From contig NZ_JXAL01000001.1 in assembly GCF_000829465.1 (NCBI RefSeq), positions 248,001-312,000 of the forward strand: a stretch of 64,000 bases of DNA, written 5' to 3'. The notes under the pieces were generated by a model. That model was not told the DNA's origin, did no database searches, and was given only the letters and a program-made list of their open reading frames with translations. The position numbers and the translations under genes were made by a program. Numbering within the stretch: position 1 is the first letter of the stretch; the number at the start of each line of letters is the position of its first letter. This DNA is from Cohnella kolymensis (GTDB lineage: Bacteria; Bacillota; Bacilli; Paenibacillales; Paenibacillaceae). This document shows, in pieces, positions 1 to 64,000 of this stretch.

Positions 1-73
1 CCTTGACGTTTTTCGGCTTGCGAACCTGGCCTCCCCGGCCTCTGCGGCCGATGGGTTCAGTTGACCTCGACAT
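1..73 (-). CDS. ABC exporter subunit, N-terminal fragment (cut by window edge)
   Basis: An ATG at 73 opens a frame that runs off the window after 24 codons (MSRSTEPIGRRGRGG, then QVRKPKNVK). A strong ribosome site, GGAAAGGAG, lies 9 bases upstream. The start overlaps the last 17 bases of the upstream ABC exporter gene, which indicates translational coupling. A short basic, glycine/arginine-rich leader followed by KPKN is typical of the second half-transporter in Bacillales heterodimeric multidrug ABC pairs. I infer it is the partner of the next gene. Too little remains to see any domain. Confidence 0.7.
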   Translation of the reverse strand, partial: MSRSTEPIGRRGRGGQVRKPKNVK

Positions 74-1802
74 TCGGCTGCAGCTCCTTTCCGACCTGGG
101 ATTGATAGATCTCACGATATACGCGGCAATCCTGCAAGAGAGTGTCATGGTCTCCGATGCCTGCCACTTCACCGTGATCGAGTACCACGATTTGATCCGT
201 GTCCATCACGGAGATAACCCGCTGTGCGATCAGAATGCAGGTGAGATCAGCCGCATAGGCCTTCAACCCTTGCTTGATCCGAGCCTCCGTGTCGACATCC
301 AACGCGCTTGTGCAATCGTCCAGAATAAGAATTTCCGGTTTTCTCACCAGCGCCCGCGCGATGGCGATGCGCTGCTTTTGTCCCCCGGACAAATTAACGC
401 CCCGCTGGCCCAGTTCGCTCAGATAACCTTCCGGCAAGCCGGAAATAAAGCCGTCAGCCTGAGCAATCTGCGCCGCCTCCCGCACCTCTTCCTCAGCAGC
501 TCCGTCTTTCCCCCACCGGATATTTTCCAGGATCGTTCCTGTGAAAAGCACCGTTTTCTGAGGCACCACTGCGATCTTCTCCCTCAGCTTCCGAGGATCC
601 ACATCTCTGACATCGACACCGTCTACACGGATAACACCGGAATCCGCGTCATAATAACGGGGAATCAATCCGACCAGGCTGCTTTTTCCCGAACCGGTAG
701 AGCCGATGATTCCGACGGTTTGGCCGGGCAGACAGCTGAATGTCACTTGCCGAATGACGGGGGTGCCTGAAGAGCCTTTATAGCTGAAAGAAACCCCTTC
801 GAAATCGATCCTGCCTTTCGTACCCGGATGAAATTGCGCGTCTTCCTTCCATTCCATCGTGCTGTTCTGCGCGAATACTTCACCGATCCGTGTCGTTGAA
901 GCTTTGGCGCGGACAAATAACGTCATCACCCAGGAAATGACCATTAACGCGAACAGAATCTGGGTCATGTAGTTGATGAATGCAATAATGTGCCCCACCG
1001 GCGTCCGTCCTTCACTCACGCCTAGTCCTCCGAGCCAGATGACCCCCACGATGCCGAAGTTGACCGCCAGCATGATCGCGGGATTGAAGAAGGACATGAC
1101 CCGCATGACCTTGATCGAGTGGCCTTGATATTCCATATTCGCCTTATCGAATTTTTCCGTCTCGTAATCATAACGGTTGAACGCCTTAACGACTCTGACT
1201 CCCGACAAATACTCCCTCGTCGCTCCGTTGATCCGGTCGAGCATCTGCTGCAGCTTCATAAACCGCGGAAACCCGACCTTCATGTTAATGAAGATTAGCA
1301 GTGCGACAATCGGCACCACGATAGCAAGCACCAGTGCCAAGTGCGGATTCAGGCGGACAGCCATGATGAAGCTCCCGATACACAGCAAAGGCGCTTTCAC
1401 AAAAATCCGCATCAGCCCGAGCGAGAAGAACTGCACCTGTGTAACATCGTTGGTCAGCCTGGTGACGAGAGAGGCTCTTTCGAAGGAATCTATATTTTCA
1501 AAAGAAAGGCTTTGGATTTTCGTGAACAGATCGGATCTCAGCTCCGTACCGAATTGCTGCGACACCCGGCTGGACACGATATTCCGGGCGGCCGCGGCTG
1601 CGGCTCCGAATGCCGTAACGAGCAGCATCAGGCCGCCCAGCCGGAGCACGACATCCATGCGATTCGCGGCAACACCGGTATCGATAATCCGGGCCATAAT
1701 GGTTGGTTGCAGCAAATCGCACAGCGCTTCGACCGTTACCAGAAACACCGATAGACTAAACAGCTTGCCGAACTTGCGAATATATTTTTTCATAAAGTGC
1801 AT
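57..1802 (-). CDS. ABC multidrug-type exporter, fused permease/ATPase half-transporter
   Basis: About 581 residues, the usual length for a half-size ABC exporter. The N-terminal half is a six-helix membrane domain. The C-terminal ATPase has Walker A GSTGSGKSS, signature LSGGQKQR, and Walker B ILILDDCTSALD. The residue after the Walker B aspartate is Asp rather than the catalytic Glu. This is the hallmark of the degenerate site in heterodimeric exporters, so this subunit probably pairs with the canonical subunit starting at 73. Longer in-frame starts exist, but the ATG at 1802 follows a GGGGG ribosome site about 9 bases upstream; the ATG at 1793 is also possible. The substrate is unknown; drugs or lipids are usual for the family. 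Confidence 0.88.
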   Translation of the reverse strand: MHFMKKYIRKFGKLFSLSVFLVTVEALCDLLQPTIMARIIDTGVAANRMDVVLRLGGLMLLVTAFGAAAAAARNIVSSRVSQQFGTELRSDLFTKIQSLSFENIDSFERASLVTRLTNDVTQVQFFSLGLMRIFVKAPLLCIGSFIMAVRLNPHLALVLAIVVPIVALLIFINMKVGFPRFMKLQQMLDRINGATREYLSGVRVVKAFNRYDYETEKFDKANMEYQGHSIKVMRVMSFFNPAIMLAVNFGIVGVIWLGGLGVSEGRTPVGHIIAFINYMTQILFALMVISWVMTLFVRAKASTTRIGEVFAQNSTMEWKEDAQFHPGTKGRIDFEGVSFSYKGSSGTPVIRQVTFSCLPGQTVGIIGSTGSGKSSLVGLIPRYYDADSGVIRVDGVDVRDVDPRKLREKIAVVPQKTVLFTGTILENIRWGKDGAAEEEVREAAQIAQADGFISGLPEGYLSELGQRGVNLSGGQKQRIAIARALVRKPEILILDDCTSALDVDTEARIKQGLKAYAADLTCILIAQRVISVMDTDQIVVLDHGEVAGIGDHDTLLQDCRVYREIYQSQVGKELQPNVEVN

Positions 1803-1875
1803 GCCTTTTTTCCCCCGAGTGCAAAGATGCCGCCCTATATGTAAAAACATATTACCTCTAAAAATAAAGTAAAGC

Positions 1876-1903
1876 CACCTGCTCAAAGAACAGGTGACTC
1901 TTC
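1876..1903 (-). terminator. Rho-independent terminator after the CPBP protease gene
   Basis: On the minus strand a stem GTCACCTGTTC / GAGCAGGTGGC is followed by TTTACTTTATTTTT. It lies 25 bases past the CPBP stop codon and before the ABC exporter gene. Its left arm is almost identical to the terminator at 4928-4957. Confidence 0.7.
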
Positions 1904-1927
1904 AATATTGAGCGGAGAACAGAAATT

Positions 1928-2758
1928 TTAGACATGGATAGAGCTTCGAGAATGAGACTTACGCGCCCTATTATTACGATAGAAAACAGTCGTGAGCAGG
2001 AATAGAACGATATAAACTAACAGATCTGCGATGAATACATATTGCAGCTCCGGATCCTGATGAAGCTGTACGATCGCGATTTCGCTTTTACCGATTAAAT
2101 GGGTGGTGGTCAAGTTGTAGACCGCATGAACAAGCGTGGCCGTCAGCAGCGATCCGCTTTTGAGGTACACATAAAGAAGCGTGACTGCACCAATGACTAG
2201 AAAAAAGCTGTATACCGGGCTCATCCCTTTAAACACGTGAGACAACATAAAGAACAGACTCGTTACCACAAATAACCGCCCTATTGTGAGATGTTTCAGC
2301 ATGGCTACCATGTAACCCCGGTACAACAGTTCTTCACTAAATGCCGCTAAAATCCACGCAACCACGATCATCAGAAACAAGGGAATAAGCTGGAAATCCG
2401 AGAATAAGTTGGCGTTAAATTCGGCCGATACCAACCCCTGCGACGACAACAGAGCCATATAAGCAATCAAAGCGGAGGGCAAAAGTACAATAGCGGCAAC
2501 GGAGAACCCGATGTCACGACGATTGAACCCAAAGCCCATGCCCTTAAGCGGCTTCTTATTCACGAATTTGTAGTACAACATGGTTCCCAGGATAAGCAGC
2601 ACACTGCCGGCGATCGAAGTGACTCCGTAAGTGTACAGGTCGGTAGACTCTAAATATTTTTTGACACCGAACGGAACAAACAGCAGAAAAAGAATGACCA
2701 CATTGATCACACACACCATTGCCACGTGCACATAGTTCATCAGACGTTTGTTCTTCAT
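1928..2758 (-). CDS. CPBP family intramembrane glutamic endopeptidase
   Basis: 276 residues with about eight predicted membrane segments. The conserved CPBP (Abi/Rce1-like) motifs are all present: SEELLYRG with Glu142/Glu143 and Arg147, an LSH motif with His174, and LVHAVYN with His211. These are the expected catalytic and metal-proximal residues of the family. Members cleave within or near the membrane and include prenyl-protein proteases and bacteriocin-immunity proteins; the substrate here cannot be told. AGAGGT precedes the ATG at 2758. It lies between two terminators, so it is probably a single-gene unit. Confidence 0.85.
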   Translation of the reverse strand: MKNKRLMNYVHVAMVCVINVVILFLLFVPFGVKKYLESTDLYTYGVTSIAGSVLLILGTMLYYKFVNKKPLKGMGFGFNRRDIGFSVAAIVLLPSALIAYMALLSSQGLVSAEFNANLFSDFQLIPLFLMIVVAWILAAFSEELLYRGYMVAMLKHLTIGRLFVVTSLFFMLSHVFKGMSPVYSFFLVIGAVTLLYVYLKSGSLLTATLVHAVYNLTTTHLIGKSEIAIVQLHQDPELQYVFIADLLVYIVLFLLTTVFYRNNRARKSHSRSSIHV

Positions 2759-2878
2759 TTTGCCATACCTCTTTTATCTTCAAATTTGGTGGTCGCTATT
2801 TCCTATGGGATAAAGGTAACAAACAAAGGTCATGGTGACGCAGTGGCGTTCGGGTAATCGTGACCATGACTTTCGGAC

Positions 2879-2935
2879 AAAAAAAGGGCTGTCCGGCAAG
2901 TCATAAACATGACTTGGGACAACCCATGTGTCAAC
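2879..2935 (-). terminator. Rho-independent terminator after the two-component operon
   Basis: On the minus strand a long stem (GGGTTGTCC...AAGTCAT / ATGACTT...GGACAGCCC) is followed by TTTTTTT. It lies 21 bases past the response regulator stop codon. Confidence 0.8.
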
Positions 2936-2956
2936 GCAAAGATTTCCCTGCTCGCT

Positions 2957-3610
2957 TTACAACAACCGTTCATCCGACGCTTTCTTCATCGCAGATGCCC
3001 GATTATTTACGTTTAACTTGGAGTAAATCGTGGATACATGGTTCTTAACCGTACCTTCCGACAAAAACAGTCGCTCCGCGATTTGACGGTTGGCCAAGCC
3101 CTCCGCAATGAGTTGCAGCACCTTGATTTCTTTCTCGGTTAAACCGTAATCCGTCTCCTTGGGATTGCCCGAAGAAGCGATCCCGCCCTGAAAGGAACGT
3201 GAAAACAACGTTTTGGCTATCTCCTGGGTAATCATCGTCTCACCGCGGTGCACTAATCGGATGGCGCTGGCAAGATCATCCGGATCGATATCCTTAAGAA
3301 TGTATCCTTCGGCCCCCGAATTCAAGGCTTCTACGACATACTCAACTTCCTGAAAAGTTGTTAGAATCATCACCTTGACCGCCGGCCAACGCTGTTTGAT
3401 CTGAGCCGTTGCGCGGACGCCGTTCATGACCGGCATATGTATATCCATCAGGACGAGGTCAGGCTGAAGCTCACCTGCTTGCTGCACCGCATCCTCACCG
3501 TTCTCGGCCGTACCGACGACCTCAATGTCCGGTGTCAGGTTAAGAATGATACGCAGACTTTTGCGAATTAACTCTTGATCCTCCGCAATTAATATCTTTA
3601 TTTCTTTCAT
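2957..3610 (-). CDS. NarL/FixJ family response regulator
   Basis: 217 residues. The N-terminal receiver domain has acidic residues near the start (AEDQ), the phospho-acceptor Asp56 in LVLMDIHM, and the conserved Lys in YILKD. The C-terminal LuxR-type helix-turn-helix (LTEKEIKVLQLIAEG, then VKNHVSTIYSKL) binds DNA. Its ATG overlaps the kinase stop codon as ATGA (3607-3610), so the pair is translationally coupled. Such pairs (LiaSR/DesKR-like) usually sense envelope or lipid stress. The signal is unknown here. The next genes upstream are an LtaS-like synthase and a glycosyltransferase. Confidence 0.92.
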   Translation of the reverse strand: MKEIKILIAEDQELIRKSLRIILNLTPDIEVVGTAENGEDAVQQAGELQPDLVLMDIHMPVMNGVRATAQIKQRWPAVKVMILTTFQEVEYVVEALNSGAEGYILKDIDPDDLASAIRLVHRGETMITQEIAKTLFSRSFQGGIASSGNPKETDYGLTEKEIKVLQLIAEGLANRQIAERLFLSEGTVKNHVSTIYSKLNVNNRASAMKKASDERLL

Positions 3611-4882
3611 ATGGAATATCCCCCTGAAGCAAATGCCGACGGTGCGTTCACGGTGAGCTTCAACAAAGGAACCGTACACATAATCGTTGTCCCCGAGGCT
3701 TGATCCGATTCCACATGCAAGGTGCCGTTCACGTTGGCCATTCTTTCCGTCATCGCGTGAAGCCCGAATCCTTGGACAATGCCTTCCGTCACTTCCCCGT
3801 TGTTCCACACCTTCAACGTCACCGCGCTCTGCGAGCAAGAAAGCAGGATTTCGACCTTGTCGGCGGCTCCATGCTTTTTTGGCATTGGTCATTGACTCCT
3901 GTAAACACCGCACAAGCGCCATTCTTATATTTTCAGAAACATGGGTTTCCTTGCCCTCGACTCGCATGTTCACTTCAGTTCCCGTATGCAGCGCAAATTC
4001 ATCGGCTATGTCCGAAAGAATGATAGACAGCGGCCGTTCCTCTTTCTCAGGAGCGATCTGATGAATATGGTTTCTCACTTCCTGCAAGCCGTTTCGCGTC
4101 ACTTCCACCAGTTCATTAAGGTTTTTCTTTGCTTCCTCCGGAGACACGTCGATCAGAATACGAGCGGCATTCATCCCGATAATCGATGTTGTCAACGTGT
4201 GACCCACTGTGTCATGCAAATCACGTGACAGCCGGTTCCGCTCCTCCACCAGTGTCAGCCTTTCAATCTGTTCTGCATAGTTCTCCAAAGTCTGATTTTG
4301 CCGCTGTATGATGCTGTTCATCTGTTTAACTTTGATGAAAGAATCCTTCATTTTCCCAAAACAAAAGCCTAAAAAGAATAGCAGCACGAGATCGGACGAC
4401 AGCGCCGGCAGAAATTCCGGAAAGGATTGATCCCACATTAATTTACCGATAAGCGGGAGTAAGGCGACCGGCAGGCTCCAGGCAGAGGCCCATCCGAAGC
4501 TTAGATAACCGATCATAAACATCGGCACACCGTAGAAAGCGAACCCAGCTTCCAAACCGAAATCGGAAAGGAAATAAAGCAATACACCGCCGCTTACGAT
4601 GATTTCCGTGAGAATCATGACGGTACGAGGTACCTTTTTAAACGCAAACACCATAAGAGGCACAGCAAAAGCAACCGACAGCAGGAATACATCCAGCCAT
4701 ATGATTCCGAATACAGCGAACCGATTCTCCACATTCAAATTCCCGGTATGGGTTTGTACATCTGCAAGACGACTGATGAACCAAATCGTCCGAATCCCGA
4801 TCAGTACATAATCGAACCAATGCCAACTTTTCACGTTCACAGAGCTATCCGCCTTTTTGTCATAATACAGTCTGTGAACCAT
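3607..4882 (-). pseudogene. HisKA_3-type sensor histidine kinase, interrupted by a +1 frameshift
   Basis: The first frame carries several membrane segments (about residues 25-175), a coiled linker and the H-box ERNRLSRDLHDTVGH (His223), typical of HisKA_3 kinases. It then reads through TNAKK into unrelated sequence. The ATPase part, including TNAKKHGAADK and FGLHAMTERM, continues in another frame from about 3885 to the stop at 3607. Removing one base from the six-T run at 3875-3880 (A6 on the coding strand) restores a normal kinase. As given, the H-box and ATP-binding domain are separated. Because many genes here show similar one-base shifts, a sequence error is as likely as real inactivation. 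Confidence 0.82.
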
Positions 4883-4927
4883 TATATCCGTAAAACTATT
4901 CTCTGGATATATCGCAGGGAATATAGA

Positions 4928-4957
4928 AAAGTCACCTGTTCTAGAGAACAGGTGACC
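4928..4957 (-). terminator. Rho-independent terminator after the LtaS-like gene
   Basis: The perfect stem GTCACCTGTTCT / AGAACAGGTGAC with a 2-base loop is followed by TTTTC on the minus strand. It lies 10 bases past the stop codon. The arm sequence recurs at 1876-1903. Confidence 0.75.
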
Positions 4958-4966
4958 GGGTAAATC

Positions 4967-6859
4967 TTATTTTTTCATGAGAGAAGGCAGTCCGTCCTGA
5001 TTAAGAATCGAATCCGACACTTGAAGCTGCCAACGGGCTTGCTTATGCGATGCTGCGACCTTACTCAGCGCCACTTCTTTACCGCTCTTACGATCGAATG
5101 CATGTCCGTGATCGAACACACCGTCGTCGCTCGCAACGTAGAAGTAATCTTGCGTACCGAAAGAACCGCTCGGCAGGTAGTAACGGTAGATCGTCATGTG
5201 ATCATTCGGATTGATTAAATCCTGTCCGAAATAGAACAGGTTGGACTTGTCGACGCCGAACAGATTGAGTAATGTCGGGAAAGTATCCATCTGACTGCCG
5301 TGAACATGGTCGGTTCCGGCATTCTCGTCTCCTGGGAAGTGCATTACCAACGGTACTTTCATCAGCTCGGCACTTTCATAGATGGATAAATCGTGATCCA
5401 AGCCAAGGAACGTCTTAAGATCCGACAATTGAACACCTGGCGCGAAGTGGTCCCCGTAAATGACGACAAGCGATTTATCCATAATTCCTTCATTTTCTAA
5501 CTGCTGCAGGAATTCGCCTAACGCTTGGTCGGCATAATGCTGGGCTTGAATGTAATCGCCTAGCGTTTTACTGTAAGAAGCCGGAATCTTCATCGACTGC
5601 TTGTTCTCCGGGATCTGATAAGGATGATGTCCGGACAGAGTAACCAGGAAGCTGAGGAACGGCTTGCCGGATTTGTTAAGCTCGATCAACTTGGGCATCG
5701 TTTGTTTATAGAACGACTCGTCTGAGAGACCCAAGCCGATGCTCTCATCAAGCGTATAATCAGAGGCACTCGTAAAGCTGTCAAAGCCTTCACTCACATA
5801 CATCTTGTCTCTTTGATAGTAGGTTGGAACATATCCATGGAAAGCGGCTGTCGTGTAGCCTTGTTCTTTCAGGATCGTCGGCAGCGAATGAAAATGATTT
5901 TGGTTTTTCAGATTGTACACCGCGCCCGCTGGCAGCGGGTACATGGAGTTCATGGTCATGAACTCGGCGTCAACCGTGTTTCCCTGCCCGATCGGGGAAG
6001 AGATGTTATCGAAATAACGGCTGCGTTCAATGAACCGGTTCAGGTTCGGCGTAATCTCCTGACCGTCGACGGAACGATTTACGAAAGCTTGCTGTAAAGC
6101 TTCCATTTGGATCATAATCAGGTTTTTGCCTTGCACCGCGCCATTCAGCTCGGTACCGCTCTGGCGATGGACTTCCATCCACGTCTTGAAATCCGATACG
6201 GGCATTTCGGCAGACGCGTTTCTTATTTTCACATTGTAAGCATCGACGACATGATAGTTAAATACCCCAAGCTTCTTTAACACCGTATTGTTCTCGTAAA
6301 GATTGCTGAATGCTTCACTTCCGGCGGAAGCCCGTACAACGGCAAATTGACCGGTGACGGCGATCACGCCGATGAACGCAACGGCAAAGCTTACTGCAAG
6401 GCGGCTTTTAAAAGTCATTGTGCTTTGTTCGGCTTTTTTCTTCCGCACTATCAAATATACGGCAAGCGGGATCAAGTCGATCAAAAGCAGTCCCAAAGCC
6501 GGTGACAATGCTGAGCCGACACTGCTCTTCACGCCGCCCACTTGTCCAATCTGGGACAGGATGGGCAGCGGTATGATCGTGTGGAAGAAAGAGTAGAAGA
6601 GAGAATCGGCAACCAATACGAATGTGATGAGCAGATTGAATATCACGTACAGTGTATATTTCATTTTACGTGAGAAAGCCGAAAACCACGCTGTAATTAC
6701 GATAAACAGCGGCAGCGTTGCCGTTAACGGAAACAGCATGCCGGACGTGAACCCGTTGATCGCATTGAATATAAGCAGCTTGATCGTCAGCAGCACATTG
6801 AGGCCGATGATTTCCGCGGCTTCAAACCAAAGCTGTTTTGGTTGTTTCATCTCTTTCAC
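4967..6859 (-). CDS. LTA synthase family membrane sulfatase (glycerophosphotransferase)
   Basis: 630 residues: about five N-terminal membrane helices (residues 15-175), then a large extracellular sulfatase-fold domain. Catalytic and manganese-binding positions known from LtaS are visible: Glu253 in IQMEALQ, Thr295 in GQGNTVDAE, and Asp470/His471 in VVIYGDHF. By family, it would polymerise glycerol phosphate from phosphatidylglycerol into lipoteichoic acid, or prime or modify such chains. Bacilli carry several paralogs (LtaS, YfnI, YqgS, YvgJ), and which one this is cannot be decided from one window. It follows a GT2 glycosyltransferase on the same strand, in line with an envelope polymer role. 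Confidence 0.88.
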   Translation of the reverse strand: MKEMKQPKQLWFEAAEIIGLNVLLTIKLLIFNAINGFTSGMLFPLTATLPLFIVITAWFSAFSRKMKYTLYVIFNLLITFVLVADSLFYSFFHTIIPLPILSQIGQVGGVKSSVGSALSPALGLLLIDLIPLAVYLIVRKKKAEQSTMTFKSRLAVSFAVAFIGVIAVTGQFAVVRASAGSEAFSNLYENNTVLKKLGVFNYHVVDAYNVKIRNASAEMPVSDFKTWMEVHRQSGTELNGAVQGKNLIMIQMEALQQAFVNRSVDGQEITPNLNRFIERSRYFDNISSPIGQGNTVDAEFMTMNSMYPLPAGAVYNLKNQNHFHSLPTILKEQGYTTAAFHGYVPTYYQRDKMYVSEGFDSFTSASDYTLDESIGLGLSDESFYKQTMPKLIELNKSGKPFLSFLVTLSGHHPYQIPENKQSMKIPASYSKTLGDYIQAQHYADQALGEFLQQLENEGIMDKSLVVIYGDHFAPGVQLSDLKTFLGLDHDLSIYESAELMKVPLVMHFPGDENAGTDHVHGSQMDTFPTLLNLFGVDKSNLFYFGQDLINPNDHMTIYRYYLPSGSFGTQDYFYVASDDGVFDHGHAFDRKSGKEVALSKVAASHKQARWQLQVSDSILNQDGLPSLMKK

Positions 6860-6913
6860 CTCCCTCCATCATAGAATATCCCCTGGCACGGCGGCCAAGG
6901 GATCGGTTAACTG

Positions 6914-8200
6914 TTATGCCATCGCTTCTTTTTCCAAGCGTTCCACATCGACCTCTGATATCGCTCTGGTGTGCTCCGTGTGGCTCCAGACATTTTGATT
7001 TCTTTTGATAAAGCCAAGCAGAATAATCGGATACCAGGTTAGGGAATATATGAAAGTCGGGAAGAACCACAACATTTTGCCCGCCTTTTTCTCGTAAAGC
7101 AATCCCGCGAAGGGAAGCGCAACATACATAAAAGTGGTTGCGGCGTACACCCATATATTATTCAGTCCGTAATCGGCAATCTTGATGCCCGACAGCGACG
7201 CGGCCATGAACACGACCAACAGCACCGTCAAAATGATGCGTGAAGGAGATATCAGATACACGAGCGCGTCAAAGTGAAGCAGGCTTCTCGTTCTTAATGT
7301 TTCTTTCAGCAGCGGGAGGCCGTATTTCATCATACAGGCCGCATGCCCCTGCATCCATCTGACACGCTGCTTCCAAGAAGCTTTCATGTCCAGCGGCTTT
7401 TCATCATAGATTTTGGCTTCGTGAGCCCATGCCACGCGCTTGCCGGTCTGGATGATGTAGCGCTGGGTGAATTCCAGATCTTCCGTCAGCGACGTCGCAC
7501 CCCATCCGATCGTCTTGAGCACGTCTGTCGTGACGACGACGCCCGTTCCTCCGATTTGCGCACTGAGATTCATGTTGTCTCTAGCCAGTTGGTACACCCT
7601 GTTGGTAGACCAGTAAGCGAATGCGTAGCTTTTGGTGATCCATGAGTCTGCCGGGTTTTTGGAATCCAAGTACCCTTGAACGACTTCATGTCCTTCCAGC
7701 AGCTTCGAATTCATCACCTGAAGGAAATTTTTGCTTACGAGATTGTCGGCATCGAACATAACTACCGCATCATAGACTGTTCCTTCTTTTTCAAACTTCC
7801 ACAGCTGTCTGAACATCCATTCCAGACCATGACCCTTGCCTTTTTTGGTCACGTCGTGCCGCTCCATCGCGATGCCGCCGTTCTCACGAACAACGTCCGC
7901 CGTGTGATCGGTGCAGTTATCGCAAATCACATAAAGGTCGTACAACTCTTTCGGATAATCGAGCTTCAGAATATTTCTGACGATTTGTCCGACCACCTGT
8001 TCTTCGTTATGCGCACATACCAGAACGGCAAATCTCTTTTGCGGTGCCGCGAGGGTGGAAGCTTTCTTTCTTCCCATTCCCAGAAAACCGATCACAGTCG
8101 GGTAGATTATGAGTACAAGCGAGATCACTTGGACGATAACAAACATGACTTGCAATATTATTGTCGCGAGGTCTGTCGATAAATCCACTACAGTGTCCAT
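6914..8200 (-). CDS. Membrane GT2 family glycosyltransferase
   Basis: About 428 residues. An N-terminal membrane segment precedes a GT-A domain with VLVCAHNEE, the metal-binding DAD motif (MFDADNL), SLTEDLE, and the QRVRW motif seen in processive glycosyltransferases. Three or four C-terminal helices follow. This is the layout of hyaluronan/poly-GlcNAc/cellulose synthase-like enzymes, so it may make a surface polysaccharide from nucleotide sugars. I chose the ATG at 8200 because AGGAGG sits 6 bases upstream; an ATG at 8215 lies ahead of that site. It is divergent from an exported six-hairpin-like protein at 8377, which may act on the same polymer. Confidence 0.87.
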   Translation of the reverse strand: MDTVVDLSTDLATIILQVMFVIVQVISLVLIIYPTVIGFLGMGRKKASTLAAPQKRFAVLVCAHNEEQVVGQIVRNILKLDYPKELYDLYVICDNCTDHTADVVRENGGIAMERHDVTKKGKGHGLEWMFRQLWKFEKEGTVYDAVVMFDADNLVSKNFLQVMNSKLLEGHEVVQGYLDSKNPADSWITKSYAFAYWSTNRVYQLARDNMNLSAQIGGTGVVVTTDVLKTIGWGATSLTEDLEFTQRYIIQTGKRVAWAHEAKIYDEKPLDMKASWKQRVRWMQGHAACMMKYGLPLLKETLRTRSLLHFDALVYLISPSRIILTVLLVVFMAASLSGIKIADYGLNNIWVYAATTFMYVALPFAGLLYEKKAGKMLWFFPTFIYSLTWYPIILLGFIKRNQNVWSHTEHTRAISEVDVERLEKEAMA

Positions 8201-8376
8201 TATTTCCTCCTGCAAAAATTCATTTTTAACTTTTGTTAAGGTTACGCCCCGGCTATGTTTCGTTCAACGGTCAAAATGTGGAACAAGAATGGGTTCGGCT
8301 CTCCATTTTCCCCGGCGCAATACCGATAAACTGCCTAAGACCGATGTCTTCAACTTTCCTCATATGGCGGTGCCCC

Positions 8377-9414
8377 ATGTTCAAACAACTGGTTCTATCT
8401 GCATTGTTCCTTACACTTCCCTGGTCCCTGACCGTCAAAAATGCGCAAGCAGGCTTGCAGACGGAAAGCGAGCGCATCATATCCCTGCAGCTTGACAGCG
8501 GCGCGATCCCAATGACGCCAGGCGACGGCCTGCGCAGGATCGAACCGTACTTCGCGAATCTGGCGGTGATCGGATTGCTGGAAAGCCCCGAACCGTCAGC
8601 CAAAGCCGCTGCCGAGAAGTGGATGTCCTGGTACGTCTCGCATCTGAACAAGCCGGACAAGTTCGGACTGCCCGGCACCGTCTACGTTCACGAGGTTGAC
8701 GCCTCCGGACTGGAGAAGTCTCTCGACGATTACGATTCTTCCGACTCCTACGGGGCGACGTTTCTGTCGGTCGCCGCCAAATACTATAAGGCCGGAGGCA
8801 GCGAAGCTTTTCTGCGAAGCATTCGCGCCGACCTGGAAATAGTCGCCGCCTCCGTTGTCGCCACGCAAGGGAAAGACGGCCTCACGCGCGCCAAACCCAA
8901 TTATCCGATCGCTTATCTGATGGATAATTGCGAAGTGTACGAAGGTCTTAAGGATATGGCCGAGTTGGAGCAGACCGTGTTCGGCGACGACCTCAAGAGC
9001 CGCAGCTTCAAAGAAAAAGCCGCACGCGTACGCGACGGCATTGAAAGCCTGTGGGATGAGGCGGCGGGCGCGTACCAGCCTCACAAAGGGCACCCGCCGC
9101 AATGGGACGTTTTTTATCCCGACGCGACGGCACAACTGTTCCCGATTGCGAATGGTGTGATCGCGCCTGACTCTGTACGTGCAAAGCGGCTCTGGTCGGG
9201 GTTCAACAAGCACCATTCCGGATGGACTCGCCTCGACACGTCCGATTCCTTTCCTTGGGCGGCCGCAGGTTATGTGTCGATCCTCATGGGCGACAAGGCA
9301 GCAACGAGCTCGTATTACCAAAACGTGTACGCGGCCTACATGCCGGCCGGCCTGTGGCCTTGGCACGCAGGGGAGAGCGGGTTTTGGATGCGAATGCTGA
9401 AGATGATGAAGTGA
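8377..9414 (+). CDS. Exported six-hairpin glycosidase-like protein
   Basis: 345 residues starting at MFKQLVLSALFLT, a clear signal peptide with a probable cut after KNAQA. An in-frame extension to 8233 would bury this signal, so 8377 is preferred even though its ribosome site (GGCGG) is weak. The mature part has repeated helical hairpin patterns with aromatic and acidic residues (YDSSDSYGATFL, DTSDSFPWAAAGY), resembling alpha/alpha-barrel GH8/GH-like folds. No catalytic residue can be assigned with confidence. Divergent pairing with the GT2 enzyme suggests trimming or export of its polysaccharide; that is inference. Codon use is noticeably GC-rich. Confidence 0.7.
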   Translation: MFKQLVLSALFLTLPWSLTVKNAQAGLQTESERIISLQLDSGAIPMTPGDGLRRIEPYFANLAVIGLLESPEPSAKAAAEKWMSWYVSHLNKPDKFGLPGTVYVHEVDASGLEKSLDDYDSSDSYGATFLSVAAKYYKAGGSEAFLRSIRADLEIVAASVVATQGKDGLTRAKPNYPIAYLMDNCEVYEGLKDMAELEQTVFGDDLKSRSFKEKAARVRDGIESLWDEAAGAYQPHKGHPPQWDVFYPDATAQLFPIANGVIAPDSVRAKRLWSGFNKHHSGWTRLDTSDSFPWAAAGYVSILMGDKAATSSYYQNVYAAYMPAGLWPWHAGESGFWMRMLKMMK

Positions 9415-9538
9415 TTCTTCAAAATGTACGCTCGTGTATTTATACAACGGATATCAAATCCGTATATCTACAAGTCTATAAAAGATTGTAACATGTAACA
9501 TATATCAAATGGTTTAGTAGATTATTGGAAGAAAATTA

Positions 9539-9565
9539 GCAGGTATTTCGACTTTTTTAGCGAAT
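9539..9565 (+). promoter_or_regulatory. Putative SigH-type promoter for the histidine kinase gene
   Basis: GCAGGTATT, an 11-base spacer, then AGCGAAT fits the SigH pattern (RNAGGAWWT, 11-12 bases, RNNGAAT) with one mismatch. It lies 35 bases before the kinase start. Sporulation phosphorelay kinases such as kinA are known SigH targets. Confidence 0.45.
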
Positions 9566-9599
9566 TTATTCGGAAATCTGGTTAATAAGGCGGTCAACG

Positions 9600-10772
9600 A
9601 TGTCGGCTTCGCGAGATCGATCACGTGTGAAGTTGCTGGAATCGGTTCCTGTAATCCTGGAAACCCATTTTAGTTCCATTTCGAAGCAAAGCAAAGAGTA
9701 CGAGGAATTTGTCGGGAAAAATAAATTACTGCTTCATACCGGCTTCGAGGTTATTCTGAAAGAGCTGGTTGAATCCTTGTTCTTGGATTCGTCAGACTAC
9801 CGTCAGTATCTGATGACAAATGAGCAGAGCGGTTATCACCAAGGAATAATCACCGCAGATCTGCTGGGACAGAACGTGCATTTCGTTATGGAGCTCAGTA
9901 AGAATTTGCACCTGAGCATGCAGCAAACGATGTTCAGGATTATTGAAGAAACCGAGGAGAATCGAGCGTTTCGCCTGGCGCTGTTCGAGCGTGTGGTTGA
10001 GTGTGATTGGACGCGTTTCGTGGGATTTGTAAGCGGTTATATTGCCCATAAAGACGAGAAAATCGACTACCTGCATGCGCAAAAAATATCCGTAATGGGC
10101 CAAATGGCTGCCGGAATGGCACACGAAATCCGAAATCCGCTCTCAACCGTCAAAGGCTTCGCTCAGCTTATCAAGAATAAATTGCAAGCAAACGATCGCG
10201 AGATCAATGTGAACGAATTGATTCAATATCTGGAATTAAGCATCGACGAGATCGATTCCATTAACGGACTCGTATCCGACTTTCTCCTTCTCGCCCGCAA
10301 GAATGAAAACTCCGCAAACATCGAATCCAGGGTCGACCTCAAAGCGATTATCGACAAAGTTTCAGCCCTGACCAGACAGATGATGATCGAGAGCAATATC
10401 ACCCTTCGCACGGAAGTACCGCAAGCTGACCTATATGTTTACGGGGTAGCCTCTCAGCTGGAGCAAGTTTTTTTAAACATTGTCAAAAATAGCGTGGATG
10501 CGCTGAAGAGTGGCGGCACTTTAACGATTGCTGCAGCAGCCGACCCTTCGGAGCAGCAGGTTATCATTCAATTTATCGATAATGGAACCGGAGTGCCCAA
10601 GGATATTATGGATAAGATCTTCGACCCGTTCTTCACAACCAAAGTCACCGGCACCGGGCTCGGTCTCGCCATCTGCAAGCAAATCATCGAAAATCACAAT
10701 GGCAGCATCATTGTTGAATCGGAAGTCGATAAAGGCACAACCGCCAGAATCCAAATAAAAAGACAATCCTGA
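9600..10772 (+). CDS. Soluble sporulation-type sensor histidine kinase
   Basis: 390 residues and no membrane helix. The N-terminal 160 residues form a helical sensor region I cannot assign to a family. A HisKA domain follows with His175 in [16 protein letters not shown]. The HATPase domain has the N box [16 protein letters not shown], and [18 protein letters not shown]. There is no adjacent response regulator, so it is an orphan kinase. Sequence style and the SigH-like promoter suggest a phosphorelay kinase feeding Spo0F (KinA-E group). AAGGCGG lies 7 bases before the ATG. It converges on a small HTH gene. Confidence 0.87.
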
Positions 10773-10782
10773 ACGGATTGTC
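10753..10782 (-). terminator. Terminator of the small HTH gene, inside the end of the convergent kinase gene
   Basis: The stem GACAATCC / GGATTGTC is followed on the minus strand by TTTTTATTT. The stem overlaps the last codons and stop of the plus-strand kinase gene, so one stretch serves as coding end and as terminator. Confidence 0.7.
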
Positions 10783-10842
10783 GATAAACAAGTGTGCCTG
10801 AGCACGATCTATTATACTTGGCACACGGCTGGTTCACCGTTA

Positions 10843-11043
10843 TTATTGTTGGGGAAAGAGTTTCTTGTGCGTGAGAAGCTGCACAGCCACGCCGGCCTGA
10901 GTTTCCGACATACTGCAAGCTTTGGCGATACTCGGAACATCGTCAAAGTTCGCCTTTTGCTTCAATACAGCATTCAGCACCAGTCTTTCAGCGAGCGACA
11001 GCGACTCTGATTTTTCGGGGCCATCAGCCGTATATAAATTCAT
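10843..11043 (-). CDS. Small helix-turn-helix-like protein
   Basis: 66 residues. The middle (LAERLVLNAVLKQKANFDDV, then SIAKACSMSETQAGVAVQLL) reads as a winged-helix/HTH with a recognition-helix pattern. No other domain is present. An excellent ribosome site, AGGGAGGG, precedes the ATG, and the gene has its own terminator. It lies between a kinase and a GGDEF-EAL gene on the minus strand, 27 bases beyond the latter's stop, so it may instead be the last gene of the GGDEF-EAL transcript. I do not recognise a named family. Confidence 0.68.
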   Translation of the reverse strand: MNLYTADGPEKSESLSLAERLVLNAVLKQKANFDDVPSIAKACSMSETQAGVAVQLLTHKKLFPQQ

Positions 11044-11070
11044 TTTTTCTGCCCTCCCTAGTAATTATTA

Positions 11071-13341
11071 CTATTCTTTACCCAATAGCATACTGGGGCA
11101 ATCGCCCAAAATCGGTAAAATATTTCCTTTTCTAAGAAACTCCCCCATGTTGTCCGCCTCCAACGGCCGGCTGAAGAAATAACCTTGTCCGATCGTGCAG
11201 GCATTCCGGATCAAGAAGTTCACTTGCTCCTCTTTTTCGATCCCTTCCGCAATAACCGTGAAGTTCAAATTATGTCCCATATCGATAATCGTCTTCACCA
11301 TGGCGCCTTGATTGGAATGATGGATAATATCGTCAATGAAAGACTTGTCGATCTTGATTTTGTCAATCGGCAGATGCGTCAGATAGCTTAAGGATGAGTA
11401 GCCTGTTCCGAAATCGTCAATCGATAATTTCACGCCCAACTCTTTCAATTGTTTCAGGATGGATGTGGATCTTGTTATGTTCTGCATAATGCTTTCCGTA
11501 ATTTCCAGCTCGAGGTATTGCGGATCCAGCCCCGCCGCATTCAGAGCTTCCGTCACCGACTCGACGAAAAGGTCGTCATCCATCTGGCGAACCGAGATAT
11601 TGACCGCCATCTGTACGGCTGGGAACCCGGCATCCTGCCATGCTTTGTTCTGCTCGCAAGCCGTTCTCAGCACCCATTTGCCCAGCGGCAGGATCAGGCC
11701 TGTCTCCTCGGCCAGCGGAATGAATTCGCAAGGACTAACGAAGCCGTACGAAGGATGCTTCCAGCGGATCAAGGCTTCGATTCCGACAAGCTTTCCTGTA
11801 GCCAGCTCCACTTGCGGCTGATAGTATATCGTCATTTCATTCTGTTCCATTGCTTTTCTCAGGCCGTTCTCCAATTCCATCTTACGGGATGAAACGCCAA
11901 GGAGATGGGGTGTGTAGAATTGAAAATTGTTTTTGCCCCGGTCTTTGGCCAGGTACATCGCGGTGTCGGCGTTCTTGATCAGCGTGTCCTCATCCGATCC
12001 GTCCGCAGGATAGAGACTGATGCCGATGCTCGGCGTAACGAAATACTCCTGGCCGTTGACGTCGATCGGATCGGCAAATCCATCAAGCAATTGTTGTGCG
12101 ATCACAGCCGCTTTATCCTTGTCTGTATCCTGCAGGGAAATAATAAACTCGTCTCCGCCTTGCCGCGATACCAGCCCATGATGCTGAACGGTTTGCTGCA
12201 GCCGTTTGGCCACCTTTTGCAGAATCAGATCACCGACAGTGTGCCCTTTCGTATCATTGATGATCTTGAACCTGTCGAGGTCCAGGAACAGCACGGCCGC
12301 CATCTGATGCTCTCTATGCGCTAACACTTTGTTCAGATGCTGCCTGAACTTATAGCGGTTCGGAAGCTCCGTCAGCGTATCGTTATAGGCCATATATTGG
12401 ATCGTTCTCTCCGCTTTCTTGCGCTGGGTAATATCTCTGCCGACCACCTGCTGCGCGACCCGGCCTTCATACAGAATAGGCGCGGCGGACATTTCCACAT
12501 CGATAATATTGCCGTCCACACGCAGCACTTGAATCTCGAAAGTTCTCAGGGCATCTTCATCTTCCATGATCGTCGTTTCGAGAATTTTCATATCCTCAAG
12601 CGCATGGCTCGGGTAAAATTCCTGAATCGGGCGGCCGACCAATTGTTCCGGATTCGCGGCTCCGACAAGGTCCCAGCCCGCTTTATTGATATAGTCGATC
12701 TTGCCTTTACTGATCACTGCGATGATATCCGGCGACATCTCCACTAACGTGCGATAGCGGTCTTCACTTTCTTTGCGGTCCGTGATATCGAACAATACGC
12801 TCGTGAAATCAACGAAAATGCCGCTCTCATCATACGTCGGAAAGCCCCGGTCCTGGATCCAGCGCACTTCCCCGTCAGGACGTATAATCCGGTATATGCT
12901 TGTAGCCGGCTGGCCTAAAGCTAATGTCTGCATTCTCTCGGCGATAATGTGCAGATCCTCGGGGAGAATCATTTTTTTCCATAGGGTTTTATCCTTGTAG
13001 AACTCTTCCAATGAATAGCCGTAGAGCTTTTCAATGCCTGGAGTAACTAATAGAGTATCCGACAGCATATCGTGGGACCAGATTGCGACATCCAGCGTTT
13101 CGAAAATATTTTGCAGCCTCTGTCTGTTCTTCGCGAGTTCCTGCTGCGTGTTAGTCATGCCCCGCTGCATGATGAGCAGTGTCACCAAGCCAGCGAACCC
13201 CGTAGTGACCTGCAGGAACAGACGGTCTATTGTGCTAAGCGCGGACAGCGTATAGGCGGCTTCTATGATCAACTCTACTAAAATGAATAATACGAAAATA
13301 ACGATCCACTTGCGGTTTTTTAAACGTTTTATGTATTTCAT
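11071..13341 (-). CDS. Membrane PAS-PAS-GGDEF-EAL cyclic-di-GMP enzyme
   Basis: 756 residues. Two N-terminal membrane helices (about residues 12-60) are followed by two PAS/PAC domains (about 70-205 and 205-320). The diguanylate cyclase domain has an intact RQGGDEF active site. The EAL phosphodiesterase domain has EALIRWKH, ELEITES, DDFGTGYSSL and EGIEKEEQ. Both catalytic domains look competent, so the enzyme could make or degrade c-di-GMP depending on PAS input. It sits divergently from a c-di-GMP riboswitch operon at 13.6 kb. CGGGGAG lies about 12 bases before the ATG. Confidence 0.92.
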   Translation of the reverse strand: MKYIKRLKNRKWIVIFVLFILVELIIEAAYTLSALSTIDRLFLQVTTGFAGLVTLLIMQRGMTNTQQELAKNRQRLQNIFETLDVAIWSHDMLSDTLLVTPGIEKLYGYSLEEFYKDKTLWKKMILPEDLHIIAERMQTLALGQPATSIYRIIRPDGEVRWIQDRGFPTYDESGIFVDFTSVLFDITDRKESEDRYRTLVEMSPDIIAVISKGKIDYINKAGWDLVGAANPEQLVGRPIQEFYPSHALEDMKILETTIMEDEDALRTFEIQVLRVDGNIIDVEMSAAPILYEGRVAQQVVGRDITQRKKAERTIQYMAYNDTLTELPNRYKFRQHLNKVLAHREHQMAAVLFLDLDRFKIINDTKGHTVGDLILQKVAKRLQQTVQHHGLVSRQGGDEFIISLQDTDKDKAAVIAQQLLDGFADPIDVNGQEYFVTPSIGISLYPADGSDEDTLIKNADTAMYLAKDRGKNNFQFYTPHLLGVSSRKMELENGLRKAMEQNEMTIYYQPQVELATGKLVGIEALIRWKHPSYGFVSPCEFIPLAEETGLILPLGKWVLRTACEQNKAWQDAGFPAVQMAVNISVRQMDDDLFVESVTEALNAAGLDPQYLELEITESIMQNITRSTSILKQLKELGVKLSIDDFGTGYSSLSYLTHLPIDKIKIDKSFIDDIIHHSNQGAMVKTIIDMGHNLNFTVIAEGIEKEEQVNFLIRNACTIGQGYFFSRPLEADNMGEFLRKGNILPILGDCPSMLLGKE

Positions 13342-13454
13342 TCGATGTTTTCTCCCCGATGTTTGAAGTTACACTTCTTTTTATCGGCAGTATGAGCACC
13401 AACAATAACCCTTTCCGACATGCTGAAAAGGCGTTATGCAATCTCGCCTTTCAT

Positions 13455-13495
13455 ATACAGTCTAATAGACTCATACAGCATACAGTCTAATAGAC
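13455..13495. repeat. Two direct copies of a 16-base motif with a palindromic core
   Basis: ATACAGTCTAATAGAC occurs at 13455-13470 and again at 13480-13495, a 25-base period. The core GTCTA-A-TAGAC is an inverted repeat. It lies just upstream of the strong promoter at 13515 and between divergent c-di-GMP-related genes, as expected for a tandem operator. Confidence 0.6.
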
Positions 13496-13514
13496 GCATC
13501 TTTTTTACCTGTTC

Positions 13515-13544
13515 TTGACAATTTTAAGACCTGAGGACTATAAT
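13515..13544 (+). promoter_or_regulatory. SigA-type promoter of the c-di-GMP riboswitch operon
   Basis: A perfect -35 TTGACA (13515-13520), an 18-base spacer and a perfect -10 TATAAT (13539-13544). Transcription would begin near 13551, about 70 bases before the riboswitch aptamer. Confidence 0.75.
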
Positions 13545-13619
13545 CAAATCACGTTTAATATGTCGTTTTATTTAGATATTCGTCGTTTTTTGTCGATATA
13601 ATTACAATTATATACTGTT

Positions 13620-13708
13620 CGATAAAGGCAAACCCGGCGAAAGCGGGGACGCAAAGCTCCGGGCCTAAAGAATGAGGTATCATTCCACGGCGGCCGAGTT
13701 ACCGAAGA
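13620..13708 (+). ncRNA. Cyclic-di-GMP-I (GEMM-I) riboswitch aptamer
   Basis: The conserved GEMM-I signatures are present in order: AAAGGCAAACC, a GAAA tetraloop in the first hairpin, GGGACGCAAAGC, CCGGGCCTAA, and the tetraloop-receptor side ending in GAGTTACCGA. The aptamer is followed at once by a terminator hairpin (13729-13766) and then the fapA-like gene. This gives a transcriptional switch responding to c-di-GMP. Whether ligand turns expression on or off depends on pairing of 13708-13730 and was not folded here. Confidence 0.93.
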
Positions 13709-13728
13709 CAGGGGTGCTACAGCCTAAC

Positions 13729-13766
13729 AAGCCGTCCCTTGTTTTTTGGGACGGCTTTTATTTTGT
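13729..13766 (+). terminator. Riboswitch expression-platform terminator
   Basis: The stem AAGCCGTCCC / GGGACGGCTT with loop TTGTTTTTT is followed by TTATTTTGTTT. It lies between the c-di-GMP aptamer and the gene start at 13785. Confidence 0.85.
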
Positions 13767-13784
13767 TTAGAAAGGAGAATGAAC

Positions 13785-15638
13785 ATGTCTGCTTGGGTGT
13801 CGGACCATCAACTGTTGAACTTTATGAAAGAATTGGACCACCACAACAATGATCCGCTTCAACCGGTTTCCAATGCGGAATCCTCACCGAAAGGTTGGCT
13901 CCAGGTAAAGGACGGTCAAATATCGCTCGTTGATTCGGACTCCGAAGCAACCGGCGATTGGCCGACAGCAGAAGCAATGCCGCCGCTGCAACTGGTCTTA
14001 AAAGGCAAAGAAGTTAAGGGCGCACACCGGATTAAGCCGAATGACATTGTTGGCTGGAAGGCCGAGCAACAAAAACTAAGAATCGATGTTTCGTCGGACA
14101 AAATGAAAGTTCATCTGCTATTGCTGCCAGATGGCAAATTTGTATTGAAGCCGGCGGCTCAGGAGAAAACAAGCCGTCTTATTTTGCAGGCTGTGGAGGA
14201 TCAGTGTTCGCCGCTTGAGCTTCCTTCTCTTCAAACGATACTGGAAGAGATTCGCCGTCTGGGTTTGGTGAACTATGATCTCGGGGCTATCGCCGCCGAA
14301 TTGTCGCAGCCAACGTTCAATCCCGTTGTGATCGCTAGTGGAAAGAAACCTGTATACGGGAAAGACGCATCTTTGCAACTATTTTTTAGCGAGCAAATCC
14401 AGAGCACCTATGAAGAAATCGATGGGGTTATTGACTACCGCAACCATTTAAAAATTCCATCTGTCCGCAAGGGTGAGATGATTGCCCGCAAAATTCCGCT
14501 AAAAGAGAGCGAACAGGGAATCGATGTCTTCGGTCACCCCGTCGCGGCGCCACGGCCGAAAGATATTATCATATTGCCGAGGAAAGGTGTACGTGTCGCG
14601 CAAAACGAAGTATTCGCATTGAATGATGGACGGCCGAGGATTACCGGAGATGTGATCAAAATGATCGACATTTCGACAACCCACATTCTTACCGGCGATG
14701 TGGATTTGAAGACCGGCAACATTGTCTTTTCAGGCGATGTCCACATATACGGGAACGTGACGGACGGCATGATCGTGGAAGCACTCGGAGACGTATATGT
14801 GAGCGGTAATGTGTACAGGGCCACCATTTCAGCTACCGGAAGCATTTACATAAAGGGCAACACCGTCGGCAGCCAACTATACTCCGGGCATTTCGGCGTT
14901 CTGTTCAACAGATTGTACACTCATTCCACCAAGCTGAACGAACAGCTGGCCTTGTTGCGTCAAGTTGCAGAACAACTGACGCATATGGCGGACGATCGGG
15001 GACAGTCGGTTACCGATCGCCAACTTTACCAATTACTGCTGGAGAGCAAATTTCGTGACATACCGCCGCTATGTCATGCTAGTCTTGCCTGTATAGCAAA
15101 TATCCAGAGCATTGAGAATCATCTTATGAGCAGTCTCAAAAGCAAACTGCAGATGATGCTGAACAAGGCCTTTCTTGTAGAGACAGACATTAAGGCGTTT
15201 CTTCACAATTTACAGTCTGAACTGGTGACGACGATCGAAAATATACGGCTCAGCGAGGAGAGTGGTGTCGTTACCGACATCCAGCAATGCCATCTGACGG
15301 AGATTATGTCCAACGGTAACATCTTCGTTCGCAAGCAAGGGGTTCTCCAGAGCAAATTGTATTCGAAAGAAAATATCATTTTTTATCAAGATGACGCAGT
15401 GTGCAGGGGTTCGGAGCTCGAGGCAGGTAACACGATATCGGTAATGATCGTAGGCGGGGTGTCCGGTGGATGCACTTCCCTTAAGGCAGGCAAGAAAGTC
15501 ATGGCTGCTCTGATATATGAAGGCAAAGTACAGGTCGGCCCCTTCGCTCAGGAAGTTCTTGCGCCGATCGAGCAGGCTTGCTTCGAGATTAAAGAAAACC
15601 GGTTGTCGGTCGATTCAATCAATCTATCAGTGGGGTGA
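13785..15638 (+). CDS. FapA family (DUF342) polymer-forming protein
   Basis: About 617 residues. The central part has repeats such as GDVDLKTGNIVFSGDVHIYG and GDVYVSGNVYRATISATGS, the beta-helical pattern of the FapA/DUF342 and bactofilin-like superfamily. A helical coiled stretch (about residues 380-490) splits it before a C-terminal return to beta-repeats. FapA-like proteins have been linked to polymer scaffolds and to motility or surface control, but the role is not well defined. The ATG at 13785 lies 7 bases after AAAGGAG; an ATG at 13779 is too close to that site. It is the first gene behind the c-di-GMP riboswitch. Confidence 0.85.
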   Translation: MSAWVSDHQLLNFMKELDHHNNDPLQPVSNAESSPKGWLQVKDGQISLVDSDSEATGDWPTAEAMPPLQLVLKGKEVKGAHRIKPNDIVGWKAEQQKLRIDVSSDKMKVHLLLLPDGKFVLKPAAQEKTSRLILQAVEDQCSPLELPSLQTILEEIRRLGLVNYDLGAIAAELSQPTFNPVVIASGKKPVYGKDASLQLFFSEQIQSTYEEIDGVIDYRNHLKIPSVRKGEMIARKIPLKESEQGIDVFGHPVAAPRPKDIIILPRKGVRVAQNEVFALNDGRPRITGDVIKMIDISTTHILTGDVDLKTGNIVFSGDVHIYGNVTDGMIVEALGDVYVSGNVYRATISATGSIYIKGNTVGSQLYSGHFGVLFNRLYTHSTKLNEQLALLRQVAEQLTHMADDRGQSVTDRQLYQLLLESKFRDIPPLCHASLACIANIQSIENHLMSSLKSKLQMMLNKAFLVETDIKAFLHNLQSELVTTIENIRLSEESGVVTDIQQCHLTEIMSNGNIFVRKQGVLQSKLYSKENIIFYQDDAVCRGSELEAGNTISVMIVGGVSGGCTSLKAGKKVMAALIYEGKVQVGPFAQEVLAPIEQACFEIKENRLSVDSINLSVG

Positions 15639-15644
15639 AGCGAA

Positions 15645-16669
15645 GTGTTGCTAGTTGACTCTGACACAACAATGATTAGCGGCGGTCATGTCTGACAAAA
15701 AACATTTACGACCGCCGTAATCTCTTGATCTGGCCCGCCTACACGCCTGTGACGCCCAAGCTGCTGGAGCAAGCCTCAAATCTTGGCATTCGCTTAACCA
15801 AAGAAGATTGCGAATCGGCCGGTGATACCTTGATAATGGCTGCCGACGCGACATTCGACGAGCTGGACACTGTTTTTCGCGAAGCTGGCGAGACCGGCAG
15901 CGTAATGATTAAAGATCTAAGACAGACCGCCTTGCCCATGTTAATCGAGACATTGTCGACAGGCTCCCTTATCCAGTTTCTGGTCCATTTGCGGCGTAAG
16001 GACGACATAACGTTGACTCACAGCATCGGTGTCGCCGCGTTATCCATTATGCTCGGCCGGTGGCTGAACCTGTCTTCGGAAGAGTTGACCGATTTGGCCG
16101 TCGCAGCCCTCCTGCATGATATAGGGAAGCTGCGAATTGAGCGACACTTGCTTAACAAGCCGGGCAAACTCACGGTGGGGGAGTACGAAGAAATCAAAAA
16201 GCATACCGTATACGGTTATGAGATGCTGCGCAACAGCCCGGACATTAAGGAGCTTTGCGCCTTGCCGGCGCTCAGGCATCACGAACGTTTGAACGGCACC
16301 GGTTATCCCAACCGGCTCACCGGCGACGCCATCGACAAGTTCAGCAGATTGATCGCGGTGACAGACGTTTTCCATGCCATGTCTTCGAACAGATCGTACA
16401 AAGACCGGATACCGTTCTACCACGTCATTCGGGAAATGCATGCGAGCGCCTTCGGGCAATTTGACCCTGATTTCACACTCGTGTTCCTGTCTAAGATGAT
16501 GGAAACCTTGATCGGTACTGAAGTCGTGCTGAGCAACGGGAAAACCGCAGTTATCGTAGCGCTCAACCCCTCAGATCCTTTCAGACCGCTGGTTCGCGTC
16601 AACGGAAGGTTCCTCGATCTGGGCAGAGCTGAAAATCTTCATATTATGGGTTATTCCCCGGTGAACTGA
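15645..16669 (+). CDS. HD-GYP domain c-di-GMP phosphodiesterase, with an N-terminal frameshift
   Basis: The HD-GYP domain is complete: LTHSIGVAALS, LLHDIGKLRI with the HD pair, a downstream HHERLNGTGYPNRL (the GYP motif) and VTDVFHAMSSNRSYK. Members hydrolyse c-di-GMP. The proper start seems to be GTG at 15645, just after the fapA stop. It gives MLLVDSDTTMISGGHV and then hits TGA. Adding one C near 15691 joins it to LTKNIYDRRNLLIWP, the usual HD-GYP N-terminus. As given, only a TTG start at 15725 opens the domain. The 3' end overlaps the convergent enoyl-CoA hydratase gene by 19 bases. Second gene of the riboswitch operon. Confidence 0.87.
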
Positions 16670-17433
16670 GGAGGACGCTTTTCGCGGAACGCCTGGAGCG
16701 CCTCCAGCCGATCTTTGGTAGGTATAATCACTTCATAGGCTTTGGACTCGATGTCCATGCCGGTTTGGAGATCCGTGTTCAATCCTTTGCTGATCGCAAA
16801 CTTGGCTTGATAGACGGCCAAAGGCGCGTTGGCGAGTATTTCGCCCGCCAAGCCTTCGGTCATTTGTTTAAGCTGTTCCTGATAGTCAGCAACTCCGTTC
16901 AGCATACCGAGCTCATACGCCTGCGCCGCATTGATCTTCCGGGCGGTTAGAATGAGCTCCTTCGCCTTGGCCTGCCCGATAAGGCGCGGCAATCGCTGTG
17001 TGCCTCCTGCGCCGGGAATGATGCCGAGGCTCACTTCCGTCAGCCCCATCTTCGCATCACGGATCGCGTAACGGAAATCACAAGCGAGCGCCAGCTCCAA
17101 CCCTCCGCCGAAAGCAAAGCCATTGATAGCTGCAATCGTGGGCTGAGGGAGCCGCTCCAACGCGGAGAACACTTGTTGAATCTTCTTCACGCTCCGGCGC
17201 ACCTGCTGTTCGCTCAGCAAGCCGCGCTCCTTCAAGTCCGCACCCGCGCAGAACGCCCGGCCTTCACCTGTCACGATGACCGCACGAATGTCGCGCGGAT
17301 TTTGCTCTATCGTTTCGATTATTTCACCCAAAGCCGTGAGTGTCTCATAATTAAGAGCGTTCATCGCCTCCGGACGATTAAACCTGATATATCCGATATG
17401 TCCGCTCTGTTCCCAATGCACCGGCTTGCTCAT
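16651..17433 (-). CDS. Enoyl-CoA hydratase/isomerase family protein
   Basis: 260 residues with the crotonase fold. Oxyanion-hole segments are CAGADLKERG and GFAFGGGLELALACD. A Glu sits in LTEVSLGIIPGAGGTQRLPR, where catalytic glutamates are found in hydratases. It is the last gene of a five-gene acyl-CoA operon, 15 bases after the carboxyltransferase. In atu/liu-type pathways this step would hydrate the carboxylated enoyl-CoA (3-methylglutaconyl-CoA or isohexenyl-glutaconyl-CoA). B. subtilis YngF is a comparable protein. The substrate is inferred from context only. Confidence 0.9.
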   Translation of the reverse strand: MSKPVHWEQSGHIGYIRFNRPEAMNALNYETLTALGEIIETIEQNPRDIRAVIVTGEGRAFCAGADLKERGLLSEQQVRRSVKKIQQVFSALERLPQPTIAAINGFAFGGGLELALACDFRYAIRDAKMGLTEVSLGIIPGAGGTQRLPRLIGQAKAKELILTARKINAAQAYELGMLNGVADYQEQLKQMTEGLAGEILANAPLAVYQAKFAISKGLNTDLQTGMDIESKAYEVIIPTKDRLEALQAFREKRPPQFTGE

Positions 17434-17448
17434 CTTCGGCCTCCTCCC

Positions 17449-18992
17449 CTACACCGGATAAACCGGATGCTTCCGATCTGTGAAAACAACGTTTTTCGAG
17501 GAATAAGCTTCAAACCGTTTGACCAATTCATCGCGCAGAGAATGAGGAGGCACTATTCCGTCGATCACCATGTCTGAGGCGAGATGGTAGAGATCGATAT
17601 CTTTGCCGTACTCTTCCCGCTTGTTCGTGATGAACTCGGCCCTTTCCGATTCCGGAAGATCCGCGATTTTGTTCGCATATACGGCATTCACCGCCGCTTC
17701 AGGTCCCATCACCGCGATTTGTGCGGAAGGTAAAGCCAAGCAGCAGTCAGGCTCGAACGCGGGTCCGGCCATTGCATATAAGCCTGCTCCGTACGCTTTG
17801 CGCACGATAATGGAGATTTTGGTCACCGTCGCTTCGGAGACGGCGGCAATCATTTTCGCGCCATGCCGGATAATCCCCGCCTGTTCGACAGCTGTGCCGA
17901 CCATAAAGCCCGGAACATCGGCCAGAAACAGAAGAGGAATATGAAAGGCGTCGCATAGACTAATAAATTTGGCCGCTTTGTCGGCGGAATCGTGGAACAG
18001 AATGCCGCCCTTTACGCGAGGCTGATTGGCGATGATCCCGACCGGCTTCCCGTCGAACCGCGCCAATCCGGTAATGAGCTCCTTCGCGAACAGCTTCTTG
18101 ATTTCAAAAAAGGAATCCTCATCGATAATCCGATCGATGAGCTCATACATATCGAATGGCGTGTACTGATTGTCGGGGATAATTTCCTCCAGCGTTAGTT
18201 CCGCCAGCTTAGGGAGCAGTGGATCCCGAACCGGAGGCTTCTCCGTATAATTAGCGGGAAAATAAGCGAGATAATCTCTGGCCATCTCAATCGCTTCTTC
18301 CTCGTTCGCCGCCAATACGTCACCGCAGCCGGATATGGAGCAGTGCATTTTCGCGCCGCCCAGCTGCTCCAACGTTGCTTTTTCCCCTGTAACCATCTCT
18401 ACAATCCTCGGCGAGCCGAGATACATGGAGCCATTGCCCTCGACCATAATGACGATGTCGCAGAACGCAGGAATATAAGCCCCTCCTGCCGCGGACGGAC
18501 CGAAAAGAATACAGACTTGCGGGATTTTACCCGAAAGCTTCACCTCATTGTAAAAAATTCTCCCTGCGCCCCGCCGTCCCGGATACATCAATACCTGGTC
18601 GGTAATACGGGCGCCCGCCGAATCTACCAGATACAGCAGCGGCACCCTCATTTTATCCGCGCTTTCCTGCATGCGAATGATTTTCTCTACCGTCCTCGCA
18701 CCCCATGAGCCCGCTTTGACCGTCGAATCGTTGGCGATGACACACACCGTCTGTCCGTGTATTTTGCCTATGGCCGTTACGACTCCATCCGCAGGCAGAT
18801 CGGGCTCTGCACTGTTGGCGAACAAGGCGTCCTCCAGCTCGAAACCGATATCGAACAGCAGCTTTAACCGATCACGCACGAACAGTTTTCCTGCTCCGCG
18901 TTTTTCTCGTGGTATTTGGCGGCGCCTCCCCTTTTGATCTGGTCAATCCGTACTTGGAGAAGATCTTGCTCCGGCTGGAATTCATTCGACAT
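17449..18992 (-). CDS. Acyl-CoA carboxylase carboxyltransferase (beta) subunit, with a frameshift near its start
   Basis: From 18879 the frame gives 476 residues of carboxyltransferase with VDSAGARITDQ, FGPSAAGGAYIPAFCD, ADVPGFMVGTAVE and YGAGLYAMAG. This matches biotin-dependent carboxylases such as methylcrotonyl- or geranyl-CoA carboxylase. The normal N-terminus is present upstream: an ATG at 18992 gives MSNEFQPEQDLLQVR and AAKYHEKNAEQ, then shifts. One extra G at 18890 would restore EQGKLFVRDRL. No biotin-carboxylase (alpha) subunit or biotin carrier is encoded in the window, so it must lie elsewhere. The operon also has acyl-CoA dehydrogenase and hydratase. Confidence 0.87.
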
Positions 18993-19015
18993 CTTCTAGT
19001 ACTCCCCTTTGAAGG

Positions 19016-20155
19016 CTAACATCCGATTTGGCCTGCAATCACCATCCGCTGAATCTCCGAGGTCCCTTCCCCGATTTCCAAAAGCTTGGCGTCACGCATA
19101 TAGCGCTCCACCTCGTACTCTTTCATATAGCCGTAGCCGCCGTGAATCTGGACCGCTTGGTCGCATACTTTCATGCACATTTCCGAAGCGAACAACTTGG
19201 CCATAGCCGCTTCCTTCTTGAACTTCCGTCCTTGATCCTTCAGCCATGCCGCCTTATATACCATGTTCCGGGCCAGTTCGATATTCATCGCCATGTCGGC
19301 CAGTTTGAACTGAATCGCTTGAAAAGTAGAGAGAGGATTGCCGAACTGCTTTCTTTGCTTGGCATATTGGAGCGCCTTATCGTATGCTCCATGAGCCACT
19401 CCGACAGCCATGGCGCCGATGCCGATTCTTCCGCCGTCTAGCACAGCCAGAAACTGTTTGTAGCCGTTGCCTTGCGTGCCCAGGAGGTTCTCTTTCGGTA
19501 CGGCCACCTGATCCATGACAAGCTCTGTCGTGTTGGAGGCGTGCAGCCCCATTTTTTCGTAGTTGTCGAGCACGGTAAAACCCGGCGCATCCGTTGGCAC
19601 GATAAAGGCGCTGATTCCGTTCGTTCCTTTGGCCTTATCCGTTACCGCCGTCAGCACGAGGTTCTTCGCATAGCTCGCATTTGTGATGAAACATTTCGAG
19701 CCGTTGATCACCCATTGATCGCCGTTCAGAACAGCTGTCGTCCGGGTTCCGCCCGCATCGGAGCCGGCGTCCGGTTCCGTCAGCCCGAAAGCTCCCAAGT
19801 ATTCGCCTCTGCACAGCGGGGCTAAGTATTTCAGCTTCTGCTCCTCTGTTCCGAATAGATCGAGAGGAGATCCGCCCAGCGAAATATGCGCAGAGTAAGT
19901 GATCCCTGTAGAGGCGCACACCCGGCTCAACTCTTCCACAACAATTGCGAAGCTGATCGTATCCGCTCCACCGCCGCCATATTGCTCCGAAAAAGGAAGT
20001 CCCATCAGTCCGAGCTTTGCCATTTTATCGAATATTTCAGTGGGAAATGTGCCGGTTCGGTCTCTATCAATCGCCCCCGGGGCAACCTCAAAGTCTGCGA
20101 AATCATGGATCAAATCTCTGATCATCGTTTGTTCTTGCGTTAAATCGAAATGCAT
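19016..20155 (-). CDS. Acyl-CoA dehydrogenase
   Basis: About 379 residues with the classic flavin-dependent layout. FAD/substrate motifs are GAFGLTEPDAGSDAGG and WVINGSKCFITNA. C-terminal motifs are DQAVQIHGGYGYMKEYEVERYMRD and EIGEGTSEIQRMVIAGQI. It introduces the alpha,beta double bond in an acyl-CoA; within this operon, a branched or terpenoid acyl-CoA (isovaleryl/citronellyl-type) is likely. The ATG at 20155 is 9 bases after AGAGAGG; a TTG at 20164 is an alternative. It lies between the AtuA-like pair and the carboxyltransferase. Confidence 0.9.
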   Translation of the reverse strand: MHFDLTQEQTMIRDLIHDFADFEVAPGAIDRDRTGTFPTEIFDKMAKLGLMGLPFSEQYGGGGADTISFAIVVEELSRVCASTGITYSAHISLGGSPLDLFGTEEQKLKYLAPLCRGEYLGAFGLTEPDAGSDAGGTRTTAVLNGDQWVINGSKCFITNASYAKNLVLTAVTDKAKGTNGISAFIVPTDAPGFTVLDNYEKMGLHASNTTELVMDQVAVPKENLLGTQGNGYKQFLAVLDGGRIGIGAMAVGVAHGAYDKALQYAKQRKQFGNPLSTFQAIQFKLADMAMNIELARNMVYKAAWLKDQGRKFKKEAAMAKLFASEMCMKVCDQAVQIHGGYGYMKEYEVERYMRDAKLLEIGEGTSEIQRMVIAGQIGC

Positions 20156-20189
20156 AATCCACAACCTCTCTGCTTAATTTTTGGAGAGA

Positions 20190-20516
20190 TTAACCGTGTC
20201 GCCCTAGTTCAATTTCCATCCGCATTAAATTAGACCCATAGCACTTCCCGAGATTATCCACTCTCAGAGTTCTAGAGCCTCCCCCGCCTAATGCCCCCCT
20301 GCACACAAAATTCATAGCTTTGAGATTAGGGACTAAATAACGGGTCACTTCACCCTCTACCATTCCGGTAAAATGCTCTTTCACGCGCTCTGCAGTTACT
20401 TCTTTCAGGAATACGTCATAGATCTCGGTTGTAGGCGCAAATAAAGCAATATTGACCGTGTTTCCTTTGTCTCCCGAACGTGCTTGCGCGATATGCCTAA
20501 GCTGTACTCGAGCCAT
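20190..20516 (-). CDS. AtuA-related C-terminal-type protein
   Basis: 108 residues beginning LRHIAQARSGDKGNTVNIALFAPT, the signature of the small domain that follows AtuA (DUF1446) either fused or as a separate gene. The glycine-rich stretch GALGGGGSRTLRVDNLGKCYG is also typical. The function is unknown, but it is always tied to AtuA. It begins 3 bases after the atuA-like stop codon, so the two are translated together and probably form a complex. Confidence 0.85.
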   Translation of the reverse strand: MARVQLRHIAQARSGDKGNTVNIALFAPTTEIYDVFLKEVTAERVKEHFTGMVEGEVTRYLVPNLKAMNFVCRGALGGGGSRTLRVDNLGKCYGSNLMRMEIELGRHG

Positions 20517-20519
20517 AGA

Positions 20520-21884
20520 TCACACCTCCGCGACGGTCACTTGAAGGCCGTCCTCAACGATTTCCCGCGGTACGAGACAGGACCACATGCCGAGCAGCTC
20601 GCGCGGCTTCATCATGCCGAGGAACCCGCCCAGCGCAGGGGGACCGCTCAGCATCAGCGGCGGGAACAGCCGGCCAAGCTTCTCTGCCTGCGTTTTGCTG
20701 CGTGTGCGCACGGCGATACGCAAATACACTTCATTCAAGTCATCCGCCGGCTCTGTCGCGAGCGGACCGTGCAATGAATTGTAGCCGAGGTAATCCGTGC
20801 GGATCTCTTCATATTGTAGTCCGATCCGCTCTATTTGCTTGCGTATGATGCGGTCGGCGGCTTTCACCTTGGCTAATGCGTCGGGCCATGAATATCCGCA
20901 TATCCCTTGCCCGAGCCAGCCGTCCGAATACCCCATAACCACTTTCAGCGTATCGGGACGCTGCGATCCTCGGGCACCGGTAACGCGTACCTGGTTGGCA
21001 CCTGCATCCTGAAGCTGAACTTCGCTGACGTCCAATACCACATCAGGGGTCGTATATGATGAAGGATCGTGAATCTCGTAAAGCAGCTGCTCTTTTACCG
21101 TGTCTACGGACACAAGCCCGCCGGTTCCTTCCGTCTTGGTCAGAACAAACTCTCCGTCTTCCTGCACCTCCGCCACGGGAAAGCCGATGTTGTGCAAGTC
21201 TTCGACGGATTGCCAATCGCCGCTGAAGTTGCCGCCGGCCGCCTGCCCCGAGCATTCCATCAGATGACCCATCAGTATGCCTTGAGCCAGCCGGCCCCAG
21301 TCATCCGGTTGCCAGCCGAATTCATAGACCAGCGGTGCAAGGAACAAGGCCGAATCCGTCGTTCGTCCCGTGATGACGATGTCGGCCTCTTGTTGAAGCG
21401 CTTTCACAATTGGCCCCATTCCTACATATGCGTTTGCAAAAACAATGTGATCCCTAATAGATTCGATGCTTCTTCCGTCTTCCATGTGATTCAGCGGTAT
21501 TCCTTGCCGGTCCCAGTCTTGCAGTTTGTCTATCACATCGTCCCCGGTGACCACCGCCACCTTAAGCCCTTCAATGCCGAGCTCCGCGGCGATTCGAAGC
21601 GTCTCCTGCTGCGCTCCAAGCGGGTTCATACCGCCGGCGTTCGTCAGGATCTTAAGCCCTTTCTCTTTCACGTAGGGCAGCAGTTCTCTCATCGTTGTGG
21701 AAATGTCTTTCGCATATCCTTTGGACGGGTCCTTGTTCCGGTCCTTCTGAAGGATGGCTAACGTTAATTCCGCGAGACAATCGAAGCATATGTATTGAAC
21801 GCCGCCCCGCTTCGCAGTCTCTATTGCCGGCATAATGGAATCCCCGTAGAACCCCTGTCCCGCTCCAATCCGAATCTTTTTCAT
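20520..21884 (-). CDS. AtuA family (DUF1446) acyclic terpene utilisation protein
   Basis: 454 residues, the full length of the DUF1446/AtuA family. Visible family stretches include GAGQGFYGDSIMPAIE near the N-terminus, LTNAGGMNPLGA, and ADIVITGRTTDSALFLAP. AtuA is required in Pseudomonas for citronellol catabolism, but its reaction is not known. It is the first gene of a minus-strand operon running to 16651. TAAAGGGGGGTT precedes the ATG at 21884. The presence of AtuA together with dehydrogenase, carboxyltransferase and hydratase points to acyclic terpene or branched-chain acyl-CoA breakdown. Confidence 0.87.
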   Translation of the reverse strand: MKKIRIGAGQGFYGDSIMPAIETAKRGGVQYICFDCLAELTLAILQKDRNKDPSKGYAKDISTTMRELLPYVKEKGLKILTNAGGMNPLGAQQETLRIAAELGIEGLKVAVVTGDDVIDKLQDWDRQGIPLNHMEDGRSIESIRDHIVFANAYVGMGPIVKALQQEADIVITGRTTDSALFLAPLVYEFGWQPDDWGRLAQGILMGHLMECSGQAAGGNFSGDWQSVEDLHNIGFPVAEVQEDGEFVLTKTEGTGGLVSVDTVKEQLLYEIHDPSSYTTPDVVLDVSEVQLQDAGANQVRVTGARGSQRPDTLKVVMGYSDGWLGQGICGYSWPDALAKVKAADRIIRKQIERIGLQYEEIRTDYLGYNSLHGPLATEPADDLNEVYLRIAVRTRSKTQAEKLGRLFPPLMLSGPPALGGFLGMMKPRELLGMWSCLVPREIVEDGLQVTVAEV

Positions 21885-21988
21885 GACAACCCCCCTTTAC
21901 ATAATTCTTATAAACTGTTTTGCTCACTCGATAACCATTGTATGCTCGGCGTTGGAATCCCTATTCGGCTTCCGGTTCTGACATACAC

Positions 21989-22023
21989 ACAAATAAAACT
22001 CAAGCCTAACCAGCCTGAGTTTT
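21989..22023 (-). terminator. Terminator after the VOC family gene
   Basis: AAAACTCAAGC / GCCTGAGTTTT form an 11-pair stem with one mismatch. On the minus strand it is followed by TTATTTG. It separates the VOC gene from the atu-like operon. Confidence 0.65.
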
Positions 22024-22045
22024 ATCGTGATGATCCAATATGTAG

Positions 22046-22435
22046 TTACCCAATCTGAGTTGAAATCCACCAGTAATTTCCCGACGGGTCTTTGACTCCG
22101 CCGCGTCGATCCGGATCGCCTTCTTGAACCTGAGGCTCCTGCACCGATTCGCCGCCCGCTGCAAGCGCACGCTTATAGACGACATTTACGTCTTCCACAT
22201 AGACATGCACGTTCGTAGTAACCGCAGGCCATCCCTCGTTAGCCTCGGCAATCATGACGACCGAGTCGCCGATCCGCAGTTCACCGTGCATGATTGAGCC
22301 GTCCGGCCTGTCGTAACGGCGGAGTTCGGCTGCATCGAACGTCTGCTTTAGAAAATCGACTACGCTCTGTGCACCGGTGACGATTAAGTAAGGCGAGACA
22401 TTCGAATATCCTTCGGGCTTCCATGAAAGTGTCAA
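22046..22435 (-). CDS. VOC (glyoxalase/bleomycin-resistance) family protein
   Basis: About 129 residues in two beta-alpha-beta-beta-beta halves (SPYLIVTGAQSVVDFLKQ; VHVYVEDVNVVYKRAL), ending DPSGNYWWIST. This resembles the PhnB/YdeA-like glyoxalase branch. Possible metal ligands are His in IMHGEL and Glu or Asp near the end; the enzymatic role is unknown. The start is the TTG at 22435, set by AAAGGAGGAG just upstream; the in-frame extension to 22456 would include that ribosome site. Divergent from the DUF2515 gene. Confidence 0.82.
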   Translation of the reverse strand: MTLSWKPEGYSNVSPYLIVTGAQSVVDFLKQTFDAAELRRYDRPDGSIMHGELRIGDSVVMIAEANEGWPAVTTNVHVYVEDVNVVYKRALAAGGESVQEPQVQEGDPDRRGGVKDPSGNYWWISTQIG

Positions 22436-22538
22436 ATTCTCTCCTCCTTTCAACAATAAACCCTATAAAATCATACAAATTGTACCATTTAATAGGAGTT
22501 ATAGCAATTTATCATGAACCGCCCATGGATTTAATAAA

Positions 22539-23708
22539 ATGATAAATCAGCAGCAAATTCCGGAGGGAGTGACCGGCGATTTGGACAGAGACTTTCCCGA
22601 AGATTTGCTTGAAATCAAAAAAGAGTTGAAAAAGAAAAGCAGCTCACAAGGTTCCTGGCCAAAGGCAAATTTAACATTTGCGGAAAAACAACTCGTCCAA
22701 AAAATACAAACACGCACTAACGAACTTAACCGCAACAATGTGACACGCACCCAAGCCTACTATGCATTCTACCGGAAACACCCGGATATCAAGTGGGCTC
22801 TGCTTGGTCATATGGTTTCACGCAACGGCGGATGGAATATGACGGATTTGCAAGGGGAATTTCTTTCGAAGCTGCTGTCCTTGGCGGAACAACAACAATT
22901 TTTTACCTTTTTAGAGAGAGGAAATTGGCTTATCTTTCAAGATGCATACCCTCAATTTCTTCTTTACGAGGAGAGCTTAAGAACCAAAACCCCCCTATTC
23001 CACCTTCTCCGCTTCCTGCATGTGTCCACTTTTATGGAAACCTTATGGAACCGTTATTGGATGACGGGAGACCAGCGGATTATAACGATTGCTCTTATTA
23101 TTAATGAACAAAGCTATCTTGAAAAAAGAGTGATCCGGAACAAGTACTATCAACAGACGGTGCTGGATACGATTCATTTCAAGCTTCAAGACCTGCTGGG
23201 CTTAAGCCATATTCTATTTCCGTATGAGATGACAACCAGTGGACATACGAAACTTCTGGGACAAACCCTTCGTCATTTTGCCTCGCTTGAGGAACGGATC
23301 AACCTCGGAAAACGACTATTCTCACTCCTCCTAGATCATGAACAAAAGCTGTGCGCATGGGCCGGTTCAACGCCGCATACGGGGTCTCGCAAAGATTTTT
23401 GGCCTCATTTATTTAACAATATCAGAGAATCACTGCCGGGCAGCTTATACATACCTCAGATCAAGGACTGCACATTGACGAAAAACGGCCGTCGTTTGTA
23501 CAGTCCCGTCTTAGAAAATGCCTGGAAAAACGTTGAGCATAACGAGGCGGAAACAGGCGACTGGTTTGAAGATTGGAGAATAATTGACTACTTTCAAAAT
23601 TCTTATACGAGTGTAAATGGAGAGATCAGGGATGAGTATTGTAAAAGTATCGAAAAACTCGAGCTTGCCTTTTTCGCAAAAAAAGCGCTTCATCATTCGA
23701 ACCGCTAA
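22539..23708 (+). CDS. DUF2515 family protein (YppC-like)
   Basis: 389 residues, soluble and rich in aromatic and basic residues. Distinctive stretches are RNNVTRTQAYYAFYRKHPDI, LLGHMVSRNGGWNMTDLQGE and FLERGNWLIFQDAYPQ, which match the DUF2515 family found in endospore formers (B. subtilis YppC). The function is unknown. The start at 22539 lacks a clear ribosome site; a GTG at 22569 follows GGAGG too closely. It overlaps the next membrane-protein gene by 77 bases. Confidence 0.75.
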   Translation: MINQQQIPEGVTGDLDRDFPEDLLEIKKELKKKSSSQGSWPKANLTFAEKQLVQKIQTRTNELNRNNVTRTQAYYAFYRKHPDIKWALLGHMVSRNGGWNMTDLQGEFLSKLLSLAEQQQFFTFLERGNWLIFQDAYPQFLLYEESLRTKTPLFHLLRFLHVSTFMETLWNRYWMTGDQRIITIALIINEQSYLEKRVIRNKYYQQTVLDTIHFKLQDLLGLSHILFPYEMTTSGHTKLLGQTLRHFASLEERINLGKRLFSLLLDHEQKLCAWAGSTPHTGSRKDFWPHLFNNIRESLPGSLYIPQIKDCTLTKNGRRLYSPVLENAWKNVEHNEAETGDWFEDWRIIDYFQNSYTSVNGEIRDEYCKSIEKLELAFFAKKALHHSNR

Positions 23709-24111
23709 GAAATCTTTGCGGCCTTCTTTGATAACTATGGTTTTCTCTTCATGGCTGGGCACTTACTTGGAACTATTCCTGACAGGTAAACAATTGTATA
23801 CGTTTGAAAAAAGGCCTTTTGCCGATATTTTTACCATTGATATTCGGTTTACGCTTTTAGGCATCCCTTTGTTTGCTCTATTTATTTTATACATAACGAA
23901 AAGTATGGGATTCGTGTACAAGCTCCTGTTTATCACCATCGTTAGCGCAGTTATGACCATTACGGAGAAGCTTCTAGGCAAACTCGAATGGATCACTTAC
24001 AGTGAACAATGGCAGCATATTTATTCTTTTTTCGGTTATATCGCCTTTAGTTTTCTGATGCTGCTGTTTTTTAAATGGGTAAGCTCCGGTCCTATAAATA
24101 ATAAATTTTAA
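23632..24111 (+). CDS. Small multi-pass membrane protein (CBO0543-like)
   Basis: About 159 residues. A basic N-terminus is followed by four or five hydrophobic segments (ITMVFSSWLGTYLELF, IRFTLLGIPLFALFILYIT, VYKLLFITIVSAVMTITE, IYSFFGYIAFSFLMLLFF). The layout resembles small Bacillales membrane proteins annotated CBO0543-like. The ATG at 23632 has GGAGA about 8 bases upstream; it starts inside the end of the DUF2515 gene, implying coupling. The function is unknown. It converges on the ger operon with almost no gap. Confidence 0.65.
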   Translation: MSIVKVSKNSSLPFSQKKRFIIRTAKKSLRPSLITMVFSSWLGTYLELFLTGKQLYTFEKRPFADIFTIDIRFTLLGIPLFALFILYITKSMGFVYKLLFITIVSAVMTITEKLLGKLEWITYSEQWQHIYSFFGYIAFSFLMLLFFKWVSSGPINNKF

Positions 24112-24320
24112 ATAAACCACCGTGAGTAAATCCACATACCTACCCCGCTGACCACCCCAAGCGCGATATTGAACCGCCCTAAATAAATGGCTGCCTTTTT
24201 TTCCTTTGTAAGATTCTGGATATCATACTCGGTTCTATCAAAGATCAATAACAAAATTCCGGATGCTATCGAAATTGCCACAACGTAATACAGGTAGCCG
24301 CTAAACGTTCCATAGATCAT
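24108..24320 (-). CDS. Small two-helix membrane protein (CLC_0170-like), last gene of the ger operon
   Basis: 70 residues with two membrane helices (residues 8-27 and 47-66) and a short charged loop. Similar short proteins (CLC_0170 type) are found beside gerA-type operons. ACGGAGG lies 9 bases before the ATG. It follows gerC by 25 bases on the same strand, so it is probably co-transcribed and made in the forespore. The stop overlaps the end of the convergent membrane-protein gene by 4 bases. Confidence 0.7.
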   Translation of the reverse strand: MIYGTFSGYLYYVVAISIASGILLLIFDRTEYDIQNLTKEKKAAIYLGRFNIALGVVSGVGMWIYSRWFI

Positions 24321-24345
24321 CCGTGTTAACCTCCGTACCCCTTGA

Positions 24346-25581
24346 TCATGATGTTGTCATGCCGACACGCCTTACCCTAACCATCGTTTGAATATGTACA
24401 GAAACATCTTTGTACATATTTTGCCATTGTTCTACCGTTCGAATCTCCCTGTTCCAATATTTCGGCGCTTTAGCCCGCACATATTCCCCAAAACCAAAAA
24501 TGTCGGAGCCATCTTTCTGTGTATTGCTTACAAGATCTCCATATATTTTTTGGACCCGTTTTGCTTCCGCTCTTTCAATATCTTTTATGTTGTCATCATT
24601 TAAATGTGCATCCGCATTTATTTCGTTTATATTTCCTTCAATCCATACTTTAACCGAAAAATCCGGACGCCCGTGTACGATTTTAAAATCAATCTTTGAC
24701 TTTCGCTGCGTAGCGGCAAAAACAGCTTGTGACTTGGTGCCCGGTATTTTGACAAGTTGGTATCCCCCGGGGCTTTCTCCTTTAATGCCCATATAAGCGG
24801 CGATTTCAAGCGGTGATGGTTTGCCGACCATTTTCGTTCCTTTAAAATAAGCCATACCTTGAATCAGGATGTTGTCTTTTTTCTGAACCTCAACATAAGG
24901 GAGAAATCCTTCCTGGCCCTTCTTCACCGACCGGCTCCAAAAAACACCGATAAAATCTTGTGGAAATTTACCCAATTTAACGGCTTGTTCGAGCGTCATC
25001 ATTAAATACAGCGTTGGAACTCTCTCTATTTCCGGAGCCGATCTCATTAAGGGTTCAGCCTTTCCGCTTGAAACCATCATCCAAGTGGTTCTTCGTACTT
25101 CCGGGTTGCGCCGAAAGTAATCGTTAATATCCTTGAGTTCTTTTCTTGCAATCTCTTCCGATACAACAATGGTTCGTAAATGGCCTAGAAATAAAGGGGA
25201 GGAGATCTGCTGCTGAAGATTAGCGATCGCATCAGACATGGAATGGCCCACCACAGATAGAGGCCATATCGTTTGAGATCCACCAGGACTCGCACCACCG
25301 CCTTGACCTCCAGGGCCTAGAGGTATACGGCCGGGTACCGCAAGCTGGGCTGTGAGACGGATCATATCTTTCGCCGGCAAAGGTTCCTGTCCTGGCAGGT
25401 GGGAAACATCGGGTTCTTCCTTTTCGGTTTCCGGATCGGCCTTATCAATCGATATCCCGAGAACAAGGGCTCGTTCATCAAGCTCACTTCTGTCCCAACA
25501 TCCGGCGATTAGAGGCATCAGCAACAGGAGGATAAGAAGCTTGGCCTTATTACCCGTTTTGGTGCACTTTTTGTTGCCCAT
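24346..25581 (-). CDS. Ger(x)C family germinant receptor lipoprotein (C subunit)
   Basis: 411 residues with a lipoprotein signal (LLILLLLMPLIAGCW; Cys is the lipid attachment site) followed by the WDRSELDE motif typical of GerAC/GerBC/GerKC proteins. It would anchor outside the spore inner membrane as part of the germinant receptor with the A and B subunits upstream. The ATG at 25581 begins the signal peptide and overlaps the repaired gerB end (25550) by 32 bases. A low-complexity proline/glycine insert (about residues 85-105) is unusual but in frame. Confidence 0.9.
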   Translation of the reverse strand: MGNKKCTKTGNKAKLLILLLLMPLIAGCWDRSELDERALVLGISIDKADPETEKEEPDVSHLPGQEPLPAKDMIRLTAQLAVPGRIPLGPGGQGGGASPGGSQTIWPLSVVGHSMSDAIANLQQQISSPLFLGHLRTIVVSEEIARKELKDINDYFRRNPEVRRTTWMMVSSGKAEPLMRSAPEIERVPTLYLMMTLEQAVKLGKFPQDFIGVFWSRSVKKGQEGFLPYVEVQKKDNILIQGMAYFKGTKMVGKPSPLEIAAYMGIKGESPGGYQLVKIPGTKSQAVFAATQRKSKIDFKIVHGRPDFSVKVWIEGNINEINADAHLNDDNIKDIERAEAKRVQKIYGDLVSNTQKDGSDIFGFGEYVRAKAPKYWNREIRTVEQWQNMYKDVSVHIQTMVRVRRVGMTTS

Positions 25582-26672
25582 CAGGTGTACCCCTTTTTTT
25601 TCGTATGATGGAAACCACCAACAGCAGAGACGGATAACCAATGGTCACAATCAGACCTATCTGTCCTACAATCCGAATGATTTGGTAAAGTTCCAGAATG
25701 TTTTGCGGCACCATCGCAATAAAAAAACACGAACGGCATCACAAAAAAAGAAAAAAGCTTATGGTCACGTAACCGAAACAGTTTGCTCATGCAATGGATT
25801 GTCAAAAAGTAACTCGAATACAGGGTTGTAAACACCGCTGTAACCCAGACGGCAAGAAAAGCCGCATCTAAGCGCTCAAGAATATTCGCAGGCAAACTTG
25901 TCGTCTTGGCTAACTCCAGTGTCGGCCAAAGCAGGCGCTTAATTTCTTCCGGACCAAACACGGCAACAGTCGCCACCACGATCAAAAAATAGAGAACTCC
26001 GGCGACAGACATCCCCATAAAACTGGCCTTATACGCCTGGCCTGGTCGGCGCATATGCGGGATGACGATAGAAATAATGAAAGAACCTTGGAACAGGGCT
26101 GCAATTGTGAGCACACCGCCTAACAGCTCTTTGTGTTCATTTCCCATCACCGGCAGCAAATTCAGCAATTCAGCATTTTTCAGTGACAGGACGACAATCA
26201 TCAACGCAGGTGCCAGGATCAGTGGTAAATAAAAATAGTGAATGTAAACAAACGTTTCTAACCCATGGCGCGAGGAGACCGCAGCCAAAAGCAGCATAAC
26301 GATAACCGTCACCTCTAAGGGTGTGTTCCTTAACACCGTAGTTACAACCACTTCTCCAAATTCTCGAGCGGCCAGCGATGTTAATATCGCAAAGAAGCCT
26401 ATAATCAGCAAACTGCCGAATCGAGCGAGCCATTTACCGATAATCTCTTCACTGTACTGGACTATAGTTTTGCTCGGAAAACGTACACCGAGAACCGTGA
26501 TCAACCAAAGCCCTGCTGACGCCACGAGAATGCCTAATAAAGTAACTAACGGCGCTCCCGTTTCAGCAGTTTGGACGGCGAACCTTGGCAGAGCCAGAAT
26601 CCCAACCCCGATAATGGTGCTGATGAGTACAGCCGTGGCTTGGATGACAGTAATTTTTCGGGTATTGTCCAT
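25550..26672 (-). CDS. Spore germination GerB/GerKB family permease (B subunit), C-terminal frameshift
   Basis: An APC-superfamily permease with about ten membrane helices. It begins DNTRKITVIQATAVLISTIIGVGILALPR, the usual GerB N-terminus. The open frame shifts after MPFVFF in a seven-A run at 25721-25727 (T7 on the coding strand). Removing one base gives FIAMVPQNILELYQ and a normal C-terminus with a stop at 25550. As given, the last helix is lost and the frame stops at 25581. B subunits are thought to bind germinant. It lies 16 bases after gerA. Confidence 0.87.
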
Positions 26673-26688
26673 TCAGATGACCTGCCTT

Positions 26689-28317
26689 TCAATTGCTGCG
26701 TTTTGGTCCCAATGGATTATCGGGAGGTTCCTTCGTCGCTTGGACCGTCTGGCCGGACACACGATCTTCATTCACAGGTTGTGAAGATTCCGGCCTTTTC
26801 TTCATCCACCACAACGGAGCGCGGATTAATGTATCCTTAACCCCCTGCAAGTTGCCGGGAGCGATCGGGCTCATATAAGGTATTCCGAATGATCTTAACG
26901 AAAGCAAATGATTGGAGATGAGTATCAAACCGATCATTACTCCGTATAAGCCGAAGATCCCGGCCATAATGATGAGAAAAAACCTCAGAAGCCTTAGGGC
27001 AAGCGCTGCATTGTAAGCCGGTGTGGCAAAAGAACCTATTGTCGTGAGTGCAATGACGACCACAGTGATTGGGCTTGCAAACCCTGCTGCGACTGCGGCT
27101 TGTCCGATGATAAGTACGCCGACGATAGACAATGCGCCGCCGACTTGTTTCGGCAAGCGTACTGTGGCTTCGCGAAGCACCTCCATCGCGGTTTCCATCA
27201 TAAAGACTTCAACGACTGTCGGATAGGGAACGCTGGCTCTTCCGCCTGCCACCGCCACAGCGAACTCGGTAGGAAGCAACTCCGGGTTAAACGATATGAC
27301 GGCAACATACAGCGACGGGACGATTAGCGCAAATATCAAAGCTAACAGTCGGGAAAGCCGTATGAAACTCCCCATAACGGGTCGTTCGTAATAATCCTCA
27401 GTAACTTGATAAAATTGGGTAAATACCGTGGGTACGATTAGAGCAAAAGGTGATCCATCCATCAAGATCGCCACCCTGCCCTCCAATAATTGCGCTACAG
27501 CCTTATCCGGCCGTTCCGTATACAGCACCTGAGGAAAGGGAGAAATATGGTTGTCTTCAATAAACTGTTCAAGGTATCCGGTGTCCAGCACACCGTCAAT
27601 TTTAATTTTGGAAAGACGATTCTCAACTTCTTTAACTAGATCCGGGTTCGCGATCCCCTTAATGTAACAAATAGAAATGTTTGACTTTGTGTACTTGCCT
27701 ATTACCATGTTCCTAATCTGAAAACTTGGTGTCTTTAAACGATAGCGCATTAATGCTGTATTCGTACTTAGTGATTCAACAAACCCCTCTCGAGGTCCCC
27801 GGATGACTTGCTCTGTTTGCGGCTGACCTACAGCCCTAGATTCCACATTGCGGGTACTGAATAAAAAAGCTTCGTCAACTCCCTCTATCAGTACAACGGA
27901 GTCAGCTTCCAATATGGCGTCAATTACCCTTACAATATTGGATTGCAGCCTTGCTCCGGAATGAATGATCGTCTCATTTATCAATATGTTCTTTAATTGA
28001 CCATCTCCGATCTTCCGTCCTTCAAGGTGAGGGGGCATGTATATAAAAGGCTTTAATATATCAAAATTAATCATCGTCTGATCAACCATATTGGAGAAAT
28101 AGAACATCACTGCCGGATACTTGCCGAACACATGAAATCTGCGGGTAACAAGATCCGGGTTTGCTTCCAGCAATGAATTGATTAATTTAATGTTTTCTTC
28201 AAGGTTGGTACTGATCGTGCGGTCTTTATATTGTTCCAACACCTTATCCGGCGATAACTGATCGGGTAATGCGGGGGACTTCTTGCCGTCATTCGATCGC
28301 TTGCGCAGAAACCGCAT
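26689..28317 (-). CDS. Spore germination GerA family receptor subunit (A subunit)
   Basis: 542 residues. A soluble N-terminal region of about 290 residues includes the conserved RGPREGFVESLSTN. A membrane domain of four or five helices contains PSLYVAVISFNPELLPTEFAVAVAGGRASVPYP, a hallmark of GerAA/GerKA proteins. A basic, proline-rich tail ends it. Oligomers of this subunit are thought to form the ion channel that opens when germinants bind. CGGAGG precedes the ATG, and a SigG-type promoter lies 50-80 bases upstream. First gene of the operon. Confidence 0.93.
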   Translation of the reverse strand: MRFLRKRSNDGKKSPALPDQLSPDKVLEQYKDRTISTNLEENIKLINSLLEANPDLVTRRFHVFGKYPAVMFYFSNMVDQTMINFDILKPFIYMPPHLEGRKIGDGQLKNILINETIIHSGARLQSNIVRVIDAILEADSVVLIEGVDEAFLFSTRNVESRAVGQPQTEQVIRGPREGFVESLSTNTALMRYRLKTPSFQIRNMVIGKYTKSNISICYIKGIANPDLVKEVENRLSKIKIDGVLDTGYLEQFIEDNHISPFPQVLYTERPDKAVAQLLEGRVAILMDGSPFALIVPTVFTQFYQVTEDYYERPVMGSFIRLSRLLALIFALIVPSLYVAVISFNPELLPTEFAVAVAGGRASVPYPTVVEVFMMETAMEVLREATVRLPKQVGGALSIVGVLIIGQAAVAAGFASPITVVVIALTTIGSFATPAYNAALALRLLRFFLIIMAGIFGLYGVMIGLILISNHLLSLRSFGIPYMSPIAPGNLQGVKDTLIRAPLWWMKKRPESSQPVNEDRVSGQTVQATKEPPDNPLGPKRSN

Positions 28318-28368
28318 ATATACCTCCGATTTACCGAATTGGGAGATAAACCCAAATTAGTTAACTCG

Positions 28369-28398
28369 TATTATGTTTACTGCGGTTTCTTTTTATTC
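28369..28398 (-). promoter_or_regulatory. SigG-type promoter of the ger operon
   Basis: On the minus strand GAATA (28398-28394), an 18-base spacer and CATAATA (28375-28369) fit the forespore SigG consensus GHATR / CATNHTA exactly. It lies about 50 bases before the gerA-type start. Germinant receptor operons are known SigG targets. Confidence 0.7.
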
Positions 28399-28410
28399 AT
28401 AGCGAAAACA

Positions 28411-28453
28411 AAAAGCGGCCGGTCAGGAGTTCTGCTCCTGACCGGCCGCTTTT
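28411..28453 (-). terminator. Terminator after the DHA2 exporter gene
   Basis: A perfect 19-pair stem (AAAAGCGGCCGGTCAGGAG and its complement) with a 5-base loop. It is symmetrical with a T-run on both strands, so it may work in both directions. It lies 18 bases past the exporter stop at 28472. Confidence 0.85.
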
Positions 28454-28471
28454 ACATTGTCTTTTGCGATA

Positions 28472-29999
28472 TTATGCGCCCATCGCCTGTTGATGCTCGA
28501 CGGACGAACTCAGCCGTTCCTTGGACATCCATATTGCCGCGACGAAAGCGAGAATTGTAGGAATCAGCGCCCACATGAACGTATGCGTGATGGACGAGGA
28601 CAGTACCTTTGTGATCTCATCCAGGACGGGTGCGGGAATGTTTTCACGAGTTTCGGGCGCAAGCAGTACTCGAGGATCGTTGAACACGGTGCTGCTCTGC
28701 CCCTGTCCTCCGCCGAACGTTGCGAACATTTCCTTCAATTTAGCCGTAAAATCATTCCGCTGAATGATTCCGAAATGGTAATGCCCAGCGTCATCCCAAG
28801 CGAACGGATAAAAGCAACGGTAGAGTTAACGGAACCTCGCTGCGACGGACTAAAGTGATGGATCGCCGAGTTGCTTAGTACAGAGAAGCTCGCGCCGATG
28901 CCCAGCCCCGTAATTATCATATAGACAGTAACCAGGAACCGGCCTGAGTCCGGCGTTAATGTTGTGAGTAACACCATGCCCAATGTGAGAACCGAGGTAG
29001 CGAGAATCATGATTTGACGGTAGTTCCATTTGCTCATTAGGAAACCGCCGCCGGTAGCCGACACAACGGAACCGAGCATCATCGGCAGCAGCACAAGACC
29101 GGAATTGGTCGCGGTACCGCCAAGCACTCCCTGAATGTAGATCGGAATATAGAGGGAAGCCGTAATGAACCCCATGCCGCTGAACAGCCCTAATACATTG
29201 CTTGTCGAGAACAGCCGGACGTTGAACATCGGGAACGATATGATCGGCTCAGCCACTCTTCTTTCAATGAAAATAAATGCAAAGAACAATACGGCGAAAA
29301 TGGCGAACAGACCTAAGATCACATCGGAATCCCAAGCATATTCATTGCCACCAAGTTCGAGTGCAAACATGACGCTGACGATGGCGCCAACGAGCGCAGT
29401 CGCACCCCACCAGTCGATCTTTTGCTTCGTGTGCACCGGTGATTCCTTATAGTAAACGGCAATAAAGATAAACGCCAATATGCCGAGCGGAATATTCACG
29501 TAGAACACCCATTGCCAGCCGATATAATCCGTAATGTACGCGCCAAGCAATGGACCGAATATGCTGGACAGTCCGAATACGGCGCCGAACAATCCGCCCA
29601 ATTTGCCCCTTTGTTCAACCGGAACGGTGTCGAACATGATGGTGAACGCAATCGGAATAAGCGCCCCGCCGCCGATACCCTGAATCGCACGGTAAATGCT
29701 GAGCTGCACAATGCTTTCCGCCGTACCGCACAAGATGGATCCAAGCAAGAAGACGATCATGCCGAAGATAAAAACCTTTTGCGCCCGAACATATCGGACA
29801 GCTTGCCGAAAATCGGCATGCCCGCCATTTCAGCCACCATGTAAGCGGAAGTGACCCAGACGAATTTATCGAAATCACCAAGCTTGTTGACGATTGTCCC
29901 CATGGCCGTAGTCACGATGGTGTTGTCCATGGACGACATCAAGATACTAAGTAATAGACCGGCCAAAACCATGCCTATATGGGTTTGTTTTGATTTCAT
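28472..29999 (-). pseudogene. DHA2-type MFS multidrug exporter (14 helices), two frameshifts
   Basis: Three consecutive fragments in different frames make one EmrB/QacA-like exporter. Piece one (from 29999) reads SMDNTIVTTAMGTIVNKL to FGRKRF. Piece two has ESIVQLSIYRAIQGIGGGALIPIA, the motif C-like region and helices up to LGITIS. Piece three gives the C-terminus LKEMFATFGGG to HQQAMGA. Adding one T in the A5 run at 29770-29774 (plus strand) restores RKRFFIFGMIVF. Adding one in the A3 run at 28773 restores ITIFGIIQRNDF. Both breaks are single-base losses in homopolymers. The intact protein would use proton motive force to export toxic compounds. It starts 17 bases after the bactofilin-like gene. 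Confidence 0.85.
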
Positions 30000-30016
30000 G
30001 TGATGTTAATTCCTCT

Positions 30017-30726
30017 CTATAATTTGCAGCTATCGATGACAGCGGCGCCCTTCAGTTGTTTAAAATCTTCTTTGTATTCCACGATCCCGATATCGCATCC
30101 CTTGCCGATTGTAACACGGTTGCCGCGTACAATATCGGCTTTCGTGTTCTCCAAATATACCTCATCCCCTTCAATCACTGAAGCGAATAATTGAGCGTAT
30201 GCAGACGGCTTGAAAAAGAGATTAAAAGGATTCAGCGTGCTTGCTTTTCTTACGTTGATTTTTCCGCCGCCGATTTCCTTTGCATGACAATCCCGGTAAA
30301 GCTTCATGTCCAGTGAACTGCATTGAGCAGGCCGCCGATCTCAAAAATTCCCCGGACCGTAAAAACTTCCGCCTCGCAGTCACCTTTCGTATTCAACTGC
30401 CCTTTCAGCTCCAGTTGTTCACCGTAAACGCTGCCCTTTACTTCAACTGTACCCGAGCAGCGGAGTTCTTTGAGTCTGGCATCACCGCCGATAGCTGCCG
30501 TGCCCGACACTTTCATTGAATTCGCTTGAACATCTCCGGAAAATGAGGAAGTTCCCACAACCATTGCCCGATTCGCCTTCAAACGGCCGACCATATCCAG
30601 CGTACCGATGCACTTCAGCTCGCTGCATTCCACATCTCCGTCAATCGTACCTTCTCCGATAATGCGTACCTTATCATATATACCGCCAGTCGCTGCCGAG
30701 CTGCCTCTAATCGATAAGTTTCCCAT
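30017..30726 (-). pseudogene. Bactofilin/polymer-forming cytoskeletal protein (BacF/YhbF-like), split in two
   Basis: The first piece (30726-30304, 140 residues) has beta-helical repeats such as GEGTIDGDVECSELKCIG. The second piece (30307-30017, 96 residues) gives the C-terminal part ending EYKEDFKQLKGA. Aligned with the 225-residue paralog just upstream, the two pieces make one protein of the same size. The join needs one extra base near 30310-30322. The fragments meet as an ATGA stop/start overlap, so coupled translation of two pieces is conceivable, but the second ATG has no ribosome site. B. subtilis yhbE/yhbF (bacE/bacF) encode comparable bactofilins linked to flagellar assembly. Confidence 0.82.
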
Positions 30727-30754
30727 CGTTTTCTCGCCTCCCTTCTTGCTCCGG

Positions 30755-31432
30755 TTACATTTGTTCTATTCTTTTTACTTTCGAAGCCTTATCTTGATCG
30801 AACTTCTCCTTATATTCAACCAAGCCAATCTCGCATCCAGGGCCGATCGCCACATTCGTCCCCCTTACGACCTCGGCTGTTATACACTCCACATACACGT
30901 CATCGCCTTCGATCGTTTGGGCGGTCAGCTTATTGCCGAGAGCAATCGGAAGCACCTTCAGCCACTTGGCAAAATCGATGCCGGGTTCTCTGCGGATCTT
31001 GATAAGCTCCCCGCCGATTTCAGTAATGCTGCTGTTGCCGTGCAGCGTGATTTGGATATTTCCCGCGTTAAGCATCTCCATCTGCAATTTGCCGTTGGCG
31101 TTGAATCTTTCCGCTTCACACTTGCCCGCGACCGAGAGCAGGCCGGTTATATCTATGCGATCACCGATCAAGTCTCCGTTAACAATCGTTTTTCCCTGCG
31201 TTCTTAGCCGCTCGGAGTGCAGGTTTCCTTGAACGACAGCCGTTCCGTTAATCTCGGCCGTCGAGGCTTTAACGTTGCCATGAACCTCCGCTTTGCCGTT
31301 CACGATGAATTCAGAGCAGATGACATCACCGTCCAGTTTCCCGATTCCGTCAATTTTGGCAATGCGCACGGTGCCCCCGCTGGAAGAGCCTACACCGGAT
31401 ATGGTGAGATTGCCTTTTTTATGTGCCTCCAT
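30755..31432 (-). CDS. Bactofilin/polymer-forming cytoskeletal protein (BacE/YhbE-like)
   Basis: 225 residues of short beta-helix repeats with G-x-V/I spacing (GIGKLDGDVICSEFIVNGKAE, VHGNVKASTAEING, VVQGNL). A later part reads GDDVYVECITAEVVRGTNVAIGPGCEIGLVEY. This is the bactofilin-like family that self-assembles into filaments without nucleotide. The ATG at 31432 is 9 bases after GAGGTG; a GTG at 31444 is the alternative. It lies between yhbD and the second bactofilin, matching the B. subtilis yhbDEF order. Confidence 0.85.
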   Translation of the reverse strand: MEAHKKGNLTISGVGSSSGGTVRIAKIDGIGKLDGDVICSEFIVNGKAEVHGNVKASTAEINGTAVVQGNLHSERLRTQGKTIVNGDLIGDRIDITGLLSVAGKCEAERFNANGKLQMEMLNAGNIQITLHGNSSITEIGGELIKIRREPGIDFAKWLKVLPIALGNKLTAQTIEGDDVYVECITAEVVRGTNVAIGPGCEIGLVEYKEKFDQDKASKVKRIEQM

Positions 31433-31445
31433 CCATCCATTCACC

Positions 31446-32076
31446 TCACATTGTCGTTATTTTCAGCTTCAGTTCCTCGATGCTCTTGGCCACACTCACT
31501 CGAAGAATCATTTTCACAGCGGGCTCGAAATAAATATCACTGCCTGCCGATAGGAGCATAAAAGCGGAAACACCCATTTTACGGCTGAAAATCAAATCGC
31601 AATTTTTCCCATCAAATTTTTTATAATGCTCGGTAAACGTTTTAAGCAGAAATTTACCTTCATCCAGATTCATTTCACCTGTCTGCAAACAATGATCCAG
31701 CATGAAGACGTACAGCGCCTGCTCAAAAGTATAGCTTTCCGACTGGCCTAAGTACTGTTCCGCATAATCCGCCGCAATTTTCGTAACAATGTTTCGTTTC
31801 ACAAGTTCATTTTTATTAATCCGCACGTCCGTGGGCATAGGCGAGAACATATCGGCCAATTCGTCTAAAGATAAATCATCCTTCATATTCTTGATTTTAT
31901 CGATTCGGGCGAGCATCCGCTGTTTTGGAAAATAAGTCTCCTGCCCCGTAAACGCCGATTTTCGGATAAACCACTCTTCGGGTACGAGGCTTTTGCGCTT
32001 CCACCTGTACAACTGCCCATAAGATATACCGGTAAGCTCCAGCAGTTCTTTTTTTGGATATCAGCTCTTCTTCCAT
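31446..32076 (-). CDS. yhbD: YhbD family (DUF4004) protein, frameshift in its N-terminal HTH
   Basis: The C-terminal 188 residues are in one frame (YRWKRKSLVPEEWFIRKSAFTG to the end). The true start is the ATG at 32076 (MEEELISKK), after which the frame breaks in a seven-T run at 32049-32055. Removing one base restores SKKELLELTGISYGQLYRWKRK, a MerR-like HTH. About 209 residues when repaired. YhbD precedes two bactofilins in B. subtilis and here. An inverted repeat at 32101-32124, just upstream of the start, is a natural autoregulatory operator. As given, the DNA-binding helix would be lost. Confidence 0.83.
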
Positions 32077-32100
32077 CAGGCATACCCCCTGTTGGATACT

Positions 32101-32124
32101 AACGTAACATAACATTGTTACGTT
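32101..32124. promoter_or_regulatory. Inverted repeat upstream of yhbD (candidate operator)
   Basis: AACGTAACA, a 6-base spacer TAACAT and TGTTACGTT form perfect 9-base arms. It lies 25 bases before the yhbD start, in the position of a promoter for the yhbD-bactofilin operon. YhbD itself has a MerR-like HTH and is the likely binder. Confidence 0.55.
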
Positions 32125-32285
32125 GTAAAGACGAAGAATAAAGTCCTCATCTCAGCTGAATACAGAGAATAAGGACTTTTACAGTAGAAACTTCACTTCA
32201 AATTTTTAATATAGCCAAACCTGTCCATTTGCACTATTTCAAGTCATGTTCCAGTTGTTTCTCAAAGTACCTTCTGTATCTTTAT

Positions 32286-33554
32286 TTATCGCTTTTCCCG
32301 CATAACAACCCAGTTGTGCCCAAAAGGATCTTGGAAGCTGATGAAATGCGCAAAGCCCTCATCCTCTACTTTTTTGACAACAGCACCAGCGGCCTTTAAA
32401 TGTTCTATTAATCCCTCAACAGCTCGTTTTGTTTTGAAAATAACGGGAGGGAGCAAATGATCAGCTACGTTCTCCGACGATGTACTGCGCAGAAGCAGAT
32501 TAGGCTCTTTGTACAAACTCAACAAATAAAACTCTTGATGATGCTCCATAAGCAGCTTGAAACCAAGGTACTTGATATACCACAACGATGCCGCGTGGAT
32601 GTTGTCTTTCGCTACGGCAATCTGGATATCGTCCACACACTCCAGCACGGGTAGATCCTTCTCTTCATTCACCGGCACATGGGGCACATTTTGCGGCTGC
32701 CAGCCGTCCTCCAGAAATAACTCTTGCACCTCATCGGCCGACAAAGCACAATCATACATCCTTAAATCATCGATCATTCCGTGGAAAAAGAAATAAGGTT
32801 CATCCGTACACTTTCTGCCGATATACAGCGGTTCTTCAGGATCCGGGGTGAAACTTCCCGGTTGTTCACAAACCAGCAGCCCGTTCTGATAAAGCTTGGA
32901 CATCCCCTCTTCATAAGAGACGACAATGTGGTACCAATAACCTTTGTGCAGCGGTGAGTCGACATAAAGATCCCGCTCGCTAAGGAAACGGTGGAAGGTG
33001 ATATGAGCATCCATCGTACTTAGTTGGAAGACACGACGCCGGCAATGTCCATCCTGGGAGACGATAGCATGATTCCATCCATCCAATACCGCGTTAACGT
33101 CATAGTTGCACCAGATGGACAACGAGAATGCATTCTGATTCACATAGGGAGCCGGTTCGATGATGATGTAATCGTCTTTGCCGTCGAAATAATAAGCGCT
33201 GTTCGGACGACCGAACCGATTCTCACACAGCACCGCGCCAGTTACTTTGCCATGACGATCGTTTCCGCTGCTGTCCTGAGCATTCCCGTTAAACCGATAC
33301 TCCGCCGTTAGTCCGCGCCGCAATTCAACATCTTTCTTGCTTAAACCGAACAGCTCATCCATAGATACTCGAAACACATCAGCCAGCGCCGGCAGCAGGG
33401 ACACGTCCGGGCAAGAAAGCTCATTCTCCCACTTGCTCACAGCCTGAGAAGTTACGCCTAACCGGCTCGCCAGCTGTTCTTGAGTTAAACCTTTTTGTTT
33501 TCTAAGCTTACCGATCCGTTCGCATAGGCCTTTGCTGTAATTGACATTAATCAT
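32286..33554 (-). CDS. XRE-type HTH, LamG-like lectin and VOC domain fusion protein
   Basis: 422 residues with three recognisable parts. Residues 1-65 are a Cro/CI HTH (LRKQKGLTQEQLASRLGVTSQAVSKWENELSCP). About 85-280 is a concanavalin/LamG jelly roll (LTAEYRFNGNAQDSSGNDRHG, SAYYFDGKDDYI, HGMIDDLRMYDCALSADEVQEL). About 305-422 is a VOC/glyoxalase domain (DDIQIAVAKDNIHAASLWYI, ending SFQDPFGHNWVVMRE). There is no signal peptide or membrane helix, so the lectin-like domain would be cytoplasmic, perhaps sensing a sugar to control DNA binding. The ATG at 33554 follows AAGGGCGG; an ATG at 33560 is also possible. Confidence 0.8.
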   Translation of the reverse strand: MINVNYSKGLCERIGKLRKQKGLTQEQLASRLGVTSQAVSKWENELSCPDVSLLPALADVFRVSMDELFGLSKKDVELRRGLTAEYRFNGNAQDSSGNDRHGKVTGAVLCENRFGRPNSAYYFDGKDDYIIIEPAPYVNQNAFSLSIWCNYDVNAVLDGWNHAIVSQDGHCRRRVFQLSTMDAHITFHRFLSERDLYVDSPLHKGYWYHIVVSYEEGMSKLYQNGLLVCEQPGSFTPDPEEPLYIGRKCTDEPYFFFHGMIDDLRMYDCALSADEVQELFLEDGWQPQNVPHVPVNEEKDLPVLECVDDIQIAVAKDNIHAASLWYIKYLGFKLLMEHHQEFYLLSLYKEPNLLLRSTSSENVADHLLPPVIFKTKRAVEGLIEHLKAAGAVVKKVEDEGFAHFISFQDPFGHNWVVMREKR

Positions 33555-33659
33555 TCGCATACCGCCCTTCATACTCTGATGAGCTCATTGTATGGAATAT
33601 TCTTCTGCAAAGGTAGCACTTATTGGTAGAGTTCTGCGAGTCCCAACTCAACTGATGGT

Positions 33660-34889
33660 TTAAATGACAGTACTTTTCTCAATCGATACCGTCTCCGCTC
33701 CATGTGTTCGCGCAAACGACTCGAGCGCAGTCTGCACACTTTCGTGAAGACCGTCCGTTAACTGTATTTCCGGTTCGATCTGTAGCAGCTGCACCGTCAG
33801 GTGGCTTCGCTTGGTATCCAGACGCGGATCCATTCGGCCGATCAGCCGGTCGCCGGCAAGAATCGGCATGGCGTAGTAGCCGTACTTGCGCTTCACTGCA
33901 GGAGTGTAAATCTCCCAGCGATATTCGAAATCGAATAAGTCTTCCAAACGTTTGCGGCTCCATAACAAATTGTCCAGCGGCGGGAGGAAACGAACGGGCT
34001 GCCCCGGTTCAATTTCGTCTGCGTCGGTCTGTCCCTCCAGAAGCCCAACATCCGAAGCTAATATGTAATACGGCTTGGTTAAGCCCTCAACTTCCACCTG
34101 AGCAACGTGTCCTGACTTCATATGCCGATCAATGGCCTCCCGCCGCTCGCCTGCGCCTAATCGCTGCCAGCCGAAACGCGCATCGCTTGGCTCGAATACC
34201 CGATACGCGCGGAAATACTTGTGCAGCATCGCTTCAAGCGCATCGGCAGTGCTGATCTGATCCGCCAATGCCAACAGCTCGGCTGGGACCGTTCGCTCCA
34301 CAAGATCGAATAGCCGTTGGTTCCCTTGTCTTCCGACGATTCTAATTTGCGCCCCGTCCGTCAACAAGTTCAGTGCATGGGATGTCGCTTTCGTCTTTGC
34401 GTTTACGTTATCCCAATACCCATGTACCTTCTGATCGGATTCGAACGCCTTTGACGGCAGCGGGCCTTCGCTTGCCAGCTTCTCCAGCACTTGGCCGACA
34501 ATCTCGCCAAGCTCATCGATACCGGATTGCACATGCTGCCGGAACCGCCGGCGGGTCGGCTCGAAAATCGCGTAATCCTGCATAGGAATAATACATGCCG
34601 CATTCGCCAAATATTCGAAGATTTCATTGCCCCGCAGCAGCTCATTCAGAGTCTCCGCCCGATAACCGGGGATTCTCGCAGCCAGCGTCAAATGCTGATT
34701 CGGACGCACGGCATTCACCGGGTCGATCTGAACGCATTCCAACTTCCGGATCATATCCATCACATGCCGATGCATCGCCTCGTCTGAGCTTGGAGATTCC
34801 TCCGGCGGATGAAGCAGCATCTGCGTCTCCAGCAAAAAGCGCCGCAGCGCTCGTTTCGTCGTTTTGACCGGTCCGGCCTTTACTGTCAC
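33660..34889 (-). CDS. YcaQ/AlkX-like winged-helix DNA glycosylase (HTH_42 family)
   Basis: 409 residues of the HTH_42 (DUF1006) family, which includes AlkZ and E. coli YcaQ (AlkX), DNA glycosylases that open crosslinked or alkylated DNA. Visible motifs: LECVQIDPVNAVRPNQHL, where QID is the catalytic-type Q-x-D signature of the YcaQ branch; FEYLANAACIIPMQDY; and PLDNLLWSRKRLEDLFDFEYRWE. The start is the GTG at 34889, which overlaps the preceding ArsR gene's TGA (GTGA) and has GGGAGG 7 bases upstream; a more upstream ATG lacks such a site. Translationally coupled to the ArsR-like regulator. Confidence 0.85.
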   Translation of the reverse strand: MTVKAGPVKTTKRALRRFLLETQMLLHPPEESPSSDEAMHRHVMDMIRKLECVQIDPVNAVRPNQHLTLAARIPGYRAETLNELLRGNEIFEYLANAACIIPMQDYAIFEPTRRRFRQHVQSGIDELGEIVGQVLEKLASEGPLPSKAFESDQKVHGYWDNVNAKTKATSHALNLLTDGAQIRIVGRQGNQRLFDLVERTVPAELLALADQISTADALEAMLHKYFRAYRVFEPSDARFGWQRLGAGERREAIDRHMKSGHVAQVEVEGLTKPYYILASDVGLLEGQTDADEIEPGQPVRFLPPLDNLLWSRKRLEDLFDFEYRWEIYTPAVKRKYGYYAMPILAGDRLIGRMDPRLDTKRSHLTVQLLQIEPEIQLTDGLHESVQTALESFARTHGAETVSIEKSTVI

Positions 34890-35485
34890 GATATAGCCTC
34901 CCATTGGGTCCACATTTCCCGTGGATTCAGCTCGTAGATTTCGTTCTCCCGGAACATGAATTGATGCATGATAAATTCCCGGCGAATCGTTGCATAATCT
35001 TCATGGAAGTTCTTGATGAACTCATTGATTTCCTTCTCATTATACTTGCGGCCCAATTCCAACTTGGATACCAGATGCTCTAACACAATAAGCTTCTTCT
35101 TATATTGAGCGGGAACGCTTTTCAATTTGCCTTCGTTTGTAAAAAAGTTTTTAATGACGGATTCCTTCATACGTTTATTTTCTTCTTGCAAAATGTCCAC
35201 ATCTCCTTTGGTTTTCCGGTAAATAAGGTTTTCTGCAGCGTTAGCGTTGTTCTTGATGAAATAATGATTGAGCGAAAAATAGATCGTATTCTTATCCCTT
35301 CGCTCGTTAATGAGGCTCGCTTCCCGCAGTTTCGCGGCATGGTGAGTTATGGTCGCAGGCGTTACGCCCAGTTTTTCCGCCAAAATCTGACCGTTAAGCT
35401 CTCCATCGGCGAGCAGTATCAATATTTTTATTCTTGTTGCGTCTGCAAGAGCCTTATGATAATTGACGACTTTATCCAACTGCAT
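34886..35485 (-). CDS. ArsR family regulator with DUF2087 C-terminal domain
   Basis: 199 residues. The N-terminal winged helix (HKALADATRIKILILLADGELNGQILAEKLGVTPATITHHAAKL) is of ArsR type. The C-terminal part (about 120-185; YKKKLIVLEHLVSKLELGRKYNEKEINEFIKNFHEDYATIRREFI) matches DUF2087. There are no metal-binding cysteines in the ArsR helix. Nested inverted repeats at 35510-35552 sit directly upstream, so autoregulation is likely. It overlaps the downstream YcaQ-like gene by 4 bases, suggesting it controls that DNA repair gene. Confidence 0.87.
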   Translation of the reverse strand: MQLDKVVNYHKALADATRIKILILLADGELNGQILAEKLGVTPATITHHAAKLREASLINERRDKNTIYFSLNHYFIKNNANAAENLIYRKTKGDVDILQEENKRMKESVIKNFFTNEGKLKSVPAQYKKKLIVLEHLVSKLELGRKYNEKEINEFIKNFHEDYATIRREFIMHQFMFRENEIYELNPREMWTQWEAIS

Positions 35486-35509
35486 GAGGTCATCATCACC
35501 TCTTTCATT

Positions 35510-35552
35510 AATTTAACAAACATCTAATTAGATAATCGTTAAATTAGATGTT
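35510..35552. promoter_or_regulatory. Nested inverted repeats upstream of the ArsR-like gene (operator)
   Basis: AACATCTAATT (35519-35529) and AATTAGATGTT (35542-35552) are perfect 11-base arms around a 12-base spacer. A second pair, TAATTTAAC (35510-35518) and GTTAAATTA (35538-35546), interlocks with the first. This is about 25 bases from the regulator start, typical of an autoregulatory operator. Confidence 0.6.
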
Positions 35553-35591
35553 ACTGAAACAGGAATTAATTGTCAACCTCATTTTGTGCAA

Positions 35592-35633
35592 ACAAAAAAG
35601 ACAGAGTCCGACGCGAATGTCCGCTCTCTGTCT
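35592..35633 (-). terminator. Terminator after the MerR-controlled MFS gene
   Basis: The stem AGACAGAG / CTCTGTCT, with further loop structure, is followed on the minus strand by TTTTTTGTTTG, about 30 bases past the MFS stop codon. Confidence 0.7.
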
Positions 35634-35662
35634 CATTGCGTTACGTTATCCGCTCACCGTAA

Positions 35663-36904
35663 TTAGTGGCCGATTGCTACCTGGTCCACATGCTTCACAT
35701 GGTTTCGGTTTAATAAAATGAAGACCACGGAGAGAAGCACAAATGCCGCTCCGACGATAAATGGAACATGTGGATTAAACCAGTCCGCGAGCTTTAACGC
35801 CAGATAGGGGGCGATGGCCGCTCCAATGAATCTTAGGAAGCTGTATGCCGCAGATGCCGTTGAGCGCTCGATGGGAGCAGCGTTCATAACAGCGGTGGTT
35901 ATTAAAGTGTTGTTATTCCCAAGCAGTGCGCCGGCAATAATGACTGCGGCAATGATCACCCATTGCGTAGAGGTCCAGACTCCCATCGCGAGCAGCACGA
36001 GACCGAATAAGGTCAGCATGACGGACATTGATTTGACTGTGCCGAATTTTTGCTGGAGTTTCGGTGCCATGAACACGGAAGTGAGAGCGAGCAATACCCC
36101 CCATCCGAGGAAAACGTAACCCAGCCCATGTTCGTCAAGTTCCAGAACAAAAGGGGCATACGCCATTAGAGTGAAAAACCCGAAATTATACATGCCGGCT
36201 GTGAGGCCGAAAACGAGAAGTGAACGGTGCCTCATCGCACGAAACGGGTCGAGTAAAGAAGTGCTCCTCCTGGCTGCTTGACGGCTATCGGGTTTAGGCA
36301 TGAGGGTTATAAGGGCAATAAACGCAACGATCATGAGTGCAGCGACGCCAAGAAAGGGGCCTCTCCACGAAATGGCGCCCAGCTCTCCGCCTAGCAGCGG
36401 ACCTACGGATATCCCAAGTCCGATGGCTGCTTCGTAGAGAATGATCGCTTTGGTCACACCGCTTTTCGATAGAGATACGATAGCGGTCAAAGCCGTGGCG
36501 ACGAATAACGCATTGCCAAGCCCCCAGCCGCCCCGCAGACCGATCAATATCCAGATACCGTTGGAAAGTCCTCCGAGACCTGAAAATATGGCAATGACTA
36601 TAATACCGACCAGCAGAGTTACCTTGATCCCAATTCGGGATGATATTGCGCCGGTCACCAGCATAGCCACCGCCATCACGGCGTTGTAGCTCGAGAACAA
36701 CAGGCTTACCTCACTTCGGGACGCACCCAGGTTGTCGCCGATAGCCGGCAAAATAGGATCAACCAAGCCGATCCCCATAAAAGCGATGATGCCCGCGAAA
36801 AATACCGCCCACACCGCCCGAGGTTGATTCAGAAGACTTGCCTTAGCTTCTGAGACCGAGTCAACCGGAGCGGCTGCCAATTCAATCTGAGATGTTTTTG
36901 CCAA
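35663..36904 (-). CDS. MFS (DHA1-type, 12 helices) efflux transporter
   Basis: 413 residues with 12 predicted helices. The N-terminal half has VDPILPAIGDNLGASRSEVSLLFSSYNAVMAVAML and a motif A-like loop (SSRIGIKVTLLVG). Motif C-like glycine/proline residues appear in AIGLGISVGPLLGGELGAISWRGPF. By family it exports small hydrophobic compounds in exchange for protons. The start is a TTG at 36904 with CAGGAG 11 bases upstream. It follows the MerR-family gene by 6 bases and is surely its target. Confidence 0.88.
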   Translation of the reverse strand: MAKTSQIELAAAPVDSVSEAKASLLNQPRAVWAVFFAGIIAFMGIGLVDPILPAIGDNLGASRSEVSLLFSSYNAVMAVAMLVTGAISSRIGIKVTLLVGIIVIAIFSGLGGLSNGIWILIGLRGGWGLGNALFVATALTAIVSLSKSGVTKAIILYEAAIGLGISVGPLLGGELGAISWRGPFLGVAALMIVAFIALITLMPKPDSRQAARRSTSLLDPFRAMRHRSLLVFGLTAGMYNFGFFTLMAYAPFVLELDEHGLGYVFLGWGVLLALTSVFMAPKLQQKFGTVKSMSVMLTLFGLVLLAMGVWTSTQWVIIAAVIIAGALLGNNNTLITTAVMNAAPIERSTASAAYSFLRFIGAAIAPYLALKLADWFNPHVPFIVGAAFVLLSVVFILLNRNHVKHVDQVAIGH

Positions 36905-36910
36905 GTATGT

Positions 36911-37345
36911 TCACTCCTGATTTGATTTTATTTTGCTTTTCGCTTCGAGAATCCGATCGAACAATTCGCTGAACTCTCTTCGGATCTCGGTTAATTTCTC
37001 AAGCTTTTGATCGATCATGAGCAGCTGTCGGCCTATGGTTTGCTCGATCTCAGTTATTTTCACCAGCTTCGATTGCTTGTCCTCCATCTGCCGAAAGCCT
37101 TCCCGCTGCGCTTCGAATTGTTCATTGATCGAAATATACTCTTGCAGCTCTTGCAGCGAGATGCCCAGCACATCCCGCGCGTTGGTGATCTGCTTAAGAC
37201 GTTCGATATGTTTCTCGGAATACAGGCGGTATCCTCCATCGCTTCTATCCGGTGGAAAAAGCAGCCCGATCTCTTCGTAGTATCGGATCGTCCTTTTGGT
37301 TAAACCGGACTGCCTGGCCACATCCTCAATTTTGAAAAGGTTCAT
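36911..37345 (-). CDS. MerR family transcriptional regulator
   Basis: 144 residues. The N-terminal MerR winged helix (KIEDVARQSGLTKRTIRYYEEIGLLFP, then GGYRLYSEKHIERL) is followed by a long dimerisation coiled coil. There is no obvious drug-binding domain or metal-binding cysteines; its effector may be bound at the coiled coil or be another protein. GGGAGG precedes the ATG. A 40-base inverted repeat lies in its promoter with the extended spacing typical of MerR targets. Confidence 0.9.
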   Translation of the reverse strand: MNLFKIEDVARQSGLTKRTIRYYEEIGLLFPPDRSDGGYRLYSEKHIERLKQITNARDVLGISLQELQEYISINEQFEAQREGFRQMEDKQSKLVKITEIEQTIGRQLLMIDQKLEKLTEIRREFSELFDRILEAKSKIKSNQE

Positions 37346-37377
37346 CTGTACCTCCCGTCACAATGATTATCCTATGT

Positions 37378-37428
37378 AATAATATACCTTTACCTTAACC
37401 TTAACGTCAACGTAAAGGTTAAGGTAAA
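37378..37428 (-). promoter_or_regulatory. MerR-type operator/promoter of the merR-MFS operon
   Basis: TTTACCTTAACCTT (37389-37402) and AAGGTTAAGGTAAA (37415-37428) are perfect 14-base arms around a 12-base spacer. On the minus strand TTGACG inside the repeat serves as -35. It is followed after 18-20 bases by TATATT/TATTAT as -10. Overlong spacing with the operator between the elements is the MerR design. Confidence 0.7.
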
Positions 37429-37481
37429 CGGCACTCTGCTCCCGAATAAAATCGAACAAAGTTGCCGTCAATTCTTTTAAC

Positions 37482-37790
37482 TTAACCTGAAAAAAACGGA
37501 TGATAAAACCATTTCATTTCGCCCATCTCGTCTGTTTGAAGCACTTTATTCTCCGGATAAGGAGAAGTTACTAAACCGGCTCTATTAAAGGCAGTGGCAC
37601 ATCCGCATTGGGAACAAAAGGCGGCATCCTCCCCGTTCACACATCCGCACGGGTCCCTCAGCAGATCTCCTTCATCCAGGCATTTGTTGACGACCGGCGC
37701 ACCGCATTCGGCACAATATTGGCTGCCTTTCTTGTAACTGTATCCACAGCGAATGCAGTTACCAGGTTTCTCTTTGTTGTCCGATGCCAA
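37482..37790 (-). CDS. Small double zinc-ribbon protein
   Basis: 102 residues. Two zinc-ribbon modules are evident: CIRCGYSY...CAEC (residues 12-29) and CGCVNGEDAAFCSQCGC (48-64). The C-terminal 30 residues are aromatic and without a family hit I can name. It starts 3 bases after the GerPC-like stop codon, so it is part of the spore-coat/gerP-like operon and probably made in the mother cell. Function unknown. Confidence 0.7.
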   Translation of the reverse strand: MASDNKEKPGNCIRCGYSYKKGSQYCAECGAPVVNKCLDEGDLLRDPCGCVNGEDAAFCSQCGCATAFNRAGLVTSPYPENKVLQTDEMGEMKWFYHPFFSG

Positions 37791-37793
37791 CTT

Positions 37794-38099
37794 TTACACT
37801 CCCCTCTCTTCACTTTGTAAATTTTCAAGCTTGATTTCCTCGCCGGATTCTTGCTGTTGAGTCCATTTTTCGAGTTGGGCCGCATCCGTTAACGCGGTCA
37901 AGCCGACATGGAGAGTTCCGGAAAGATCGTGCACGATCAGCTCCTGTACTTTGTAATTAATGTTTTCTATATGAACCGGCTTGATATTTTGAAGTGCGGC
38001 TTTGAATTCTCTCGTTTCATTCTCCAGCATCATCGCCCGTTCTTCAAGTCTCCGGATTCGCTGCTCTATCATTTGTAAATAAGTATGGAAGTTGTGCAC
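37794..38099 (-). CDS. GerPC-like spore germination protein (short)
   Basis: 101 residues. An N-terminal coiled coil (TYLQMIEQRIRRLEERAMMLENETREFK) is followed by PVHIENINYKVQELIVHDLSGTLHVGLT. This matches the GerPC pattern; GerPC in B. subtilis is about twice as long, so this is a shortened form. GerP proteins help germinants pass the spore coat. It lies between a frameshifted GerP-type gene and the zinc-ribbon gene. Confidence 0.75.
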   Translation of the reverse strand: MHNFHTYLQMIEQRIRRLEERAMMLENETREFKAALQNIKPVHIENINYKVQELIVHDLSGTLHVGLTALTDAAQLEKWTQQQESGEEIKLENLQSEERGV

Positions 38100-38106
38100 C
38101 TCTTAA

Positions 38107-38279
38107 TCACTCCCCGCCCGGCTGTGCAGCCTCAACATTCGTTTTGTTATCATCAATTGTTTCCGATACCTGCTCCGAAGACTGGATAACTTGATTCCTG
38201 CAAATGATCGTTTTCCGATATTCATGGATCCAAGATTATTTATATAGTTTACCTTTATGATTCCAATGCTTATGTTCAT
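38107..38279 (-). pseudogene. GerPB/GerPD-like spore germination protein, frameshifted
   Basis: The ATG at 38279 follows AAGGAGGGCAGC and opens MNISIGIIKVNYINNLGSMNIGK. The frame then leaves the expected sequence. Adding one base to the four-T run at 38211-38214 gives IGKTIICRNQVIQSSEQVSE and an acidic tail ending in GGE, with a TGA at 38107. The repaired product is about 57 residues, the size and style of GerPB/GerPD (short, with INIG motifs). As given, the frame runs on to 38103 with a basic, unrelated tail. Confidence 0.68.
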
Positions 38280-38289
38280 GCTGCCCTCC

Positions 38290-38505
38290 TTACACTTGAT
38301 TAGTGGGCTGATCGTTAAAGTCAGGATCACTGGTCGGGTTCACTTGTTTACTCAAGTTGAGGTTAGCGTCACCAATGGGGTAATTCCCCCCAACTCGTTT
38401 TTGGTTAGCTGTATGGCCTTTGTGCAGTGTATTGCCAAAATTTACTGAACCGTTGTTGGCTACATTCAAAATTTTAATGTTAAAAATGTTGTTCACGGTA
38501 GGCAT
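38290..38505 (-). CDS. GerPA/GerPF-like spore germination protein
   Basis: 71 residues. The N-terminus (MPTVNNIFNIKILNVANNGSVNFGN) has the GerPA/GerPF layout: a short hydrophobic strand, then asparagine-rich GSVNFG. The tail is polar. It heads the gerP-like operon and has a SigK-type promoter upstream (38528-38555), matching mother-cell expression late in sporulation. Confidence 0.75.
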   Translation of the reverse strand: MPTVNNIFNIKILNVANNGSVNFGNTLHKGHTANQKRVGGNYPIGDANLNLSKQVNPTSDPDFNDQPTNQV

Positions 38506-38527
38506 GTAACCACTCCCTCAGTCTTTT

Positions 38528-38555
38528 TATCATATGGCAATTCATAAAAATCGTG
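38528..38555 (-). promoter_or_regulatory. Putative SigK-type promoter of the gerP-like operon
   Basis: On the minus strand an AC at 38554-38553, a 16-base spacer and CATATGATA (38536-38528) fit the SigK pattern (mACm, 16-17 bases, CATAnnnTA). It lies 23 bases before the first gene. B. subtilis gerP is SigK-dependent. Confidence 0.5.
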
Positions 38556-38648
38556 ACATTCAGGACAATGCTAGAGATACCCGTACAGGCAGATCATTCA
38601 TGGATGAATAGATTATTAAATAATTGAGACGGGAGGTGGGCGATCGAA

Positions 38649-39095
38649 ATGCGAACAAAGCCTAAGACCGTGTTGAGTGAAGGCCGTATGAAATGGGGTC
38701 GTCAGCCGGTAGCTGTAGTTCTGCACGACGGGAGTTTTTATGTAGGTTGGGTTACAGACTTGAATGAGGAAACGTTGACTATATCTGGCCAAAAAGGATC
38801 AGGCAAAATGAAAAAATCACCTCTTCCGCGTAAGGGAAAGGCAAAAATATCCGCTTTTTTACCCGGCAATCCAACTTTTAACGTCGCGGGAGTTGGAGGT
38901 TGGCCGGACCCATTCGGATTTTCTCCTATCGCACAAGGAGCCCCGATTGGTGCAGGAGCCCCGGTCGGCGGGGACGCAGGATTCGGAGGATTCGGAGGAT
39001 TTATGGGTGCTATGAAGCAGGTTCTGCCCGGAATCCGGATCGGCTGGAATATCGTCAGAGCTGTCATGCCGTTGATGGGCGGTTTCAAGCTGTAA
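38649..39095 (+). CDS. Glycine-rich small protein, possible spore-associated
   Basis: 148 residues. The basic N-terminal half (MRTKPKTVLSEGRMKWGRQPVAVVLHDGSFYVGWVTDLNEETLTISG) looks like a small SH3/Sm-like barrel. The second half is rich in Gly, Ala, Pro and Phe (GAPIGAGAPVGGDAGFGGFGGF) and ends in a hydrophobic helix. GGGAGG lies about 12 bases upstream. It lies between the divergent gerP-like operon and two YjcZ-type peptides. I do not recognise a named family; a coat or cortex-associated role is an inference from neighbours. Confidence 0.65.
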   Translation: MRTKPKTVLSEGRMKWGRQPVAVVLHDGSFYVGWVTDLNEETLTISGQKGSGKMKKSPLPRKGKAKISAFLPGNPTFNVAGVGGWPDPFGFSPIAQGAPIGAGAPVGGDAGFGGFGGFMGAMKQVLPGIRIGWNIVRAVMPLMGGFKL

Positions 39096-39222
39096 TCTGA
39101 GGCAGTAACTAGATGAATGTGGATTTTTGCATAAGCTGTGCTAATGTACTGACCGAGTATTCAACTACACATAAACTAGCAAGGTGATGATTCATCACAA
39201 TCAAATTGACGGTGGTGATAAT

Positions 39223-39336
39223 GTGAGTGCTGGAGTTGGTTACACCTGTGCAGGCTATGGCGGCGGTCGTACGGCTGCGTTCGCCCTTGTGCTTTTTATC
39301 CTGCTGGTAATCATTTTGAGGGCAGGGATCTGGTAA
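39223..39336 (+). CDS. YjcZ family sporulation peptide (copy 1)
   Basis: 37 residues from a GTG: MSAGVGYTCAGYGGG, then RTAAFALVLFILLVIILRAGIW. A Gly/Tyr/Cys-rich head and a single hydrophobic helix ending near a tryptophan define the YjcZ/small sporulation peptide family. GGTGGTGAT just upstream is the ribosome site, and the same leader precedes copy 2. Function unknown; expressed in sporulation in relatives. Confidence 0.85.
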   Translation: MSAGVGYTCAGYGGGRTAAFALVLFILLVIILRAGIW

Positions 39337-39372
39337 TCAAAATGACACACTTTAGTAATCGGTGGTGATAAT

Positions 39373-39489
39373 ATGGGCTATCCTTATGGAGGGGTAGGTT
39401 ACAGCTGCGGCGGCTATGGAAGCACTGCCGCATTCGCTCTTGTGCTTTTTATCCTTCTGGTCATCATCTTGAGAGCCGGAATTTGGTAA
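39373..39489 (+). CDS. YjcZ family sporulation peptide (copy 2)
   Basis: 38 residues from an ATG: MGYPYGGVGYSCGGYGS, then TAAFALVLFILLVIILRAGIW. The last 20 residues are identical to copy 1, while the heads differ, so this is a tandem duplication 150 bases apart. The ribosome site GGTGGTGATAAT is also shared. A terminator follows at 39520. Confidence 0.87.
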   Translation: MGYPYGGVGYSCGGYGSTAAFALVLFILLVIILRAGIW

Positions 39490-39519
39490 TCTGCGAATGA
39501 ACCGGTTTTCTCGATCCTT

Positions 39520-39557
39520 CATTAAGCGCATCCGGGCTTAATGGGGGATTTTTTTAT
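39520..39557 (+). terminator. Terminator after the YjcZ pair
   Basis: CATTAAGC / GCTTAATG with an 8-base loop, followed by GGGGATTTTTTT. It lies 30 bases past the second peptide gene. Confidence 0.75.
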
Positions 39558-39711
39558 AGTCTACGCAGTCAAAACGCGTTACCGATTGTTTGTCCTACAG
39601 CATATGGAGAAAAGGAGTTGAAGGTCTGTATGTCTGTCCAAGCCTGAAAGAAAAGGGCAAATGGCAGCTAGACTCGGTCGTTTCTTGTTCACGAACATAC
39701 CCTGAGAGGCA

Positions 39712-40590
39712 TTACCGGCCTTCCACTCTGCTGAAAAACGATCGAACGACCGCCACATATGCATTCGTTTCTTCCAAGTAGCTCATGTGCGAGCTGTTCT
39801 CGAAAACGTGCAGCTGCGCGCCGGGTACGAGGGACTGATAATATCGGGTGGACTCCGGAGACGCCTCGTCGTAACGGCCGCACAGGAAAAGCGACGGGAG
39901 TGCGATGTGAGGCAAATGAGGCGTGCAGTCGTACTTTTTCAGGTTTCCCGTCGGAAAAAATTCGGAAGATCCCCACATCGTCAGGTAGACGTCGTCATTC
40001 GCTTTCGCCCGGCTGACGCTCAAGACGGGCAGATTCGGGTCGAGCCGGCACACATGCTTGTTGTAATATTCCATCATCGCTTCCCAATACTCGTCCGAAT
40101 CCGTAGTTCCTTTTTCCTCGTGTCGTTTTATCGTCTGCTGCACGCTATGAGGCAACTGCACCAGCAAACGATCCGCGTCTTGTTTCCACCTTTCGGCATC
40201 GAGGCAAGGACTGGAAAAAACGACGCTCCGTACGCCCGCTGGTTTGCGATCGATAAGGTATGATGCAGCAAGCATCGTTCCCCAGGAATGGCCTAAAATG
40301 TGGACCGGGTTCAGACGAAGCGCCTCCCGCACACACGACAGCTCTTCCACAAACCGCTCCAGCAGCCATAACGAGACATCCTGAGGTCTGTCGGAATTTC
40401 CGGATCCCAGCTGATCATAAAAAATGACGGGCCTCTCGTTCGCCATGATGCCCAATGCCGCCTTGAACGGATCGTGCGTATTGCCCGGTCCTCCGTGGAG
40501 TATGAGCAGTGGCGTTCTGTCTCCTTCCCCCATCATCGTGAACCACACCCTGCCGCCGGGCACTTGGATAAATCCTTCGCTGCTTTTCAT
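39712..40590 (-). CDS. Proline iminopeptidase-family alpha/beta hydrolase
   Basis: 292 residues. The family motifs are [12 protein letters not shown] (oxyanion hole), [12 protein letters not shown] (nucleophile Ser) and [13 protein letters not shown] probable catalytic Asp lies in [11 protein letters not shown] and a His in [11 protein letters not shown]. This set defines proline iminopeptidase or amino-acid amidase S33 enzymes, which release N-terminal proline or hydrolyse small amides. It starts 3 bases after the GNAT stop codon, so the two are co-transcribed; no clear ribosome site is visible. Confidence 0.87.
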
Positions 40591-40593
40591 TTT

Positions 40594-41089
40594 CTACACA
40601 CGAGCGAAAAATCGCTGATAATATTTGCCATCATAAAATCTTTCCTCGAATCGCCCATTGGTGTATTCTCCGATCACATTGCGCCAAAAAGCCCGGGCAC
40701 GGGCGTTTTTCTCGATCTGCATAACTTCCCATCGTCCGCCGAACAAATCGAAAGCCTTCATCGCAGCCACTTTGCCGACGCCGTGTCGGCGGTATTTTTT
40801 AGTGACGAAAAACTCCGCTATAGAATGTAAGCTTGACGTCTCCGATCCCATATTTTCCACCAACACAAATCCTGCGATATTTCCGCCTATCTTGATGAAA
40901 AAAAGGATGGTGCCGCGCCGGATCGTTCCAATTCCAATACGGAATTAAAGAATGAAATCCGAATCGTCCATCCGGCCGAATCTCGAGATCCAGATACTCG
41001 CTGAAATCATACACATAATATTCCGCCACATTCTCAAGAATCTTTCTCTCTTCCTGAGCAACTCGCTGTAAATGAACTTCCATGCGCAT
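40594..41089 (-). pseudogene. GNAT family N-acetyltransferase, interrupted by a +1 frameshift
   Basis: The first part (from 41089) reads VHLQRVAQEERKILENVAEYYVYDFSEY to WNDPARH. The second part has SIAEFFVTKKYRRHGVGK, the acetyl-CoA binding motif A (R/Q-x-x-G-x-G/A), and NARARAFWRNVIGEYT. Removing one base from the seven-A run at 40898-40904 (T7 on the coding strand) gives PFFIKIGGNIAGFVLVEN, the normal central strand of the GNAT fold. About 164 residues when repaired. GAGAGG precedes the ATG. Substrate unknown. Confidence 0.8.
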
Positions 41090-41206
41090 TTTCAGCCTCT
41101 CGATGCAATATCAGACGCCATAATACATGTGGAAAATTTTCCAATTTGCATATTTAACTTGACCCTCTTGGCTGTCTCTTATACTCCTGCCAATCGCCAT
41201 ACACGG

Positions 41207-42071
41207 TTAGCCAAAAAATCGGCGAAGCTCTTGGGCCACCCGTTCCGGCTTGCCGCCTCTGTCGGTATTGCCTGAGGCTCCATGGTTGAGTCCGGCGAAC
41301 TCGATACGTTCGACATGCGGCAAGACTTTGTTCAGGCCATCGAGGGCAATTTTGAAATAAGACGGACTCTTGCTGCTCCCAAGCAACAGCACCTCGGCTC
41401 GTATACCCCCGAAGCTCTCCAGCATCCCTTCCGTCTCGACGGACAAATGATGGTCATAGTGAATGGTCGGAGCCAGCATCCTCATCGTAACGTAGTCACC
41501 GTCGGCCTTCTTTTCCTCTCCTGCCATCATCATTTTAGTGAGCGGCTCCAGCAGCCACCGGGGAACAGCGTTGAATATCGGCGGCCCCATCTGCGCTCCC
41601 AACATAGCTGTAACAAGTGCTGAGGCCACCTTTCCCTCTGTGATCTCCTTGTCATAACGCGCCAAGAATGCAGTGGATACAGAGCCGTTAATGATCAAAG
41701 GCGGTTCGAAGAAGGCGGCTTTCTGAATAGCGGGCAGAGTGAGTGCTGCTTGGAGGCAAATAATAGCGCCTGCGCTGACACCGAATACATAAGCGGGCGC
41801 CCGTTTGGGTAAGGAGAGCGTCCATATCCTCAACTTCCTTGCGTAGGTTATGGTCTTTGCTGTACGGGCCGCTTAGGCCGCGGCCGCGGCGGTCGGGCAA
41901 ATAGACAGTGTAAGTATCGTCCAGTGCTTCGGCAAGCTGCATATGGCTTTGAGCCGACTCCATCGTGCCATGAACGACCACTAAACCCGGGCCGCGGCCG
42001 AGCTGCCGGTAGCTGATGTTGGTGCCGTCTTTCGAGGTGATGGAGTTGGTTGTATAGTTTTTGGGATTCAT
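41207..42071 (-). pseudogene. Alpha/beta hydrolase, interrupted by a frameshift
   Basis: The N-terminal part from 42071 (NPKNYTTNSITSKDGTNISYRQLG) has VVVHGTMESAQSH and LPDRRGRGLSGP. The C-terminal part reads YVFGVSAGAIICLQAAL with the nucleophile elbow GVSAG, then FEPPLIING and a probable catalytic His in AGLNHGAS. The join lies in GGGCGCCCG at 41795-41803, where losing one base restores the frame. About 288 residues when repaired. Divergent from the PadR regulator at 42262, with a palindrome in between, so PadR probably controls it. Confidence 0.8.
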
Positions 42072-42158
42072 GTGCTCATTCTCTTTCTGGTTCAATTAAT
42101 GAACTCTCATTCATCATGCAGAACTAGTTATTTCTTCTAGGTTCCAAATAAAGTAAAT

Positions 42159-42180
42159 ATATAGTTTATTTAAACTATAT
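42159..42180. promoter_or_regulatory. Palindrome between the hydrolase and padR-like gene (candidate PadR operator)
   Basis: ATATAGTTTA-TT-TAAACTATAT has perfect 10-base arms. It sits in the divergent intergenic region, 82 bases before the PadR-like start and 88 bases before the hydrolase start. Confidence 0.5.
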
Positions 42181-42261
42181 TAAGTCGAATAAATTTAGTC
42201 AACTATTATTTTAAAAGCTTGGTTTACTATCTATAATGGAAATGAAGGGAGTCGGAAACGT

Positions 42262-42870
42262 ATGCCCAAACCGAAACGAAGCAACTTGCTGGCGTTAGCA
42301 GTCTTATCCTTACTTCACGAAAAGCCGATGCATCCTTACGAGATCGGGGTTAAAATGAAACAGCGAGGCATGTCGGATACCATTAAGCTGAATACGGGTT
42401 CTCTCTATGCCGTAATCGATCACTTGCTGAAGAACGGGCTGATCGAGCCGGTAGAAACATTGAAGGAGGGCAAACACCCGGAGCGGACCATCTATCGTCC
42501 GACGGCGGCCGGCGGTCATGAGTTCTCCGACTGGCTGCGATCCTTGCTGCGCACGCCATTGAAGGAATACCCGCAGTTTGCCGCAAGTCTCTCGTTTCTG
42601 GCACATCTTTCACCCGGCGAAGCATGCCATTTGCTGCGCGAGCGCGAAATTACGTTAGCGAAGCGAATAGATGAGACTCGTGCATCGATGAATGAGACTT
42701 TGCGGATGGGCATCGACCGGCTGTTCGTAATCGAAACAGAATATGAGTTGGCACTTTTGGAAGCAGAGAAAGCGTGGCTTGATCGGCTGATCCAGGAGAT
42801 CGAGGACGGTCCTTTGGCAGTACACCAAGGTGGAGAACGGATCTGGTCCGTGCAATATGAGGAAAGGTAA
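42262..42870 (+). CDS. PadR family transcriptional regulator
   Basis: 202 residues. The N-terminal winged helix (NLLALAVLSLLHEKPMHPYEIGVKMK, then LNTGSLYAVIDHLLKNGLIEPVETLKEGKHPERTIYRPT) is classic PadR. The C-terminal helical domain (about 95-190) matches the Vir_act_alpha_C dimerisation type. PadR proteins repress neighbouring detoxification or transport genes until a ligand binds. The divergent alpha/beta hydrolase is the likely target. GGGAGTCGG precedes the ATG at a longer-than-usual distance. Confidence 0.9.
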   Translation: MPKPKRSNLLALAVLSLLHEKPMHPYEIGVKMKQRGMSDTIKLNTGSLYAVIDHLLKNGLIEPVETLKEGKHPERTIYRPTAAGGHEFSDWLRSLLRTPLKEYPQFAASLSFLAHLSPGEACHLLREREITLAKRIDETRASMNETLRMGIDRLFVIETEYELALLEAEKAWLDRLIQEIEDGPLAVHQGGERIWSVQYEER

Positions 42871-43015
42871 ACTGCTTTGTTGAGCGGTATGCCGGTGCTA
42901 TTAAAGAACAGGGCCGAGCTAATGTACTTGTAATTGTTATACCAAGCTAGGGCAGCACTCCATTTTACGAAAACATGCGCTGCAAAGGAGTAAATCGGGC
43001 AACGGAATTAAACAA

Positions 43016-43047
43016 CAAAAATCGGGTGCCTTATTGCTCTGGCACCC
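43016..43047 (-). terminator. Terminator of the TAXI-TRAP/TPP-enzyme operon
   Basis: GGGTGCC / GGCACCC with a 10-base loop; on the minus strand followed by GATTTTTGTTG. It lies 36 bases past the TPP enzyme stop. Confidence 0.75.
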
Positions 43048-43082
43048 GCCTATTTAAGTAACATTGTACACTCGATTATCTA

Positions 43083-44852
43083 TTATTTTTGCGAAATCGG
43101 CTTAATACGAACATCAATAACGGCACAGCGCCCTTCACTTACGGCATTCAGCCCTTCAAGTAATGCCTCTTTTAACTCGTCGGGTTCCTTAACTGTTCTT
43201 GCATACGCGCCGCCTGCGGCTGCGGCAATTCCAGCTAAATCTGAAGGCGAATCAAAGTTCACCCAGAAACGGTTAATTTGATTAGCGACACCATTCGGAT
43301 GCAGCCTTAACACATTTTGCTTAGTTGCGTTCCAACCTTGGTTATCATAAATGATCGTCAAAAACGGTGTGTTGTATTTTTGGGCAATCCAATGCACAGA
43401 AGCAGGAACACTGAATAAATAAGTGCCGTCCCCGGTTAATGCTACAACTGTCTTATCCGGTTTTGCCAATTTAGCCCCAATTGCCGCTCCTCCATGCCAG
43501 CCCAACGATGTCGCTCCGCTGGTAAACAACGTTCCGGGTTTGGACCTTGGAAGGTGCTGGAATACGGCCAAGTCATTCGTAATTGTCTCATTCAATACAA
43601 TCGTATCTTCATCAATAACTTCATTTAAACAGGCCGTCAGCCACTCTGGAGTGATCACTTTATCGGTGAGAGTTTCCTTTTGCTTCCACTCCAGACGCTG
43701 GCTTTTATGAATCTGATGTATACGGCCATAACGTTCATCTTTCTTATTTTTATCGATATCCGCCTCACTGATCTGGGCGTTGATTTGCTGTAAAGCGACC
43801 AGGGAATCAACTCTTAAAAACTTTTCGGACGGCGTATACCATACCGGTATTTTTTCTTTCAACGGATCGATATCCACGTAGTATATCTTACTGTTATCGG
43901 CCGGACTGATCTTGGAAGGAATCCACGGTACATCGCAGTCCAGAACCAATATCAGATCAGCATCCTTCACAAAAGCATCCGGTACAAAGCCGAGATGAAG
44001 CGGGTGGTCTGAAGGGAAGTTCACATAGCTGCGGTTAACTTCGAGTACAGGTATGCCCAGCTTATCGGACAATTTGATGAGCTCCGCAACCGCTTCATGA
44101 TTTCTTCCGAGATAGGATGTGATGATGATCGGATTGTTCGCATTCACTAAATCTTCGGCCAACTGTTTGACATCAGTGTTAGATAGAGCTGTCGGTTCAA
44201 TCGGTGACCATCCATTGTATGGAATATCAGCAGGTGAGATTTCTTCCTCTAATACTTCTCTCGCTCCCATCAAATAGACGGGTCCCTTCGGGTCACTTTG
44301 AGCGATCTGCAACGCTCTGTAAAGAAGCTGCTTCACATTTTGCCCTGTGCGGAGTTCGTATTCCCACTTCACATAAGGCCTTACGATGCTGCGTTGATCA
44401 AAAATGTCCTGCAGGAAGTTAATCGGTGTATTACGGCTGCCTTGCAATTCGCCTTCAACGGTGTATGGAGTATCACCCGCGAAGATCAGCACCGGTATCC
44501 GGGCGCGAAAAACATTATGCACGGCGCCGCCGAGATTTTGCGTTCCTACATCCAGATGGACAAATACCGCCTGCGGCTTTCCTGTAACTTGCGTATAACC
44601 CTGAGCGGCTGATAAAGCTACCGATTCATGAGGACAAAGAATAATTTCAGGCATAGGAAGGTCCAGAACTTCGGCTTTTGCCAGACTTTCGATTATAGTC
44701 GGATGATCGCTGCCCAGATTTGAAAATATAAAGTTGACTCCCGCTTCTTCAAAAGCTTCCATGAATGCGTCGGCGGCCGTATAGCGTTCTATTTTTATAC
44801 TGGGACGCGCGATTAATTCCGGAAAACTGTCAATCATAAGTTCATCCTTCAT
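43083..44852 (-). CDS. Thiamine diphosphate-dependent enzyme (acetolactate synthase/2-oxoacid decarboxylase-like)
   Basis: 589 residues with the three-domain TPP enzyme layout. The N-terminal pyrimidine-binding domain has the activating Glu in LCPHESVALSAAQGY. The central domain is Rossmann-like. The C-terminal domain has the cofactor motif GDGTYLFSVPASVHWIAQ to IYDNQGWN. FAD-binding features of true acetolactate synthases are not obvious, so a decarboxylase or lyase acting on a 2-oxo acid or an aryl-oxo acid is equally likely. The ATG overlaps the TRAP permease stop (ATGA), and the upstream operon imports an organic acid. Confidence 0.82.
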   Translation of the reverse strand: MKDELMIDSFPELIARPSIKIERYTAADAFMEAFEEAGVNFIFSNLGSDHPTIIESLAKAEVLDLPMPEIILCPHESVALSAAQGYTQVTGKPQAVFVHLDVGTQNLGGAVHNVFRARIPVLIFAGDTPYTVEGELQGSRNTPINFLQDIFDQRSIVRPYVKWEYELRTGQNVKQLLYRALQIAQSDPKGPVYLMGAREVLEEEISPADIPYNGWSPIEPTALSNTDVKQLAEDLVNANNPIIITSYLGRNHEAVAELIKLSDKLGIPVLEVNRSYVNFPSDHPLHLGFVPDAFVKDADLILVLDCDVPWIPSKISPADNSKIYYVDIDPLKEKIPVWYTPSEKFLRVDSLVALQQINAQISEADIDKNKKDERYGRIHQIHKSQRLEWKQKETLTDKVITPEWLTACLNEVIDEDTIVLNETITNDLAVFQHLPRSKPGTLFTSGATSLGWHGGAAIGAKLAKPDKTVVALTGDGTYLFSVPASVHWIAQKYNTPFLTIIYDNQGWNATKQNVLRLHPNGVANQINRFWVNFDSPSDLAGIAAAAGGAYARTVKEPDELKEALLEGLNAVSEGRCAVIDVRIKPISQK

Positions 44853-46762
44853 ATCAATTCCTCCTGTATCCTATTTGATACAGCCGTGGCAGTCTCTCTT
44901 TTTTGTATAACTTTCTGTGAAAATAATACGATGATCGCAATGACAGCCCCGATAGCCGGCATCAAAATTCCCGGTGCTATAATCATACATCCGGCTACAA
45001 TAACGGCCGCTCGCTGGAGCATATTCATAGGCGCAAAAGAGAACCCTTGCGTACCGCAAGCTACCAACAGAACTCCTATTATAGCGGTAACCACAGCCCA
45101 GGAGATTTCATAGATATCTCCTTGCAGGAGCAATCCTTGACTGTACACAAAGGCGAAAGGGACGATATATGCGGCAATACCAATCCGCATCGCTTCCCAA
45201 CCCGTCTCCCATATTTTACTGCCGCTAATACCTATAGCCACAAAGACCGAGACACAGGTAGGTGGTGTTAGAAAAGAAGCTAATCCCCAATATACGACGA
45301 ACAAATGGGCCGCCATATCCGATATACCTAAACTGATAAGGGCTGGAACCAGCAAAGTAGCCAAGGTAATATACGAGGGTAGGGCATCTAAAGCTGTTCC
45401 CAGAATCAAACTAGCAATCCCCACCAGAACCAACGTCAATAACAAATCTCCTCCAGCAACATCAGTAATGAAGCGGGAAAATTTAATGCCAAGACCGCTA
45501 AGTTCAAGAGCTCCTGTCATGATGCCGACCGCTCCGGTGATGACCACAACCATCAGCCAACTGAAAACAGCACTCTGGAAAGAAAGGAAGATATTCTTAG
45601 GTGTTAACCAATTTGCACGGTCTTTTGACAGGAAGCTGCATCCGATCAAGAACGGTAAAGAATAGATTCCTGCCACATGCGCCGGAAGCGCTTTAATAAT
45701 TAAGAAGTAAATGAGCATGAACAAAGGAATCAAGTAAAACCAACCCTGCTTCATAACCTTCCAGAAACGGGGCAGAGCTGCCAAAGGCGTGCGTTCAATC
45801 CCTTCTTTGTGTGCAATCAGGTGAACGGTGATGAATGCTGTCAAATAGTACAGCAATGCTGGAATTATTGCCGCAAGGGCAACTTCCGCATAGGGCACGC
45901 CGATCCACTCAGCCATAACAAAGGCAATGGCTCCCATGACGGGAGGCAAGATTTGTCCGCCCGTTGCCGCTACCGCCTCCGTAGCTGCCGCAGTTTTGGG
46001 ACTATAACCTGATTTGATCATTAACGGAATCGTAACCGCACCGGTTGTAGCCACATTACTGGCCGGTGACCCGGAAATAGAGCCAAACAGAGCACTGGAA
46101 AGAACGGCAACCTTGGCAGGACCGCCTCGAGTCCATCCGGTTATGGACATGGCAATGTCCATAAACCATTGACCGGCTCCCGCACGTTGGAATAGAGCAC
46201 CAAAAATCAAATAGATAATGAGTATGGTGGACGCGACACCAAGCGACATGCCGAAAATTCCACTCGTGCCCACATACGTAGCATAGAACAGTTTTTCAAG
46301 AGAAAATCCTTGACCATTTAGAATGCCCGGTAAATAATTTTGGAATAATGTGATGCATAAAAAGAACAGGGTGATAATGGGAAGCGCCCATCCCGTCTGG
46401 CGTCTCACAGCTTCGATCAGCGGTATACACAGTAAAATCGCCAAGATCATGCCTGTTGTATCCAGCCTGCCGAACATACCATAGGCAACGACATTATCAT
46501 TAAAAAAGATGATGTAGCCTGCTCCTGTTAGAGCGGATGCCATAAGTAAATAATCATACCAAGGTACCTTTTCTCCAATCTCTTTTCCAGGACGAGCACG
46601 GTGCAAGAAGAATACCAGCACCAAACCTGCAAGCAAAGAAATTCCGCGGATGACCTGGGCCGGCATAAAATAGCCGAACCAAGTCAGCATTCCGCCAGCT
46701 GCGATGATGTGAAAGAGCGCTACGGCAGAGGTAACCCAAAGTAAAAAAGTTGATCGTTTCAT
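44849..46762 (-). CDS. TAXI-type TRAP transporter permease, fused DctQM subunits
   Basis: About 637 residues with some 18 hydrophobic segments. The first four helices correspond to the small DctQ part. The remainder is the DctM-type channel (FGSISGSPASNVATTGAVTIPLMIKSGYSPKTAAATEAVAATGGQILPPVMGAIAFVMAE), a hallmark of TRAP 4TM/12TM fusions. It uses sodium or proton gradients to bring in the ligand caught by the binding protein encoded upstream. The ATG at 46762 has AGGGGTG at the right distance; longer forms to 46813 would overlap the preceding gene. Confidence 0.9.
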   Translation of the reverse strand: MKRSTFLLWVTSAVALFHIIAAGGMLTWFGYFMPAQVIRGISLLAGLVLVFFLHRARPGKEIGEKVPWYDYLLMASALTGAGYIIFFNDNVVAYGMFGRLDTTGMILAILLCIPLIEAVRRQTGWALPIITLFFLCITLFQNYLPGILNGQGFSLEKLFYATYVGTSGIFGMSLGVASTILIIYLIFGALFQRAGAGQWFMDIAMSITGWTRGGPAKVAVLSSALFGSISGSPASNVATTGAVTIPLMIKSGYSPKTAAATEAVAATGGQILPPVMGAIAFVMAEWIGVPYAEVALAAIIPALLYYLTAFITVHLIAHKEGIERTPLAALPRFWKVMKQGWFYLIPLFMLIYFLIIKALPAHVAGIYSLPFLIGCSFLSKDRANWLTPKNIFLSFQSAVFSWLMVVVITGAVGIMTGALELSGLGIKFSRFITDVAGGDLLLTLVLVGIASLILGTALDALPSYITLATLLVPALISLGISDMAAHLFVVYWGLASFLTPPTCVSVFVAIGISGSKIWETGWEAMRIGIAAYIVPFAFVYSQGLLLQGDIYEISWAVVTAIIGVLLVACGTQGFSFAPMNMLQRAAVIVAGCMIIAPGILMPAIGAVIAIIVLFSQKVIQKRETATAVSNRIQEELI

Positions 46763-46772
46763 GAGGTCACCC

Positions 46773-47789
46773 CTATTTCGTAGTAAGCGCATCTTGCGCA
46801 GACTGAAGTTCACTACTCCAGTTTCCGGTTTCCTTTAAGTATTTTATTGTACCCGGGTGAAAAGGAATGATCGGCTTGCTTTTCGTTGTACGTTCTAATG
46901 TCCATTCTTTAGCAGCATTATGGAAAGATACAAATTCCTTATTATTATCAAAGAAGGTTTTAGTAATTTGGTAAATTTTCTCCTCCGGAACAGAGCTGTC
47001 CGCTACGAAATAGGTAGCAAGAGCGAATGTGGTGACATCCTGATCCTGGTTCGGGAAGCTTCCTTTTGGAATAACGCTTTTATATAAAGACTTCGGTAAT
47101 GATGAAATCACTTGATCAACCTTGGCTTCCTCCATAGGAAGAAATTCCACGACATTGTCACGCATGAGTTCCGACAGAAGCGCGTTGCCGAGAGACACCG
47201 GGAATATAGCCGCATCGACCGTGCCTGTTCTCAGAGCTTCAACCGTTTCATTCGTCTCAACTGTTTTTATAATATTTACTTTGCTTTTATCGATCCCGTA
47301 GGTCTGCAGTAAGTTATCCGTGATTAACTCAAACTCAAATAGTGCCGGACGAATACCAATTAATTTTTTCCCAGCCAAATCCTCAACAGACTTTATCCCG
47401 GAATTTTTACGCACAACGATAGGGCGGAAACTCGTCTGTCCGACTGCAACTAAAGAAACATCCACCTTCTCTTTAAAAGGTGCGATCGTGTTCATCGCAT
47501 TATAAGCAGAAGGAGAGTCTGCAACCGCTAGATCAATATCGTTATCAGCCATAGCGAACATATTTGCATCCGAGCCGCCCACAGCTTCTACGGAAGAATT
47601 AATTTCAGCATGCTTCAACAACAATTCGGAAATACCTACTGCCAAAGTGTAATATACGGAACCTACGCTGTTTGTACCAATTTTTAATGTCGAATTTCCG
47701 GAGCTTCCTTGTTTTGAACCACAAGCCGAAATGACTGCAGCGACAAGACAAAATGACAATACAATAGATACGATTTTCCTCTTTGACAT
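46773..47789 (-). CDS. TAXI family TRAP transporter solute-binding lipoprotein
   Basis: 338 residues with a lipoprotein signal peptide (IVLSFCLVAAVISACGSK; Cys23 modified). The mature part begins LKIGTNSVGSVYYTLAVGISELL, the TAXI signature, and continues VEAVGGSDANMFAMADNDIDLAVADSPSAYNA. It captures an organic acid (glutamate, 2-oxoglutarate or aromatic acids in known cases) for the fused permease 10 bases downstream. Specificity cannot be read from sequence. Confidence 0.9.
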   Translation of the reverse strand: MSKRKIVSIVLSFCLVAAVISACGSKQGSSGNSTLKIGTNSVGSVYYTLAVGISELLLKHAEINSSVEAVGGSDANMFAMADNDIDLAVADSPSAYNAMNTIAPFKEKVDVSLVAVGQTSFRPIVVRKNSGIKSVEDLAGKKLIGIRPALFEFELITDNLLQTYGIDKSKVNIIKTVETNETVEALRTGTVDAAIFPVSLGNALLSELMRDNVVEFLPMEEAKVDQVISSLPKSLYKSVIPKGSFPNQDQDVTTFALATYFVADSSVPEEKIYQITKTFFDNNKEFVSFHNAAKEWTLERTTKSKPIIPFHPGTIKYLKETGNWSSELQSAQDALTTK

Positions 47790-47872
47790 GATAGCGCCGC
47801 CTTTAACTAATTTTGAATGTTACAAAAAAGGAACCACGAGTAGTCATACGTGCTCTGGCATCATGTTGTCGT

Positions 47873-49294
47873 TTACTTATGGTAGTTGATTGAATGATAT
47901 TCGATATATTCCGCCAGACCAATCTCGGAATTCTCTCTTCCAATTCCACTCTGTTTTACACCGCCGAAAGGAATGTGCCTTAAGCCAAGCCGTGACTGAC
48001 CGTTCTGGTTGATAAATGTCATGCCGGCTTCGATTTGCCTGGATAGACGAACAGCGCGATCAAAATCTGAAGACCATATCGTCGATCCAAGACCGTAATC
48101 CGTACTATTGGCCATTTGAAGTACTTCTTCTTCCGTACTGTACGGGATCAAAGGAATGATCGGCCCAAACTGCTCGCAAGTGACGATCTCTTGATTCGGA
48201 TGAGGGTTCTTTACAATCACTGGTTGCAAATAATAACCGTTATCCCAGTTATCAGGTTCAACCTTTTCGCCCAATATCACCGTTTGAGCTCCGCTTTGTT
48301 TAGTTCGCTCAATCAGTTCGTTAACATAATTGAATTGGACCTTATTGTTCAGAGGTCCGAATGTAACCTTGGGATCCATTTGATGCCCAATCTGATACTG
48401 ATCCACGATCTGGCACATCTCATCAAAAAACTTTTCATACATATTTTGCGGCACATACACTCTTTTAGTGGCATAGCAGTACTGGCCTGACCGGCGGAAA
48501 ACAGAAGTTACGATTTTGGGCAGCACCTCCTGCATGTCAGCATCATCCAAAACGATGGCAGGATCGTTGCCGCCTAATTCAAAATGCACGTTTTTCAAGG
48601 AATTCGCCGCATCTTGCATGACGTACTTGGCTACTGTGCCGCCGCCGGTAAATGATATTTTGCGCACGAGCGGATGAGCAGTTAATGCAGAACCCACATC
48701 CCCTCCGCCATGCACCACATTGATCACTCCCGGTGGAAACAGTTCCGCTATCTTCATCAATATAGAGGAGATGCCCAGCGGGGCATTTGGCGAAGGCTTA
48801 AACACAATCGTATTCCCGCATACCAAGGCCGGAGCCAACTTTTGCATAGTCAAAATGACAGGCGCATTCCATGGCACGATACCTACAATGACACCGATCG
48901 GTCTTTTTTCGACACTCACCCAGCTATGTTCGTCTTCAAATTGTTTTTCCTCAAAAAATACCTTCGCGGCTTCAACCGTATGTCTTATTCCGGCTACTGC
49001 CCCTCCAATCTCCGCAAGCGTCACAGAAGGAATCATCCCCGACTCTCTCGCAATGAGGGGCGCAAATGTGGAAGCCTCGGCTTCCAACAATGAAGCCGCT
49101 TTCAACAAAAGCTCGGAACGTTCTGTAAGATCAGTTTTATGCCAAGTCTGGTATGCCTGATGGGCTGCCTGGACCGCTTGTTCCACATGCTGGGCAGTAC
49201 CCTGTGCCACTTCCCCGACTACATCAGTTAAACGACCCGGATCTCTTACTTCAGCATAAGAATCTGTGGGCACGTCCTGATTGTTAATTAACAA
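47873..49294 (-). CDS. NAD(P)-dependent aldehyde dehydrogenase
   Basis: 473 residues. Family landmarks: VPWNAPVILTMQKLAPALVCGNTIVFKPSPNAPL (cofactor pocket), FTGGGTVAKYV, the general base Glu in FELGGNDPAIVL, the catalytic Cys in RRSGQYCYATKRVY, and GPIIPLIPY. It oxidises an aldehyde to the acid. With the TPP enzyme downstream it could form a decarboxylase-dehydrogenase route (2-oxo acid to aldehyde to acid). It precedes the TAXI-TRAP genes on the same strand with an 83-base gap. Confidence 0.9.
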   Translation of the reverse strand: MLINNQDVPTDSYAEVRDPGRLTDVVGEVAQGTAQHVEQAVQAAHQAYQTWHKTDLTERSELLLKAASLLEAEASTFAPLIARESGMIPSVTLAEIGGAVAGIRHTVEAAKVFFEEKQFEDEHSWVSVEKRPIGVIVGIVPWNAPVILTMQKLAPALVCGNTIVFKPSPNAPLGISSILMKIAELFPPGVINVVHGGGDVGSALTAHPLVRKISFTGGGTVAKYVMQDAANSLKNVHFELGGNDPAIVLDDADMQEVLPKIVTSVFRRSGQYCYATKRVYVPQNMYEKFFDEMCQIVDQYQIGHQMDPKVTFGPLNNKVQFNYVNELIERTKQSGAQTVILGEKVEPDNWDNGYYLQPVIVKNPHPNQEIVTCEQFGPIIPLIPYSTEEEVLQMANSTDYGLGSTIWSSDFDRAVRLSRQIEAGMTFINQNGQSRLGLRHIPFGGVKQSGIGRENSEIGLAEYIEYHSINYHK

Positions 49295-49652
49295 ATGAAT
49301 ACGTGTATGGTTCAGTTATATAACACCCTTTCCTCTTATTCTGAAAGCCTTTTCAAAATTACATAAAATAAAAGTTACTCTGTTCTACTGATCTATCCAT
49401 TTAAAACCTCACATTACATTCTTAAGGATAATATGGATAAAAATGAATAGAATCATATATTAATAATGAACGGATTTAAGTAAAAATCAAATTGATTTTT
49501 TTAATCTTACCTATATAAGATCCATATGAGTTGACAAATTGTCTTAGTAAGCCTAGATTTTTTTAATATAACAACTGAACTTGAATGAACCAGCTTTAAT
49601 ATACTCCTTAACGTATTTGCGACAAATAAGACATCAGAGAGGAGAATCAAAA
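49295..49652. other. Divergent intergenic region, 358 bases
   Basis: AT-rich and without an open gene. It separates the minus-strand aldehyde dehydrogenase operon from the plus-strand reductoisomerase-like small gene. A plus-strand promoter with a palindrome over its -35 is visible at 49531-49559. No clear minus-strand promoter was picked out. Confidence 0.6.
49531..49559 (+). promoter_or_regulatory. Candidate SigA promoter with overlapping palindrome
   Basis: -35 TTGACA (49531-49536), a 17-base spacer, then a weak -10 TAGATT (49554-49559). The palindrome GACAA-A-TTGTC (49533-49543) overlaps the -35, a natural repressor site. Confidence 0.4.
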
Positions 49653-49889
49653 ATGACAAATTATCAAGATACGGATTACTCATATCTCAAAGGTAAAACA
49701 GTGGCCATTTTCGGAACTGGAATTGAGGGATTAGAGCAAGCGAAACGTCTTAGAAATAACGGGATACCTGTGTTGGTGTCTTTACGGGAAGGCGTCAAAT
49801 CCCCCACCACCATGTGGACCGATGAAGGCTTTGAGATCGTATCCATCTATGAAGCAGTCGATAAATCGCAAGTCGTTCAAGTATGGTAG
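49653..49889 (+). CDS. Stand-alone protein resembling the N-terminal domain of ketol-acid reductoisomerase
   Basis: 78 residues. It begins TNYQDTDYSYLKGKTVAIFGTG with a Rossmann-type turn (GTGIEG) and continues EQAKRLRNNGIPVLVSLREGVKSP and GFEIVSIYEAVDKSQVV. This follows the order and spacing of the first 80 residues of IlvC (KARI). The catalytic helical domain is absent. It is not a visible frameshift product, because a terminator stem follows 50 bases after the stop. AGAGAGGAG precedes the ATG, so it is probably expressed. Role unknown; it could bind NADPH or be a relic. Confidence 0.7.
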   Translation: MTNYQDTDYSYLKGKTVAIFGTGIEGLEQAKRLRNNGIPVLVSLREGVKSPTTMWTDEGFEIVSIYEAVDKSQVVQVW

Positions 49890-49935
49890 TAAGATGTTTC
49901 TATTCCGCTTTCAACTAAATATTTGTTAGTTTCAC

Positions 49936-49966
49936 CAAAAACAGCAGGTCGCGACGACCTGCTGTT
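49936..49966. terminator. Bidirectional terminator
   Basis: AACAGCAGGTCG / CGACCTGCTGTT with a 3-base loop. T-rich flanks are stronger on the minus strand (TTTTTGG), where it ends the membrane transporter gene. It also serves the plus-strand KARI-like gene. Confidence 0.7.
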
Positions 49967-50000
49967 GCTTTATATACTCATATTCGAGGCCTAACAGGAC

Positions 50001-51412
50001 TTATACACAGATCAAGAAAAATACGACAATCAAATAAAACCCTAAGCATTGCCATAGGTTCCAGGTCAAAATCTTAAACGAGGAAACTCGAATCAAGGAC
50101 GACATGACGCCGAGTGTACCGCTGAAAGGTCCGATATAAAACGTTAATACGGCTCCACCTAGAAGCGCAACGGTCATATGTTCAGGTGATATCCCCATTA
50201 AAGCGGGATTCAGCGCCTGAGCCAGTAATGTGGCGGAGACGATCGGATGAAAACCCAGAAAAGAGAACACAAGCGGGACTAAAGGCAGAAACATCAGAAA
50301 GATACCCTCGCCAATCCAGTGGTTAAAGCTCAGTATAAAATCATTGATCTGAACGTCAACATGCGAATATTTGATGGACTGGGCAAAAAATGCGGCGCTT
50401 AAAAATATGGCGAACTGCTCGCTCATCGTAGGAATGAATTTCTTGAAGTGGGCGGATGTCCCCTTTGCACACTCTTTTCCCTTGCCGATCATGAGAGACC
50501 ATATCCACGCGAATGGTACGGCTATTAACGTGGCGGTGAGCACGAGTCCGATCGAAGAAAAATGATCTATGCCGACAATGAGTAAAATCAAACAGACGAC
50601 GGCGATTCCGACTTGCGTCAGCTTTTTTTTGGTTTCCCGGTTCGTGATAGGTTCTGCCGCAGCCGCGATCTCATCGGCCATTTCATGATTCTCGTCGTTC
50701 GTCCGCACCGGGTAAACATTCGATTTAAACGCGGTGAAATAAAAGAAGATCCAATTAAACAAAAGCCCGCAGATGCTGATCAAGAACAACTCGGCGGCAA
50801 TGCTCAGCCAGTCCACGTTGGTGAGAGCTATAAACACGCCGACTACACCGGAAAGAGGGGTCCAGATGACGGGCAAAACATAACCATGGATGATGGCGAC
50901 TGACAAAAACTTTGACCGGTTGCTGGACAAAAGCCGTTCCACGGAAGACTTGATGCTGTGATACATCATCGGAACTGCGGCCAAGTTGAGCAGTACGCCC
51001 ATGATATAGGAAACGGACGAGACCAAAGTATAAAATTTGATGGTCGACCGCACGTTATTGCTGAACACATGATCGATTGCCCGAGTATAGTCGCCTATTC
51101 GAATAGGAGCGCGAGTACAGGAAGCATCGCAAACAATGTGAGCAGGTAGAGCATATCGCCATAAATCAAAATATATTCATAAATGGTGGTCCCTTGATTC
51201 CAAACGAGCCAAGTGCCTACCGCCAGAAAAAACAATGTCATCCCTTTGACAACAGGGCCGACCGTCGGCAAAGCCAATAAAATAGACAATAGGGATAGAG
51301 CGGAAATGACGATGTCCAGTTGTTCAACTTGACCGATGGTATAAATTAAGAAAAATATAATGGAGAGTGAAAAAACCCAAGTTCGCAAAGACGAAATCCA
51401 TGAATCCGCCAT
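50001..51412 (-). pseudogene. Multi-pass membrane transporter of unassigned family, frameshifted
   Basis: The first piece (51412-51095) gives three helices (SSLRTWVFSLSIIFFLIYTIG to LTLFAMLPVLALLFE). The second piece (51068-50001) has about nine more (VSSVSYIMGVLLNLAAVPMMYHS, HFKKFIPTMSEQFAIFLSAAFFAQS, FLGFHPIVSATLLAQALNP). Adding one base at 51098-51099 joins them as LLFEIGDYTRAIDHVFSNNVRST, so this was one protein of about 470 residues. The helix pattern suggests an ion or organic anion transporter (ArsB/DASS-like fold), but I cannot name the family. GGAAGG precedes the ATG. It lies 13 bases after the EamA-type transporter. Confidence 0.7.
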
Positions 51413-51425
51413 TGTACACACCTTC

Positions 51426-52311
51426 CTATGCCGTAAACGCGATTACACCCGCCCCCAAAAATATCAACAAGGCTATGGCTATCACAACGGGCGATATCTC
51501 CTCTTCTTCTTTTAAAAATATTTTACTGAAGATAACCGTAAGCACCGGTTCCACTGCGGCAATTGCGCCCGCATAAGCAACATGAATATATTGAATGGAA
51601 ATAAAAAAAGACAATACCGCCATACTTGTCATGATCCCGGACAATATGTAAAATTTGTTCTTAAATTGAAGGTTTGTTTTAACAAGTTCAGTGAAATTTC
51701 CTTTAATGGCCTCACTGATAGAAAAGCTGATAAACGCGACCGCCGCCCCGATAAACGCCCCTGCAAATGGATCCGAATAATGGAACATCGCCTGTTTTCT
51801 TAAACCTTGCCCAATTCCGAAACCAACCGCTGCCAAAATCGAGAAAATCAAACCCAGTTTATTTATGTTACTTTCCGAGTTACTGAAAAATTGAAGTCCC
51901 TGCAGCCCGAGACCCGCGAAAATTAAAAAAAGGCCGACCCACGGCCAAACTCCGTAGGCTTCATTCAATACTAAGACGGCAAATAACAAGGTAAACACAG
52001 GGGCGGTGTTTTTTAAGGCCACTGCCCTGGAAGGGCCGACTCTCCGGATGCCTGCAAACAACGTAGCTCTGCCGAAAAAGGTACTGAAAATACCCGCCAG
52101 CACGAAAAAAAGAATACCGAGAGCGGTTGGCGAGGATAAATCTTCCGAAACCAACCGGTAAATTGCCCATGCGAGACCTAACACCGCTACATTGACGATA
52201 ATCGACATGAATACGCCGTTGTCTTTCTCGGATGCGCGCATTCCTTTTTTCAGGAACATACTGTTGACCGTAAAAAAAAAGCGCTGTTAAAAAAGCAAAG
52301 AGGAATCCCAT
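51426..52311 (-). CDS. EamA/DMT superfamily transporter, N-terminal frameshift
   Basis: 277 residues are open from 52259 (LKKGMRASEKDNGVFMSIIV). Ten hydrophobic segments in two EamA repeats include FFVLAGIFSTFFGRATLFAGIRRVGPSRAVALKNTAPVFTLLFAV. The missing first helix is upstream: ATG at 52311 with AAGGAG, reading GFLFAFLTALFF, then a shift in the nine-A run at 52272-52280. Removing one base yields FFTVNSMFLKKG. DMT proteins export amino acids or other metabolites. A terminator lies between it and the TRAP operon, so it may have its own promoter. Confidence 0.83.
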
Positions 52312-52331
52312 CGAGTGTCTCTCCTTGGCTT

Positions 52332-52363
52332 AAAAATGAAACCCTCAGGTTTCCCTGAGGGTT
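52332..52363 (-). terminator. Terminator of the DctPQM operon
   Basis: AACCCTCAGG / CCTGAGGGTT with a GAAA loop on the minus strand, followed by TCATTTTTAAG. It starts 9 bases past the DctM stop codon. Confidence 0.8.
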
Positions 52364-52372
52364 GAGCACAAA

Positions 52373-53656
52373 TTAAAGCGGCCCGAACATGTTTGGTATC
52401 CATAACACGAATTGCGGCCAGTACGTGATAATCATAAGCACTACAATGGAAACGGCGACAAATGGCCATATTTCTTTAATGAGCGTTTCAAGTTTGACTT
52501 TACCCACAGACGAGGCTATGAAGAGTCCGGCCCCAACCGGCGGCGTAAGCAATCCAATCGTACTGTTTATACATACGATGATTCCGAAATGAACCGGATC
52601 AATTCCGAATTTATCCACCAGCGGCATGAAGATTGGAAGCAAAATGACCAATGTAGCCAATTCATCCATCCAAATGCCGTTAATTAAAAGGAAGATATTG
52701 ATTAAAAGTAAAAATACCCAAGGACTATCCGTAATGGATGCCATCCATTCCACAATATGCTGCGGAATTTGTTCAAAAGTAAGAACCCAACCGAATAGAG
52801 TGGCCATCGCGATTAACAAGGTTACCGCAGCAGTAGAAATGGCTGTGTTGACTAAAATTTTGGGGAAGTATGAGATTTTCAACTCTTTGTATATGAAAAA
52901 TCCGGCTATCGCGGCTATCGCACAGGCGATGGCAGCGGATTCAGTAGCCGTAAACACACCACTTGTTATTCCGCCTATGATAATTACTGGAACGGATAAA
53001 GCGGGCAGCACTTGTACAAATACGGTTGCTCTCGTTCTGAACGATTCCTTTTTTGACCTTGGAAAGTTATGTTTATAACCCAAGTACGCAATTAAACCCA
53101 TCAGGGCACCTGCCAGCAAAAGACCTGGCATAATCCCGGCTAGAAACATTCTACCAACAGAGGTTCCACTACCTACAGCATAAATAACAAATAACATACT
53201 TGGAGGAATGATAGGACCCAATAAAGCAGCCGAAGCGGTAGTGGCCGCTGCAAATTCACGCTTATATCCTTCTTCCTCCATGGCAGGTACCATGACTTTG
53301 CTCATTACCGCAGTTTGCGCAATGGCCGAACCTAAAATCGCAGCAAGAAACATGTTTGCGACTACATTAACGTACGCCAAGCCGCCTCTAAAATGGCCCA
53401 CGAACACTTTCGCAAACCGGATCAGTCTGGTTGTTAAACCGCTTGAATTCATTAATTCCCCCGCAAGCATGAAGAGCGGGATTGCCAGCAGCCCGAAATT
53501 TTCCAGACCGGAATAAAGACGTTGAGGCGCGGTTGGAAGCAAGTCCATATTATGGCTTACGAAAATATAAATGATTGTGGTAATCCCCAAAATAAGCGGA
53601 ATCGGTATCTGAAGGAACAATAAAACAACAAATCCGATTAATACTATCTCTACCAT
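52373..53656 (-). CDS. dctM: TRAP transporter large permease (DctM family)
   Basis: 427 residues, the standard DctM length, with about 12-13 helices. Family motifs are FVVLLFLQIPIPLILGI, AIPLFMLAGELMNSSGLTTRLI, ATTASAALLGPIIPPSMLFVIYA and LLTPPVGAGLFIASS. It forms the channel of a DctPQM importer with the two genes upstream. RBS AAAAAAGG precedes the ATG. A stem-loop lies in the 97-base gap after dctQ and may adjust expression of this subunit. Confidence 0.92.
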   Translation of the reverse strand: MVEIVLIGFVVLLFLQIPIPLILGITTIIYIFVSHNMDLLPTAPQRLYSGLENFGLLAIPLFMLAGELMNSSGLTTRLIRFAKVFVGHFRGGLAYVNVVANMFLAAILGSAIAQTAVMSKVMVPAMEEEGYKREFAAATTASAALLGPIIPPSMLFVIYAVGSGTSVGRMFLAGIMPGLLLAGALMGLIAYLGYKHNFPRSKKESFRTRATVFVQVLPALSVPVIIIGGITSGVFTATESAAIACAIAAIAGFFIYKELKISYFPKILVNTAISTAAVTLLIAMATLFGWVLTFEQIPQHIVEWMASITDSPWVFLLLINIFLLINGIWMDELATLVILLPIFMPLVDKFGIDPVHFGIIVCINSTIGLLTPPVGAGLFIASSVGKVKLETLIKEIWPFVAVSIVVLMIITYWPQFVLWIPNMFGPL

Positions 53657-53710
53657 TCTACCATTTCCTTTTTTGTTTAATTTATCTAAGTTGTATTTGA
53701 AAGAAGAAAT

Positions 53711-53744
53711 CCGATACCCGGAATTTATGGTTTAGGTATCGGAA
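53711..53744 (-). other. Intercistronic hairpin between dctQ and dctM
   Basis: TCCGATACC / GGTATCGGA arms around a 16-base loop, followed by T-rich sequence (TTCTTCTTTC) on the minus strand. It lies between the dctQ stop and dctM start and may be a partial terminator or mRNA-processing element. Confidence 0.5.
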
Positions 53745-53753
53745 TAAATGTGT

Positions 53754-54242
53754 TCACGCTTTTTCGCGCGTCGTCAAACTCTTGAGGAACAGATCCAAAG
53801 CATGGATTGTCATACCCGCAATTCCAACAGGCACGCTTAAATAGGGATAGATCATCGGCAGCATCATCGCCGTCGATTGTTGGAACGAAATATCCGGCGA
53901 TAAAATCCACGGAATGGAGTAGACCAAGAAATAGATTAAAAAACCTAAAACGATAGCAAACCCAACGGAAAGCAATATCATGCGGATCTTACCATTCAGT
54001 CGATCCATCAGAATAGACACACTCGCTAGCTGATCTTTCTTAAGAGCCATGCTCCCCCCTACAAAGGAAATCCATATGAAACTGTACATAGCAATCTCAT
54101 CGGACCAAACCAAAGGGGAATTGAAAAAGTAACGAAATATCACACCAGCTATGAGTGATAAACTCATAATCAGCACCGCAATAGAAACAATTACTTTCTC
54201 GATCCGGAACACGGCGTCACTTAACTTGGCGACCAAATTCAC
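53754..54242 (-). CDS. dctQ: TRAP transporter small permease (DctQ family)
   Basis: 162 residues with four membrane helices. The central SPLVWSDEIAMYSFIWISFVGGSMALKKDQLASV is the conserved DctQ helix 2-3 region. It forms a membrane complex with DctM. It begins 19 bases after the binding-protein gene's stop codon and has AGGAGGC before its ATG. Confidence 0.9.
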   Translation of the reverse strand: MNLVAKLSDAVFRIEKVIVSIAVLIMSLSLIAGVIFRYFFNSPLVWSDEIAMYSFIWISFVGGSMALKKDQLASVSILMDRLNGKIRMILLSVGFAIVLGFLIYFLVYSIPWILSPDISFQQSTAMMLPMIYPYLSVPVGIAGMTIHALDLFLKSLTTREKA

Positions 54243-54261
54243 AGAATTGCCTCCTTAGCTG

Positions 54262-55311
54262 TTATTTCTTAGTTGCATCATCAATGAAGGCTTTAATTAA
54301 CGGATCGCTTGAATATTTGGCCCAGATTTCATCCGTCACGCTTTTGAATGCATCCTTGTTGTCTGCTTCATACACTTTCACGCCGCCATCCTGAAGCTTC
54401 TTCAATACTTCTTTTTCGTTGTCGAGCACATACTTATTACCCCAATCAATGGCAGCCTTCGACGCGTCTTTTACAATTTGTTGGTCTTCTGGGGAAAGCT
54501 TGTCAAGTTTAGCCTTGCTCACCACAACCATAGCGTTAAAGGAAAATTGATTTAATAACGTGAATTCTTTTGCAACCTCATAGTATTTCTCTGTCCAAGC
54601 AGAGTCCACGCTTGCATTAACGCCGTCAACGACTCCGGTTTGCAGTGCCGGATAAACCTCAGGCAGAGGCATTGGAGCAGCGCTCGCTTTCAAAGCAGAA
54701 TAGAAATCATTGATGACAGTTCCGCCCGGGGCACGGATTTTCTTGCCTGCGAATGCTTCAGGCGTTTCCATGGAACCGCTCTTCATCAGAATGCTGTGAT
54801 TTCCCGTTTGCAGCCAATCCAAACCAATAATTCCTTGCGGCTCTAATAACGCCAGCATTTTCGTTGCTGAATCGGTACCTCTCATTTTGCTTGCCGCTTC
54901 TGTATTGGGGAACAACATAGGCATGAACCATGCATTCAAGGATTTAGCGCGAGTTGACATATAAGCAGTTGTGATATAACCGAAATCAACTACACCTGCA
55001 CCGATCTGCTGAATCATATCGGCCTCTTTGCCCAATTGGCTGGCCGGGAAGATTTCCAGCTTCATTCTTCCGCCAGAGCGCTGGTTTAGTTCCTCATTGA
55101 ACTTCTCGGCAGTTTTCACCCACGGATGATCCGCTTGTACGATGGTAGTCAGTTTAAAAGTATAACTTGGCTTGTCCGATGCATTAGCTGCTGTATTCTT
55201 AGACGCCGCATTAGCTTCCCCTTTGACGCCAGAGGTCTGTTTATTTCCGCAAGCGCTTACAACCGCAATAATAAAAATTAGCATCAGTATAAGTATTGAT
55301 TTCTTCTTCAT
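54262..55311 (-). CDS. dctP: TRAP transporter solute-binding lipoprotein (DctP family)
   Basis: 349 residues with a lipoprotein signal (LILMLIFIIAVVSACGNK). The mature part follows DctP order: YTFKLTTIVQADHPWVKTAEKFNEEL, RSGGRMKLEIFPASQLGKEADMIQQIGAGVVDFGY, and the carboxylate-binding Arg region in GKKIRAPGGTVINDF. It captures a carboxylic acid outside the cell. It is divergent from a LysR regulator; the shared region carries one of two copies of an 18-base motif. The partner genes (Rieske oxygenase, alcohol dehydrogenase) suggest an aromatic or hydroxy acid. Confidence 0.91.
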   Translation of the reverse strand: MKKKSILILMLIFIIAVVSACGNKQTSGVKGEANAASKNTAANASDKPSYTFKLTTIVQADHPWVKTAEKFNEELNQRSGGRMKLEIFPASQLGKEADMIQQIGAGVVDFGYITTAYMSTRAKSLNAWFMPMLFPNTEAASKMRGTDSATKMLALLEPQGIIGLDWLQTGNHSILMKSGSMETPEAFAGKKIRAPGGTVINDFYSALKASAAPMPLPEVYPALQTGVVDGVNASVDSAWTEKYYEVAKEFTLLNQFSFNAMVVVSKAKLDKLSPEDQQIVKDASKAAIDWGNKYVLDNEKEVLKKLQDGGVKVYEADNKDAFKSVTDEIWAKYSSDPLIKAFIDDATKK

Positions 55312-55399
55312 CCTTATCCCCCTAGTAATTGTCGGTAGTATTGAAAAGTTAATTACGTTAATATTAACTTATGGCTGTAAGTTCCTTCAAATAGATATA

Positions 55400-55417
55400 T
55401 TCAATGTGACCCATATG
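55400..55417. promoter_or_regulatory. Candidate LysR operator, copy 1 (between dctP and lysR)
   Basis: TTCAATGTGACCCATATG lies 32 bases before the LysR start and 89 bases before dctP. A second copy matching 17 of 18 bases, in inverted orientation, is found just downstream of the lysR gene at 56366-56383. Confidence 0.6.
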
Positions 55418-55448
55418 AAATCTTAATACAATAAGGCGGGTTGTTCGC

Positions 55449-56348
55449 ATGGAACTTAAACATATCCAGGCTTTCTTGATGATCGTAGAGAAAGAAAGCT
55501 TCTCGCTAGCAGCAGAAGCGTTATACACCACTCAACCGACGATCAGCCTGCGGATTCAACATCTTGAACAATCGTTGAATGCAAAGCTGTTTAAAAGGAT
55601 CAGCGGAAAAAAAGTCATCTTGACCGAGGCCGGCGAAATCATTCTCCCCTATTTTAAGAACGCGTATGACTTGATTCAAGAAGGCGCCGGTGCTCTGCAG
55701 GCGGGTCAGAAAGTACAAAAGAAAGTAATCATATCCTGTCCAAATTATATAGGAGAGGCAATTTTGCCCGAATTGCTCAAAACATTATACGAAGCCATGC
55801 CTGACATCGAGTTTGATGTAAAAGTGATGATTACCGACGATATCATTGAAAAAATGCGAAACGGCGAGATCGACATTGCACTCGCCTATCTTTCCAGCCA
55901 GCATGACTACGACGATCTCGATACTGTTCAAGTCACGAAGGAGAAAAATATACTCGTTTGCAGTCCGGCCCATCCTTTGGCAAACTGCGACCCTCTATCC
56001 TTGGCGGATCTAAAAAATGAGCGAATCATTATTTATAACCGTATATTTCCGACGACCAAAATCGTCGAGCAGTCTTTGCAAAAACAAGGCTTGCACAACT
56101 ACCAATATGCCGAGATCAATCATCTGGGCTGGATTAAACTGATGCTCCGCAGAGAACTGGGCGTAGCCTTTTTACAGAAGATGATCGTAATCGACGAACT
56201 GAAAAGCGGACAATTAATCGAGCTTCCCTTGGCCAAACCTTTGCCGCCCACTCCGATTTATCTCGTCTTCAAATCGTCGTTCTCAGATCATCTTAAAGAG
56301 ATCACGATAGAATCGACCAAAGCCCTATTTGCAAATTTGGAAAATTAA
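55449..56348 (+). CDS. LysR family transcriptional regulator
   Basis: 299 residues. The N-terminal winged helix (MELKHIQAFLMIVEKESFSLAAEALYTTQPTISLRIQHLEQSLNAKLF) and the two-lobed effector domain (from about residue 90) are standard. The last third includes GWIKLMLRRELGVAFLQKMIV. It lies divergent from dctPQM and upstream of the Rieske oxygenase and dehydrogenase genes. Matching motifs on both sides of lysR suggest it controls both units, with the transported substrate or its product as inducer. Confidence 0.92.
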   Translation: MELKHIQAFLMIVEKESFSLAAEALYTTQPTISLRIQHLEQSLNAKLFKRISGKKVILTEAGEIILPYFKNAYDLIQEGAGALQAGQKVQKKVIISCPNYIGEAILPELLKTLYEAMPDIEFDVKVMITDDIIEKMRNGEIDIALAYLSSQHDYDDLDTVQVTKEKNILVCSPAHPLANCDPLSLADLKNERIIIYNRIFPTTKIVEQSLQKQGLHNYQYAEINHLGWIKLMLRRELGVAFLQKMIVIDELKSGQLIELPLAKPLPPTPIYLVFKSSFSDHLKEITIESTKALFANLEN

Positions 56349-56365
56349 ATAACGTATTAACTTTA

Positions 56366-56383
56366 CATATGGGTCGCATTGAA
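56366..56383. promoter_or_regulatory. Candidate LysR operator, copy 2 (upstream of the Rieske gene)
   Basis: CATATGGGTCGCATTGAA is the reverse complement of copy 1 with one change. It lies about 82 bases before the Rieske oxygenase start. Confidence 0.6.
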
Positions 56384-56464
56384 ACATACAATTTGTATTT
56401 ACATATGTAAGCGATTTAAAATCTGAGTTAGAATGCCGGTTATGATGGAAGGGGAAATGCGTTC

Positions 56465-57763
56465 ATGTTATCACATGAAGATAACGAATTGCTGACACGA
56501 ACGGGTTCTGGAACTCCGATGGGCGATTTGTTCAGAAGATACTGGATTCCGGCTTTAGAATCAGGAGAGCTGCCTGAACCGGATTGCCCTCCTGTAAGAG
56601 TAACGCTGCTTGGCGAACAACTTCTCGCGTTTCGCGATACGAACGGCGCGATTGGTCTGGTCGATGAATTCTGCCCGCACCGTAAAGTTTCCTTGTTTTT
56701 CGGCCTCAACGAAAATTGCGGTTTACGCTGCGCATACCATGGCTGGAAATTCGACACTACCGGACACTGTGTAGATATGCCGTCCGAACCGCCGGAAAGC
56801 AATTTTAAAGATAAAGTAACGATTAAGTCCTATCCGTGCGAAGAGCGCGGCGGGGTTATATGGACTTACATGGGCCCCCCCGAACTAAAACCCGAGCTGC
56901 CTGAGCAGGAATGGATGCTGGTACCGGATTCCCACCGCTTAGTCTCCAGAAGACTTCAGGAATGCAACTACTTTCAAGCTCTGGAAGGAGGCATCGATTC
57001 CAGCCACGTTTCCATCCTTCACGCCGGCTCCGTATTAGGACTGGGTGTATCGAAGGGCAAAAGTAAAGATCTTTTGGCCAAGGACACTTCACCAAAGTTT
57101 GAAGTTGCGGAAGAGGAATACGGTTTGCTGATCGGCGCGAAAAGAAAAGCCAATGAAGAAGAAAACTACTGGCGTATTACCCAGTTTCTGATGCCCTGGT
57201 ATACCATGATTCCACCTTTCGGAGGCGCTCCAAGAGGAGGTCATGCCTGGGTGCCGGTAGATGATGATAGTTGTATGACTTGGAGCTGGAGCTGGCGTCC
57301 GGATCAGCCTCTTACAGAACAGGATATGAAGAGGGAACTGTCCGGCCTCGGATTGCACCTGAAGCTGATTGAGGGAACGAAACGTACAATCGCTAATAAG
57401 GATAATGACTATATGATTGACCGCGAGGCGCAGAAGAATGGGTTATCGACCGCCGGTATCATCGGAGTTTCTGCGGAAGATCAGGCTGTTCAAGAAAGCC
57501 AAGGCACAATTGCCGACCGTTCGGCAGAGCGTCTGGGTACTAGTGACGCGGCGATTATTAAAGCGCGAAGAGTCGTTCTGAATGCCTGCAAGAATCTGAT
57601 GAACGGCATAGAACCTCCCGGCTTAAATCCGGAAACTCATAGAGTTCGCTCAGCCTCGGTGCTCCTTCCGAATAACGTTGCTTTCCAAGTGGGCGCGCAG
57701 AAACATCTGCATTTCACAATGGAACAACTGGAGCACGGTATGGCGGAGGAAGAAGTCGTTTAA
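56465..57763 (+). CDS. Rieske non-heme iron oxygenase, phthalate dioxygenase-like
   Basis: 432 residues. The Rieske [2Fe-2S] ligands are Cys70/His72 (EFCPHRK) and Cys89/His92 (RCAYHGWKF). The mononuclear iron site is GGIDSSHVSILH (Asp178, His181, His186). The length and LFRRYWIPAL start match the phthalate 4,5-dioxygenase/O-demethylase branch. These enzymes hydroxylate aromatic acids or remove methyl groups, using electrons from a separate reductase. No reductase or ferredoxin gene is present in the window, so a partner must come from elsewhere. GGAAGGGG lies upstream of the ATG. Confidence 0.9.
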   Translation: MLSHEDNELLTRTGSGTPMGDLFRRYWIPALESGELPEPDCPPVRVTLLGEQLLAFRDTNGAIGLVDEFCPHRKVSLFFGLNENCGLRCAYHGWKFDTTGHCVDMPSEPPESNFKDKVTIKSYPCEERGGVIWTYMGPPELKPELPEQEWMLVPDSHRLVSRRLQECNYFQALEGGIDSSHVSILHAGSVLGLGVSKGKSKDLLAKDTSPKFEVAEEEYGLLIGAKRKANEEENYWRITQFLMPWYTMIPPFGGAPRGGHAWVPVDDDSCMTWSWSWRPDQPLTEQDMKRELSGLGLHLKLIEGTKRTIANKDNDYMIDREAQKNGLSTAGIIGVSAEDQAVQESQGTIADRSAERLGTSDAAIIKARRVVLNACKNLMNGIEPPGLNPETHRVRSASVLLPNNVAFQVGAQKHLHFTMEQLEHGMAEEEVV

Positions 57764-57784
57764 TACCAATATAATTTCTCAAAA

Positions 57785-57820
57785 TCGAAATGGATGAGCA
57801 TACATTGTTCATCCATTCGA
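57785..57820 (+). other. Intercistronic hairpin between the Rieske and alcohol dehydrogenase genes
   Basis: AATGGATGA (57789-57797) and TCATCCATT (57809-57817) form a 9-pair stem with an 11-base loop, extended by TCG/CGA. It is not followed by a clean T-run, so it may be a stabiliser or operator instead of a terminator. Confidence 0.45.
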
Positions 57821-57864
57821 TGTTTTCGGAATGTTTTAGAACGAAACTAAAGGGAGTCGAGGTC

Positions 57865-58962
57865 ATGGGAAATAAAATTTTGGCAGCGGTTGCAGTTCAG
57901 CCTAGTGAGACGGAACTGCGGGAATTCGATATGCCTGAAATACATCCGGACGCCGGATTATTGAAGGTCGAAGTAGTCGGTGTATGCGGAACGGATGTCA
58001 CCTATTACAAAAAATCACCGATTCAAAGAGTATTGGGCCACCATATCGTGGGTCATATCGAAAAAATCGGAGACGCCGCGGCGGAGCGGTGGGGCGTAAA
58101 AATCGGCGACCGTGTGGCCATGGAAGAGTATATTCCATGCGGACTGTGCCAAATGTGCCGTACAGGACTGTTTCGTTTGTGCAAACAGACCGACCCTAAC
58201 AAGGGAGCTCTGCGATACGGCGTTACGCCGATCACCGTGTCGCCTTCGCTTTGGGGCGGTTTCAGCCAGTATATGTACCTCCATCCGAACGCTGTATTCC
58301 ATAAGATGCCGGATCATGTACCTGCCGTTGAGGCAGCCTTAACTTTGCCGCTCGCCAATGGTTTCGAGTGGATGTGTATCGAAGGGGGCGTTGGACCGGG
58401 TAAAACCGTGGTCATTCAAGGCCCCGGACAGCAAGGTCTTGCTTGTGCCTTAGCCGCTAAATATGCGGGCGCCGAATGCGTCATCGTGACCGGCCGCTCC
58501 AGCAGCGAAAAGCGATTGGAGCTTGCCCTAAAGCTGGGAGCGGATTACACAATCAATGTGCAAACCGAGGATCTGGAAACGAGAGTCCGCGAAATTACCG
58601 GCGGCAAAATGGCGGATCTGGTCATTGACGTAACTTCCGGCGGCAGCGAGCCGGTTCAGTCCTCCATGGCTTCGGCAGGCATGGGAGCAACCGTCATCTT
58701 CGGAGCCCATAAATACCAGAAGATTTCAGACTTCGATATCGATATGGCGATTAACAAAACTTTAAACATAAAAGGCGTGCGCGGCCACAGCTACGAATCG
58801 GTGGAAATGGCCATTCAATGCATTGCATCCGGCAAGTTCCCGCTTGGCATAATGAACTCTCATAACTACAAATTGAGTGACACCGATTTGGCTCTGAAAA
58901 CCGCAGGAGGCGAAGGCGAACCGTCACCTCTGCTCGTAACTGTTTCACCTTGGCAATCGTAA
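57865..58962 (+). CDS. Zinc-dependent alcohol dehydrogenase (MDR family)
   Basis: 365 residues. GVCGTDVTYY supplies a catalytic zinc Cys. VLGHHIVGHIEKIG replaces the usual GHE with GHH, an odd change at the Glu position. The structural zinc lobe CGLCQMCRTGLFRLC keeps four cysteines. Cofactor binding uses QGPGQQGLACAL. It is the medium-chain dehydrogenase fold, oxidising an alcohol with NAD(P). The ATG at 57865 has AAAGGGAG upstream; the in-frame extension to 57790 overlaps a hairpin. It follows the Rieske gene and may oxidise its hydroxylated product. Confidence 0.88.
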   Translation: MGNKILAAVAVQPSETELREFDMPEIHPDAGLLKVEVVGVCGTDVTYYKKSPIQRVLGHHIVGHIEKIGDAAAERWGVKIGDRVAMEEYIPCGLCQMCRTGLFRLCKQTDPNKGALRYGVTPITVSPSLWGGFSQYMYLHPNAVFHKMPDHVPAVEAALTLPLANGFEWMCIEGGVGPGKTVVIQGPGQQGLACALAAKYAGAECVIVTGRSSSEKRLELALKLGADYTINVQTEDLETRVREITGGKMADLVIDVTSGGSEPVQSSMASAGMGATVIFGAHKYQKISDFDIDMAINKTLNIKGVRGHSYESVEMAIQCIASGKFPLGIMNSHNYKLSDTDLALKTAGGEGEPSPLLVTVSPWQS

Positions 58963-58976
58963 TGCTATGTGAAAAG

Positions 58977-59008
58977 ACCGTCAAGCACACCCCGCCTGAC
59001 GGTTTTTT
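58977..59008. terminator. Bidirectional terminator between convergent genes
   Basis: ACCGTCA / TGACGGT stem with a 13-base loop, with TTTTTT on the plus strand and CTTTTC on the minus. It ends the alcohol dehydrogenase gene and, from the other side, the opuA operon. Confidence 0.75.
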
Positions 59009-59041
59009 AAATATATTTCATTTATCATTTCGTACCATTAC

Positions 59042-59905
59042 TTATTTTGCACCTTTGATCCAAGCATCGACTTTATCCGCATTTGCCTGCACCCAATCCT
59101 TGGCAGCGTCTTCGGGGGTTTTGCCTTCCTGGATGGCTATCATTACATTTGCCATCTCCTCTGGGGACCACTGGAACTGGTCAAGGACTGTATACGCGTC
59201 CTTCTTGTCCTCCTTCAAATCTTTGCGAACCAACGTATGAATCTGCTCATCTCCGCCATAAATCGCCTTTGGATCGTCCAAGTATTTTAATTCCATCTTC
59301 GCGAACATCCAGTGAGGTGTCCATCCGGTGATCACGATCGGCAGTTTTTTGTCGTACGCATTTTGCAGCTCCTGGGCCATGGCGGCGGAAGAACTCTCGA
59401 CAAGCGTATAGTCTTTTAATGCATATTCCGTCATGGCCTTTTCCGTAGCCATCATAATTCCAGCCCCAGGTTCAATGCCGATAATCTGTTTTTTAAGCGA
59501 TGAAGCGATGTCGGCATTATTCAAGTCTTCGATGGACTTAATATCCATATAGGCCGGTACTGTAAGACCAATCTTGGTACCGTCCAGATTCGCGCCTAAG
59601 TCTTCGATATCCGGCTTATATTTTTCCAGATAAGAGGCGTGCGTACTCGGAAGCCAAGCGGCCACCATGGCATCGGCGCTTCCATCCGCGACTCCCGTCC
59701 ACATAGGACCGGCATCCACTTGAAGCATCTCCACCTTGTAACCGAGTTTAGATTCAAGCACTTCCTTAACCACATTGGTGCTGGCTATCTCAGAGTCCCA
59801 TGCAACGTAAGCGAGTTTAATCGTTTTGTCTCCCGCCTTATCGGAACAGCCCGCAAGCAACGCAACCACAAATACAATCGATATGAACAAACTCCATTTC
59901 TTCAA
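59042..59905 (-). CDS. opuAC: Glycine betaine/proline ABC transporter substrate-binding lipoprotein
   Basis: 287 residues with a lipoprotein signal (FVVALLAGCSDK). The mature part has IKLAYVAWDSEIASTNVVKEVLESKLGYKVEMLQVDAGPMWTGVADGSADAMVAAWLP, typical of OpuAC. Trp and Tyr residues of the betaine cage are present (AWDSE, GPMWTG, GWTPHWMF). The start is a TTG at 59905 with GGGAG about 10 bases upstream. It is the third gene of the opuA operon; betaine capture is a strong family assignment, while preference for other osmolytes is open. Confidence 0.9.
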   Translation of the reverse strand: MKKWSLFISIVFVVALLAGCSDKAGDKTIKLAYVAWDSEIASTNVVKEVLESKLGYKVEMLQVDAGPMWTGVADGSADAMVAAWLPSTHASYLEKYKPDIEDLGANLDGTKIGLTVPAYMDIKSIEDLNNADIASSLKKQIIGIEPGAGIMMATEKAMTEYALKDYTLVESSSAAMAQELQNAYDKKLPIVITGWTPHWMFAKMELKYLDDPKAIYGGDEQIHTLVRKDLKEDKKDAYTVLDQFQWSPEEMANVMIAIQEGKTPEDAAKDWVQANADKVDAWIKGAK

Positions 59906-59923
59906 AAAAATACACTCCCTCTC

Positions 59924-60751
59924 TTATTTTTTCTTGAACGCACTTTGCGTCAAGCGATCAAGCAGAATTGCCATGATTACGATTGCGATGCCTGCTTCGA
60001 AACCGATTCCCGTTTTGGCTTGGGTCACCGCACGGTAAACTAAAGCGCCGACACCCTGTGCGCCAATCATGGAGGAAATGACAACCATCGACAGCGAGAG
60101 CATAATCGTCTGATTAATGCCGGCCATAATAGTTGGCAACGCCAGCGGCAGCTGCAGTTTCACTAATTTTTGCATTGGCGTAGATCCGAAAGCGTCGGCG
60201 GCCTCCACCAGATCAGAAGGAACCTGCCGGATTCCGAGATTCGTCAACCGGATCGTGGGTGGGATAGCAAATATAATAGAGGCGATGACGCCAGGCACCA
60301 CTCCAAGAGAAAAGAAGGAAACAGCTGGCAGCAAATAGACAAAGGCCGGCATCGTCTGCATGAAATCCAAGACCGGGGTAAATATATTTTGAACACTATT
60401 GCTGCGTGCACACATGATTCCGATCGGCACTCCTGCCACAACAGAAAGAATAGACGCCGTTAATACCAAGGATAGCGATTGCATAGAGGGTTCCCACAAC
60501 CCCAGGTTATCGATCAGCATCAACCCTATAAATGCAAACAGCGCAATTCTCCACTTGCCGATCCAATAAGCCAAAATCGAAAATAGAATAATAAGCACAA
60601 TGGCTGGAACAGACAACAGTACTGTTTCTATTGCGTCGACCATCGTACCTATGACGGCACGTATAAAGTCAAACAACGGTTCAAAATTTCCGGTAAGCCA
60701 ATCCTCTAATGTTTCGATCCAATCGCCAAGAGGCAGTTTGGGTATGTTCAT
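59924..60751 (-). CDS. opuAB: Glycine betaine ABC transporter permease
   Basis: 275 residues. An amphipathic N-terminus (MNIPKLPLGDWIETLEDWLTGNFEPLFDFIR) precedes about six helices, and the EAA loop reads EAADAFGSTPMQKLVKLQLPLALPTIMAG. This is the OpuAB/ProW type. Its ATG overlaps the stop of the ATPase gene (ATGA at 60748-60751). It forms the membrane channel of the osmoprotectant importer. Confidence 0.92.
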   Translation of the reverse strand: MNIPKLPLGDWIETLEDWLTGNFEPLFDFIRAVIGTMVDAIETVLLSVPAIVLIILFSILAYWIGKWRIALFAFIGLMLIDNLGLWEPSMQSLSLVLTASILSVVAGVPIGIMCARSNSVQNIFTPVLDFMQTMPAFVYLLPAVSFFSLGVVPGVIASIIFAIPPTIRLTNLGIRQVPSDLVEAADAFGSTPMQKLVKLQLPLALPTIMAGINQTIMLSLSMVVISSMIGAQGVGALVYRAVTQAKTGIGFEAGIAIVIMAILLDRLTQSAFKKK

Positions 60752-61946
60752 CGCGCAGCACCGGCTTCCGGAACGGTATTGCCGGCAAGTGCCGAGAGAA
60801 CGGCGCCTTTGATAATAATACCTTTCAATTTGTCATGCTGATCCACTACCGCCAAAGGAAGTCTCGCTTCAGCCATGATCTCAAACAATTCGTTCAGCAG
60901 CGTTTCCGGCATCACCCACGGGACATTGACTTGCATGATTTCTTCGATAGTTTTGTTTTGTCTAACAGCCAAGGTGCGTCATCTGCCGTAACAACGCCCA
61001 AAAGTTTCTTTTCCTTGTCCGTTACATACAAACTGGAAACCCCATTGTCTCTCATTAACTGCAAGGCCACCCGCGGACCCCGCTCAGGTGTAATGGTTTC
61101 CGGTTGAAGCATGACATGCGCAGCCGTGAGCACTTTAGACAAATCCACATCCTCAACGAAACGCTCGACGTATTTATCTGCCGGCTGGATCAGAATTTCT
61201 TCAGGCGTTCCGATTTGGACAATTGAACCGTCTTTCATTAGTGCGATGCGATCTCCAATCCGCAATGCTTCGTCCAGGTCATGTGTGATGAAAACGATCG
61301 TCTTTTTCATCCTTGCTTGCAGCAACAGAAGTTCTTGCTGCATATCCTTCCGTATAAGCGGGTCCAGTGCACTAAAGGCTTCATCCATAAGTAAGATGTC
61401 AGGATCGTTGGCGAGACCTCGGGCCAATCCTACTCTCTGCTGCATGCCGCCACTCAGTTGATCCGGGCGGCTGCTCTCCCAACCTTCCAATCCGACCAAT
61501 TTGAGTGCATTTTGTGCAAGCTCTTGCCTGTTCTTTTTGTCGATATCCTGCACTTCCAATCCGTATTCCACATTGCCAAGCACAGTTCGGTGGGGAAACA
61601 AAGCGAACTTTTGAAAAACCATGCCGATGTTTTTTCTCCGAAGCTGACGCAGCTCGTTGGGGCTCATTTGCACGATATCTTTACCATTGAACAGCACTTG
61701 CCCCGACGACGGTTCAATCAACCGGTTCAACAAGCGAACCAATGTGGACTTCCCGCTTCCGGACAACCCCATAATGACGAATATTTCCCCCTGTTGAATG
61801 GAAAAGTTTGCCTTATTGACGCCAACCGTCAATTTGGTCTCCTTATAAATTTTCTCTTTGGACCATCCTTCCCTTAGCAGTTGCTCGGCGCGATTCGGTT
61901 CTTGGCCAAATATTTTGGTAAGCTGTCTTACTTCAATAATGGACAT
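60748..61946 (-). CDS. opuAA: Glycine betaine ABC transporter ATP-binding subunit, frameshift in the CBS tail
   Basis: The ATPase domain is complete: KFSIQQGE-like start, Walker A GLSGSGKSTLV, signature LSGGMQQRVGLAR, Walker B ILLMDEAFSALDP, and ITHDLDEAL. It continues into tandem CBS domains (ERFVEDVDLSKVLTAAHVM to LYVTDKEKKLLGVVTADDA). The frame then shifts at about 60971-60977. The second CBS half (TIEEIMQVNVPWVMPETLLNELFEIM) continues in another frame to 60748. CBS domains in OpuA sense ionic strength or c-di-AMP, so the break affects regulation more than ATP hydrolysis. CAGGAGG precedes the ATG. A ydaO-type riboswitch lies upstream. Confidence 0.88.
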
Positions 61947-61965
61947 GTCATCCTCCTGTACTTAT

Positions 61966-61999
61966 ACAAAAAAAATAAAAAAAGACCCATACAAGGGTC
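61966..61999 (-). terminator. c-di-AMP riboswitch terminator upstream of opuAA
   Basis: GACCC / GGGTC stem with loop TTGTAT on the minus strand, followed by TTTTTTTATTTTTTTT. It sits between the aptamer (62036-62168) and the opuAA start, as the expression platform. Confidence 0.8.
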
Positions 62000-62035
62000 C
62001 GAGGACAAGCGGAAGCGCAGCTCCGCCTGAATCAA

Positions 62036-62168
62036 GTTGACCCACCTAACGACTGACGAGGTTAGCTGACGGGCTCGGGATAGATGGATCCCTATGGCCC
62101 TTTCGGACCGACTCGCCCCTGAAATTTGGTTCCCCCGCTTTCCGGCTATACCGGAAATTAAGCCTTAA
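62036..62168 (-). ncRNA. ydaO/yuaA-type cyclic-di-AMP riboswitch
   Basis: On the minus strand the conserved segments appear in order: CCGG...AGCCGGAAAG, CGGGGGAACC, AGGGGCGAGTCGG, AGGGATCCATC, GAGCCCGTCAGCTAACCTCG and a closing GTTAGGTG. These match the ydaO motif. It precedes the opuA operon. High c-di-AMP would favour the terminator at 61966-61999 and lower osmolyte uptake, as known for other ydaO-controlled transporters. Ends were set by eye. Confidence 0.88.
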
Positions 62169-62219
62169 GATTAATACAAAGTATAGCAAGCAAGTTATTT
62201 AGTACCATTATTAATAGCA

Positions 62220-62248
62220 ACTATAACAAAATAACGAATATCTGACAA
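62220..62248 (-). promoter_or_regulatory. SigA-type promoter of the opuA operon
   Basis: On the minus strand TTGTCA (62248-62243), a 17-base spacer and TATAGT (62225-62220). Transcription would start about 45 bases before the c-di-AMP aptamer. Confidence 0.65.
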
Positions 62249-62293
62249 CTTTAAAATTTTAATAAGGTTGTTTGTAAATAATTGTATTATAAA

Positions 62294-62728
62294 TCATTTC
62301 ATCTTTGCATAGTTCTTTACTGCGTTAATAATGGCCTCTGCATTCCACTCCACGATGATGTCAGCATTTTGTTTGACGATGAAGGAACTTCGGTCAGCCT
62401 CGAATCGCTCAACGGCAATTAGCGGTTTATTCAACTCATCTTTACATGCGATCAACTCTTTATTGACCCATCGGCTGTATGTGGAGTAGACTCCGCATAT
62501 CAGGATCACGGCGTCGCAAAACTTCATTTTGTTTTTAATTGCTTCATAAAGTTTTCTTTCATCCTTAGATTTATTTATAGGATGGTGACTGGAAAGTGAA
62601 TTCCAAACATAGTCAAAATCATCCCTCGACCCCAACAAAGAGTCCAACTCTTTGTAAGCATTGTTATCGTTCCATGCATGACTTAAATATAAGTTGTAAC
62701 GATAACTGAATTCTTTTGTTAAAGACAC
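62294..62728 (-). CDS. ThsB-like TIR domain protein (orphan)
   Basis: About 144 residues from a GTG at 62728: SLTKEFSYRYNLYLSHAWNDNNAYKELDSLL, later KMKFCDAVILICGVYSTYSRWVNKELIAC and KPLIAVERFEADRS. This is the TIR-like fold (DUF1863 type) of Thoeris ThsB proteins, which make a cyclic ADP-ribose-type signal on phage infection. No ThsA effector (SIR2/SLOG or other) is next to it, so it is an orphan. A SigA-type promoter at 62817-62845 places the mRNA start after the longer in-frame option (62845). AGGGG lies 10 bases before the GTG. Confidence 0.75.
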   Translation of the reverse strand: MSLTKEFSYRYNLYLSHAWNDNNAYKELDSLLGSRDDFDYVWNSLSSHHPINKSKDERKLYEAIKNKMKFCDAVILICGVYSTYSRWVNKELIACKDELNKPLIAVERFEADRSSFIVKQNADIIVEWNAEAIINAVKNYAKMK

Positions 62729-62765
62729 TTTTTCATAACCCCTTATCTTGACCAAAATAGACAGA

Positions 62766-62789
62766 TGGAGCCCTTGTTGACAGGCTCCA
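62766..62789 (-). other. Leader hairpin upstream of the ThsB-like gene
   Basis: TGGAGCC / GGCTCCA with a 10-base loop, lying in the untranslated leader between the promoter at 62817 and the GTG start. Only weakly T-rich sequence follows, so a terminator is uncertain; it could regulate translation. Confidence 0.4.
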
Positions 62790-62816
62790 CCGGATAAAAA
62801 ATTATTAATTTTTATT

Positions 62817-62845
62817 AGTATATCAGACTCGCACCTGACTAACAA
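62817..62845 (-). promoter_or_regulatory. SigA-type promoter of the ThsB-like gene
   Basis: On the minus strand TTGTTA (62845-62840), a 17-base spacer and TATACT (62822-62817). Confidence 0.6.
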
Positions 62846-62881
62846 CCTAATATTATAATAAAATTGTTTGTATAAAAATGT

Positions 62882-62921
62882 ATCTAAAATAAGAAAGCCG
62901 CCAAGGGGACCCTTAGCAGCT
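62882..62921 (-). terminator. Terminator after the BusR-like gene
   Basis: AGCTGCTAAGG / CCTTGGCGGCT form 11 pairs including G-U pairs around a 4-base loop, followed by TTCTTATTTTAG on the minus strand. It lies 15 bases past the stop codon. Confidence 0.7.
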
Positions 62922-62935
62922 CGAATAAATTATCG

Positions 62936-63587
62936 TTATGAACGTGCTTTGTTTATAAATTCTTGTGTTTTATCGAATACTTTCTCATCGCCCACAACAA
63001 CCAAGACATCATCTTCTCTTATGACAACATGTGGACCTGGAGAAATTGAAACGTTCGTTCCGCGACGCAGAGCGATGATGGTTGCTCCTGTGTTTTGCCA
63101 AAATTGAAGGTTACCAATCGTATTACCTATCACGTGTGATTGTGGTTTAATTTTTTAATTCAACAGGATTATATGGCCTCAGGTTCTGCAAACGGTCAGA
63201 TGCATCGATAATTTCTACCAACAGCGACTCAAAACGCCGGTCAATTGTTTGTTTTTCATGCAATAACATTTGCAAATCCTGTTTAAGGGAATAAACGGAT
63301 TTTAGATAATTGTTTTTGGTGATATATTCGTAGGCCTTACTACTAGATATGATTGTGATCTCTTTGCCTTGCGATACGGAGACAATTTTCTCTTCTTTAA
63401 GAAGTCCCATGGCTTTACGGATTGTTTCCGGAGAAACATGGTACTGTCCGGCTAACAAAGATCGTCCGGAAATCTTACTGTTAACAGGCATCTCTCCGCT
63501 TACGATTCTTTGGGCAATATCAAGTGCTATGGATTTATAGCCCGCCTTTTCCGCGTCTGACATTCGTTCATTCTTCCCCTTGTCCAT
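62936..63587 (-). pseudogene. BusR-like c-di-AMP-responsive regulator (GntR HTH plus RCK_C), frameshifted
   Basis: The first piece (146 residues) has a GntR winged helix (YKSIALDIAQRIVSGEMPVNSKISGRSLLAGQYHVSPETIRKAMGLLKEE) and a coiled linker. The second piece (65 residues) is an RCK_C/TrkA_C domain (TGATIIALRRGTNVSISPGPHVVIREDDVLVVVGDEK). Removing one base from the six-T run at 63151-63156 joins them as PVELKIKPQSHVIGNTIGN, about 212 residues. This is the BusR layout, in which RCK_C binds c-di-AMP and represses glycine betaine uptake genes. It lies 1.3 kb upstream of opuA. The start at 63587 lacks a good ribosome site; the ATG at 63563 follows AAGGGGAAG. Confidence 0.83.
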
Positions 63588-63760
63588 TGAATTCGCGTTA
63601 TTTCAAGACAAGCATACGCCTTTCAATTCAGGAAGTAAATCGAAACTGAGCGACTTTAAGTTATAGAAATATGAAAATTACGCGCGCTGTGTATGTAACG
63701 GTTATAATTGAGACAAAAACTGATTTCTTGTCCTCCGACAATGTTTGATTAATAGGAAAA

Positions 63761-63797
63761 AAAAAGCAATCTGGATATGACCTCCAGATTGCTTTTT
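63761..63797 (-). terminator. Terminator of the partial coiled-coil gene
   Basis: AAAAAGCAATCTGGA and its complement form a 15-pair stem with a 7-base loop, followed by a T-run on the minus strand. It lies 13 bases past the stop at 63810. Confidence 0.85.
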
Positions 63798-63809
63798 GAC
63801 GTCTGACGA

Positions 63810-64000
63810 TTATATTTTAGCTTGAAGAGCTTGTTGTAGAGTTTGTTGAAGCGAAAGAACGGACTGTTTTGCCTGAATGATTTGTCCCTTCAAGGAAACA
63901 ATTTGTTCCAGGGCAGCAACGCCCACTTCTGTCTGACCGGCTTTTTTGGCTTCCTTCAACTGCAGCCATTGCGCTTGTTTTTGAGCACGAAGCGATTCGA
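63810..64000 (-). CDS. C-terminal fragment of an alanine/glutamine-rich coiled-coil protein
   Basis: The last 62 codons of a minus-strand gene that begins beyond the window: ESLRAQKQAQWLQLKEAKKAGQ, then VSLKGQIIQAKQSVLSLQQT and QALQAKI. The heptad pattern and Ala/Gln/Lys composition indicate a long alpha-helical coiled coil. A strong terminator follows. The family cannot be named from this part. Confidence 0.65.
   Translation of the reverse strand, partial: ESLRAQKQAQWLQLKEAKKAGQTEVGVAALEQIVSLKGQIIQAKQSVLSLQQTLQQALQAKI

Follow-up and report, generated by a model that had tools for sequence, protein, structure and literature searches.

A c-di-GMP-I riboswitch ahead of fapA and an HD-GYP phosphodiesterase gene in Cohnella kolymensis has an expression platform that points to an OFF switch

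A c-di-GMP-I (GEMM-I) riboswitch controls an operon holding a c-di-GMP phosphodiesterase gene in a 64,000-nucleotide stretch of the Cohnella kolymensis genome (hereafter the window, whose coordinates are used throughout). This conclusion is well supported by the anatomy of the locus and its conservation. The riboswitch is probably a kinetic OFF switch over fapA and the HD-GYP gene, and an OFF platform implies positive rather than homeostatic feedback. The first-pass annotation had predicted feedback from riboswitch control of a phosphodiesterase; the control stood, and to this prediction, which carried no sign, the platform adds one that points to OFF. Computation covered the leader elements (promoter, aptamer, antiterminator and terminator), the order of the genes and how far all of these are conserved; the OFF sign in cells is inferred. 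The features of the locus are as follows.

11071-13341, minus strand: PAS-PAS-GGDEF-EAL protein of 756 aa, divergent neighbour (Pfam; alignment to a solved GGDEF-EAL protein)
13457-13495, no strand assigned: two ACAGTCTAATAGAC copies with a palindromic core, 25 bp apart, a possible operator pair in the divergent intergenic region
13515-13544, plus strand: sigma-70/SigA-type promoter, TTGACA-18-TATAAT (12/12 consensus)
13617-13706, plus strand: c-di-GMP-I (GEMM-I, RF01051) aptamer (74.4 bits, E 9.6e-13)
13702-13714, plus strand: antiterminator 5' strand, made of CCGAA at the end of the aptamer and the adjoining linker (minimum-energy fold of the transcript as far as the terminator loop)
13729-13765, plus strand: intrinsic terminator with two arms (13729-13738 and 13748-13757) around a loop at 13739-13747, followed by a T-rich tail (hairpin -18.5 kcal/mol)
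13736-13749, plus strand: antiterminator 3' strand, comprising the end of terminator arm 1, the loop and two bases of arm 2 (fold)
13771-13777, plus strand: fapA ribosome-binding site AAAGGAG, with ATG at 13785 (sequence)
13785-15638, plus strand: FapA (DUF342), 617 aa (Pfam FapA_N 1.5e-28, FapA 2.2e-22)
15645-15695, plus strand: apparent original HD-GYP start, GTG behind GGGGTGA, 16 codons, then TGA (sequence)
15725-16669, plus strand: HD-GYP phosphodiesterase ORF, 314 aa from TTG (Pfam HD_5 5.4e-27; PDB 4mcw 3.6e-30)

The GEMM-I aptamer was confirmed by the covariance model RF01051, which covered model positions 1-87 at a score that ruled out a chance match (gathering threshold 35 bits). It was the single Rfam match in 13000-16700 at E<=0.1. 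The base read from the alignment at model position 11 (Vc2 G20) is G, and this position is described as the c-di-GMP selectivity position (PMC9262584); the window aptamer is predicted to bind c-di-GMP. The strong SigA promoter proposed upstream also held, and 15 of 22 other leaders carry a promoter-like pair (10-12 of 12 consensus bases) whose end lies 63-86 nt ahead of the aptamer.

The terminator, likewise borne out, was read from the sequence and folded (13729-13757 plus the T-rich tail), as an automatic scan limited to loops of <=8 nt missed its longer loop. Folding of the alternative stems, suggested with the first-pass annotation, revealed an antiterminator (13702-13714 paired with 13736-13749) competing with the terminator. 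It takes aptamer bases 13702-13706, and all five CCGAA bases were paired with the terminator arm and loop (mean probability 0.96). The aptamer ends at 13706 and the terminator begins 22 nt further on, at 13729; as the two have no base in common, the bound aptamer cannot directly block the terminator. Topology and fold thus give an OFF-switch layout in the window: the terminator is compatible with the bound aptamer and the antiterminator is incompatible with it. When the transcript was folded as far as the terminator loop, the antiterminator was the minimum-energy structure in the window and in 6/6 of the first relatives. In the window it gave p 0.035 against shuffled and 0.012 against random linkers, and shuffling of the terminator loop gave p 0.21.

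At equilibrium, the terminator was more stable than the antiterminator in all seven leaders compared (-0.3 to -6.2 kcal/mol), which requires a kinetic switch. With the Rfam base pairs alone imposed, these seven leaders gave no consistent sign (ddG -1.0 to +2.3); when the aptamer end was also held, the sign was OFF (-3.2 to -7.6), a sign that depends on holding the aptamer 3' end in the bound state, which is an assumption taken from the published pocket. Consequently, the OFF sign rests on the topology, this strict model, the linker tests and the CCGAA counts.

Terminator candidates were obtained in 20 of 23 leaders, and the other three show none. Three of the 20 (L070, L075 and L076) were placed by eye, the automatic choice being a wrong hairpin inside coding sequence; a further leader, L087, has the riboswitch and lies outside the set of folded platforms. 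An antiterminator with at least five pairs formed in 18 of the 20 leaders folded, with at least two CCGAA bases in 16 and at least one of the first two CCGAA positions in 14. Linker shuffling gave p<=0.05 in 12/20 leaders, eight missing 0.05 (Fisher over 13 representatives 1.6e-7, the relatives not being independent), random linkers gave p<0.05 in 17/20, and terminator-loop shuffling gave p<=0.05 in just 2/20.

The opposite sign, an ON switch by which c-di-GMP would turn the operon on and HD-GYP would lower c-di-GMP again, is quite unlikely. Such negative feedback would suit homeostasis, the textbook role of metabolite riboswitches, and the CCGAA is hardly or not at all in the antiterminator in 4/20 leaders: L067 and L068, the closest relatives, place one CCGAA base in it, and the lowest-energy folds of L066 and L081 have no antiterminator pairs. 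ON class I switches do exist, B. thuringiensis Bc2 being described as one (PMC6366702), and in L046, the leader of pilB in this genome, the terminator and the aptamer overlap. However, the window terminator has no such overlap and the antiterminator does use aptamer bases; the terminator also starts beyond the aptamer in the 19 other leaders tested, 15 of which put at least two CCGAA bases in the antiterminator.

We therefore favour the kinetic OFF switch, which could operate as follows. The SigA-type promoter would yield a leader whose aptamer gauges c-di-GMP with the transcribing RNA polymerase still attached. At low c-di-GMP, CCGAA and the next eight bases would pair with the end of terminator arm 1 and the loop, the antiterminator would prevent the terminator, and fapA and the HD-GYP gene would be transcribed. 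With c-di-GMP bound, the pocket would keep CCGAA, the terminator would fold and transcription would end. The messenger would thereby shut off a phosphodiesterase predicted to degrade it, two negatives making positive feedback, and the benefit may be a sharper commitment to the high-c-di-GMP state. Such a loop could be expected to hold cells in a single state. If true, a conserved operon of this kind would be a one-RNA positive-feedback switch in which a messenger represses its own degrader, with implications for the way in which commitment to a sessile state arises in Gram-positive bacteria.

The claim of an HD-GYP phosphodiesterase held for the motifs and metal ligands and failed for an intact frame. 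Translation from the likely start, GTG 15645, reaches TGA 15693, and the remainder lies in another frame, placing the break near codon 17. The other HD-GYP copies are unbroken (26/26 gave a one-piece tblastn alignment from residue 16 or earlier of the L052 protein, the query L052 being counted). The open remainder keeps H99, H131-D132, K135, H160, H185-H186 and D214, and no catalytic or metal residue varies across the 14 copies aligned. Its GYP motif is NGTGYP, compared to DGSGYP in relatives, with N for the near-invariant D190. The enzyme is predicted to act on c-di-GMP.

The window gene may carry real damage, begin at another start codon or contain a sequencing error and, given the frame break, the feedback loop may be open in this strain. 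A reading in which the riboswitch controls FapA only and the HD-GYP gene is a pseudogene giving no feedback is a serious possibility for the window's strain, if short of the favoured one. It agrees with the early TGA, the frame of the remainder, the unbroken state of the other 26 copies and the N at D190; a good start site for the remainder was not seen in the sequence, and in relatives four leaders precede fapA with no HD-GYP gene in the flanking sequence examined. Against it, the remaining 314 codons are open with catalytic residues kept, the draft assembly may carry an indel error, and translation could resume at a CTG that overlaps this stop codon (CTGA at 15692).

The first gene of the operon had been annotated as a FapA/DUF342 polymer-forming protein. 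Pfam upheld the family (FapA_N 99.8 against a gathering threshold of 27 bits, FapA 80.4 against 31 bits; PF03961/PF20250), and the polymer-forming label was dropped, as we take it to be the name of a different family. AlphaFold modelled FapA_N and a beta-solenoid broken by a helical region (pLDDT 78.9, pTM 0.49). Searches of the PDB with this FapA gave nothing better than E 0.6 by sequence and no match at E<=0.001 by fold; MinC beta-solenoids were among the weak fold matches (E 0.3-2.8). Since the fold matches were all weak, no function was drawn from them. A FapA match was present in 38 of 40 relatives' genomes, the matched protein mostly being shorter (about 440-510 aa).

The order riboswitch-fapA-HD-GYP was found in 20 of the 37 fapA loci examined, counting the window with its broken frame; these loci are the best-scoring FapA matches and not a random draw (34 among the 96 matches listed, plus L050, L057 and L060 from a separate search), and each search supplied loci for no more than 30 matches. 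The divergent gene does encode the membrane PAS-GGDEF-EAL protein expected, with intact GGDEF and EAL sequences in the alignment and two N-terminal membrane helices recognised by eye. Of the 18 other loci for which 3.6 kb or more of upstream sequence was available, none had the GGDEF-EAL gene beside the operon. We rejected it as a conserved module member and regard it as a neighbour of the operon. The idea of a self-contained module did not survive this result, nor the nine further GEMM-I riboswitches that bring the genome to ten such leaders. Least likely among the readings considered is that the twin ACAGTCTAATAGAC sites couple the GGDEF-EAL gene to the operon as a divergent regulatory pair. 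The two palindrome-cored repeats in the common intergenic region are the only exact copies in the genome (one more has 1 mismatch), and their count in the window was reached by 0/100 shuffles; against such a pair stand the absence of this adjacency from the 18 loci and the lack of an identified regulator for the sites.

A link to surface structure or motility had also been claimed. The surface part gained some support: in L084 and L085, the two closest relatives (FapA identity 49 and 47-48%), the genes upstream of the operon include pilM (assigned by Pfam PilM_2) and others resembling pilN and pilO (recognised by eye, with one weak T2SSM match). The flagellar part comes from the family name only. 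One could go further and see the module as part of the regulation of type IV pili or surface structures, FapA being the principal output and HD-GYP a local phosphodiesterase in an accessory role; we consider this rather unlikely. Those pil neighbours, the occurrence of riboswitch-fapA without HD-GYP and another GEMM-I riboswitch of the genome, which leads PilB with an MshEN domain (L046), fit it; aminotransferase or unrelated genes precede the operon in other relatives, and Vibrio FapA has been described as a protein of flagella assembly (PMC6877527). Returning to the OFF switch, we tentatively suggest, with somewhat less than even confidence, a conserved operon family in which c-di-GMP terminates synthesis of its own HD-GYP phosphodiesterase, sustaining a high-c-di-GMP (surface/pilus) state, with FapA co-repressed and the pilB leader wired oppositely. 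At least one of the ten GEMM-I leaders, that of pilB, looks wired opposite to the window's.

As far as the accessible open-licence literature extends, no description of a riboswitch-controlled HD-GYP/FapA operon was found, and a 2019 review states that c-di-GMP riboswitches seldom control c-di-GMP metabolism. For B. thuringiensis Bc1, c-di-GMP is described as changing the fold but not downstream expression (PMC11218506), a result that we weighed against the OFF explanation for the window riboswitch.

Among known systems, the HD-GYP phosphodiesterases of PDB 4mcw, 4mdz and 4me4 share the HD domain and metal-binding residues with the window protein. The trinuclear enzyme presumably has a metal-ligand glutamate at a site where the window protein has I and the relatives Y (11/13) or V (2/13), which makes a two-metal site more likely for the window protein. 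FapA of Vibrio belongs to the same family as the window FapA, which differs in having 617 aa and lying outside flagellar genes. The closest counterpart of the leader is Cd1 (Cdi-1-3, the C. difficile flgB leader), described as a tested OFF switch whose antiterminator pairs C87, a ligand-binding base (PMC9262584). Cd1 and the window share the GEMM-I aptamer and a downstream-strand terminator, and where the Cd1 antiterminator takes the ligand-contacting C at the aptamer 3' end, that of the window likewise uses the aptamer end. They differ in that Cd1 controls flagellar genes and the window riboswitch a FapA and HD-GYP operon, and in that P1 was not detected in Cd1, whereas a short P1 is possible in the window (CTGTTCG 13615-13621 with the aptamer 3' flank, by eye). 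In C. difficile, each of the seven class I riboswitches that function is given as OFF (PMC6366702). Class I ON riboswitches, Bc2 and probably the pilB leader L046, share the aptamer family with the window; in L046 the terminator overlaps the aptamer 3' strand, an ON layout, and the window has the reverse logic.

The promoter, riboswitch and terminator proposed by the first-pass annotation were all recovered. The c-di-GMP-I aptamer (13617-13706) scored 74.4 bits (cut-off 35), with the model covered over its full length, and was the only Rfam match in 13000-16700 at E ≤ 0.1. The strong SigA promoter matched the consensus perfectly (TTGACA-18-TATAAT, 13515-13544). Of 22 other riboswitch leaders, 15 have a promoter pair that matches 10-12 of 12 positions and ends 63-86 nt 5' of the aptamer; in the remaining 7 the promoter-like site is nearer, weaker or absent. 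The terminator (arms 13729-13738 and 13748-13757, -18.5 kcal/mol, T-rich tail after) was overlooked by a pattern scan because its loop has nine bases. Pfam matches bore out FapA, the HD domain and, for the divergent gene, PAS, GGDEF and EAL; the GGDEF-EAL portion of that gene's product can be aligned to a solved GGDEF-EAL protein. Translation of the operon starts at:

13785, + strand: ATG of fapA, with AAAGGAG ahead of it as ribosome-binding site

Twin exact repeats with a palindromic core (ACAGTCTAATAGAC; 13457-13470 and 13482-13495) have no third exact copy in the whole genome and are possibly the operator of a regulator. A c-di-AMP (ydaO/yuaA) riboswitch lies at 62036-62174 (- strand, 78.6 bits).

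FapA was found at E ≤ 1e-60 in 77 of 394 family genomes and in 15 of 37 genus genomes (own genome counted).

Gene content of 37 fapA loci (the window, L050-L083, L087 and L089); many have only about 1.5 kb of flank, where absences are weak
Riboswitch, fapA and HD-GYP (20/37): window, L051-L054, L058, L059, L061, L062, L064-L068, L070, L075, L076, L081, L082, L087
Riboswitch and fapA, HD-GYP not found in the DNA covered (4/37): L069, L074, L077, L083
fapA and HD-GYP, no riboswitch match (7/37): L050 (limited, as the contig begins 331 nt ahead of the match), L055-L057, L071-L073
fapA without riboswitch and without HD-GYP (6/37): L060, L063, L078-L080, L089

A CheY-like response regulator gene precedes fapA in L055-L057 and L090 (Pfam for L055, the rest by eye); L055-L057 gave no riboswitch above the cut-off. 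In L087 (5706-10098) the riboswitch, fapA, HD-GYP and a PAS-GGDEF gene follow on one strand, the synthase gene after the degrader. The divergent GGDEF-EAL gene, previously counted in the module, is not a conserved part of this arrangement: it was divergently adjacent in 0 of 18 other loci with at least 3.6 kb covered upstream of the operon (L051-L060, L084-L091), and partial homologues occurred only in L063, L087 and L089.

The FapA AlphaFold model (pLDDT 78.9, pTM 0.49) has strand-rich parts with helices between them at 372-489, and no solved fold matched it at E ≤ 0.001. The operon sits 3' of pilM in both of the closest relatives, making a role in pili or at the surface more likely than a flagellar one.

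H99, H131-D132, K135, H160, H185-H186 and D214 of the HD-GYP protein do not vary across the 14 proteins aligned; in the window the GYP motif has N where nearly all aligned copies have D. Its PDB relatives are 4mcw (3.6e-30) and the 3'3'-cGAMP phosphodiesterase 5z7c (4.1e-30), and given the latter match its predicted activity may include cGAMP. The gene is broken in frame. A GTG at 15645, behind GGGGTGA and 3' of fapA, opens 16 codons stopped by TGA 15693; the conserved part lies in a different frame, where the first ATG/GTG/TTG is TTG 15725. Relatives carry intact copies: 26 of 26 others (L052, the query, included) give an unbroken alignment that begins no later than residue 16 of the L052 protein (341 aa), most with frames of 333-349 aa. 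The break may be a mutation or an assembly error, or translation may restart. The CTGA at 15692-15695 contains a CTG of the HD-GYP frame that shares bases with the TGA of the 16-codon frame and could be a candidate start for coupled restart.

The genome has ten GEMM-I aptamers. The genes that follow them encode, among others, a histidine kinase (preceded by a short ORF, by eye), a DUF192 protein whose gene lies before Flp-pilus genes, a PilZ protein, proteins whose starts look signal-like and, at L046 (4001-5800), PilB with an MshEN domain. The pilB terminator overlaps the aptamer, an ON layout, and this leader is predicted to be an ON switch. The selectivity base is A instead of G in 3 of the 10 (L043, L047, L048; that of L049 was taken from its own alignment), and these may bind another dinucleotide or both. 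Similar leaders at L047 (1240-1324) and L048 (6001-6086) precede an alike short sequence without a long same-direction ORF; the L048 copy seems shortened, beside transposase-like ORFs (by eye).

At the fapA operon the terminator starts 22 nt past the aptamer end, so both structures can coexist. Alternatively, 13702-13714 (CCGAAGACAGGGG) pairs with 13736-13749; its first five bases are the last five of the aptamer (CCGAA), the CC of which, judging by the Rfam alignment, would contain the equivalent of C87/C92. The alternative stems whose folding had been proposed as a check are predicted to form: for the window and for the six first relatives, the lowest-energy fold of a transcript ending at the terminator loop was a structure of this antiterminator type. 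Among 20 leaders with a terminator, 18 form at least five antiterminator pairs; CCGAA contributes two or more paired bases in 16, and its first or second position (or both) is paired in 14. L066 and L081 lack all of these pairs, and in the closest relatives (L067, L068) pairing is nearly confined to the linkers. Both strands have diverged in sequence between the window and most relatives, with geometry kept. When only the linker after the aptamer was shuffled, 12 of the 20 leaders reached p ≤ 0.05 (Fisher 1.6e-7 over 13 representatives, a guide rather than a probability, as the leaders are related). Two results count against an OFF reading: in all 7 leaders computed the antiterminator was less stable than the full terminator, and forcing the Rfam pairs alone gave no sign for the switch. 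OFF would therefore require a 3' end that is held, and kinetic control. If a phosphodiesterase is under such an OFF switch, c-di-GMP would shield itself from degradation, a positive feedback; the feedback claimed earlier was right in kind, and had no sign stated. In Cd1, the tested C. difficile OFF switch, the antiterminator pairs C87, a site of c-di-GMP binding (PMC9262584). Cd1 is described there as having the same competition between antiterminator and aptamer as the window leader, and kinetic control with a held 3' end is described for it too.
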